33,213 bases of DNA from a virus. The stretch is from positions 1 through 33,213 of the IMG/VR virus record IMGVR_UViG_3300042507_001853; one strand, given 5' to 3'. Numbering within the stretch: position 1 is the first letter of the stretch; every line of letters starts with the position of its first letter. The notes under the pieces are model-generated. The model made no database searches and was not told the DNA's origin. It worked only from the letters and a program-made list of their open reading frames with translations. The position numbers were made by a program, and so were the translations under genes. Shown here piece after piece: positions 1-33,213 of the stretch.

Positions 1-438
1 ATCTGTGCCAGAGAGCGCTCCGAGAAAACAGCCGAATGCGTTGTCTTTGGTTGAGAGGACTCCTGGTACGTTCTCCCAGAAGATGAGGCTGGCGGGCTTT
101 CCTCCAGCAAGTCGAACATCGTCAATTGCATTGGCAATCTCGCAGAAAGTGAGGGACAGATTGCCGCGAGCATCGTCAAGAGACTTCCGCAACCCGGCCA
201 CAGAGAACGCTTGGCACGGTGTGCCGCCGCAAAACAGGTCTGGTGCCTCAACCTCACCCTTGGAGATGCGATCAGGCAGTGTGGTCATGTCCCCCAAGTT
301 GGGGACATCATGGTAGTGGTGCGCCAGCACCGCAGAGGGGAACGGCTCAATCTCAGAGAACCACGCGGCCTTCCAGCCAAGTGGATGCCACGCCACGCTG
401 GCAGCTTCAATGCCGCTGCAAACGCTCCCGAATCTCAT
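1..438 (-). CDS. DNA cytosine-C5 methyltransferase, N-terminal part (cut by window start)
   Basis: Encodes the first 146 residues of an enzyme that transfers a methyl group from S-adenosylmethionine to C5 of cytosine in DNA. Visible motifs are the SAM-binding motif I (FGSVCSGIE, residues 3-11), the catalytic motif IV with Cys75 in GGTPCQ, and motif VI (ENVPG, residues 122-126). The reading frame is open at base 1. The C-terminal motifs IX and X lie at the other end of the window (32664-33213), so this is one gene split by the contig ends. The start codon overlaps the stop of the upstream ribbon-helix-helix gene as ATGA, which supports coupled translation and this start. No restriction endonuclease is adjacent, so protection of phage DNA or gene regulation is more likely than a restriction-modification pair. 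Target site unknown. Confidence 0.93.
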   Translation of the reverse strand, partial: MRFGSVCSGIEAASVAWHPLGWKAAWFSEIEPFPSAVLAHHYHDVPNLGDMTTLPDRISKGEVEAPDLFCGGTPCQAFSVAGLRKSLDDARGNLSLTFCEIANAIDDVRLAGGKPASLIFWENVPGVLSTKDNAFGCFLGALSGTD

Positions 439-626
439 TTCACGCCGGCCAGCAGGAGATCAATCCTGTGCCTCACATCTGCATAGCGGGCACGCAACTG
501 CTCACGCACCGCCTCATCCACGATGCTGGCCAGGCTCCTGCGCTGATCCTCTGCAGCTCTGTCGAGTAGCTCTCTGGTGTCAGGTCGCAGCCGCACCACC
601 AGCGGCTTGTTCGTTGTCTTCGTCAT
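435..626 (-). CDS. Ribbon-helix-helix DNA-binding protein
   Basis: Small protein of 63 residues with an Arc/MetJ-type ribbon-helix-helix pattern: a beta strand (PLVVRLRPDTRELL, residues 8-21) followed by two helices (residues 21-50). Such proteins dimerise and bind operators through the paired strand. The start at 626 is chosen because AGGAG sits five bases upstream; an in-frame ATG at 644 lacks such a site. It is the first gene of the leftward early unit, is coupled by ATGA to the methyltransferase, and faces the divergent promoter region, so it may autoregulate that region. It could also be the antitoxin half of a former toxin-antitoxin pair, but no toxin gene is next to it. Confidence 0.75.
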   Translation of the reverse strand: MTKTTNKPLVVRLRPDTRELLDRAAEDQRRSLASIVDEAVREQLRARYADVRHRIDLLLAGVK

Positions 627-656
627 GGCACTCCTTGTATTCACGGCGATAGCGCG

Positions 657-684
657 ATCATAACTATGGGCGCTGTACGGGCAA
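657..684 (-). promoter_or_regulatory. Candidate leftward early promoter
   Basis: Read on the minus strand: TTGCCC, 16 bases, TATGAT. The -10 matches the sigma70 consensus at 5 of 6 positions and the -35 at 4 of 6. It lies about 30 bases upstream of the ribbon-helix-helix start and would drive the methyltransferase-to-initiator unit. Its -10 context, GTTATGATC, is repeated exactly in the divergent rightward promoter. Confidence 0.5.
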
Positions 685-738
685 CGCCTGGAGGGCCAAT
701 CTTAGGGTAAACACCTAAAAAATTGTTCGGATTGGGTG

Positions 739-769
739 TTGTACAGCCCCCCAGGATCTGCGTTATGAT
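739..769 (+). promoter_or_regulatory. Candidate rightward early promoter
   Basis: A strong -10-like TATGAT lies at 764-769, 56 bases before the 73-residue gene. The best -35 candidates are poor: TTGTAC with a 19-base spacer, or GTACAG with 17. It may need an activator. It would drive the recombinase and recombination genes. Confidence 0.4.
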
Positions 770-778
770 CTGCTCCAT

Positions 779-797
779 CGATGTCGCGGTGACATCG
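779..797. promoter_or_regulatory. Inverted repeat at the expected rightward transcription start
   Basis: CGATGTC and GACATCG, seven-base arms around a five-base centre. It begins about ten bases after the rightward -10, so it may be an operator, a 5' mRNA hairpin, or a recombination site for the serine recombinase encoded just downstream. The sequence alone does not decide. Confidence 0.4.
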
Positions 798-825
798 TCA
801 ACCACCGAGAAACAGGAGTTGGAAC

Positions 826-1047
826 ATGAGCACCAAAGCTAGAACCCTCGAGATCCATACTGCAGCCATCATCAGGGCTGCTAAAGCAAACCCCAACATC
901 ACAGTGGCCAGCCTTCAGGATGATCTGGAGCGCGGGGACATTGGCGGCTGGATGAAGATTGCTCAACTCTGGGACATGAATTTCAGCCAGTGGAGCGGGG
1001 CGATGGAGCGCGCCATCGCAGTCATGACCACCTCGAAGGAGGCCTGA
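826..1047 (+). CDS. Small phage protein of unknown function (73 aa)
   Basis: Not recognised. It is a soluble, mostly helical-looking protein without cysteine or membrane segments. AGGAG precedes the start at suitable distance. It is the first gene of the rightward unit and ends two bases before the serine recombinase start, whose Shine-Dalgarno (AAGGAGG) lies inside the end of this gene. Its place suggests an early regulatory or accessory role, but nothing in the sequence shows it. Confidence 0.7.
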   Translation: MSTKARTLEIHTAAIIRAAKANPNITVASLQDDLERGDIGGWMKIAQLWDMNFSQWSGAMERAIAVMTTSKEA

Positions 1048-1049
1048 TC

Positions 1050-1715
1050 ATGACCCGCTACGTAGCCTACTACCGCGTGTCCACCGACCGCCAGGGCCAG
1101 AGCGGCCTTGGCCTGGATGCCCAGCGCACCGCAGTGGCCCAGCACATCGGAGCTGCCGAGCTGGTGGCCGAGTTCACCGAGGTCGAGTCTGGCCGCAAGA
1201 ACGACAGGGAGCAGCTTGCGCTGGCCCTGGCTGCAGCCAAGAAGGCCAAGGCTACCCTGGTCATCGCCAAGCTAGACCGCCTGGCCCGTAACGTCCACTT
1301 CATCAGCGGCCTGCTCGAGTCTGGCGCATCCTTTGTCTGCGCTGACATGCCAGAAGCCGACAGAACTTGGCTGCATGTGATGAGCGCATTTGCAGAACGC
1401 GAAGCGCGTCTGATAAGCGAGCGCACCAGCGCAGCCTTGCAATCGCTCAAGCGGCAAGGCAAGAAGCTCGGCAGCCCGACCCCTGAGATCGGCAGCGCCG
1501 AGGGCGTCAAGGTCATCCAGGCTAAGGCTGACCGTTATGCTGACCGCGTCGGCCCCCTGGTGCGCGACATCATCAAGCGCGGCGGCGCCAGCACCTTGCG
1601 TGACATCGCCGCTGCATTGAGCGCCCGTGGCGTGGAGACGCCCCGAGGCAATACCGAGTGGCATCCCAGCCAGGTTGCCAACCTTTTGAAACGTCTGGAG
1701 ATCAACCATGCATGA
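1050..1715 (+). CDS. Serine recombinase (resolvase/invertase family)
   Basis: Protein of 221 residues. The N-terminal catalytic domain has the nucleophile Ser11 in YYRVSTDRQ, the conserved arginines of AKLDRLARN (residues 73-81), and the helix with AEREARLISERT (residues 115-126). The C-terminal part (about 165-221) resembles the start of the recombinase domain (DIAAALSARGVETPRG) rather than a simple Hin-type HTH. Such enzymes cut and rejoin DNA through a 5'-phosphoserine link. It is much shorter than phage large serine integrases (450 residues or more), so resolution or inversion is more likely than integration, though integration cannot be excluded. Start chosen for AAGGAGG seven bases upstream; a longer in-frame extension back to 990 overlaps the previous gene and is unlikely. 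It overlaps the next gene by eight bases. Confidence 0.9.
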   Translation: MTRYVAYYRVSTDRQGQSGLGLDAQRTAVAQHIGAAELVAEFTEVESGRKNDREQLALALAAAKKAKATLVIAKLDRLARNVHFISGLLESGASFVCADMPEADRTWLHVMSAFAEREARLISERTSAALQSLKRQGKKLGSPTPEIGSAEGVKVIQAKADRYADRVGPLVRDIIKRGGASTLRDIAAALSARGVETPRGNTEWHPSQVANLLKRLEINHA

Positions 1716-1956
1716 GAAGAACATCCTGGGCATGCCCAAGCAGCTGGCCCACCCACCCTATGACACCGGCAAGGTGAAGATCGGCCTGGCCTACCAGCGC
1801 CGTCAGGAACCAGACGCCAGCCGCGATTCCAACCGGCTGCAGACCGCACTGCTTGACAGCAAGCAGCTGCAGGATGAGCGCACCGAGCGCCTGTTCCTGC
1901 GCTGCCTGTACGTCATCGGAGTGATCGGCCTGTTCATCGTCATCGCCACCAGGTAA
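1708..1956 (+). CDS. Small protein with C-terminal membrane anchor
   Basis: 82 residues, not recognised. A charged soluble part (residues 1-60) is followed by one hydrophobic segment (LYVIGVIGLFIVIATR, residues 67-82) that runs to the C-terminus, so it looks tail-anchored in the inner membrane with the N-terminus in the cytoplasm. The start lies within the end of the recombinase gene. The stop overlaps the next start (TAATG). Confidence 0.65.
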   Translation: MHEKNILGMPKQLAHPPYDTGKVKIGLAYQRRQEPDASRDSNRLQTALLDSKQLQDERTERLFLRCLYVIGVIGLFIVIATR

Positions 1957-2264
1957 TGGCCATGACAGACTCAACTAATGGCCGCGCACTGCGCGATGCA
2001 CAGCTCGAGATGTTCGAGATTAGAGACGCCCTCTTTCTCGAGCATTGCCGGGTACTGGCCAGGATGCTGGCAACAGAGCAGGGCAAGGTCAGCATCAATG
2101 ACATCCGGGCACGGGTCAAGATCCCGCCTGGCATGCACCCATCTGTGCTTGGCGCGGTGTTCCGCATCAAGCAGTTCCAGGCCGTCGGATACACCGAGGC
2201 CACCCACCCCGAGGCGCACGCCCGTGTCGTCCGTGTTTATCAACTGAAGGAGAATCATGGTTAA
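1956..2264 (+). CDS. Phage protein of unknown function, possible winged-helix fold (102 aa)
   Basis: Not assigned to a function. The central part (GKVSINDIRARVKIPPGMHPSVLGAVF, with a helix-turn-helix-like rhythm) and the later HARVVRVYQL strand look like a small winged-helix DNA-binding protein; this is inference from pattern only. ATG at 1956 overlaps the previous stop; a second ATG at 1962 has AGG at better spacing and is an equal candidate. It overlaps the exonuclease gene by eight bases and probably belongs to the recombination module. Confidence 0.65.
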   Translation: MAMTDSTNGRALRDAQLEMFEIRDALFLEHCRVLARMLATEQGKVSINDIRARVKIPPGMHPSVLGAVFRIKQFQAVGYTEATHPEAHARVVRVYQLKENHG

Positions 2265-3219
2265 TAAAGTCACACCAGACACCATGCTGTCAGCCAGCCG
2301 GTTGGCCAGCGTGATGGGTATCAGCCGATACCGCACGCCCAATGATGAGCTGGAGGCCAGCATCAGGGCGCTGCAGGGCATCGAGGTCGAGTTCGATCCC
2401 AATGAGGCCATGGAGTGGGGCAACACCCTGGAGCCGGTCATCCTGGGCGAGGCAGCCAGGCGCCTCGAGCTGGTGGATGTGGTCACCGATCACCCCACTG
2501 CCCGGTTCCATGAGTCGCTGCCGCTGTGCTGCAGCCTGGATGGCACCGGCGATGGCCGTGGCCAGATCATCCGCACAGACCCGGAGGCTGGCATCTATGT
2601 GGTCGGCCAGGACAGCATCAGGCTGGATGGCATCGGGGCGCTTGAGGCCAAGCTGACATCCATGGAGCCAGAGGATCTGCCGCCACTGTGGCGCGGCCCT
2701 ATCCAGCTGCAGGCCCAGATGGACATCATCCAGGCCAAGTGGGGCGCAATCGCCACCCTATACAAGGGCACCGAGATGCGCGTGTTCCTGTTCGCACCGC
2801 ACCAGGACACGGTGGCCAGGATCAGCCAGGTGTCCCGCGACTTCCAGGCCAGGCTGGACAAGTGGAAGGCCACGGGCGAGCTGGACTACTACCCGCCGGC
2901 AGATGGCGAGCAGTGGGCTGTGACCCGTGGCGCATACCCGGCATCTGAGGCGCCGGTCACACTCAGCCGAGAAGCAGAAATCCTGGCAGACCAGATCGCC
3001 TACTGGCGCCAGATCAATAAGGCCAATGAGGAGGAGATCAAGAAAGCAGAGGAGGATCTCAAGAAGCTCATGGGCCAGGCCACCTTTGGCATTGCCGGCA
3101 AGTGGCAGATCAAGTGGCCACTCAAGAACTACCAAGCCCAGCCCGCGAAGGTTGTGCCGGCCAAGGAAGCCTACACCATCAGGCAGTCCACCCTGTCCAT
3201 CAAGGAGCTGAAGACATGA
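2257..3219 (+). CDS. YqaJ-type viral recombinase exonuclease
   Basis: 320 residues of the PD-(D/E)XK nuclease type. Residues fitting the family are Glu59 in EWGNTLEPVILGE, Asp95 in CSLDG, the pair Glu130 and Lys132 in LEAKLTS, and the glutamine-rich helix QLQAQMD (150-156). Such enzymes degrade one strand of double-stranded DNA ends to make 3' overhangs for annealing. A basic, coiled-coil-like stretch (about 240-275, many Glu and Lys) precedes the C-terminus. AAGGAG precedes the start. Together with the RecT-like gene downstream it makes a lambda Red/RecET-type recombination pair. The stop overlaps the next start as ATGA. Confidence 0.88.
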   Translation: MVNKVTPDTMLSASRLASVMGISRYRTPNDELEASIRALQGIEVEFDPNEAMEWGNTLEPVILGEAARRLELVDVVTDHPTARFHESLPLCCSLDGTGDGRGQIIRTDPEAGIYVVGQDSIRLDGIGALEAKLTSMEPEDLPPLWRGPIQLQAQMDIIQAKWGAIATLYKGTEMRVFLFAPHQDTVARISQVSRDFQARLDKWKATGELDYYPPADGEQWAVTRGAYPASEAPVTLSREAEILADQIAYWRQINKANEEEIKKAEEDLKKLMGQATFGIAGKWQIKWPLKNYQAQPAKVVPAKEAYTIRQSTLSIKELKT

Positions 3220-3407
3220 GTATCGAAATGCTCGACATGGACAAGCTGACGGCAGCCCACAAGCGTGCTGTTGACGCAGTCCGATTCAACATCCCAAAGT
3301 GCAGCGAGAAGGATGCCGATCTGATCGTGACAGCCATCGTCGCCCTGGTCTTTGAAACCCTGCTGCAATACCTTCCCGGAGAACACCATGCAACTGACAA
3401 CCACTAA
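3216..3407 (+). CDS. Small protein between exonuclease and annealing protein (63 aa)
   Basis: Not recognised. It is helical, mildly acidic, and has a hydrophobic helix (LIVTAIVALVFETLLQYL, residues 35-52) that may be amphipathic rather than membrane-spanning. It overlaps the exonuclease stop by four bases and the RecT-like start by 20 bases, so it is probably translated together with both. An accessory role in recombination is an inference from position. Confidence 0.65.
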   Translation: MSIEMLDMDKLTAAHKRAVDAVRFNIPKCSEKDADLIVTAIVALVFETLLQYLPGEHHATDNH

Positions 3408-4440
3408 CCGCCAAGGCTTCGCGCCCGCCACTATCACTGAGGCCATGGAGTTCAGCAAGATGCTGGCCGGCAGCACCATGGTTCCCAAGGCATACCAGGG
3501 CAAGCCCCAGGACATCATGGTCTGTGTGCAGTGGGGGATGGAGCTGGGCCTGGCACCGATGCAGGCGCTGCAGAACATCGCTGTGATCAACGGCAAGCCC
3601 AGCGTCTACGGTGACGCCATGATGGCGCTGGTGCAGGCAAGCCCCGTCTGCGAGGGCGTGGATGAAACTATTGAGGGTGAAGGCACCACCAACCCGGTGG
3701 CCGTCTGCATCGCCAGGCGCAAAGGCAGGAACCCGGTGACCGTCAGGTTCTCGGTCGAGGATGCCAAGCGGGCCGGCCTGTGGGGCAAGCAGGGGCCATG
3801 GCAGTCTTATCCCAAAAGGATGCTGGCCATGAGGGCCAGGGGCTTCGCCCTGCGTGATGCCTTCCCTGATGTGCTGAAGGGTCTGATCACCGCCGAGGAG
3901 GCGCAGGATTTCCCCTCAGAGGCCGCGCCGACCGTGGTCAAGGACATCACCCCTCGCAACCCGCTCGACGCGCTCCAGGCGCCCTCCAGGCCCGCGCCAG
4001 CCCCATCCCTGCCAGCCCAGACCAGCGACCCCATGGTGATCGAGGCGGCCATGGCTGATACCCTGGATGAGCCGCCGCCGCCCTTGACTCTTGAGGAGAT
4101 CGAGAAGCTGGCCGAGCAGGGCGACCTTGAAGTCGTACACATCGAAGAGATCGGAGAGCCGCCCGAGGCGCCCGTGCCGATGCTGTTTGCGCTACTGGTG
4201 CCCGGCAAGCAGGAGCCTACCAGCGTGCATGAAACGCTGGAGGGTTGGCAGGACGCCTACGAAGACCTGGCTGATAAGGTGGCCAGGGCTGGCAAGGCAT
4301 CACCGCGTGACCGCATGACCAAGCTGCGTGAGCTGCGTGAGGTCAATGAGCCGACGTTAGCTAAGGTGGATATGGTCAAGCGGATCAGGCACACCGCTAA
4401 CTACAGCAAGCGGCTCAATGCTCTTGGCGCTGCTCAGTAG
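3388..4440 (+). CDS. recT: RecT-family single-strand annealing protein
   Basis: 350 residues. The first 178 match the RecT pattern: MVPKAYQGKPQDIM, ELGLAPMQALQNIAVINGKPSVYGDAM, a FSVEDAKRAGLWGKQGPW block and YPKRMLAMRARGFALRDAFPD. RecT proteins pair complementary single strands made by a partner exonuclease, here the YqaJ-type enzyme upstream. A Pro/Ala-rich linker (about 195-240) leads to a C-terminal extension of about 110 residues (LTLEEIEKLAEQ, later KASPRDRMTKLRELREV), longer than in E. coli RecT and possibly a partner-binding module. Start chosen at GGAG plus six bases; an upstream in-frame start is less likely. Its 3' end overlaps the convergent endolysin gene by 26 bases. Confidence 0.9.
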   Translation: MQLTTTNRQGFAPATITEAMEFSKMLAGSTMVPKAYQGKPQDIMVCVQWGMELGLAPMQALQNIAVINGKPSVYGDAMMALVQASPVCEGVDETIEGEGTTNPVAVCIARRKGRNPVTVRFSVEDAKRAGLWGKQGPWQSYPKRMLAMRARGFALRDAFPDVLKGLITAEEAQDFPSEAAPTVVKDITPRNPLDALQAPSRPAPAPSLPAQTSDPMVIEAAMADTLDEPPPPLTLEEIEKLAEQGDLEVVHIEEIGEPPEAPVPMLFALLVPGKQEPTSVHETLEGWQDAYEDLADKVARAGKASPRDRMTKLRELREVNEPTLAKVDMVKRIRHTANYSKRLNALGAAQ

Positions 4441-4942
4441 ACAGGAAGAGCGCTCGCTCATCCTTGCGACGTTTGACAAGGCCGGGGAGTTCACGCCCCC
4501 CGCCCTTTGTCCATTGCATAAATGCATCGGCAGCGCCTTCCCAATCGCCCCGGTTGGCCTTCATTCGGATGGTGGAGCGCTGCAGATTACCTAGCCCGAA
4601 GTTAAAGGAAATGCTGACCAGAGCGTCAAAAGCGCCTTGGCGGCCAACAACGCCGGGAACAAGTCGAAGAACACCACGTTCAAAACTTGCGACATCAGAC
4701 GCGAAGAGATCATCGGTTTCTTTCTTCGACCAGACACGGTTGTCCTCCTGCTTGAGCGGCAACTCCCTGCGAATCATCGGCACCGGCTTGTCTTCAGTGC
4801 GTGCCATCGGCAGCCTGATCTGTTCCTGATACAGCACATGGCCGTAGCCAATTGTCCAGATGTGCGCCGGGCACAGGTAAGGGCGGTTGCGGTAGCCCTC
4901 ATACCTGTGCATCAGGTCAGCGCCGGCTTTGCTGAGTTTCAC
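4415..4942 (-). CDS. Endolysin, GH24 (T4-type) lysozyme
   Basis: 175 residues. Cuts the glycan strands of peptidoglycan at the end of infection. The catalytic triad has the E-(8)-D/C-(5)-T spacing: Glu15, Cys24 in place of Asp, and Thr30 within YLCPAHIWTIGYGH; Cys in the second place is known in many phage lysozymes. The C-terminal helices include ALVSISFNFGLGNLQRSTI and WTKGGGRELPGLVKRR. I prefer a GTG start at 4942, which overlaps the holin stop as GTGA and gives the usual MKLSKAGADL beginning; an ATG at 4972 would overlap the holin by 34 bases. There is no signal peptide or SAR helix, so export depends on the holin. Last gene of the late unit. Confidence 0.92.
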   Translation of the reverse strand: MKLSKAGADLMHRYEGYRNRPYLCPAHIWTIGYGHVLYQEQIRLPMARTEDKPVPMIRRELPLKQEDNRVWSKKETDDLFASDVASFERGVLRLVPGVVGRQGAFDALVSISFNFGLGNLQRSTIRMKANRGDWEGAADAFMQWTKGGGRELPGLVKRRKDERALFLSTEQRQEH

Positions 4943-5442
4943 TTCTTGTTCCAGTTGCGTGAGCCAAACCAAAAGCCAATGATGCCGCCGAGCATGGCCA
5001 TTTCATCCGGGCTGAAGATGATGTCCGAGTACTTCAGAACATCGTCCATGCTCTTGATCATGCCGGGGTTGGAATAGAGGTAGTAGCACAGGAACAGGTT
5101 GATCAGCACAAGCTCGATCACAAAGATGTAGGTCACTGTCGGGCGCACAGTGCCGACGTAAGATGCGACCCACTTGTGAGCTTTCTCCAGCACTTGCTCG
5201 TCGTGCTTGAGCGCGGCTTCCGTCATCTGCGCTTCAGTCTGCATCATGACCTGGTCGGTGCGGATCTCTTCGATGCGCTGCTGGGCAGCATAGCCTTGCG
5301 CGGCCAGCGCCAGCTCGCGCTCATTCTGCATCCTGGCCAAGGCAAGCTCATGCTTCTGGTCGCTCTTGTTCTGAAAGTACTCGAGCAGCTTGGGCAGGCC
5401 GCTGATCAGCAGGCCGCCGAGGGTAGAGATGAGTGACAGCAT
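4939..5442 (-). CDS. Putative holin (hairpin-type membrane protein)
   Basis: 167 residues. An N-terminal amphipathic or hydrophobic segment (LSLISTLGGLLISGL, residues 2-16) is followed by a long charged coiled coil (20-85), then two hydrophobic segments (VTYIFVIELVLINLFLCYYL and EMAMLGGIIGFWFG near the C-terminus) and a basic tail. This order resembles three-TM phage holins of the GTA-holin kind. It sits directly upstream of the endolysin, overlapping it by four bases, and its start overlaps the previous stop by one base (TAATG); that overlap decides the start against a longer in-frame version. Holins form the membrane holes that release endolysin. The coiled coil is longer than usual. Confidence 0.75.
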   Translation of the reverse strand: MLSLISTLGGLLISGLPKLLEYFQNKSDQKHELALARMQNERELALAAQGYAAQQRIEEIRTDQVMMQTEAQMTEAALKHDEQVLEKAHKWVASYVGTVRPTVTYIFVIELVLINLFLCYYLYSNPGMIKSMDDVLKYSDIIFSPDEMAMLGGIIGFWFGSRNWNKK

Positions 5443-5924
5443 TAACCAGCTCCTTGTGAACTTGCTTCCATGATGAACCACACAGTTGCGCCGATCACGA
5501 CGAGCACTACTAGCCCGCCGATCAGTAGGACGAACAGCTCGTCCATCTCCTGCTGCTTTTTCTTGGCAGCATCTTTCTTTCGCCTGGCCGCGTGAGCTGC
5601 GTCTGCTTCCATCTGCTGGGCGCGGGCGGCGATGCGCTGCCAAACATCCATCTTGTTGCTCTGGAAGAACAGCATCTTGATCTGATTCTCAAACTCTTTG
5701 GCCTGCTCGATGGCCATCTCAAGCTCAAGCGCCTTCCCCAATGCACTACCCTTGAACTCGCCCTGCTGAGACTTCTGCACCACCTCGATGGCATCGGCCT
5801 TGGCGTCGAAGTACTTGCCCAGCACCGGGCCGAGCGACGTCACATCATCAACCGTCGCCGCGACCTTTTTTACAAGCTCGACCGCTGAAGATATAGCAGC
5901 AAGTGCGGTGATGGGATCAAGCAT
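5442..5924 (-). CDS. Tail-anchored coiled-coil protein near lysis genes (160 aa)
   Basis: Function not recognised. Residues 1-30 are weakly hydrophobic and helical; the middle (60-128) is charged and rich in Gln, Lys and Ala, likely coiled coil; residues 130-152 form one clear membrane segment (LFVLLIGGLVVLVVIGATVWF) near the C-terminus. Topology is opposite to an Rz-type spanin, which has its membrane segment at the N-terminus. It lies between the XhlA-like protein and the holin, so a role in lysis or membrane passage is possible. No separate spanin was found in the window. Confidence 0.65.
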   Translation of the reverse strand: MLDPITALAAISSAVELVKKVAATVDDVTSLGPVLGKYFDAKADAIEVVQKSQQGEFKGSALGKALELEMAIEQAKEFENQIKMLFFQSNKMDVWQRIAARAQQMEADAAHAARRKKDAAKKKQQEMDELFVLLIGGLVVLVVIGATVWFIMEASSQGAG

Positions 5925-5925
5925 G

Positions 5926-6138
5926 TCAGCCTCCCTTGAAGTGTCCAGCCACCCAGGTTATTGCGCCACCGACAGCAGAAGCTATGGCCATGCCTGCCCA
6001 CAGCCCGCCCTTGGACTTGTTGGCCAACTCAAGCAGCTGCTCGATCTGCTTCTCCATCTTGTCGATCTTCTTGTCCATCTGTTGGACGCGCTCCCACAGC
6101 ACGCCATACTTCACGGGATCAATCTCTCCAGGCTCCAT
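5926..6138 (-). CDS. XhlA-like holin-associated protein
   Basis: 70 residues. An N-terminal amphipathic coiled coil (WERVQQMDKKIDKMEKQIEQLLEL, residues 15-38) is followed by one membrane segment (LWAGMAIASAVGGAITWVAG, residues 46-65) and a short basic tail. This is the plan of the haemolysin XhlA family, which acts with holins at the cytoplasmic membrane. Only one base separates its stop from the next start. It opens the lysis cassette. Confidence 0.7.
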   Translation of the reverse strand: MEPGEIDPVKYGVLWERVQQMDKKIDKMEKQIEQLLELANKSKGGLWAGMAIASAVGGAITWVAGHFKGG

Positions 6139-6148
6139 GCTTCACCTC

Positions 6149-6313
6149 TCACTCTGTCTGCGGTGCCGGCTCAGGGTCAGGCATCTCGGTGATGCCGATG
6201 GCCTTCTTCTCTTCCAGGCTGGTGAGCCGCAGCCAGTTGGCGGGGTAGCTGTTGCCCTCGGCATCCTTGAAAGGCGTGTCGAGCGGCAGGGATTGTCCGT
6301 TCAGCAGGAACAT
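6149..6313 (-). CDS. Small conserved phage protein (54 aa)
   Basis: Short protein beginning MFLLNGQSLPLDTPFKD, with a central block YPANWLRLTSLEEKKAIGI (residues 23-41) and a Pro/Glu-rich tail. Blocks of the type PANWLRLxxxEERxAIGI occur in small phage proteins encoded close to tail-fibre genes; a tail or fibre-assembly role is an inference from that and from position. Three bases separate its start from the HNH gene stop, and a GAGG-type ribosome site for the following gene lies just after its stop. Small but the phage-like sequence supports it as real. Confidence 0.7.
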   Translation of the reverse strand: MFLLNGQSLPLDTPFKDAEGNSYPANWLRLTSLEEKKAIGITEMPDPEPAPQTE

Positions 6314-6316
6314 GGG

Positions 6317-6820
6317 TTACCTCGCAAGATATGAAATTGCTTTTTTCAGATTGTCTTGATTGTCGCGGAAGAAGCCAAGGCCACGGTTGCACGGGTCGCA
6401 GAGCAGGCCGCGCACCTTGCCTGTTGTGTGGCAGTGGTCAATGCTCAATCGCTTCTTGCGCTCATCGTTGGGTGGCTCTGCGCCACAGATGGCACATTTG
6501 CCGTTCTGCTTTGACACCATTCCCAAATACGTTTCGTACTCGACACCGTAGTTTTTCTTCATCTGGTATTCATTGTTGTACGCTCTGGTGCGGCTTCGCC
6601 CATGTCGATAGGCTGGCGCTTCCTCACCTTTTCGCTTTTGCAAGCAGCCGCACGATTTCGTTCTGCCGTACCGCAGGTTGCCTGTGTTCAGCGCAGTCTC
6701 ACCTCCACAGTCGCATTTGCACAGCCAGCGCCATTGACCGTTTTTAGTCTTTTGGTCTGTTCTGCATACAACCGTGAGCAGGTTGTATTTGTGGCCGGTG
6801 AGATCGATGGACTTTGGCAT
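6317..6820 (-). CDS. HNH endonuclease, endonuclease VII-like, probable homing enzyme
   Basis: 167 residues. The N-terminal part (6-60) is a Cys-rich module seen in free-standing phage HNH enzymes (DLTGHKYNLLTVV, then CKCDCG and KSCGCL). The C-terminal part is an endonuclease VII-type HNH: CAIC (109-112), the catalytic IDHCHTTGKVRGLLCDPCN with Asp128, His129 and His131, and the second zinc pair Cys141 and Cys144. It cuts double-stranded DNA. It stands alone between a tail gene and a small gene, with three-base gaps on both sides, as expected for a mobile gene inserted between late genes. No intron is evident. Confidence 0.88.
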   Translation of the reverse strand: MPKSIDLTGHKYNLLTVVCRTDQKTKNGQWRWLCKCDCGGETALNTGNLRYGRTKSCGCLQKRKGEEAPAYRHGRSRTRAYNNEYQMKKNYGVEYETYLGMVSKQNGKCAICGAEPPNDERKKRLSIDHCHTTGKVRGLLCDPCNRGLGFFRDNQDNLKKAISYLAR

Positions 6821-6823
6821 AAG

Positions 6824-9157
6824 TCAGCGGGCCAAGGCGGCCTTGAACGGTACTTCGGCAAAGGCGGCGAAGATGTAGGTGCCGCCAGATGCGTTATTAG
6901 ATGCCCCACTATCTCTAAACTTAAAGCCATTAGAAATAATGTCGCCAATTGAACCGGCAAATTCTGCGTTGCTCAGGTTGGGGAACAATTGATTCCCCGA
7001 TAAATTGTATAGGTCTCTGGATGTATCCAAGATGAGCCAGTTTGCTGTAGTGTCGGTTCGTTTCCACATGAAGAACCTCGGCCTGAAGCCGCAGAACACA
7101 AACGGCCCATCTGTGCTGCCGTTGCCTGTGTAGCTGCCGAAGCGCGAGAAGCCTGCGACCTCGGAGAAGAGGTAGGCGACATAATTGACGCCGTTAGAGT
7201 TTGAGCCAGAGGCAGTGCTTAGACTGAACTGCGTGCTAGTCGGCGTAGTATTGTTCCAGTACGCAGAGCCAACGTCTTGAGCATTTGTCAGGTTCAAGAA
7301 CAGGGCTGCCGTGTTTCCAACTGATGCGTGATAGACAATCCAATTGTTTGCTGTGCCGTCGCGGCCCTTGATAATAATCATCCTCGGCGCAACGCCAAGC
7401 GAATGCGACACGGTGCGGTTCGCACCCGTGCCCGTGTACGTCACGATGTCGAAGCCCTGCGTAGCGCCTTCTTTCCATTGCCAGCCGACGTAGTTGTTGC
7501 CGCTTTGATTCCAATATGCGTTGGGTATGCTTGCATCGGTTCCAGCTGTTACTGTAAAGCCGTCTGAGTTGAATGCGCTGAGATAGCCGTACTGATTGCT
7601 AGACGCATAACCTTCAGCGCCTGTGACGTTTGTGCCAAGCTCTTTCAGCGACCCAGCGCCACGCGCAGAGTCGAACAACATGTGCCCGTAGGTAGTGTTT
7701 CTAACCTTGCCCCAGACAAGATCGGGCTGGAACGCAAGACCTGTTATTGAGCGGCTTGATCCACCAGCGCCGCTCCATGTCAGCGCGTCAAAATACTGAT
7801 TCCCCTTCAGGATCGTCGGCGCAGGCAGGTTCAGCGTGTTCAGTGCCTTGAAGCCGCTGGGCGGGGTGTAGGAGAAGGGGCGTTGGCCTGCGTTAAACGC
7901 TGATGCTGAGTTGGTCGATGTAAGCGTCCACGGCATCACATCAGTATCGGTAATTGTCTGCGCTGTACTCTGCGCCACGTTGTCAACGTAGAACTGGACG
8001 GTCTTTGCGTCCATGTCGAACGCAACACCTAGCACCTTGTTCTGCGTGACTGTCGCCAAGCCGCTTGCCAGCGTTGATCCTGCGCGAAGAATCACGCCGT
8101 CGCCGCGATACAAGATGCCTTTGGTAAATGACGAAGTGCTGCGGTTCGCCGCCGTGTGAACAGCGTCTAGCAGACCGTAGTGGAACAAGTTTGATGCGTT
8201 GGCATCAGTGCGCGTCACTTCAAAATACCACTTGCCAGTGGCAAACGACATCGTTCCGCAAGCATCACTGTTTGCGGTGATCTGCAAGTTTCCGTTCGTG
8301 ATGAGCGAAGGCGCAGCACTATCCAACGGATTCAACGTGCAGTAGTTACCCCGCCCATTCCCGCCATCAGCCCACTGCGTCGGCACATCCAGCATCGAGT
8401 CGTAGGTCGTGCCGCTGGTCACGCTGATGTTGTTAGGTGTCCAGTTGTTGCCGTTGCCGCTGTAGTCCTTGCCAATGGTGGCTGCGGTGTTGTTGCTGTT
8501 GTCGCTGAAGTTCAGGTAGAAGCCATTGGTGCCGTAGGTGCCAGCGTACTTCTTGGGCTTCCATACGCCGGTCAGCACATCAGTCTCACCGAAGCTGCTG
8601 GGCGTGAGCGCCTGGCCGTCGATGAAGTTGATCTCGGTGAGGTAGCCGTCGAAGTAATAGCCAGCCACATTGTTATAGCCGAGGTAGGTTGCTTGTGCCG
8701 CATTGATTGCGAAGTCTCCATTCAGCGTGAATGTGCTTCTGTTATCCGTTGAGAATGAAGTTACTTCAACACCATTGACAAAAAGCCTTAGTCGGTTTGA
8801 TGCAGTTGCTTGAGTTGAATCAAACAGCATAACAATGTGATACCAAGAAGAAGGGTCACGGTAGACGGCAGTAGTTACTAAGGCACTGAGAGTGTAAAGT
8901 CCAACATTCAAGCAATTGCTTGAGTCAAACATTACATAGAACTGGCTATTGTTGTTCGTTGAAAAGTAGTTACCAAAGAACGATTGTGTAGAACCTAATG
9001 AGCCGCGCTTAACCCAACCACTCCAAGTCCAAGTTTTGCGATTGCTTGCGCTTGCTGGTGTTCTGCTAAATGAAGCACTCGCGCTTGAGCGCAGCCGCAC
9101 AGAGCGGCTGATCTGGTAGCCCTCGGGGCCGAGCAGCAATGGCAGTGCGTCAATCAT
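6824..9157 (-). CDS. Large tail protein with LamG-like domain and repeated C-terminal modules
   Basis: 777 residues. An N-terminal concanavalin/LamG-like beta-sandwich (about 40-200; TWSGWVKRG, RLRLFVNGVEV, YFDGYLTEINFIDGQAL) is followed by a SPRY-like part (about 290-410; GKWYFEVTRTD, LGVAFDMDAKTVQFYVDN). The C-terminal half has two related modules (FDALTWSGAGGSSRSITGLAFQPDLVWGK and FDIVTYTGTGANRTVSHSLGVAPRMIIIKGR type) ending YIFAAFAEVPFK, a pattern I associate with the DUF7483 family in marine and freshwater phages. It is likely a receptor-binding tail protein. The N-terminal domain is AT-rich (about 39% G+C at 8761-9000), suggesting domain exchange. ATGA overlap with the tail fibre gene. 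Confidence 0.8.
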   Translation of the reverse strand: MIDALPLLLGPEGYQISRSVRLRSSASASFSRTPASASNRKTWTWSGWVKRGSLGSTQSFFGNYFSTNNNSQFYVMFDSSNCLNVGLYTLSALVTTAVYRDPSSWYHIVMLFDSTQATASNRLRLFVNGVEVTSFSTDNRSTFTLNGDFAINAAQATYLGYNNVAGYYFDGYLTEINFIDGQALTPSSFGETDVLTGVWKPKKYAGTYGTNGFYLNFSDNSNNTAATIGKDYSGNGNNWTPNNISVTSGTTYDSMLDVPTQWADGGNGRGNYCTLNPLDSAAPSLITNGNLQITANSDACGTMSFATGKWYFEVTRTDANASNLFHYGLLDAVHTAANRSTSSFTKGILYRGDGVILRAGSTLASGLATVTQNKVLGVAFDMDAKTVQFYVDNVAQSTAQTITDTDVMPWTLTSTNSASAFNAGQRPFSYTPPSGFKALNTLNLPAPTILKGNQYFDALTWSGAGGSSRSITGLAFQPDLVWGKVRNTTYGHMLFDSARGAGSLKELGTNVTGAEGYASSNQYGYLSAFNSDGFTVTAGTDASIPNAYWNQSGNNYVGWQWKEGATQGFDIVTYTGTGANRTVSHSLGVAPRMIIIKGRDGTANNWIVYHASVGNTAALFLNLTNAQDVGSAYWNNTTPTSTQFSLSTASGSNSNGVNYVAYLFSEVAGFSRFGSYTGNGSTDGPFVFCGFRPRFFMWKRTDTTANWLILDTSRDLYNLSGNQLFPNLSNAEFAGSIGDIISNGFKFRDSGASNNASGGTYIFAAFAEVPFKAALAR

Positions 9158-10716
9158 CGGACATCACTCACAAGGCGAGCAGTGATGCGGCTCGCAGACT
9201 CACAGTAGTACACCAGCACATCGACGGCATTTGCAGTCGTGGTCAGTACCGGCGCAGACCCGTTGCTGAATTTCCAGTTGCTGCCGTAGGCCAGCGTCCT
9301 GCTGCCCGTGCCGTCCTGGGTGATGGTGATCGCACCGCTCTGGCCTGCCGTCTGGTTGGTCGGGTTGGCCAGGGTGCGGTTGCCGCCAAGAGTGACGGAG
9401 AAGTTGTTGGCCAGCGCGAAGTTGGCTGTGATGGTCGCGCCATCGGTCAGAGCTGAGATGGCCCCGCGCTGCGCGGCGGTGAAGGACTGAGCCACATTGG
9501 TGACCGCATTGTTCGCGTCATAGGCCTGGACGTTGACGCCAATGGCCACCCCAAGATTTGTGCGTGCTGTGGCTGTGTTGGCTAGGTCAGACAGGTTACT
9601 GGCCTTAGCCAACTTCTCGCTGTCAACCTCCTCGATGGCAGTCTGCACATTGCTCGCTGCGACACCGCCGGCAGGTGTGAAGTTGATGCTGGCCGCAACA
9701 CCTTGCACATAAGCCGCCACCCAGGCCGTGCCTGTGTAGAGCTTCATGATGCCAGACACGCTGTTGAAGTACAGCGCACCGGCCACCAGCGCATTGCCAT
9801 CATTGTCAACAGATGGATCGGTAGTCTTGCTGCCAAGGTATCGGTCGTCAAACGAATCGTAGACAGCTAGGGTCTGGTCGCGGGCGGCCTCGGCTGCAGT
9901 CTGAGCTGAAGACGCACTCGACGCAGATGACGCTGCACTGGATGCAGACGATGCCGCATTTGATGCGGATGTGCTGGCCGCGCTGGCGCTGCTCGAGGCA
10001 TTGCTGGCCGAGGTTGCTGCAGCTGAAGCTGATGCAGCAGCGTTGGTGGCCGATGTAGTTGCCGAGGAAGTGTCCACCAGCAGTGACCACTTGGCGCTGT
10101 CCGTGTTCGTGTTGATCGGCTGCGAGCCGCTCGAGGTGTGCTGTGTAATGCACTGCCAGATGTTGTTGTTGCTGGTGTCCTTGACGATGTCTCGGACGTA
10201 GTACAAGACCCCGCTGGCCCAGTTGCCACGGTTGGTGCCAAGTGTGTCACCAAGGGATGGGTTGCCGTTGTTGTCAAAGGCGAGGGTCTTGCCGGCCCGC
10301 AGAGTCGCACGGGGCAGCGTCATGTTGATGCTGGTCGGATCAGTCTGCGGTGCGATCAGCGCACGCTGAATGGCCTCGGCATTTTGCTGCGCGAAGATGG
10401 TCTGCTGATCCATCTCATCATTCACCGTGTTGGCGAAGAAGTCGCCGCCGGTCACAAAGTCGGTGGTGCGCTGGATGGTGCGGTTGCCGACGATGGCGAT
10501 CTGCGTGGCCCCTGTCGGTGTGGCCGCTAGCGTCACATAGCCGGTGCCGTTCGTGTTGATGGTGACCGTGTAGTCGGTCGTCAGCGTCAGCAGGGAATCG
10601 TCCCGGTACACCGCAATGTCGGTGTTGGCCAGGATCTCAAAGGTGAAGTTGTACGGGCCAGTGCCACTGGCCGCGTAGACCACCCTGCGGGTGACATTGG
10701 AAATTGGGACGGCCAT
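9154..10716 (-). CDS. Tail fibre protein with T7 gp17-type N-terminal domain
   Basis: 520 residues. Residues 1-150 match the virion-attachment domain of T7-like fibres (VTRRVVYAASGTGPYNFTF, IQRTTDFVTGGDF, LNDEMD-like NTVNDEMDQQTIFAQQ, LPRATLRAGKTLAFDNNGNP). A long Ala/Ser repeat (about 210-275, SASNASSSASAASTSAS type) forms a probable trimeric coiled rod, as in T7 gp17. Then comes FDDRYLGSKTTDPSVDNDGNAL, a common fibre block, and a short C-terminal domain. GGAAGG lies seven bases before the start. It is followed directly by the LamG-type protein, so this fibre may serve as the anchor for that second receptor-binding protein. Confidence 0.9.
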   Translation of the reverse strand: MAVPISNVTRRVVYAASGTGPYNFTFEILANTDIAVYRDDSLLTLTTDYTVTINTNGTGYVTLAATPTGATQIAIVGNRTIQRTTDFVTGGDFFANTVNDEMDQQTIFAQQNAEAIQRALIAPQTDPTSINMTLPRATLRAGKTLAFDNNGNPSLGDTLGTNRGNWASGVLYYVRDIVKDTSNNNIWQCITQHTSSGSQPINTNTDSAKWSLLVDTSSATTSATNAAASASAAATSASNASSSASAASTSASNAASSASSAASSASSASSAQTAAEAARDQTLAVYDSFDDRYLGSKTTDPSVDNDGNALVAGALYFNSVSGIMKLYTGTAWVAAYVQGVAASINFTPAGGVAASNVQTAIEEVDSEKLAKASNLSDLANTATARTNLGVAIGVNVQAYDANNAVTNVAQSFTAAQRGAISALTDGATITANFALANNFSVTLGGNRTLANPTNQTAGQSGAITITQDGTGSRTLAYGSNWKFSNGSAPVLTTTANAVDVLVYYCESASRITARLVSDVR

Positions 10717-10729
10717 GACTCAATCCTTC

Positions 10730-10745
10730 CTATTGGAAATTGTAC
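10730..10745 (-). promoter_or_regulatory. 16-base motif upstream of tail fibre, shared with the cupin start
   Basis: Minus-strand sequence GTACAATTTCCAATAG. The region before the cupin gene holds GTACAAAGTCCAATAG: 14 of 16 bases agree, on the same strand and at nearly the same distance from the start codon (13 and 11 bases between). The match suggests a phage promoter or activator site. Confidence 0.5.
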
Positions 10746-10755
10746 TTTGGTGCGC

Positions 10756-13700
10756 CTATTCGGCAACAGCTTCACGCTGCATCTGTTGGTATTTCCTCTC
10801 AGCCAGCATTCGGTTGCGCTGAATCTGCTCAAAGGCATCTGGGTGCATCTGCTGGAAGACGGGGGAATCGACAGCCATGTCGCGGTACTGGCCCATGATC
10901 GACGACAGCTTGTTGGCCACGCCCTCGTAGGCGCCGAAGGACATCTGCTTGACCAAGGCCGGGTCGGTCAGGGTAGCAGCCACAGCCCCGTAGAAGTTCT
11001 TGCCGTCGATCACGGTGTTGTTCATCAGCAGCAGCAGGTTGCTGTACTCTGCATCATTGAGCCTGATATTGGCGACAGTGCGCTCGGGCTTGTTGAGTGG
11101 GAACCGCTGCCGGGCCTTGGCGATTTCCAGCAGCTTGCGCTCGACATCATCCAGGTCGCGCTCCTTCTTGTTGAAGGGGATGATGAAGGACAGGGCGTCA
11201 GGCTCGCCGGTCTTGACCTCCTGACCCCAGAGGTTGCGGCTGGGCGGGATGTCCTGGGACAGCAGCGGTGTCTTGGCGGCCCAGCTCCTAAACAGGAAAT
11301 CAAAGTAGCGCTGCTCTGGAGGCAGGCTGGCGTCCAGCGTCACCTCGCGCTTGGTCGGATCCAGCACATTCTCAATCTGCCGCACCAGGCCGCCGGCAGG
11401 CATGGGCACAGGCACCACGCCGCCTGGGAAGTTCTGGGCCAGGCCGCCGAAGAACTTGTTGGCCGCGGCATTGGCAGCCTCACCCTTGGGGTCGCGCTTG
11501 AGCTGCTCGATCATGTCGGTTAGGTTGGTCATGCCCTGCATGAAGGGCAACTCACCAATGTACTTGAAGGGCAGCAGGGCAGAGTAGAGCAGCAGGTCGT
11601 GCCACTCGTCATCATCCTCCTTGCCGTAGACCGCGCCGATCTCGGCCAGGGTGGCGGCCATGGCCAGCATGCCGCCGATAGGCTCGAGGCCCGCATAGCT
11701 GCGGTAGATAGCGCGGCCGTCTTCTGACTCACCCACCTTGATGGAGTAGGGCATCCAGCCGGTGGTTTCCGACAGAAACTTGCGCCGGTTTGGATCGGTG
11801 GGGCCAGCCCCTGTGATGGTGCCATCCAGGGCCAGGTAGTAGCCATAACCCATAAAGGCAGCGCCCTGGCTCATCTTGCCCAGCGCCATCTGGCGGCGGG
11901 CGCCACCAGCGGCCATGTCTGCGCGGATGTCGTCCAGAGCAAAGTTGAGCAGCGGGGTGCGGGCCACCATCTGCTTCTGCGCGTTGATCACCGTCTTGAT
12001 GAAGGGGGCCAGCACGGTGCCGACCGGGCCTGCGCCCATGTTGTCGAGCTTGTTCCGCATTGACATGAGTGCCTGGCCGAATGTGCCGAGGTCAGTCTGC
12101 AGGGTGCCATCCAGCACGCCTTGGTGGACGCGGTCAAGAGTCCTGGCATCTGGTGCCGAGATCTGCATGGCCATGCCGTCAAGGGCAGCATCTACATCCA
12201 CGCCATTGCGGATCGCGGTCAGCGCATCACGGGCTGCCAGGCGCCGGGTTTCCATCTGCGAGATCATTGCCTTACTCATCTCATCCACAGCCATCATGGC
12301 GCGGAATGGCAGACGCACCGCCTTACCAAGAAAGTCAACGGCATGGGCCATCGGGGTGTTTGGGTCAGCAAACAGCTTGGCCGACAGGGCGGGGTCTGGG
12401 GTCTTATCAATATCTCGGCCAACCTTATAGACCGGGGCATCGTCAACAAAAGACTTGAGGCCGGCGCTCAAGCCTTTAGGCAACGAATAGAAGAAGTTGG
12501 CCATCTCCACAATGGCCTCTGTCGTGGTCACCGAGTCGGCGCTGTTGGAGCCGAAGATCGGAGTGATCACCTTATCGGCGGCCCTGCCAGCGGTCGAGGC
12601 AAAGGCTGTGTCAAAGCCACGCGCCAAGCTCAAAATAATGTTGCCAAATAGCGCACGCTCAGTGGTAGCCGGCGAGTACATGAGGCTCGACAGGTACATC
12701 TCCTTCCAGATCTTGCCGATCTGCTGAGTAGTTGTGCCGGCCATCTCGGTGAAGCGGGCCTGCTGGTCGAGCGTCAGCTGCTGGTAAGCCGTCGCCAGGT
12801 TTTTCATGTTGGCGCGGCCACCCATCTCGTTGAGCAGCGCGGTGATCTGGTTGGGGTCGGACAGGCCGCTGGTGCCATCGACCGGCAATCGAAAAGAGCG
12901 CAGGGCGCGGGCAGTCTCGGTCTGCGCGGCCTTCAGGCGCATCTGGATCGCGGCATGGGTGGCCAGCTGGTTGCGGAACTGCAGTAGTAGGTTGTCATCC
13001 TCGGTGCCGGGGGCCATGGTGCGGATCCTGGTGGACAGCTCGTCAAGCGACTTGGCCGAGCGCACCAGTAGGTGACGGGCGGCCAGCAGCTTCTCGGCAC
13101 TCAGGGTGTCGCCGGCCCGCATCTGCAGAAGCTCGGGCGCAATGTTGAGCCTGGCGGCCATGTCCTTGAGGGCATCGTCGCCAACCACGCCGCGCTTGGC
13201 CGCATCGGTTTGCGAGGCGAAGGCCTTGCTGGTGGCGTCGATGATCTTGTCGATGTCCTCTGGCGCCTGGATGTAGTTGAAGTTGAAGTCCACGCCCACC
13301 GCCGGCGCGTCCACACCGGACAGGAACTTGTCGGCATCCTCCGGGGTCACGGCGCGGATCACCACGCCCGGCACCTCGGGGCCGACCGGCTCGGGCATGG
13401 CGGGCGCAACGCTCACAGGCGGGGCAGCCAGCGCATCATCAGCTGCCTGGATGGCGGTGGCCATCTCCTGCTGCGTGGCAGGCGGCATGGGCTGCTGGGC
13501 GGCTGGCGGCTGGGCAGGCCTACGGCGGGGCGCAACAGCCCTTCTGACGGCCTGCACAGCCCCTGGGGTAGCTTCCCTCTCGGCTGCGACTGCAGCGCCC
13601 TGTACGGCCTCCTGCGCGGCCCTAGCCCCGGCCTGGTCGCTGACCTGCGGGGTAATCCTGACGCCCTGCCTGATGATCTTGGCAGGGGTCAAGACCAGTT

Positions 13701-13848
13701 TGTCCACCAAGCCGGCGACCGGCTCGTATTCTTCAACGGTCTGCTTGGGTAGGATGTCGCCCAGCGGGTCGTCGGACTGAGGCTGCGGCTGCTCCTGGCT
13801 GGCAGGCAGCATGGAATCGAGACGTTGACTCAGCGGGGGGATGGCCAT
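10756..13848 (-). CDS. Large internal virion / DNA ejection protein (gp16-like position)
   Basis: 1030 residues, the longest gene. The N-terminal 160 residues are Pro/Ala/Gln-rich and probably disordered. The block KIWKEMYLSSLMYSPATTERALFGNI (about 390-415) resembles the LPD38-type domain of phage polyvalent proteins, and a long helical C-terminal half follows (FPGGVVPVPMPAGGLVRQIENVLDP; ending AERKYQQMQREAVAE). By place (just before the tail fibre, after two other internal proteins) and size it corresponds to the T7 gp16-type ejection protein that enters the cell ahead of DNA. No transglycosylase motif was recognised, unlike T7 gp16. Start overlaps the previous stop by one base (TAATG). Confidence 0.75.
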   Translation of the reverse strand: MAIPPLSQRLDSMLPASQEQPQPQSDDPLGDILPKQTVEEYEPVAGLVDKLVLTPAKIIRQGVRITPQVSDQAGARAAQEAVQGAAVAAEREATPGAVQAVRRAVAPRRRPAQPPAAQQPMPPATQQEMATAIQAADDALAAPPVSVAPAMPEPVGPEVPGVVIRAVTPEDADKFLSGVDAPAVGVDFNFNYIQAPEDIDKIIDATSKAFASQTDAAKRGVVGDDALKDMAARLNIAPELLQMRAGDTLSAEKLLAARHLLVRSAKSLDELSTRIRTMAPGTEDDNLLLQFRNQLATHAAIQMRLKAAQTETARALRSFRLPVDGTSGLSDPNQITALLNEMGGRANMKNLATAYQQLTLDQQARFTEMAGTTTQQIGKIWKEMYLSSLMYSPATTERALFGNIILSLARGFDTAFASTAGRAADKVITPIFGSNSADSVTTTEAIVEMANFFYSLPKGLSAGLKSFVDDAPVYKVGRDIDKTPDPALSAKLFADPNTPMAHAVDFLGKAVRLPFRAMMAVDEMSKAMISQMETRRLAARDALTAIRNGVDVDAALDGMAMQISAPDARTLDRVHQGVLDGTLQTDLGTFGQALMSMRNKLDNMGAGPVGTVLAPFIKTVINAQKQMVARTPLLNFALDDIRADMAAGGARRQMALGKMSQGAAFMGYGYYLALDGTITGAGPTDPNRRKFLSETTGWMPYSIKVGESEDGRAIYRSYAGLEPIGGMLAMAATLAEIGAVYGKEDDDEWHDLLLYSALLPFKYIGELPFMQGMTNLTDMIEQLKRDPKGEAANAAANKFFGGLAQNFPGGVVPVPMPAGGLVRQIENVLDPTKREVTLDASLPPEQRYFDFLFRSWAAKTPLLSQDIPPSRNLWGQEVKTGEPDALSFIIPFNKKERDLDDVERKLLEIAKARQRFPLNKPERTVANIRLNDAEYSNLLLLMNNTVIDGKNFYGAVAATLTDPALVKQMSFGAYEGVANKLSSIMGQYRDMAVDSPVFQQMHPDAFEQIQRNRMLAERKYQQMQREAVAE

Positions 13849-15236
13849 TACTGCTTCCCTTCTTTCTTCAGAATCTTGACCTGATCTTCACCGCCTGGGA
13901 AAACCACGATGTTGCGTGTGCCCTCGCGCTGGCCTCGGCTGCCTTGGTCAAGGTATCGGACGCCAGGGATACCAGCCTCACGCAGCCGTTGCGCCCCAGC
14001 TGCCGTTTTGCCATCAGCCGCTGTCAGCAGATCACCACCCAAATCGTCCGATTGCAAATTGTACTGACGGGCAAGAACTTGGATCTCTTTGCTTTGGCTG
14101 TTGATGGGTGCGTCAAAGTCAAGCATTTTTGCAACCAACGCATCTGGCACATCCACTGTATAAAAGTGGCCCCCGCGCTCTGAGCGCACCGCCCCACTTT
14201 CTAGCAAATTTGCAAGATGATTTGCATGAGCTTTTAAGTCAGGGTCTTTGTCATAGCTGCCCCTTAAAGTTCTAATAGCAGAAGCGACATTATTGTTTAA
14301 GCCCAAAGCACTTTTAATTACAGCAATTGGGTCTGCAAAACCAAATGGCATTGACTTCGTCGCGTTTTTTCTTGCCGCATCATCAGCGAATATAAGTTTA
14401 TTGCCTGCAAGAGTTGTTCTGTATTCCTCTGCAACACCAGGCGTTTCCGCAAAATACAAGCCATAGCCGTAAGCCTGCGCCCCTTCGCCGCTGCCAATCT
14501 TCCGCGCATCAAACTTGTCGAAACTGTGCGGCGTGCCGTGGAATGCCATCAAGCTGGGCTGCAAACCAGTGCGCTGCATGTAGCCGCCAAGCATCTCGCC
14601 AGCCTTTGGTGCCAGCGCCCTGCCGCCAGAGACAATTGCCCTGCCGACCGGCACAGCATTGAGGCCGACATCCATTAAGGCCAGCGAGGCGTCTGGGGTC
14701 AGTTGCCGCGCAAAGCCGGTGCCCCTGGTCAGCGACTGTCCGGTGCCTGCCTGCTGCAGCGCCATCGGCGTGCCCTGCCATTCTGCTGGCCCAAGCACAG
14801 AGCGAGTTCCCTCTTTGGCCGTACCGACGAAAGGCACCAGGTCAGCCAGACTCAGTTTAATGTCTGTGCCTGGGATCTGCACCTGGCCAAGACCATCCAG
14901 GAAACGGCCAGCCTGCTCCAGCGTCAGGCCCGTCCTCTGGAGCGCACGCTCAAAGGCAGTCTGCTCAATCGGCTTGATTGTCGGCATGCCGCTGCCGGCA
15001 TCGGACATGGTCTGCCTGCCGGCCTGCGCCAGCATCACAGGCCTGCCCAACGGCATCATCTCGCCATAGCTTGTGCGGTAGTAGACAGCCTGGCCATCGT
15101 CGGTGTCCTCGGTGACCAGATCATCATCAACACCCTCTGCCGCTCGCTCGAGCAGACCCTGCCGCACACCGGGCGTGGTGACATACATGTCGGCCATGTA
15201 GATGTCGTCAATCGTTGGCTGCTTGCTTCTCATCAT
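13848..15236 (-). CDS. Internal virion protein with ADP-ribosyltransferase-like domain
   Basis: 462 residues. Residues 1-225 are helical with Gly/Ala-rich stretches like virion core proteins. Residues 230-460 look like the ADP-ribosyltransferase domain of phage polyvalent proteins: AFHGTPHSFDKFD (His233 in the NAD-binding His-Gly pair), IGSGEGAQAYGYGLYFAE (the Tyr and GLYFAE strand, 247-264), a GGHFYTVDVPD strand, and RYLDQGSRGQ then RNIVVFPGG near the end. Such enzymes attach ADP-ribose from NAD to target proteins. The place among ejection proteins suggests it is carried in the virion and delivered into the host, comparable to T4 Alt. Target unknown; I cannot name the third catalytic residue. 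Bases 14221-14400 within it are only about 39% G+C. Confidence 0.75.
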   Translation of the reverse strand: MMRSKQPTIDDIYMADMYVTTPGVRQGLLERAAEGVDDDLVTEDTDDGQAVYYRTSYGEMMPLGRPVMLAQAGRQTMSDAGSGMPTIKPIEQTAFERALQRTGLTLEQAGRFLDGLGQVQIPGTDIKLSLADLVPFVGTAKEGTRSVLGPAEWQGTPMALQQAGTGQSLTRGTGFARQLTPDASLALMDVGLNAVPVGRAIVSGGRALAPKAGEMLGGYMQRTGLQPSLMAFHGTPHSFDKFDARKIGSGEGAQAYGYGLYFAETPGVAEEYRTTLAGNKLIFADDAARKNATKSMPFGFADPIAVIKSALGLNNNVASAIRTLRGSYDKDPDLKAHANHLANLLESGAVRSERGGHFYTVDVPDALVAKMLDFDAPINSQSKEIQVLARQYNLQSDDLGGDLLTAADGKTAAGAQRLREAGIPGVRYLDQGSRGQREGTRNIVVFPGGEDQVKILKKEGKQ

Positions 15237-17002
15237 TGACCTCCGACCACCTTGGACTTGTTCTGCCGGTACGCCTCAACCGAAGCGCGAGCTGCATTAA
15301 TTACAACTGCATCGGCCCTGCGCTTGGCGGCTGCCGCGAATGCCGCCTCGACAGCTGCCGCGTTCATCAGATCAACACCACGCAGCTCTGGCAGCGACTG
15401 CACAGCCTGAGCCTGGTTGGTTTCAGCAGCCTGCGTGAATGCTCTGCCCATGCGGCCACCCGCCGCCCTGGATTGCTGCTCGCCATATGCGCGGATCTCA
15501 GCCGGCGTGGGCAAGACACCTCGAGCATTGGGGGTGCGGGCGAACAGATACAAGGATGTCACCAGCTCGTTGCGTGTCGCGGTTGCCAGTTGCCTTGCTT
15601 CAGCGTCCTTCAGCTCTGGCGGCAGGTTCTCCGACTGAATGCCCACGGCCATGTTGATCAGCCTGGTGCCGTATGAGATGTCGTCGTTGGGGTTGCTCAG
15701 TTGAGACAGGAGCTGCCTCTTGGTGTCTCGCGTTAGCCCCATACTGTTGATGATCTCCTGACTGTTGGCCAGGCCAGCCGCAACCTTCTGCGAAAGGGCC
15801 GCAAATACATTAAGGTCATCCACCTCTTCGACAGGGAACGGGTCAGTCATCCTAAAGTCCCTGGCTTGCTTGGCAAGCCCAGCAGACACAGGTAATTGCT
15901 TAAATTCTTCGTACAACCTCCTGATCTCGCCTGGCGTCTTCGCTTGGTACATCTGCCGAAGAATTATTCCCCCCTGAGTGTCTGCATCTTCGTAGGTGAG
16001 ATCAACCGCTTGCTTTCTGGCGGCAGCAGCTTTGAGGAAGGTTTCCTCGACGCGCATCAATGACGCGAAGTCGTTCTCCCTCAAGTAGTCGATGTGTGCC
16101 CTCAGCCGCGATCCGTCCATCGTTGGCGAATAGATTGTTCCCTCTCGCAACTGTTTTATCGTCACCCTCGGATCTCGAAGATTGGCATCATTCATCAAGC
16201 CCTTGAGCAGAGCATTGACGCGGCCATCTGTGAATGCCTTCTCTACCGCGGCCATGGCATCGCGCTGCACAGCCGGGTCATTGAGTAGCAATGCCTGCTG
16301 GTTGATGTTGGCGCGGAAGATCTGGTAGCGCTCGTTGTAGGTGTCTGGATCTGTGACCGCAAAGTTCTCGAGCAGCTTGATGGAGTGCTGCAGATCCATG
16401 TCGAACTTGATTCGTCGCTCGTTGCGGGTGCGCCGCATCTCCTCATCAAGAGCCGACTTGAGGACACCGTTGCCATAGGTGGCCATGGTTGCGCGGAACT
16501 TGTAGCTGGCCTCCGCATCAACCTTGGCCAGCGACTTGCCCATGCCGTCGATCATGGTGTTGACCTTGGCCTGCACTTGCTGTGCAGTGGCCTGTCCTTG
16601 TTCAACCTGGTTGAGGATCTTGACCAACTCGGCCCGGCCCTCTTCCTCAAACTTGCCGGCAAGCTCCAGGCTGCGGGCCTTGCGAACAGCCTGCTGGTAC
16701 ACGCTGAATGGGTTGCCCCCCAGGTCAAGCGTGGTCAGGTCGCCTCTCTTGGCTGCCTCAATCTGCTGCGGCGTCAGCGGGTTTTCAGCAGTGAACTGCA
16801 GACCCTCACGCTGCCGGGACACCATTGCATCCTGGAACAGGTTGGCGCTCATGCGATCCAGAGTCTCGGCCAGCTGGCCAGCGCCTTGGGCCTGAACACG
16901 CGGGGCGACATAGTTGACCTCACCAATGCCAACCCGCTGCACCGGGGCTGAACCTGGTGCGCGGATGTCTACTCGGCCAGATTCAATGCGTCCGGTTGCC
17001 AT
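15233..17002 (-). CDS. Internal virion protein (gp15-like position)
   Basis: 589 residues, almost wholly helical, without membrane segments or recognised catalytic motifs. The N-terminus has a VRAPGSAPVQRVGIGEVNY-like stretch (residues 11-30), then long amphipathic helices rich in Gln, Arg and Ala, and a basic C-terminus (SKVVGGQ). Size, composition and order match the middle internal virion protein of T7-like phages, part of the channel that forms during ejection. Start and stop are coupled: it begins immediately after the previous gene stop and overlaps the next start as ATGA. Identification rests on context more than on motif. Confidence 0.7.
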   Translation of the reverse strand: MATGRIESGRVDIRAPGSAPVQRVGIGEVNYVAPRVQAQGAGQLAETLDRMSANLFQDAMVSRQREGLQFTAENPLTPQQIEAAKRGDLTTLDLGGNPFSVYQQAVRKARSLELAGKFEEEGRAELVKILNQVEQGQATAQQVQAKVNTMIDGMGKSLAKVDAEASYKFRATMATYGNGVLKSALDEEMRRTRNERRIKFDMDLQHSIKLLENFAVTDPDTYNERYQIFRANINQQALLLNDPAVQRDAMAAVEKAFTDGRVNALLKGLMNDANLRDPRVTIKQLREGTIYSPTMDGSRLRAHIDYLRENDFASLMRVEETFLKAAAARKQAVDLTYEDADTQGGIILRQMYQAKTPGEIRRLYEEFKQLPVSAGLAKQARDFRMTDPFPVEEVDDLNVFAALSQKVAAGLANSQEIINSMGLTRDTKRQLLSQLSNPNDDISYGTRLINMAVGIQSENLPPELKDAEARQLATATRNELVTSLYLFARTPNARGVLPTPAEIRAYGEQQSRAAGGRMGRAFTQAAETNQAQAVQSLPELRGVDLMNAAAVEAAFAAAAKRRADAVVINAARASVEAYRQNKSKVVGGQ

Positions 17003-17638
17003 TTATTTTTCTCCCTTCTTGCCGACGGTTGACCCGGTAAACGGTTCTGCCTTGCCAGCAAAAGTAGTCGCGCCACGGGCCAACGTAATGTTGGCCAGCA
17101 TGCCACCAGCCCTGCGTGCGGCTCCTGCTGCCCCCTGGAACTGGCCGGCCTGGCGCTGGGCCTGAAACAGGTTGAGGGTGTTCTGCAGTTCAGTTGATTG
17201 GAGCAGGGCAGACGCATCCTCAAATCCAAGCACGCGGGCAGACAGCGCGTTGAGATCAGCCACGCTGACATCACGCATGGTTGCCGCCACGTTCTCACGC
17301 TGCACGGCCTCAATCGACCCAGGGCCAAGCGCAACACCACTGGCAGCAGCCCTGGCCCGGATCGCGGCATTGGTCTGGCGCATGTTCCGCAGCAACGTGT
17401 TGCCGGCGATCTGCCAGTTGCGTGCATCGGTTTCTGCCTTCTGCAGCATCCTGCCGGCCTGCACCTCGGCATAGGTCTGGTCGAGATCCGCACGCACATC
17501 TGCGATTGCCAGGGAGTCCCTGGCCTGCAGCAGGTAGGCAGTCTGCTGTTGGATGCCCTGCGCCCGCTGGTACTCTGACGCAGCATAGCTTTCAAGCAAG
17601 CCGCCGAATGATTGAGCTTGTCCTAGTGTGATTGCCAT
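17003..17638 (-). CDS. Internal virion protein (gp14-like position)
   Basis: 211 residues, helical, rich in Ala, Gln and Arg, with a Gly-containing central segment (ASGVALGPGSIEAV, residues 98-111) that recurs in gp14-type proteins of many podophages, and a short basic tail. In T7 the gp14 class forms the outer-membrane part of the ejection conduit. It lies between tail tubular B and the gp15-like gene, the usual place. Two bases separate it from the tail tubular B stop, and it ends immediately before the next start. Confidence 0.72.
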   Translation of the reverse strand: MAITLGQAQSFGGLLESYAASEYQRAQGIQQQTAYLLQARDSLAIADVRADLDQTYAEVQAGRMLQKAETDARNWQIAGNTLLRNMRQTNAAIRARAAASGVALGPGSIEAVQRENVAATMRDVSVADLNALSARVLGFEDASALLQSTELQNTLNLFQAQRQAGQFQGAAGAARRAGGMLANITLARGATTFAGKAEPFTGSTVGKKGEK

Positions 17639-17640
17639 GT

Positions 17641-19857
17641 TCAGTTCCCCGCATTGACCGCAACGCGGTAATCAAGACCCAGCAGCGTCATCTTGAGCGG
17701 CAGCGTCTGCGACACCTCAATGGCCTGCTCGCGGCTGTAACCCAGCACACCGTTGACCCGCTTGATGCCGGTGAAGGTCGGCTCTGGCTCGTCCAGCATT
17801 GGGTTGTCGAACAAGCGGAAAGCCACAGGCTGGTTGTTGATCGTCATGTGCTGGGTGTCCTTGACCACAGCGTTGATCTCCACAATGCGCTTCTTGAATG
17901 CCACGCGGCTGCCGGTCTGCAACTTGATGTCCACAGGCATGGTCTTGACATAGACGGTGACAGGCAGGCCCACTTCGTAGCTGGTCACGCTCTCACGGTC
18001 AAAGGTCACGGCACCACCGGCAGACACAGTCTCGTTGCCCTGCGGCACACCGTCGCAGATCACATTAATGCTCTTGCCGATGTGCGGCAGACCAGAGCCA
18101 ACGCCGCCAGCAGAGCCGCCAGTAAACGCGCAGTCGGTGTAGATCGAATCGCTGAACAGTTCGACGAAGTAGCGGTTGACGCTGTTGAACGTGCGCCTGG
18201 TGACACAGTAGATCTGATTGACATCCACGCCGACATCAATGAATAGGCCGTCGGTGGTGAACTCGCTGGGGCTGGTGATCTGCTGCGAGCGCATCAGAGA
18301 GAAGACAGCCATGCTGCCATCTGTCTCGTTTGTCATCATCAGCAGATCGGACTCGTCCGTGCTGGCGGCACGGCGCATAGCGATGCGCTGCGGGTTTTTG
18401 AGCAGATGGCCAGACAGCAGCGAGATCCGCTGCGTGACGTAGGTTGCCTGCGTGTCCGTGAACACGAACTCGTTGAGGCTCTTGCCCTGGCGCTGAATGT
18501 AGACCGACCCAGACTCAACAGACTGCACCCGCGTGCCAGGCTTGATACCGTTGCGGCTGACCTGCTTGAAGGTAAATGTCAGGGGCGTGATCGGGTCGCT
18601 GTCGCGCTGCGGCACGAAGAACTCACCGCCAGTGGTAAACACCTGGAAGTCGCGGGAGCTGATGATGTCGGTGATGACGTTGAGATCGTTGGTGTCCAGG
18701 GTTGCCTCGACCGCATCATCATCCAGGGACTCGCTAGGCACGAAGTCAAAGAACAAGCCGATCTTGCTGCCCCAGATGGTCGATGGCCGAGACTTGCTGC
18801 CACCAAAGTACAGACGCCCCTCATGGAATGTCACTGTGCGTGGCCAGCCCTTTGCGCTGCTCCACACATCCTCGTAATTGTGTTCCAGTTCCCAGCGGCC
18901 AGCATCAATCGCCGTGGTGTTGAAAAACGGGTATTCAGTAACCGCTTCGACCACAGTCGATGACACATATCTGGTGATCCTGGCACGGCCTTGGGGCTGC
19001 ACGTTGACGTACTGGTTGACCGATTGGGTCGTCCAGGTTGTGATCTCGTAGTTGCTGGTGTTGTTTGGCGCAGTCGCCCATGCGACATCTACGGTCGCAA
19101 CCTTGGTGCTGCCAACATAGTCCTCAATCAGCCTGGTCTGGCCAGAGCCTGTGCCGCCAGTAATGGTGACATACATGCCGTTGTATATGTCATTAGTGGC
19201 ACTAGCGGTGCTTTTGAGTGTGATGGTGGTGCTGCTGCCGGCCTGCGCTGCGCCACTGTCGTGGTGCGTTGTCGAGGCCGTCAGGGTTACGTTTCCAGAC
19301 ACAGCAGACGGTGTCAGCGTCGAGCCGTTGTTGGTATGGAAATCAATGTTGTATGCGTACTTGGGGATGCTGTCGAAGGTAATGGTTGTGGCTGTCCAAG
19401 CGCTGTCGCTGGTGCGAGTGATCCGCACCGGCTGCAGGTCAGGATGCACCACGATCAGCGTGTCAGCTGACTGCGTCCAGCACATATCGTCCACCATGTC
19501 ACTGGTGATGCTGGTCGTCAGATAGTTGTTGGCCCCACCATTGATGGCCGTGATGACCACGCCATTCTTGATGACGTACATGCGCTGGTGCGTAAAGCAC
19601 AGCATGTAGCTGTCGGTCACTGAGAACTGGAATGGCACCAGGCGCACACCGTTGCCGGCGCTTGCGGTGCTGGTGTTGGGCAGCTCGAGGATGTGCTTAG
19701 TGCCAGGCCGGCGGCGCAGTCCACCCTGGGGCTGGATCAGCACGTTGGTGGCCTTGGCCAGAGCGTTGTTGTACTGCTCCAGCTCGACACGCGCCCGCAG
19801 CAGCGGATCCAGTTCGCCGGTCGAGAAGTTGGTCTGGAGGTCAACGAAGCGTGGCAT
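17641..19857 (-). CDS. Tail tubular protein B-like (nozzle) protein
   Basis: 738 residues, beta-rich. The N-terminus is characteristic of this structural class: NFSTGELDPLLRARVELEQY followed by ATNVLIQPQGGLRRRPGTKHI (residues 36-56). Further matches are MVDDMCWTQSADTLIVVHPD (about 118-137) and FHEGRLYFGGSKSRPSTIWGS (about 343-363). It forms the distal tail tube that carries DNA through the outer envelope. The start overlaps the tail tubular A stop by one base, so head-to-tail completion proteins are translated together. Confidence 0.85.
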   Translation of the reverse strand: MPRFVDLQTNFSTGELDPLLRARVELEQYNNALAKATNVLIQPQGGLRRRPGTKHILELPNTSTASAGNGVRLVPFQFSVTDSYMLCFTHQRMYVIKNGVVITAINGGANNYLTTSITSDMVDDMCWTQSADTLIVVHPDLQPVRITRTSDSAWTATTITFDSIPKYAYNIDFHTNNGSTLTPSAVSGNVTLTASTTHHDSGAAQAGSSTTITLKSTASATNDIYNGMYVTITGGTGSGQTRLIEDYVGSTKVATVDVAWATAPNNTSNYEITTWTTQSVNQYVNVQPQGRARITRYVSSTVVEAVTEYPFFNTTAIDAGRWELEHNYEDVWSSAKGWPRTVTFHEGRLYFGGSKSRPSTIWGSKIGLFFDFVPSESLDDDAVEATLDTNDLNVITDIISSRDFQVFTTGGEFFVPQRDSDPITPLTFTFKQVSRNGIKPGTRVQSVESGSVYIQRQGKSLNEFVFTDTQATYVTQRISLLSGHLLKNPQRIAMRRAASTDESDLLMMTNETDGSMAVFSLMRSQQITSPSEFTTDGLFIDVGVDVNQIYCVTRRTFNSVNRYFVELFSDSIYTDCAFTGGSAGGVGSGLPHIGKSINVICDGVPQGNETVSAGGAVTFDRESVTSYEVGLPVTVYVKTMPVDIKLQTGSRVAFKKRIVEINAVVKDTQHMTINNQPVAFRLFDNPMLDEPEPTFTGIKRVNGVLGYSREQAIEVSQTLPLKMTLLGLDYRVAVNAGN

Positions 19858-20471
19858 CAGTACCTCGCAGTGATCAGGGTGTAATCGTCGATCACTTTAA
19901 TGGAGTTGTTGGCCCCATCAATCTGCGTGGCCTGCCTGAAGTAGCCGCCGCGCCCGTTCTCGCCAGCTTCACCCAGCGCCATGCGCCGCCAGAAGCCAGC
20001 CTTCTCAGATTGCTCGGTGATCGGTTCTGCGATGTGCCAGGCCACCTGATACTTGAGCAGCTGCACGAAGTACTGCGGCATGGCGAACTCAGGCGTGCTG
20101 TACTGGTAGTCGATGTAGACCGACTCCAAGTTGGTCAGCACCTGGTCGCCCTGGATCTCCCACTCCTTGCGCGGGGTGGAGCCAACTGCGGCGCTGTCGT
20201 ACACAGCTCGCGGGCTGCCAAGGCGATCACCCGGCAGCTGATAAGCGTACTTCCAAACGCTGCCAGGCGCAGTGATCAGCCTGGCCAGCGCAATCTTTTT
20301 CATGCTGAAGCTCCACGGGTACATCATCAGCGTGGAGTCTCGGATGTCTGGGTAGAGTCGGTCGCAGACGCTGGACTCGTCGGTGCCATCGTTGAAGGAC
20401 GAAATAGCCTTCGCGCCCAGCATCAGCAGGGCATCTGAACAGATGGTGATTCCGGTATCGCCTGCAGCCAT
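19857..20471 (-). CDS. Tail tubular protein A-like (adaptor) protein
   Basis: 204 residues. The N-terminal ITICSDALLMLGAKAISSFNDGTDES and CDRLYPDIRDSTLMMYPWSFSMKK (residues 8-60) are typical of the T7 gp11 class, which joins the portal ring to the tail nozzle. Then come YQLPGDRLGSPRAVYDS and YIDYQYSTPEFAMPQYF. It is preceded by a strong mRNA hairpin at 20493-20524 and followed by the tail tubular B gene with one base of overlap. Confidence 0.87.
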   Translation of the reverse strand: MAAGDTGITICSDALLMLGAKAISSFNDGTDESSVCDRLYPDIRDSTLMMYPWSFSMKKIALARLITAPGSVWKYAYQLPGDRLGSPRAVYDSAAVGSTPRKEWEIQGDQVLTNLESVYIDYQYSTPEFAMPQYFVQLLKYQVAWHIAEPITEQSEKAGFWRRMALGEAGENGRGGYFRQATQIDGANNSIKVIDDYTLITARY

Positions 20472-20492
20472 GTGAACCTCTCAATGTGAGAA

Positions 20493-20524
20493 GGGCCAGC
20501 CCCCGAGTACTCAGTGGCTGGCCC
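20493..20524 (-). terminator. Strong hairpin without U-tract upstream of tail tubular A
   Basis: GGGCCAGCC and GGCTGGCCC, a perfect nine-base stem around a 14-base loop; the loop itself contains GAGTACTC, a second small palindrome. It lies in the 70-base space after the small head gene. No run of U follows on the transcribed strand, so it may be a partial terminator, an mRNA end protecting capsid messages, or a processing site. Confidence 0.5.
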
Positions 20525-20541
20525 GCTCTGGTTGACGCCTA

Positions 20542-20820
20542 TCAGTCGCTGTCAGTGTTCGACAGCGTGGTGCCGTCGGTCACATCCACCACGCCAGAGG
20601 CGTTGGAGACTACATACACCAGAGTGACCACGGCGGTAGTGCCGGTGGAAGTCACACAGTGGATGACATCGCCCACCTCTAGGGTGTTGGCCAGGGCGTT
20701 GAAATAGCCGCTGGTGTTCACATCCGCAATCGCGTCGGTGGTCTTGTAACCATACATCGACGGTGCGTTGCCGCGCTTGGAAGCGCTGTAGGCGGTAAAG
20801 CCATCTGCAGAGTAAGCCAT
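20542..20820 (-). CDS. Small head-associated protein (92 aa)
   Basis: Follows the major capsid gene, with AGGAGG eight bases before its start. It is beta-rich and has the block YGYKTTDAIADVNTSGYFNALANTLEVGDVI (about 23-53), a pattern often encoded next to capsid genes of podophages; decoration of the capsid or a minor head role is likely but unproven. The C-terminal half is rich in Thr, Val and Ser. No catalytic residues are apparent. Confidence 0.75.
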   Translation of the reverse strand: MAYSADGFTAYSASKRGNAPSMYGYKTTDAIADVNTSGYFNALANTLEVGDVIHCVTSTGTTAVVTLVYVVSNASGVVDVTDGTTLSNTDSD

Positions 20821-20835
20821 TCTCAGACCCTCCTA

Positions 20836-21690
20836 TTAGGCTGCAGCCGCAGTGTCGCGGGCAGTGATCTTCACGATACCCTCGGCATCGATAGCAACTG
20901 CACCAGCAGAGAACAGGGCATTGACAAGCCAGCTGGTCTTCTCGGGGATGTAGTTGATCTCAGTGCGAGGAGCGATGCCTTCAGCGTAGCCGATGGCGTC
21001 CTTGTGGAACGCATACAGCGTGCGGTCAGACGAACCGTCGATGGGCAGACCACCTTCCGAGCGGTCACCCAGAACATGGAACGTGAAGCCCATGAACTGG
21101 TTGATCTCGCCCTGCACCAGCGCCTTGACGGTGTTGAAGTCCGAGCTGGTGACCGAAGTCTGCTCGAGCATCGCGTTCAGCGAGTTGGCGTGGATGATGA
21201 TGTTGCGGCCCTCAGCAGGCACATTCTTGGTATTGAGGATCTTTGCAGCCTCACGCAGCTTGGCAATGTTCATGTTGGTGTTCGAGCCACCAATAGAGTT
21301 TGCCACGGTGCCAGTGCCAGAAGCTGCATTGAGCGCATCCAGAATCATCTGATCCTGGCGACGGCCAATAGCAGCGCCCACCACTTGGGCCAGCTCAGAA
21401 CGCTCATCGAAGTTGACCTTCTGCTGCGAGAAGATGTCGCTGTACTCAGCGGCATTCCAATCGCCCAGCGTGCAGGTCACCGTGCTAAAGCCCACGTTCA
21501 TGGGGGTCACATCGGTCTGGGTCACACGGGCGGTGGCAACACCACGGCCCACTTTGGGGAACTTGACAGTGGAGCCTTCGACACCACGACGCTGACGCAC
21601 AGCACCCACCAGCATTGCTTTGCCCTGGTAAGCCTGTTTGACCTCAGCATCGAAGAGCGTCACAAAGGCGTTCGAGAGAGAAACGCTCAT
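20836..21690 (-). CDS. Major capsid protein
   Basis: 284 residues. It starts with SLSNAFVTLFDAEVKQAYQGKAML and contains VRQRRGVEGSTVKFPKVG, SDIFSQQKVNFDERSELAQVV, IGRRQDQMILDALNA, and the C-terminal YIPEKTSWLVNALFSAGAVAID; these are typical of podophage major capsid proteins of the HK97-fold class. It follows the scaffold gene but has its own promoter, terminator upstream and a long leader, which fits the need for a large excess. GAGG lies seven bases before the start. Its size is usual for this group. Product: shell of the head, assembled on the scaffold and portal. Confidence 0.88.
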   Translation of the reverse strand: MSVSLSNAFVTLFDAEVKQAYQGKAMLVGAVRQRRGVEGSTVKFPKVGRGVATARVTQTDVTPMNVGFSTVTCTLGDWNAAEYSDIFSQQKVNFDERSELAQVVGAAIGRRQDQMILDALNAASGTGTVANSIGGSNTNMNIAKLREAAKILNTKNVPAEGRNIIIHANSLNAMLEQTSVTSSDFNTVKALVQGEINQFMGFTFHVLGDRSEGGLPIDGSSDRTLYAFHKDAIGYAEGIAPRTEINYIPEKTSWLVNALFSAGAVAIDAEGIVKITARDTAAAA

Positions 21691-21831
21691 TTGATTTACC
21701 TCATTCGGTTGATTGATCAGGGTTCTCGCGCCGGTAAGCCGCAGATGCGGGCCTGTGCTTGCTGTTTACGTCAGCCACTCGTCAGCATCTCGCTGCGGTC
21801 AGGGCCGGTTACCCGGTGAGCCATGTCCTTG

Positions 21832-21858
21832 ATTGTAGACAAAAACAACAGTTGTCAA
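21832..21858 (-). promoter_or_regulatory. Promoter for the major capsid gene
   Basis: Minus strand: perfect -35 TTGACA, 15-base spacer, then TACAAT (5 of 6). The spacer is shorter than optimal. ACAACAGTTGT (21845-21855), an eleven-base palindrome, fills the spacer and could be an operator. The resulting mRNA leader before the capsid start is about 135 bases (21691-21825) and has two small hairpin-forming stretches, CAGC-ATCTC-GCTG and CCGCA-GA-TGCGG; no gene is seen in it. Confidence 0.6.
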
Positions 21859-21880
21859 TAGGGGCTGTTGCATTATGGAC

Positions 21881-21907
21881 AAAAAAACCCCGGCGCTCGG
21901 GCCGGGG
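21881..21907 (-). terminator. Rho-independent terminator after scaffold gene
   Basis: On the minus strand a seven-base GC stem (CCCCGGC with GCCGGGG) and six-base loop are followed by seven T. It lies about 45 bases after the scaffold stop and just upstream of the capsid promoter, thereby separating the packaging/portal transcript from the capsid transcript. Confidence 0.85.
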
Positions 21908-21951
21908 AAAGGGCAACTGCCTTTCGGCAGCGGAGGGGGAGACGCCCTCGT

Positions 21952-22728
21952 CTATTTGGCAAACTGGTCGAACATCTTCTCGACCTTCTGCCGATATGCA
22001 CTGTCTGTCTTGTAGCGGGGATCAGCCACCATCGCGTACATCTCTTCTTTGGATGGTGCGCCTTCAAGCGGAGCTGACTCGATGGGCACCCGGCCTTCGT
22101 ATGCGGTGCGGATCTTGACCAAGGCCTGCAGCCCGCGAGCTGTGCCACCCATGATCTTGAACTCCTCAAAGTCGTCCTTGCTCCAGACGCCCTTGTTGAC
22201 CAGGCCACGCGCCCAATCGACCATGCCGTTGACCATTGCGTTTGCATTGGGGCCGAGCTTGGCCATCTCAGCCTTGGGATCGACCATGTCGCCCTCGAGC
22301 ATTTCCTTGGCGTTGGTCTGCAGCCTGTCTACCAGATCGTCAAACTGGGCCTGGGACAGGCCGTTGTCCTTGGCCCAGCCAACCATGGTGCTGGCCATGG
22401 GGTTGTCTTCAACGTTCTCACCAAACTTGCTGGTGTCGTATTTGCCATTGGCCGGCGCGTTGTGTGCGCCCTTGCTGATCTTGCCGCGCAGATCCCGCCA
22501 GCTCTTAGCCAGCGATTCGTAATCGGCCTTGCCGTCCTTGACGAAGTTCTCGGGCAGCCACTCTGGCGGCGCCTCGGGTGCGCCTGGGGCTGGCGCTGGG
22601 GCTGGCGCCTCTGCCTTGTGTGGGATCTCAGCCTTCTGCGGCTCTGCTGGTTTGTTTGGGTCTTCGATGGTGACAGAGTCCAATAGGCCGGTGGAATCGC
22701 CGCCGGGTTGGTCGTTGGTGTCGCTCAT
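21952..22728 (-). CDS. Capsid scaffolding protein
   Basis: 258 residues, acidic and helical. The N-terminal 60 residues are Pro/Ala-rich and disordered-looking. WLPENFVKDGKADYESLAKSWRDLRGKI (about 58-85) is a block seen in scaffolds of many podophages; the rest is helical with a C-terminal KTDSAYRQKVEKMFDQFAK. Scaffolds guide shell assembly with the portal and then leave. It lies between portal-side genes and the capsid gene, the canonical place. Overlaps the Bbp19-like gene as ATGA. Confidence 0.83.
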   Translation of the reverse strand: MSDTNDQPGGDSTGLLDSVTIEDPNKPAEPQKAEIPHKAEAPAPAPAPGAPEAPPEWLPENFVKDGKADYESLAKSWRDLRGKISKGAHNAPANGKYDTSKFGENVEDNPMASTMVGWAKDNGLSQAQFDDLVDRLQTNAKEMLEGDMVDPKAEMAKLGPNANAMVNGMVDWARGLVNKGVWSKDDFEEFKIMGGTARGLQALVKIRTAYEGRVPIESAPLEGAPSKEEMYAMVADPRYKTDSAYRQKVEKMFDQFAK

Positions 22729-22991
22729 AGTTTCCTTGCTTGATTAACCCGCGCTATCAAGTCCCGCACCACGCTTCGCTGCCCGTCGGCAAAGAAGGCA
22801 TAGCTGGGATCAGCGCCCGGCACGGCAACGGGCACATCCACATACATCTCCTGTAGCCACTCCATCAGCTTCTGGCCATCCTCGCTGCCCAGCACCCGCA
22901 GGCACAGCCGCATCAGGTCTTCGCGCTTTTGCTTGACCTCGCGGATGTCCTCGGCCTGGTCGGCTGACTCAAGGTCGTCCCAGCCGCTCAT
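22725..22991 (-). CDS. Bbp19-like small phage protein
   Basis: 88 residues. It has an acidic helical start (SADQAEDIREVKQKREDL), then LCLRVLGSEDGQKLMEWLQ and the closing FFADGQRSVVRDLIARV, which resembles the family named after Bbp19 of Bordetella phage BPP-1. The function of that family is not known to me. It is always in head-gene neighbourhoods, here between portal and scaffold, with four-base overlaps on both sides, so it probably acts in head assembly. Confidence 0.7.
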   Translation of the reverse strand: MSGWDDLESADQAEDIREVKQKREDLMRLCLRVLGSEDGQKLMEWLQEMYVDVPVAVPGADPSYAFFADGQRSVVRDLIARVNQARKL

Positions 22992-24604
22992 GCCATAGCC
23001 CCTTCAGGTGGAGCCATTGGTTCCATAGGCGCTTGGCCAGCTTGCTGTTGCATCATCATTGCCTGGGCAATGGCGGCCTGTTGTTGTGCATTCCTAGCCT
23101 CCTCCATCAGCACGGCACGCTCTGCCTGGCTGTTACGCACAGCCATCGGCACGCCCAGCTTCTCGCCCAGGTAGTCGGGGATCCGGTCGTTCTTCAGGGC
23201 GAAGGCACCGTCTGCGCCGAAGCCTTGCATGAGCTGCGCGTACTGCAGGATGGCCTGCACCTCGTCCATGGCCTGGGCCTGGGCCAGCGGCGCCTCGGGC
23301 ACCACCTTGACCTCCAGGCCGTTGACCCGCAGCGGCATGTCGATCAGGCCGCGCTCGTCCATGACCTCGAGGATCTTGGCCACCAGCGGGATCATCGTTT
23401 CGTTGATCAGTCGACCGAAGGCAGAGCCGAGGTTCTGCGACAGCTCCTTCATGCGCTCCACGATCTCGGTGGCCGAGCGGGCGCTCATGTTGTCGGGTGG
23501 CAGCGACTCGTCCAGCAGGATCCGCTTGACGTTGGCGCGGAGGTCATTGATGACCAGCTGCGACACGTTGAAGTCGCCAGCGCGTGGCAGGGCGGCCAGG
23601 GCCGGGCCTTGCGGGCCACCGTTGCGTGCCACAGGGATGATGGCGCCTGGCGCCAGCTTGACGGTGTTGGGGTTCAGCACCCCGTCGTCAGCCGCGGTGT
23701 AGACCCCAGAGACAGCCAGGCTGGCGTTCTTGAGCAGCAGCTCGATGGTCTTGTTGAGCGTCTTGATGTCGGGCAGGGCGGTCAGAAGCGGGCCGCGACC
23801 GTAGATCTCGCCGGCCACCTTCATGTAGCGCGAGATCACCCAGGGGCTGGACTTGCGGCGCCGGTAGACCAGCTCGTCTTTGCCGTGCTTGTAGATAACG
23901 TGGTAGCAATAATCGCCGCGCTTGGCGTCATAGACCGTGGCCTCAAGCAGCTCGACATCCTCGGTGGGCTTGTCCTCGATCAGCCGCTTGAGCTGGCCCT
24001 CGATCTTCGCGTCTGGCCACTGGCGCTGGATGCTCTCGGCCTTCATGCGGATCTTGCGGTAGACGTTGTCCACCTGGCCGTTGGCCCCCTCCTCGTAGGT
24101 CACCAGGAACAGCGGCACCGGGATGAAGTTGATGGGGCTGACATCGTCGCCGGGCTGCACCATCATGCAGGCAGTGCCCACGGCTAGGTCGAGCAGGAAC
24201 TCGCCCATGGCGATGTCGAAGTTGCTCTGCCGCAGCACGGTGAACATCTTGTCGCCATAGACCTCCAGCACAGCCTTGGCGGTATCCTTGCGGTCGGTCG
24301 GGATGTCGCTGCCGGCGTCCAGCCGCGCCCACTTGCGTTGCGGCGGGAAAACAGCAGACTGCAGCCGGTTGGCAAAGCGCTGGGTGCTGTTGATGGCCGT
24401 CGAGTCAAAGACCCGCGTCATCTTGTTTTTGCCGGTGTAGTTGCCCTCCCAGACCCCGTAGAGCTGGCGCTGGGGCAGGGCGAACTCGTAGGCGTCCATG
24501 TAGAGCGCCTGGAACTCGTCCTTTTTCTTTTGGGCAACATCCTGGCGCTTGATGATCTGCTCAGGCGTCAAGCGCATGCCGCCGGTTTTGTCCTTGTATT
24601 CCAT
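22988..24604 (-). CDS. Portal (head-to-tail connector) protein
   Basis: 538 residues of the T7 gp8-like connector class. Characteristic blocks: DAYEFALPQRQ (about 37-47), the DSTAINSTQRFANRLQSAVFPPQRKW stretch (about 67-92), MGEFLLDLAVGTACM (about 133-147), and LLTALPDIKTLNKTIELLLKNASLAV (about 275-300). The C-terminus is Gln/Met/Ala-rich (QQQAAIAQAMMMQQQAG). Twelve copies form the ring through which terminase drives DNA and to which tail tubular A binds. AGGA precedes the start. Length is normal for the family. Confidence 0.92.
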   Translation of the reverse strand: MEYKDKTGGMRLTPEQIIKRQDVAQKKKDEFQALYMDAYEFALPQRQLYGVWEGNYTGKNKMTRVFDSTAINSTQRFANRLQSAVFPPQRKWARLDAGSDIPTDRKDTAKAVLEVYGDKMFTVLRQSNFDIAMGEFLLDLAVGTACMMVQPGDDVSPINFIPVPLFLVTYEEGANGQVDNVYRKIRMKAESIQRQWPDAKIEGQLKRLIEDKPTEDVELLEATVYDAKRGDYCYHVIYKHGKDELVYRRRKSSPWVISRYMKVAGEIYGRGPLLTALPDIKTLNKTIELLLKNASLAVSGVYTAADDGVLNPNTVKLAPGAIIPVARNGGPQGPALAALPRAGDFNVSQLVINDLRANVKRILLDESLPPDNMSARSATEIVERMKELSQNLGSAFGRLINETMIPLVAKILEVMDERGLIDMPLRVNGLEVKVVPEAPLAQAQAMDEVQAILQYAQLMQGFGADGAFALKNDRIPDYLGEKLGVPMAVRNSQAERAVLMEEARNAQQQAAIAQAMMMQQQAGQAPMEPMAPPEGAMA

Positions 24605-24609
24605 GATGA

Positions 24610-24933
24610 TCAGTCCTTCTCGGCGTTGTACTTGGCCAGCAGGTTGCGGCCTTTGGCGGCCAGGCGTGAGGCAGCAGCTGCGGTGCGAGGCGCAGGCTCA
24701 CCCCATGCCCGTGCGGCCAATGCCAGACGGGTTGGCTCGCCGTTGTCTTTGACCAGCGGGCCGCTTGGGTTGGTGTAGAAACGTGTCAGGAAAGATCCCT
24801 TGCGCCGGGCACGCTGGCCACCGGGGCTTGACTCCTTCACGCCGGGCTGCAGGTTCTTGCTCTCGCCCGTGCGCTCGTAGTGCCGCCGACCGGCCTCGGT
24901 CAGTCCACCGTCGGGATCTTTCAGCTTGCTCAT
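24610..24933 (-). CDS. Small conserved phage protein (DUF6321-like)
   Basis: 107 residues, strongly basic. The sequence GGLTEAGRRHYERTGESKNLQPGV (9-32), RRKGSFLTRFYTNPSGPL (43-60) and PTRLALAARAWGEPAPRTAAAA (67-88) fits a family I recall as DUF6321, common in phage and without established function. It lies directly upstream of the portal gene and overlaps the previous gene by ATGA. A DNA-binding or head-assembly role would fit the charge but is inference. Confidence 0.72.
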   Translation of the reverse strand: MSKLKDPDGGLTEAGRRHYERTGESKNLQPGVKESSPGGQRARRKGSFLTRFYTNPSGPLVKDNGEPTRLALAARAWGEPAPRTAAAASRLAAKGRNLLAKYNAEKD

Positions 24934-25088
24934 TTTTTGGCCTTGGCCGCCGCCATGTTGTCAATCAGATTGGGGTATGGCCGGCCAGAGCGCTGCGCTC
25001 GGCGCATGGCGTTTGCCTTCTGCGCTGATGTCAGCTCCTTTGTTTTGCCCAGGTCTTTTGGCCGGGGCTTGTCCCAGACTTCTTTCAT
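24930..25088 (-). CDS. Small basic phage protein (52 aa)
   Basis: A short gene beginning MKEVWDKPRPKDLGKTKEL, with a basic centre (MRRAQRSGRPYPNLIDNMAA) and a Lys/Ala C-terminus. Pattern RAxRAGRPYPNLVDNxxA is common in short phage proteins beside portal genes. Both ends overlap neighbours as ATGA, which supports its reality. Function unknown. Confidence 0.68.
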   Translation of the reverse strand: MKEVWDKPRPKDLGKTKELTSAQKANAMRRAQRSGRPYPNLIDNMAAAKAKK

Positions 25089-25276
25089 TCGTCGTCCTCC
25101 TCGTCCTTGAGTAGGTACGCGGCCAGCAGGTTGCGCTCCATGCGCGTCAGCGCCAGGTTCTTTTTGAGCTTCTTGCCGATGGCCATCTTCTGCTCGTCTT
25201 CAAGCTCTGGCCTTTCCATCTCGCCAGGCTTGTCCTTGTACTCGCCGTTCTTCTCGATCTCGATTTCGATCTTCAT
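25085..25276 (-). CDS. Small charged phage protein (63 aa)
   Basis: Not recognised. It begins MKIEIEIEKNGEY, a short beta strand, followed by a helical segment rich in Lys and Glu, and an acidic end (KDEEDDE). No membrane segment or metal site. It has ATGA overlaps with both neighbours and belongs to the small-gene group upstream of the portal. Confidence 0.62.
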   Translation of the reverse strand: MKIEIEIEKNGEYKDKPGEMERPELEDEQKMAIGKKLKKNLALTRMERNLLAAYLLKDEEDDE

Positions 25277-25443
25277 GCGTAGGCCTCCTTCATCAAGCCA
25301 CCCTTGCGACGGCTGCGAGCCTGGCGCTGTTCAGACAGCGCGATGGCGATGGCCTGCTTGCGCGATGTCACTTTGTCGCCAGAGCTGGATTTCAGCTTGC
25401 CGGTCTTGTACTCATGCATGACCTTCTCGACCTTGTCTTTCAT
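25273..25443 (-). CDS. Small conserved phage protein (DUF6496-like)
   Basis: 56 residues: KDKVEKVMHEYKTGKLKSSSGDKVTSRKQAIAIALSE then a basic stretch ARSRRKGG. The order VMHExKxGxLxSG...KVxxRKQAIAIALSE fits a small family I recall as DUF6496, frequent in phages. Highly basic, so nucleic-acid contact is possible. ATGA overlaps on both sides. Confidence 0.72.
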   Translation of the reverse strand: MKDKVEKVMHEYKTGKLKSSSGDKVTSRKQAIAIALSEQRQARSRRKGGLMKEAYA

Positions 25444-26231
25444 GCTTTCTCTCCTTGAAGCAATGGTCTTGCTGTGCCACGCCTGGTTACATTCATCCTG
25501 GCTGCACGGCGCTCGCCGACCTCGCGCTTAAATTCGCTTTCCAGTTGGCTGCGCTTGGCCTCAAAATCTGAGCCGTCAAACTGCGTAATGTCCGGGGCTT
25601 TTGGCATTTCCATCGCAAACTCAGCCGGCTTCTTTGGTGCCACTGGTGCCTGGCCTGGGTCTGGGCTTGATGGCTTGGGGACAAACGTATAAATGTTGGT
25701 TCCTCGGTTGCCACTTTCTGCGGGCGTCAGAACATAGTCATACCCATACATTGATGGGTTTTGAATCACACCCTGTGGCCCTTGCAAGGGAATCCTTTGG
25801 CCAGTGTTCGGATCGTTGACGAAGAAGTCGTAGATCTCGTAGCTGCCTTGTTTGCCGGCTACTGCTTCATAGCTTCTTGCCGTTTTGTTTCTTGAGCCAG
25901 TAGCTATTTGTGCAAGCTCACTTGCATATGCAGCTTCCTTCTGTGCATATGTTGCTGCATCCTTTGAGAACTGCTCAGATGCCCGCTGATACGGCATGGC
26001 AATGTTGGTTGTGTACTCATCCAGCGCGGTCTTGTACTTCGCCATGGAGGCCTCAAACGGGGCCATCTGCTCATTCATTTTGCGAGCGTTCTCGGCAGAC
26101 ATCCGCTCATAGTCGGAGGTCATGGACTCGACTGATCTCGCATACTGTTTGGCCAGGCGATCAATGTTTGAAGTTCTGCGAGATGTCATCCTCGCCAACT
26201 GACGCTGCCTGAATTGGGGTAGGGTAACCAT
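25440..26231 (-). CDS. Coiled-coil phage structural-type protein (263 aa)
   Basis: Function not recognised. Residues 10-110 are helical and likely coiled coil (KQYARSVESMTSDYERMSAENARKMNE and SEQFSKDAATYAQKEAAYASEL). The middle (125-195) is beta-like with NDPNTGQRIPLQGPQGVIQNPSMYGYDYVLTPAE; a Pro-rich linker precedes a basic C-terminus with VTRRGTARPLLQGEKA. The closing motif TRxGxxRxLLxGE also ends the protein encoded next to it (26231-26677), hinting that both bind one partner. Lies between cupin and small genes in the head/packaging unit, so a virion protein is likely. Confidence 0.65.
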   Translation of the reverse strand: MVTLPQFRQRQLARMTSRRTSNIDRLAKQYARSVESMTSDYERMSAENARKMNEQMAPFEASMAKYKTALDEYTTNIAMPYQRASEQFSKDAATYAQKEAAYASELAQIATGSRNKTARSYEAVAGKQGSYEIYDFFVNDPNTGQRIPLQGPQGVIQNPSMYGYDYVLTPAESGNRGTNIYTFVPKPSSPDPGQAPVAPKKPAEFAMEMPKAPDITQFDGSDFEAKRSQLESEFKREVGERRAARMNVTRRGTARPLLQGEKA

Positions 26232-26677
26232 TACTGCAACATCCCAGAAGATCCACCGATGTTCATGCCAAGACCCAGCTCGGCGTCCATCCGTTCACCA
26301 GATAGAAGGGATCGGCGACCGCCCCTGGTTCTGGCTCGCATTGCAGAAGACTCCGCTGCAGCTGCTTTGCGGCGCTCCTCATCAGCTGCTGCCTGCACTT
26401 CCTTGGACTTTTGCTCCATTGACAACTTGTTCTGCTGGTATGACTGCGACTGCAGATCAAATTGCTGGCGGGCGATTTCAGCCTGCTGTTGCAGCGAGGT
26501 GGCCTGCTGTGCGTAGGCCTGCGTCTGTTTCGCAATTTCTGCTCGCATTGCTGCCTGATCTGCAGCTTGCTGGCTCAACGCTTGAGCTTGATCAGCTCTG
26601 GCTTGTGATTGCGCCTTCCTACCTTGGCTTGCCTGGTAAGCAGATCCAGCAAGAATGGCAAATGCAATGAGCGGCAT
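26231..26677 (-). CDS. Coiled-coil protein with hydrophobic N-terminus (148 aa)
   Basis: The N-terminus (PLIAFAILAGSAYQ, residues 2-15) is hydrophobic; the remainder to about 115 is Gln/Ala-rich coiled coil. Near the end is TRGGRRSLLSGE, matching the C-terminal motif of the next protein, then a Gly/Met-rich tail. It resembles internal or ejection-type podophage proteins in composition. ATG at 26677 is chosen because GGAGG lies seven bases upstream; a TTG at 26683 is less likely. Its stop overlaps the next start (TAATG). Confidence 0.68.
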   Translation of the reverse strand: MPLIAFAILAGSAYQASQGRKAQSQARADQAQALSQQAADQAAMRAEIAKQTQAYAQQATSLQQQAEIARQQFDLQSQSYQQNKLSMEQKSKEVQAAADEERRKAAAAESSAMRARTRGGRRSLLSGERMDAELGLGMNIGGSSGMLQ

Positions 26678-26679
26678 GG

Positions 26680-26994
26680 TCAACCTCCAATCAATACTTC
26701 ATCAACCTTGTCCGGGTCTGTCTCATCAGTGGCATGAATGCAGAACCAGACGGCATCCTCATGGGCAACGATCCTGTGTTTGGCGCCGGCCTTGATGGTG
26801 ATGCAGGCAGGCGCCGTGTATTCAGTCACGCGGCCATCCATATCCACTGTCACGCGGCCCTGGGCCAAAATGCTCAGGTGGTCATAGCTGTGTGAGTGCT
26901 TGACCGCGAAGTGGTTGGCAGGCAGCGTCATCTGTTTGGCATAGACGCCAGCAGCGAAGTGATGCACAACGCAAGGATCGAAGTCGATACTCAT
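26680..26994 (-). CDS. Cupin-fold protein
   Basis: 104 residues forming a single cupin barrel. Motif 1 shows HSHSYDHLSILAQGRVTV with candidate metal ligands His33, His35 and His39; motif 2 is ITIKAGAKHRIVAHEDA with His73. Substrate unknown; an acid or sugar-related enzyme, a metal-binding sensor or a structural protein are all possible. Start chosen at ATG 26994 because the fold begins there; a GTG at 27060 would add 22 residues unlike a cupin and overlap terminase. No Shine-Dalgarno is visible before the ATG, and a TAGAAT -10 lies eight bases upstream, so the mRNA may be leaderless. Unusual between terminase and virion genes. Confidence 0.82.
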   Translation of the reverse strand: MSIDFDPCVVHHFAAGVYAKQMTLPANHFAVKHSHSYDHLSILAQGRVTVDMDGRVTEYTAPACITIKAGAKHRIVAHEDAVWFCIHATDETDPDKVDEVLIGG

Positions 26995-26995
26995 A

Positions 26996-27021
26996 CCAAT
27001 AGATTCTATTGGACTTTGTAC
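26996..27021 (-). promoter_or_regulatory. Palindromic operator/promoter at the cupin start
   Basis: A 17-base palindrome (CCAATAGA, T, TCTATTGG at 26996-27012) covers a -10-like TAGAAT on the minus strand, with TTGCAT 16 bases further up. It overlaps GTACAAAGTCCAATAG (27006-27021), the motif shared with the tail fibre upstream region. It ends one base before the start codon, so a bound protein would block transcription or translation. Confidence 0.55.
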
Positions 27022-27049
27022 AGCATGCAAGAGATGTGATACCACAGTG

Positions 27050-28612
27050 CTATCGCGCACCGAAAATATCGAAGTCTTGTTGCATGATCACCGTCTGGTT
27101 CATGGGTCTGCCACCCAGGCTGGGGGTGCGGGTCATGCGGTTGTACTCACCGCCGCCCAGCATCAGGTAGCCGAAACTGTCGCCAATGTGCGAATGCTCG
27201 TTCTTGTTTGGCGCATCGCGGAACCTTTCTTGCCCCGCACCGACAGCCACCCGTTTAAAATGGTAACCGCCGCCTAGTGCTTTGCGGAGGAGCTTGCATT
27301 GTCTGTTCACAATCAGGCCTGGCTTGCCGGCGATCAATCGCTGCATGGGCGCCGCCGCAGATTCGCGCCTCACCTTGAAGTCGTTGCTGGCAGTCGGCTG
27401 CGCCCGTAACCCCAGCGTTCGCAAAAAGTCGAAGCTGGTCACCTCGTAGATCGCGTCCCTAGCCATGCCCGCCGGGTCACCCCACAGCAGCACTTGGTGG
27501 TTGGGGTAGTGCTGGTTGAGCAGAGCGAGCAACTCCATGCCGAAGCGTTCGAGGCCCATGTCAAACGTCACGATCTCCTTGTGGATCAGCCACCGGCCAT
27601 TGGGCAGGCGCTGGCCGATGGTGGCCGCCGGCGTCAGACCGAAGTCGAGGCCCACCTGGATCGGCACAGTGGGGTCAACCTCGGTGTCACCAGACATGGT
27701 GCTGTCCTCATACTCTGGCCAAACGGGCCGGCCCTCCTGGACGTAGGTGTACAGCCCACCGGCATAACAGCGGATCCAATCGAGGTTCTTGCCCAGCAGC
27801 ATCTGCGGGTAATAGCCTGGGGGCAAGTTGTGGAGATTCTCTGCAGAAGGGTTGATCTTCCACCACTTGTTTGCAGAGAAGACATGGTCGTTGGCCTCGG
27901 GGTTGTCGGGCAGGTCGTCCGAGTTGACCTCCATCACACCGCCTGGCTGCTTCCAGAACTTCCAGGCATAGGGGCCGGTCATGCGCTCCTTCTCGGCCAT
28001 GTTGTGCCACCAGTGGTCATCGTCCATGGGGTTGGTGTCCATCCATATGCCGTGCCAGGTGGCGCCGCCGTCGCGCTTGGTAGGGTAGCGACCGACCCGG
28101 TGGGTCAGGCCGTCGATCACAGCCTTGGGCAACTCGCGGGCCTCGTTGACCCAGGCGCCGGTCAGCTCAAGCGAGAGCAGCTTTCTGACATCCTTGGGCT
28201 GGTCGAGGGCCAGGAAGATGACCTCGCAGTCGATGCCGGCGGCATCACCACGGGCCGGCAGCCTGATGTGGTGGGTGATGGGTGGCGTCCACAGCATGGG
28301 GCCGAAGGTGGCCTCGGGGAACAGATCCAGCCATGTCTTGATGGTGGTGGTTTTCAGCATGGGGTAGCTGTTTCGCACCACCGCCCACCGGGTGTAGCGG
28401 ATGTTGTCGTGGGGGCTTGGCTTTTGCTGGATGGCCTTCTTGAAGATCTTGGCCGCGCAGCCGTAGCTCTTGCCAGACCCCACCGGCCCCATGATGCCCT
28501 GGACAAAGGCATTGCTCTGGAAGAAGTCGTAGATGACAGGCGACTGCGAGAAGTCGAACCGCAGCCCGGCAGCACCGACCTCCTTGCTGCTCTGCTCTTT
28601 GGTCTTGCTCAT
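27050..28612 (-). CDS. terL: Terminase large subunit
   Basis: 520 residues. The ATPase domain has a Walker A motif GPVGSGKS (42-49) and the Walker B region VIFLALD (131-137) with WVNEA (154-158). The nuclease domain has the acidic residues Asp323 in VGLDFGLTPAA, Asp379 in LLWGDPAG and Asp478 in HSHIGDSFGY. It pumps DNA into the head through the portal and cuts it. It lies downstream of the small subunit with a four-base overlap. The C-terminus (MQQDFDIFGAR) overlaps no functional gene. Packaging type (headful or site-specific) cannot be told from the sequence. Confidence 0.96.
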   Translation of the reverse strand: MSKTKEQSSKEVGAAGLRFDFSQSPVIYDFFQSNAFVQGIMGPVGSGKSYGCAAKIFKKAIQQKPSPHDNIRYTRWAVVRNSYPMLKTTTIKTWLDLFPEATFGPMLWTPPITHHIRLPARGDAAGIDCEVIFLALDQPKDVRKLLSLELTGAWVNEARELPKAVIDGLTHRVGRYPTKRDGGATWHGIWMDTNPMDDDHWWHNMAEKERMTGPYAWKFWKQPGGVMEVNSDDLPDNPEANDHVFSANKWWKINPSAENLHNLPPGYYPQMLLGKNLDWIRCYAGGLYTYVQEGRPVWPEYEDSTMSGDTEVDPTVPIQVGLDFGLTPAATIGQRLPNGRWLIHKEIVTFDMGLERFGMELLALLNQHYPNHQVLLWGDPAGMARDAIYEVTSFDFLRTLGLRAQPTASNDFKVRRESAAAPMQRLIAGKPGLIVNRQCKLLRKALGGGYHFKRVAVGAGQERFRDAPNKNEHSHIGDSFGYLMLGGGEYNRMTRTPSLGGRPMNQTVIMQQDFDIFGAR

Positions 28613-29037
28613 TGCTCTCCCCTTGGTAGCGGGGCCACCACGTTCACATCAATTACGCTGGGCTTGTCGTCCTGGTCAGGGTTGTCCAGCAGCCCAGACG
28701 CCTTGGCCAGCAGACGCAGCACGCCCACCTTGTCGTACAGCTCCACCTCGAGTGTGCTGTTGCCCTCCCGGTCAGTCTTGACCCGGATGTTCTTGATCGC
28801 CTGCAACGCCTGTTCAGGGATGGCACTAGAGGGCTTGACCCTCACATTGCCAGACTCATCCCATTCCATGATGTCAGTGATCTTGGTGTTGGCCAAGCAC
28901 AGCAGCGAGTAAGCAACCGCCTCACGGTTCTGCACAAGCGTACTGCTGCGCTCCATCCTGCGCTCAATCGAACGCACGCCACCCCAGTTTTTCAGGCTGG
29001 GGATCTGCTCACTCAGGCGAGACTTAGGTCTTGGCAT
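28609..29037 (-). CDS. terS: Terminase small subunit (putative)
   Basis: 142 residues. It precedes TerL with a four-base overlap, the usual place. The N-terminal SIERRMERSSTLVQNREAVAYSLLCLANTKITDIMEW (about 23-59) is helix-rich, and the section ending IKNIRVKTDREGNSTLEVELYDKVGVLRLLAKASGL (about 82-117) matches the C-terminal block of gp3-like small terminases. TerS selects the phage DNA to be packaged. Overlaps the upstream small gene by 14 bases. Confidence 0.82.
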   Translation of the reverse strand: MPRPKSRLSEQIPSLKNWGGVRSIERRMERSSTLVQNREAVAYSLLCLANTKITDIMEWDESGNVRVKPSSAIPEQALQAIKNIRVKTDREGNSTLEVELYDKVGVLRLLAKASGLLDNPDQDDKPSVIDVNVVAPLPRGEQ

Positions 29038-29242
29038 CCCGTGCTTTCAGCATCTCGTCTGCAACCACATACGCCCAGCGACAAAATTCATCTAAATCTT
29101 CTTCGTCGTGATGGTATGTATTGATTCCAGCCTGCATCGCCTTGGCAGCAAAGTAGTCGCGCAGGGTCATGCCTTGTTCTGTGATGTGCGCGACGCCTGC
29201 CGGTGCAGGAAACGCTGGCCCGCCTGTGTTGGTTTTACTCAT
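29024..29242 (-). CDS. Small conserved phage protein (72 aa)
   Basis: Contains GGPAFPAPAG (7-16) and GMTLRDYFAAKAMQAGI (24-40), then an acidic middle (HHDEEDLDEFCRWAYVVADEML). Proteins of this pattern are widespread small phage products with no known function. It overlaps TerS and is seven bases from the SSB-like gene stop. Translation signal: a weak AGG upstream. Confidence 0.72.
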   Translation of the reverse strand: MSKTNTGGPAFPAPAGVAHITEQGMTLRDYFAAKAMQAGINTYHHDEEDLDEFCRWAYVVADEMLKARDAKT

Positions 29243-29249
29243 GTTGCAC

Positions 29250-29532
29250 CTCAGAACGGAATGTCCGAATCATTCTGCTGCTGGAACCCATTGCCCTTGG
29301 CCTGGCTGTGCTGACTCACCGGCTTGACCTGGCCACCAGAGATCTGCTTGCCAATCTTCATCGCCACCCATGTCTCACCAGCAGTGGTCTTCTTGTTCCA
29401 CACATCCAGGTAATGTAACGATCCATCAGGCAGCATCACCTTGCCTCGAAATGGTGCGTGCCAATCCTCAGTCCTCTCCTTGTTTACAAAGGCAGAACCA
29501 TTCCCAGGTTTGTGTTCATAGTTAGTAGCCAT
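29250..29532 (-). CDS. SSB-like small protein with acidic C-terminal tip
   Basis: 93 residues. A small beta-rich core (HAPFRGKVMLPDGSLHYLDVW, ETWVAMKIG, about 25-63) is consistent with an OB-like domain, followed by a Gln/Asn-rich linker and a C-terminus DSDIPF that resembles the acidic tip of bacterial SSB (DDDIPF), which recruits repair and replication proteins. A role in binding single-stranded DNA or SSB partners is inferred. AAGGAG lies seven bases upstream. It follows the non-coding stretch that separates it from the initiator gene. Confidence 0.68.
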
Positions 29533-29877
29533 TTACATTCTCCTTAAAAAAACATTGTCAACGAAAAATGGAAGAAAAATTGCGGGTGGCCCCCACTCGT
29601 ACGTCCGAAGGGTGGGGGGCAAAGGGGTCGCTTTCGCGCACGCGCACGCACGCGGCATGACGCACGCACACGCTGGCGCGTATAGGCCAGGCCGAGCCGC
29701 CAGCTGGGCACATGGCCATAACCCCCCTCTGTCCAAAATCCATACGTTCGTCTGGTTTCCGTACAGATCGCATAGAACGGCCTACAAGGCGCTGGAAGGC
29801 TGAGTGGCTACCCATGCCTTGCCCATATTATGATCGCGGCTCCTGCGGCCTTCCAGAGGCCTTGGTGTGGGTCTGGC
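29533..29877. other. Non-coding stretch between initiator and SSB-like genes
   Basis: No convincing gene on either strand. It holds a hairpin GCCCCCAC/GTGGGGGGC (29589-29596 and 29612-29620) followed on the minus strand by two TTTTTC runs, which may end the initiator transcript; an alternating CG/CA tract 29635-29654 plus 29661-29673 (Z-DNA-prone); and GGCCT-TCCAG-AGGCC near 29850. Could contain the packaging or regulatory site. Confidence 0.5.
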
Positions 29878-30801
29878 TCATGCCGTGTCCCGGTGCATCT
29901 GCAAGATGCTGTCGGCCAGCAGCTGGCTGGTCGGGGTCAGTCCCTCGGCCTGGTAGATCGGCAGCAGGACGGCCAGGCTGTCGTCGATCTGCTCGGTTGT
30001 CATTCCAACCAAAATCAATCTTTCAACTTCTGAGTTGTGCAGAACATTAACAACCTTATTAATACTGTGTTCTTTGTGTTCTGTACAACCTCTAGAGGTT
30101 GTACGGCCTGCCTCAAAAGGTTGTGCGTGGAGGCTGTTTTCCACAACTCCAGGTTGTGTCTCGGGTACAACCTCTGGAGGTTGTGTGTGGGAGGCTTTGG
30201 ATCGCTTGGTTTTGGCTTGTGCGATCTCCTCTTTCATCTTCTTGGTTGTGACGGTTTCGCCTGTTGATGGCATGGTTCTGTCCTTCCTGGTGGGTTGTGT
30301 GAGCGCCTGGCTGATGAGCTTGGCGATGCGTGCTTGGCCGGCTGGGTCTGGTGTGTTGGCTTGTTCCTCCTGTTCTCGTTTCATGTAGGGTGGCCGGGTG
30401 TCTTCGATGCTGCTGGTGATGCTGATGGCATCCTCGGCTTTGATGCTGGGATCGAAGATGACGCGCCAGGTGGTGTTGCGCTCGCCTGGGAATGGCCGCC
30501 TGTGGATCTCGAGGTAGCCTGCTGCCTGCAGCTTTACTAGGTGCTTGCTAACGGCCTGCTGGGACACGCCCATCTTGTCTGCCAGCAGCTTCTGGCTGAC
30601 CCAGGTGATGCCTGCTCGGTTGACGTAGCTGCAGATCAGGATCAGGGCGCGGAGCATGCCGTGGGTCAGCTGCCGATCAGTGCAGGCGCGTATCGGGATC
30701 ACGGCCAGCTTGCGCTGGTCTGCTGGCGCATCCTTCTGCACCACGCGGGGCTTGCTCTTGGGCAGCGAGAAGGGAATCACTGTGTCAGGCAGTGCGCTCA
30801 T
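29878..30801 (-). CDS. Replication initiator, lambda O-like layout
   Basis: 307 residues. A winged helix-turn-helix lies at about 45-118 (TWVSQKLLADKMGVSQQAVSKHLVKLQAAGYLEIH, then RRPFPGERNTTWRVIF). A charged, low-complexity linker (120-245) and a C-terminal domain (250-307, SEVERLILVGMTTEQIDDSLAVLLPIY) follow. The linker-coding DNA has four repeats and an adjacent AT-rich tract (see the 30001-30184 entry), as in lambda O, where the origin is inside the gene. The protein probably binds the repeats with its N-terminal domain and recruits the host replicative helicase with the C-terminus. It starts inside the end of the preceding gene (17-base overlap). Confidence 0.75.
   Translation of the reverse strand: MSALPDTVIPFSLPKSKPRVVQKDAPADQRKLAVIPIRACTDRQLTHGMLRALILICSYVNRAGITWVSQKLLADKMGVSQQAVSKHLVKLQAAGYLEIHRRPFPGERNTTWRVIFDPSIKAEDAISITSSIEDTRPPYMKREQEEQANTPDPAGQARIAKLISQALTQPTRKDRTMPSTGETVTTKKMKEEIAQAKTKRSKASHTQPPEVVPETQPGVVENSLHAQPFEAGRTTSRGCTEHKEHSINKVVNVLHNSEVERLILVGMTTEQIDDSLAVLLPIYQAEGLTPTSQLLADSILQMHRDTA
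30001..30184. other. Candidate replication origin: four iterons and AT-rich tract
   Basis: Four copies of ACAACCT read on the minus strand, at 30178-30184, 30151-30157, 30118-30124 and 30096-30102. Copies one and four are full inverted repeats; copy four (30083-30104) is a perfect 22-bp palindrome with arms GTACAACCTCT and AGAGGTTGTAC. Copies one and four are in different codon phases, so the conserved feature is DNA, not protein. The next 80 bases in gene direction (30080-30001) have about 33% G+C. A degenerate fifth copy, CAACTTCTGAGTTG, lies at 30024-30037. Confidence 0.75.
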
Positions 30802-31021
30802 GCCTTGCCTCCCGCTTGGCCTGCCTGGCGGCCTGTTGCTGCAGTTCCTTGGCCAGCACCTTGCGGCCCTGCTCGGTGACCACGCTGCCGGCTGTCACCA
30901 GCTTGCGCCGGCGCAGCGACCAGTAGGTGTTCCAGCTCCCCGGCTTGTCGTTGTAGAGCCTGAAGCGCCAGCCCATGGCCAGGTGCTTGAGCATGAAGAT
31001 CTGGTGGTCTGACAGGCTCAT
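30785..31021 (-). CDS. Small winged-helix-like protein before the initiator (78 aa)
   Basis: Has SLSDHQIFMLKHLAMGWRF (helix), WNTYWSLRRRKLVTAGSVVTEQGRKVLAKEL (strand and helix) and a basic, Gln/Arg-rich tail. This is a compact winged-helix-like pattern, LRRRKLVT...VTEQGR, found in phage regulators; specific function is unknown. Start chosen at the ATG overlapping the sigma-like gene stop (ATGA). It overlaps the initiator start by 17 bases, so both are probably co-translated. Confidence 0.68.
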   Translation of the reverse strand: MSLSDHQIFMLKHLAMGWRFRLYNDKPGSWNTYWSLRRRKLVTAGSVVTEQGRKVLAKELQQQAARQAKREARHERTA

Positions 31022-31476
31022 GGATGGCCCCTGCGTCTGGCTTGCTCTTGCTGGCGCCTGTAGTACTGCCAATGGATGATGTCGCTGTGTACTTCCCAGG
31101 GCGACATGCCGGTCACCATCCGTTGCTTGGTTCTGGCCCGGCGCATGGCCTTGAGGTAGATCTGCCTGGCTCTGGCGACGGTGATGCCCAACTCGGCAGC
31201 CACATCATTGAACGTGGCCAGCTCGATGACTACCAGGCGCACCACCAGCTCCTCGCGCTCGGTAAAGTCAATGGCCTCGAGCAGTTTGGTCACCAGCTCG
31301 CGGTTCTCGACCTCGGTCATGTCTGTCTGCAGCTCCCATGACCAGCCATGCCTGGGCAGCTCTGGCAGCTCATCATCCCGGCTGTACCAGATCGCCTTGA
31401 CCTCGCTGGGCAGCTGCGCCGTCATCAGCTTGCCGTAGTACTTGCTGCCCCTGCCTGTGATGTGTGCCTGGCTCAT
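31018..31476 (-). CDS. Sigma region 4-like helix-turn-helix protein
   Basis: 152 residues. The part FTEREELVVRLVVIELATFNDVAAELGITVARARQIYLKAMRRAR (71-115) matches the sigma70 region 4 plan: an opening TEREE helix, a helix-turn-helix, and ARxRQIxxKAxRRxR. Region 2, which binds the core enzyme and the -10 element, is missing, so it is not a complete sigma factor. It could alter host RNA polymerase at -35 elements or act as a phage activator. The N-terminal 50 residues (GSKYYGKLMTAQLPSEVKAIW) are unique. It could explain why several phage promoters here have weak -35 boxes. ATGA overlaps with both neighbours. Confidence 0.75.
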   Translation of the reverse strand: MSQAHITGRGSKYYGKLMTAQLPSEVKAIWYSRDDELPELPRHGWSWELQTDMTEVENRELVTKLLEAIDFTEREELVVRLVVIELATFNDVAAELGITVARARQIYLKAMRRARTKQRMVTGMSPWEVHSDIIHWQYYRRQQEQARRRGHP

Positions 31477-31712
31477 GGCTTCAGCCTTTCGTTCTTTGCA
31501 ATCCATCTCATGTAGGCCCGGATCCGCTCCTCCGCGCCCTTGCCGTAGATGCGGTTGGTTCTGGCCAGCATCCTGTCCACCGCTTCCTTGTCCTTGGTCA
31601 CTTCCCAGGTGGTCAGCAGCACCCTGGCCTCGCCCATCTCGAGCTGCTCGGTGTCGCCCGGCCCTCGAGGAAAGCGCCGCTCGACCTGCCTGAACTTCCA
31701 CATCCCCTTCAT
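31473..31712 (-). CDS. Small phage protein (79 aa)
   Basis: Not recognised. Strands FRQVERRFPR and LEMGEARVLLTTWEVTKD are followed by a helical basic end (VDRMLARTNRIYGKGAEERIRAYMRW). Mixed alpha/beta with strong positive charge. The start at 31712 is supported by ATGA overlap with the membrane peptide stop; longer in-frame starts are not. Overlaps the sigma-like gene as ATGA. Confidence 0.6.
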   Translation of the reverse strand: MKGMWKFRQVERRFPRGPGDTEQLEMGEARVLLTTWEVTKDKEAVDRMLARTNRIYGKGAEERIRAYMRWIAKNERLKP

Positions 31713-31885
31713 GGGCGACGGGCCTGCCGGCACAGCTCGCGCTCTCTGGGCGTGATGTCTGGCGAGATCTCGGCCACCCCGCACAGATGCATGCGCGGCT
31801 GCCGTGGCAGCTGTGCGCCCAGCACCGTGACCACCAGCAGCGCAATGGCCACCAGCACAATGGAAAGGATCAGATCAACTCGCAT
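31709..31885 (-). CDS. Small membrane peptide (58 aa)
   Basis: One hydrophobic segment (LILSIVLVAIALLVVTVLGA, residues 5-24) is followed by a basic, cysteine-containing tail (MHLCGVAEI and ERELCRQARR). It looks like a single-pass inner-membrane protein or an uncleaved signal peptide; with two cysteines a disulfide in the periplasm is possible. It has an 11-base overlap with the zinc-ribbon gene and ATGA overlap with the next. Function unknown. Confidence 0.62.
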   Translation of the reverse strand: MRVDLILSIVLVAIALLVVTVLGAQLPRQPRMHLCGVAEISPDITPRERELCRQARRP

Positions 31886-32036
31886 GCTTTCCCTTCGGTT
31901 TGATCACCCTGGCCACCTTCTCCAGCGTGGTGAATCGATGCAGGTTGCCGCACTCGTAGCGGCGTTTCTTCTCGTTGTCGGGCTGCTGCCGGGTTTCCAG
32001 CACGCGAGTCCATGCGCCACACACTGGACACTTCAT
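31875..32036 (-). CDS. Zinc-ribbon protein (NrdR-like motif)
   Basis: 53 residues. CPVC (3-6) and ECGNLHRF with Cys29 and His33 give four likely zinc ligands; the block MKCPVCGAWTRVLETRQQPDNEKKRRYEC and RFTTLEKVARV resembles the zinc-ribbon part of NrdR, without its ATP-cone. Such mini-ribbons in phages are probably DNA-binding or protein-binding regulators. ATGA overlap with RuvC-like stop. Confidence 0.75.
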   Translation of the reverse strand: MKCPVCGAWTRVLETRQQPDNEKKRRYECGNLHRFTTLEKVARVIKPKGKHAS

Positions 32037-32494
32037 GCATCTTGCTCCAGCGCCCAGTGGAGTAGGGCGATGGCGTCTGCCTCGTTGTCGTCGGTCACCG
32101 GGTGGCCCAGCTTCTGCATGGCCGCCAGCATGTCGTCCTTGCCAGCGTTGCCCTTGCCGGTCGCGTGCTTCTTTATCGTGCCCACCGGCACGCCCGAGTA
32201 GGGGATGTTCCTGCTCTCGCACCAGGCGGTCAGCGTGGCCATCAGGCCGCCGTAGACATGCGCTGCATCGGTGCTGGCATGCCGGCGCACCTCCTCGAAA
32301 TAGACTGCGTTGATGTCGCCGGCAGTGCCGTAGATCTCATGCAGCCAGCGGCTGAAGCGCAGGTAGCGCATGCCGCCGCCCTCGTACCGGCCACCCTTGA
32401 GTGAAATCCAGCCGTGCGCGATGGGGCCGCTTGTCGGGCGCAGTGCCCAGCCCGTGGTGGTGCCCAGATCCAGGGCCAGGACTACCGCACTCAC
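32033..32494 (-). CDS. RuvC-like Holliday junction resolvase
   Basis: 153 residues with the RNase H-like RuvC fold: LALDLGTTTGWA (Asp9), VYFEEVRRH (Glu67/68), IKKHATGKGNAGKDDM (108-123) and DDNEADAIALLHW (Asp135/136, Asp140). The enzyme cuts branched DNA made in recombination or replication and so clears DNA before packaging. It begins with GTG, which overlaps the previous stop as GTGA. It belongs to the leftward early unit with the initiator; its substrate is made in part by the rightward recombination genes. Confidence 0.9.
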   Translation of the reverse strand: MSAVVLALDLGTTTGWALRPTSGPIAHGWISLKGGRYEGGGMRYLRFSRWLHEIYGTAGDINAVYFEEVRRHASTDAAHVYGGLMATLTAWCESRNIPYSGVPVGTIKKHATGKGNAGKDDMLAAMQKLGHPVTDDNEADAIALLHWALEQDA

Positions 32495-32667
32495 AGCAGC
32501 CCCTCGTTGCGGAGCGCCTGGACGAAGTCCATCACATCCTGCCTGTCAGCCCAGCGGCGCTGCTGGGTGTCCCCAGTAACAGTCAGCGCCCAGGCAACCA
32601 CCTCCTGCGGGATGGCCAGCCCCTGCTGGGCCATGTCCAGCAGCGTCTGTGCTTCTTGTTGCGTCAT
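32491..32667 (-). CDS. Small phage protein between methyltransferase and RuvC (58 aa)
   Basis: Short helical protein (QQEAQTLLDMAQQGLAIPQEVVAWALTV then RRWADRQDVMDFVQALRNEG). Not recognised. Overlaps the methyltransferase stop as ATGA and the RuvC-like start as GTGA, which supports expression. Too short for confident fold assignment. Confidence 0.6.
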   Translation of the reverse strand: MTQQEAQTLLDMAQQGLAIPQEVVAWALTVTGDTQQRRWADRQDVMDFVQALRNEGLL

Positions 32668-33213
32668 TCGATTGCCTCTTGAATCCTCTTGCCGATCCAG
32701 CGCACCACCGGCACGGCCCAGCTATTGCCCAGGGCTTTGTAGCGGGGGCCATCAGGGCATTCTGACGCAGGTTTCTTACGCCACGCGATAGCGGTGTATT
32801 CATCAGGGAAGCCTTGCAGTCGCTCGCACTCCACGGGAGTGAGGCGACGCACGGCCATGCCATGCATCAGCGCAGGCGTGCGGTTTGACCCGCTGTCCGC
32901 CGCGCTCAATGTTGGCGCGATGTGCTCGTCATAACCAATGCCGCCAGCCGCGCTTCCTTGGCCGCCTTTGAAGCAGCCTATCGGCTGCGCCACGCCCTGC
33001 GTTGCAGCAGTGTCTACGGTGTAGCTAGTGCCGTCATCGTTCCATCCCTTCCCGTTCTGCGCCTTCTCGCGGGGCGTTACGTCTTGGATTGCAATTGGCT
33101 GCATTACAGCCGTGCCACCTTGAGAACAGGTTGGATTCAACCCGGTGGCTGCATCCAGCGTCTTGCTGGTTTCCTCGTCCATACGAACGTAAAACCCACC
33201 TTCTGGTCGGTCT
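32664..33213 (-). CDS. DNA cytosine-C5 methyltransferase, C-terminal part (cut by window end)
   Basis: The reading frame runs open from the last bases of the window (DRPEGGFYVRMDEETSK before the internal Met at 33182) to the stop. It carries motif IX (RRLTPVECERLQGFP) and motif X (YKALGNSWAVPVVRWIG) of cytosine-C5 methyltransferases, plus the variable target-recognition section with DVTPREKAQNGKGWNDD. It continues the N-terminal part at 1-438. Motif VIII (QRRxR) falls in the missing part. Joining the two ends directly breaks frame; a gap equal to 2 modulo 3 bases restores it. The internal Met at 33182 is not the real start. Confidence 0.9.
   Translation of the reverse strand, partial: DRPEGGFYVRMDEETSKTLDAATGLNPTCSQGGTAVMQPIAIQDVTPREKAQNGKGWNDDGTSYTVDTAATQGVAQPIGCFKGGQGSAAGGIGYDEHIAPTLSAADSGSNRTPALMHGMAVRRLTPVECERLQGFPDEYTAIAWRKKPASECPDGPRYKALGNSWAVPVVRWIGKRIQEAIE

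What the first reader, a model, noticed from the sequence alone, without database searches (positions are those of the whole stretch)
13848..15236. Putative virion-carried ADP-ribosyltransferase effector
An internal virion protein has a C-terminal half with the HGTP...GYGLYFAE...RYLDQGSR pattern of phage polyvalent ADP-ribosyltransferases. Neighbouring genes encode ejection proteins, so the enzyme may enter the cell with the first DNA and modify host proteins before any phage gene is expressed, similar in logic to T4 Alt. With no phage RNA polymerase here, host RNA polymerase would be a sensible target.
Basis: partly seen in the sequence, partly recalled or inferred. Interest (0 to 1): 0.75.

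Follow-up and report, generated by a model that had tools for sequence, protein, structure and literature searches.

The report
Swappable ADP-ribosyltransferase cargo of a podovirus
A short-tailed phage related to a marine methylotroph phage carries, between its ejection-protein genes, a gene whose front half is shared with its relatives while its back half, here an ADP-ribosyltransferase-like enzyme, is one of at least a dozen unrelated parts found at that place, which suggests an exchangeable protein cargo delivered at the start of infection.

Summary
Residues 223-462 fold confidently in AlphaFold2 (pLDDT 91). They match viral ART-PolyVal structures, and all nine top PDB hits are ART-superfamily proteins, though none is individually significant. 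H233 and Y261 are invariant (51/51); the usual third catalytic residue is an invariant Asn (N442), with a conserved Glu (E450) beyond it.

The main result is the architecture. Residues 1-224 are shared with relatives in the same gp15-slot-gp16 position, but the C-terminal half is exchangeable. A relative 92.7% identical over 5.9 kb carries an unrelated C-terminus. Across contigs chosen by the neighbouring tail gene, plus those found through this gene's two halves, about 12 C-terminal types occur (this ART, a second ART, PBECR5 RNase, DUF7178, unknowns), along with effectorless stubs; the tail-gene tree needs at least 28 type changes. The ART half is compositionally foreign (GC3 0.50 versus 0.72-0.80). 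Gene overlaps leave no room for an immunity gene.

So 'virion-carried ART' is well supported by context, not shown. RNA polymerase as target has no support. Virion ARTs and polymorphic phage effectors are known; a swappable slot in a podovirus ejection operon appears to be a new variant.

The parts
13848..15236 (-). Slot gene: 462-aa putative ejected effector (whole ORF)
   Evidence: ORF list. Starts in an ATGA overlap with the upstream gp15-like gene; its TAA stop overlaps the ATG of the gp16-like gene (TAATG)
15039..15236 (-). Residues 1-66, N-terminal tail 'MRSKQPTIDDIYMADMYVTTPGVRQGLLERA', one of at least two exchangeable N-terminal ends
   Evidence: 72-97% identical in L001, L058-060, L143, L147, L151; replaced by 'MAYSxIExxYLSALTA' ends in other relatives
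14565..15038 (-). Residues 67-224, shared middle module (putative docking/ejection part)
   Evidence: 54-92% identical in most of the 26 loci; alignment A2 has 46 invariant columns; matches stop near residue 225
14592..14618 (-). Residues 207-215, conserved junction ALAPKAGEM just before the cargo
   Evidence: Found as ALAPxAGxM in 23 of 73 slot ORFs ahead of unrelated C-termini; 32-38 bp islands of about 90% identity here in L147 and L145
13857..14552 (-). Residues 229-460, ADP-ribosyltransferase-like cargo domain
   Evidence: Pfam PF18760; AF2 model pLDDT 91.3; Foldseek viral 33 hits E<=1e-3, PDB top nine all ART superfamily; GC3 0.496 against 0.757 +/- 0.084 elsewhere
14538..14540 (-). H233 codon, motif I (HGT), end of strand 1
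   Evidence: Invariant in 51/51 relatives
14454..14456 (-). Y261 codon, motif II (YFA), strand 2
   Evidence: Invariant in 51/51 relatives
13911..13913 (-). N442 codon, start of strand 'RNIVVF', position of the PARP motif-III Glu by my alignment
   Evidence: Invariant in 51/51 relatives
13887..13889 (-). E450 codon (FPGGE), acidic residue after that strand
   Evidence: Conserved in all 41 FPG-type relatives; the other ten have D in that loop
10756..13848 (-). gp16-like internal virion protein, 1030 aa, directly downstream
   Evidence: PHROG 6651 internal virion protein, E 3.8e-19; conserved up to 90% in loci with other cargo
15233..17002 (-). gp15-like protein, 589 aa, directly upstream
   Evidence: Position in operon and synteny; weak match to MEP301 gp26
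17003..17638 (-). gp14-like protein, 211 aa
   Evidence: Size and position after tail tubular protein B
17641..19857 (-). Tail tubular protein B, used as the neutral marker for the slot survey
   Evidence: PHROG 376 tail protein, E 1.1e-122

Best explanation
The gene encodes an ejected cargo protein of a MEP301-like podovirus. Residues 1-224 are a carrier that is packed with the internal core proteins and leaves the head through the gp14/gp15/gp16-type channel (inferred). Residues 229-460 are an H-Y-type ADP-ribosyltransferase domain of the ART-PolyVal family (shown at the level of sequence family and predicted fold), which after entry uses host NAD+ to modify a host macromolecule before any phage gene is expressed (inferred; target unknown). 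The cargo half is a recently acquired, exchangeable module: relatives of the same lineage put other enzymes, other unknown domains or nothing behind related carriers (shown). Exchange probably runs through the conserved junction near residues 207-215 and the stop/start overlap with the gp16-like gene, helped by the phage's own recombinases (inferred).
For: ART domain: Pfam PF18760 in 51/51 relatives; AF2 pLDDT 91.3; 33 significant viral structural matches, many named ART-PolyVal-like; nine of nine top PDB hits are ARTs, whereas a control model from another protein family gave a mixed list at similar E-values; H233 and Y261 invariant. Ejection context: between gp15-like and gp16-like genes, overlapping both, same order in dozens of relatives. 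Carrier/cargo split: 92.7% DNA identity with L001 over 5917 bp that stops at residue 215, with an unrelated C-terminus after it; in L059, L143 and L147 homology resumes at window 13850-13852, the stop codon; about 12 C-terminal types and effectorless stubs of 220-237 aa, 161 aa in MEP301; 28 type changes on the tail-gene tree. Foreign origin: GC3 0.496, lower than all 3228 equal-sized windows of other genes.
Against: No virion proteomics and no enzyme assay are known to me for this protein. The third catalytic position is Asn rather than Glu, Asp or Gln, so the domain could be a weak enzyme or a binder. No PDB match is individually significant (best E 0.16). Some cargo is far larger (slot proteins up to 956 aa), which may be hard to thread. 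The window protein alone scores below the Pfam gathering cut-off. Carrier function is inferred from position and conservation only. The GC3 drop is not seen in most other loci checked.
Confidence: 0.68

Rival explanations
1. An Alt-like modifier of host RNA polymerase that redirects host transcription to phage promoters.
For: The phage has no RNA polymerase of its own and would use the host enzyme; T4 Alt does this (PMC5512222).
Against: Nothing in the sequence points to a target. Close relatives swap this domain for an RNase-like domain, DUF7178, unknown domains or nothing, so it is dispensable for transcription in the lineage. Alt belongs to another ART clade.
Confidence: 0.12
2. A counter-defence effector: it modifies a host defence protein, or consumes or competes for NAD-derived signals, and the slot diversifies because hosts differ in defences.
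For: Fast exchange of unrelated domains at one place (28 changes) is what an arms race would give; phage NAD/ADP-ribose enzymes are interpreted in this way in PMC5512222 and PMC9503650.
Against: No defence system or host is known for this phage; no test was possible. Compatible with, not exclusive of, the best explanation.
Confidence: 0.35
3. A nucleic-acid ADP-ribosyltransferase (DarT-like logic) that marks host DNA or RNA, or protects the entering phage genome.
For: Some ARTs modify DNA (DarT, PMC9503650), and another cargo domain in the slot is RNase-like (PBECR5).
Against: No match to the DarT family was found by Pfam; no nucleic-acid-binding feature was recognised.
Confidence: 0.12
4. A polymorphic toxin used against competing bacteria or phages, like MuF toxins of temperate phages.
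For: Conserved N-terminus plus variable C-terminal effector is the polymorphic-toxin layout (PMC5576092).
Against: No immunity gene: the stop codon overlaps the next gene's start here, and in complete relatives the slot ORF abuts the gp16-like gene. No prophage carrying the carrier was found in 84,980 bacterial and archaeal genomes, and no MuF domain was found.
Confidence: 0.07
5. A catalytically dead ART-fold domain that only binds a ligand or has a structural role.
For: Asn at the third catalytic position in all 51 relatives.
Against: H and Y of the NAD pocket, the glycine-rich GxGEGxQxxGxG stretch and an acidic residue after the fifth-strand motif are kept across the family; stubs and unrelated cargo show that no structural role of this domain is needed.
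Confidence: 0.15

Closest known systems
ART-PolyVal / Tox-ART-HYD2 domains of phage polyvalent proteins (Iyer et al. 2017, PMC5512222; Pfam PF18760)
   Same: Same Pfam family by sequence, same predicted fold, H in strand 1 and Y in strand 2; predicted to enter the cell with the DNA.
   Different: Belongs to a sub-family with 'HGxPHxFxxFD..KIGxGEGxQ' and 'N[FYI]VVFPGxE'; the strand-5 Asp of H-Y-D is not there as such: an invariant Asn in the strand and a Glu three residues past the Pro. It is the only recognised enzyme domain in a short protein.
Phage T4 Alt
   Same: Head-packaged ART that acts before phage gene expression; phage relies on host RNA polymerase.
   Different: Alt is of the R-S-E clade and a myovirus head protein; here H-Y motifs, a podovirus ejection operon, and exchangeable cargo.
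MuF polymorphic toxins of temperate phages (Jamet et al. 2017, PMC5576092)
   Same: Conserved virion-associated N-terminus with variable C-terminal effector.
   Different: No MuF domain, no immunity gene, no prophages found; the carrier sits in the ejection-protein operon rather than the packaging module.
T7 gp14/gp15/gp16 ejection proteins (PMC8954989) and N4 virion RNA polymerase
   Same: Operon order and position of the gene; N4 shows that a large enzyme can be ejected from a podovirus; domain mosaicism of ejection proteins is known.
   Different: The slot gene is an extra gene between the gp15- and gp16-like genes with cargo that is swapped wholesale.
Methylophilales phage MEP301 gp25
   Same: Same position between gp15-like and gp16-like genes in the nearest isolated phage (TerL 74% identical).
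   Different: 161 aa only and without any cargo domain.

Membership tests
ADP-ribosyltransferase superfamily, ART-PolyVal (PF18760) | Sequence match to the family profile | tested here: met
   E 1.9e-5 (25.9 bits, below the 31.2 cut-off) for the window protein; 51/51 relatives match, best E 3e-10
ADP-ribosyltransferase superfamily, ART-PolyVal (PF18760) | ART fold | tested here: met
   Confident model; significant matches to viral ART-PolyVal-like models; PDB top nine all ARTs but with E >= 0.16
ADP-ribosyltransferase superfamily, ART-PolyVal (PF18760) | His in strand 1 and Tyr in strand 2 | tested here: met
   H233, Y261 invariant 51/51 and in the first two strands of the model
ADP-ribosyltransferase superfamily, ART-PolyVal (PF18760) | Asp/Glu/Gln in strand 5 (H-Y-[EDQ]; D in HYD2) | tested here: inconclusive
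ADP-ribosyltransferase superfamily, ART-PolyVal (PF18760) | NAD+-dependent transfer activity | not testable with these tools
   Needs purified protein
Phage polyvalent proteins | Two or more domains of unrelated biochemical activity in one polypeptide | tested here: not met
   Only one known domain recognised in the 462 aa
Phage polyvalent proteins | Encoded with virion genes and injected with the DNA | tested here: inconclusive
   Position in the ejection operon is clear; injection itself not testable
T4 Alt (R-S-E ARTs) | R-S-E catalytic residues | tested here: not met
   H-Y motifs invariant
MuF polymorphic toxins | MuF domain | tested here: not met
   No Pfam MuF match in the window protein or 41 slot relatives
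MuF polymorphic toxins | Conserved N-terminus with variable C-terminal effector | tested here: met
   About 12 C-terminal types behind related N-termini
MuF polymorphic toxins | Adjacent immunity gene; temperate phage | tested here: not met
   Gene overlaps leave no room for an adjacent immunity gene; no prophage found in genome contigs

The most novel reading that the evidence does not exclude
A family of MEP301-like podoviruses has a dedicated cargo slot in its ejection apparatus: a small carrier protein, sometimes present without any cargo, to which very different enzymes are attached and exchanged between phages at a conserved junction. It would be a natural, modular protein-injection system of podoviruses, with effector choice varying like a polymorphic toxin but acting at the first step of infection.
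Probability: 0.55. Interest if true: 0.72.

Novelty: new variant of a known kind. Interest (0 to 1): 0.55.

Why it matters
Virion-carried effectors have been proposed widely but are usually single cases inferred from domain content. Here one genomic position gives a comparative test: related carriers with an ART, a second unrelated ART, an RNase-like domain, DUF7178, unknown domains or nothing. That separates packaging from effector function, predicts that the other unknown C-termini are early-infection effectors too, and offers a list of candidates for anti-host or counter-defence activities in a lineage related to a phage of marine methylotrophs. If the carrier is confirmed in virions, reporter fusions in a laboratory podovirus would make podovirus protein delivery directly testable.

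Tried and rejected
(1) Sequence search of the PDB with the protein (best E 0.17, an ADP-ribosylating toxin) and with the family profile (no relevant hit): too distant. (2) Full-length alignment of carrier and ART fragments (A3) misaligned; the domain alone (A4) was used for structure. (3) Host by prophage search: none of 84,980 genomes encodes the carrier by the patterns used; host remains unknown. (4) DUF7178, the commonest alternative cargo, looked to me like an EndoIII-type HhH-GPD enzyme from the motif 'LSPQ...K...DTHA'; the structure (pLDDT 77) and Foldseek (one DNA glycosylase at rank 26, E 0.9) do not support this, so it is left open. (5) MEP301 gp24 as homologue of the slot gene: rejected; gp23 matches the gp16-like gene and gp25 lies in the slot. 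(6) Toxin with adjacent immunity gene: rejected because no room exists. (7) Low GC as a general property of cargo: rejected, it holds for the window and a few loci only.

Full report
CHECK OF THE OBSERVATION. The ORF is real, but it lies on the minus strand: 13848-15236, 462 aa, ATG start; the + strand of the same stretch is broken by several stops. Pfam finds one family in the protein, ART-PolyVal (PF18760), residues 229-275, E 1.9e-5, 25.9 bits against a cut-off of 31.2, and only the first third of the profile. That is weak on its own, but all 51 members of a family alignment match it, the best at 3e-10, and 23 also match DUF3990, another family of the ART clan (PMC7955679).

WHAT THE C-TERMINAL HALF IS. 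An AlphaFold2 model of residues 223-462 with 51 sequences has mean pLDDT 91.3 and pTM 0.81. Against predicted viral structures, 33 matches have E <= 1e-3 and many are named ART-PolyVal-like. Against the PDB no match is significant alone (best E 0.16), but the nine best are all of the ART superfamily: RES-Xre, ParT, cholix and exotoxin A. As a control, the model of an unrelated protein family (DUF7178) gave a mixed list of folds at similar E-values, so the ART list is not what a random model returns. In the alignment, H233, Y261 and N442 are invariant in 51 of 51. PARPs have motifs HGS/HGT, YFA and YNE (PMC7955679); here they are HGT, YFA and TRN. By my alignment (inference) the Asn sits where PARPs have the catalytic Glu; an acidic residue follows the strand: E450 in all 41 'FPGxE' members, Asp in the other ten. 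Iyer et al. describe polyvalent ARTs as H-Y-D with D in strand 5 (PMC5512222). Membership of the ART superfamily is therefore well supported; catalysis is likely but not shown.

WHAT THE N-TERMINAL HALF IS. A search with the whole protein gave many contigs sharing only residues 226-460, but also one, L001, sharing only 1-225. A search with the N-terminal half gave 26 loci, most of whose matches end near residue 225. Window and L001 are 92.7% identical in DNA over 5917 bp, from the tail genes to window position 14592 (residue 215), after which the proteins are unrelated. On the other side, in L147, L143 and L059 identity resumes at window 13850-13852, the stop codon of the slot gene, and runs on through the gp16-like gene. 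The exchanged segment is thus bounded by a point inside the gene and by the gene's end.

SLOT SURVEY. To survey the position I fetched 80 contigs through tail tubular protein B, which does not depend on slot content, and read the ORFs between the gp15-like and gp16-like genes, together with the loci found earlier. Clustering the last 250 residues gave 14 groups; two of them are truncated contigs of larger groups, which leaves about a dozen kinds: DUF7178 (PF23802), PBECR5 RNase-like (PF18814, E 6e-23), the window's ART type (window, L003, L065), a full-length ART of another sub-family (L145: 52.8 bits, profile 1-136 of 140), and several kinds without any Pfam match. The survey is not fully independent, because the window's ART type in L003 and L065 came from the ART searches. 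Effectorless slot proteins of about 220-237 aa occur in L151, L169, L170 and L181-183, and the nearest isolated phage, MEP301 (TerL 74% identical), has 161 aa without cargo in that place. On a tree of tail tubular protein B (54 rows) the cargo type must have changed at least 28 times, where 12 is the least possible for 13 types (stubs counted as one) and 36.5 the mean of shuffles; the window's nearest row, 99% identical, has another type. Cargo turnover is therefore very fast.

ORIGIN AND MEANS OF EXCHANGE. The ART half has third-position GC 0.496; all 3228 windows of equal size in other genes of this phage are higher (mean 0.757, SD 0.084). The carrier half is 0.719. So the ART half looks recently acquired; most other loci do not show such a step, so this is a statement about the window. 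A conserved ALAPxAGxM stretch stands just before unrelated C-termini in 23 of 73 slot ORFs, with 32-38 bp islands of about 90% identity in otherwise diverged neighbours. I infer that this stretch and the conserved gp16 start serve as homology for exchange; the phage encodes RecT and YqaJ recombinases.

MECHANISM, SHOWN AND INFERRED. Shown: ART family and predicted fold; position between ejection-protein genes with overlaps on both sides (ATGA and TAATG); carrier/cargo modularity; absence of a recognisable RNA polymerase gene. Inferred: packaging in the head core and ejection through the gp14/15/16-type conduit (as in T7, PMC8954989); modification of a host molecule early in infection. The target is unknown. 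The RNA-polymerase idea is possible but has no support, and relatives manage with other cargo or none. Counter-defence fits the fast turnover better, again without direct evidence. A competitive toxin is unlikely, since there is no adjacent immunity gene and no prophage was found.

KNOWN OR NEW. Head-packaged ARTs (T4 Alt), ARTs and PBECR domains in injected polyvalent proteins (PMC5512222, PMC9503650) and polymorphic phage toxins (PMC5576092) are known; domain mosaicism of ejection proteins has been noted (PMC8954989). I found no description, in the papers searched, of an exchangeable cargo slot in a podovirus ejection operon; the library lacks most subscription journals. I rate it a new variant of a known kind.

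Noticed in passing
1-438 and 32664-33212, minus strand: The two ends of the contig hold what look like the two parts of one C-5 cytosine DNA methylase gene (start part at 1-438, end part at 32664-33212, PF00145), so the genome may be nearly complete with a short missing piece inside that gene.
   Followed up: partly
L145:4926-6362: A second, clearly different ART-PolyVal domain (full-length profile match) in the same slot of a close relative, so ARTs appear to have entered the slot more than once.
   Followed up: partly
L151:5523-6209; L169:14660-15370; L181:4692-5402; L061:17133-17618 (MEP301 gp25): Slot proteins without any cargo domain.
   Followed up: yes
L044:7703-8923 and relatives: DUF7178, the commonest cargo, has invariant W-Y, S-x-Q, K, T-x-D and R positions suggestive of an enzyme; the fold could not be assigned.
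   Followed up: partly
L036, L147, L159, L164, L215 slot C-termini: A large cargo type ('PAVPLExxGxVT...') of about 530 aa without any Pfam match (and no PHROG match for L036), in at least 11 contigs.
   Followed up: no
31018-31473, minus strand: Small ORF with a sigma-70 region 4 match (PF04545, E 3e-6): a possible phage sigma-like or DNA-binding factor in a phage without RNA polymerase.
   Followed up: no
26680-27060, minus strand: A cupin-domain protein (PF07883) directly downstream of the terminase large subunit gene.
   Followed up: no
990-1715, plus strand: Serine recombinase with resolvase domain and only a weak recombinase domain, as in MEP301 ORF4; whether the phage can integrate is unclear.
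   Followed up: no
25440-26231, minus strand: Another gene with low third-position GC (0.57 on average) and no PHROG match, possibly also acquired.
   Followed up: no
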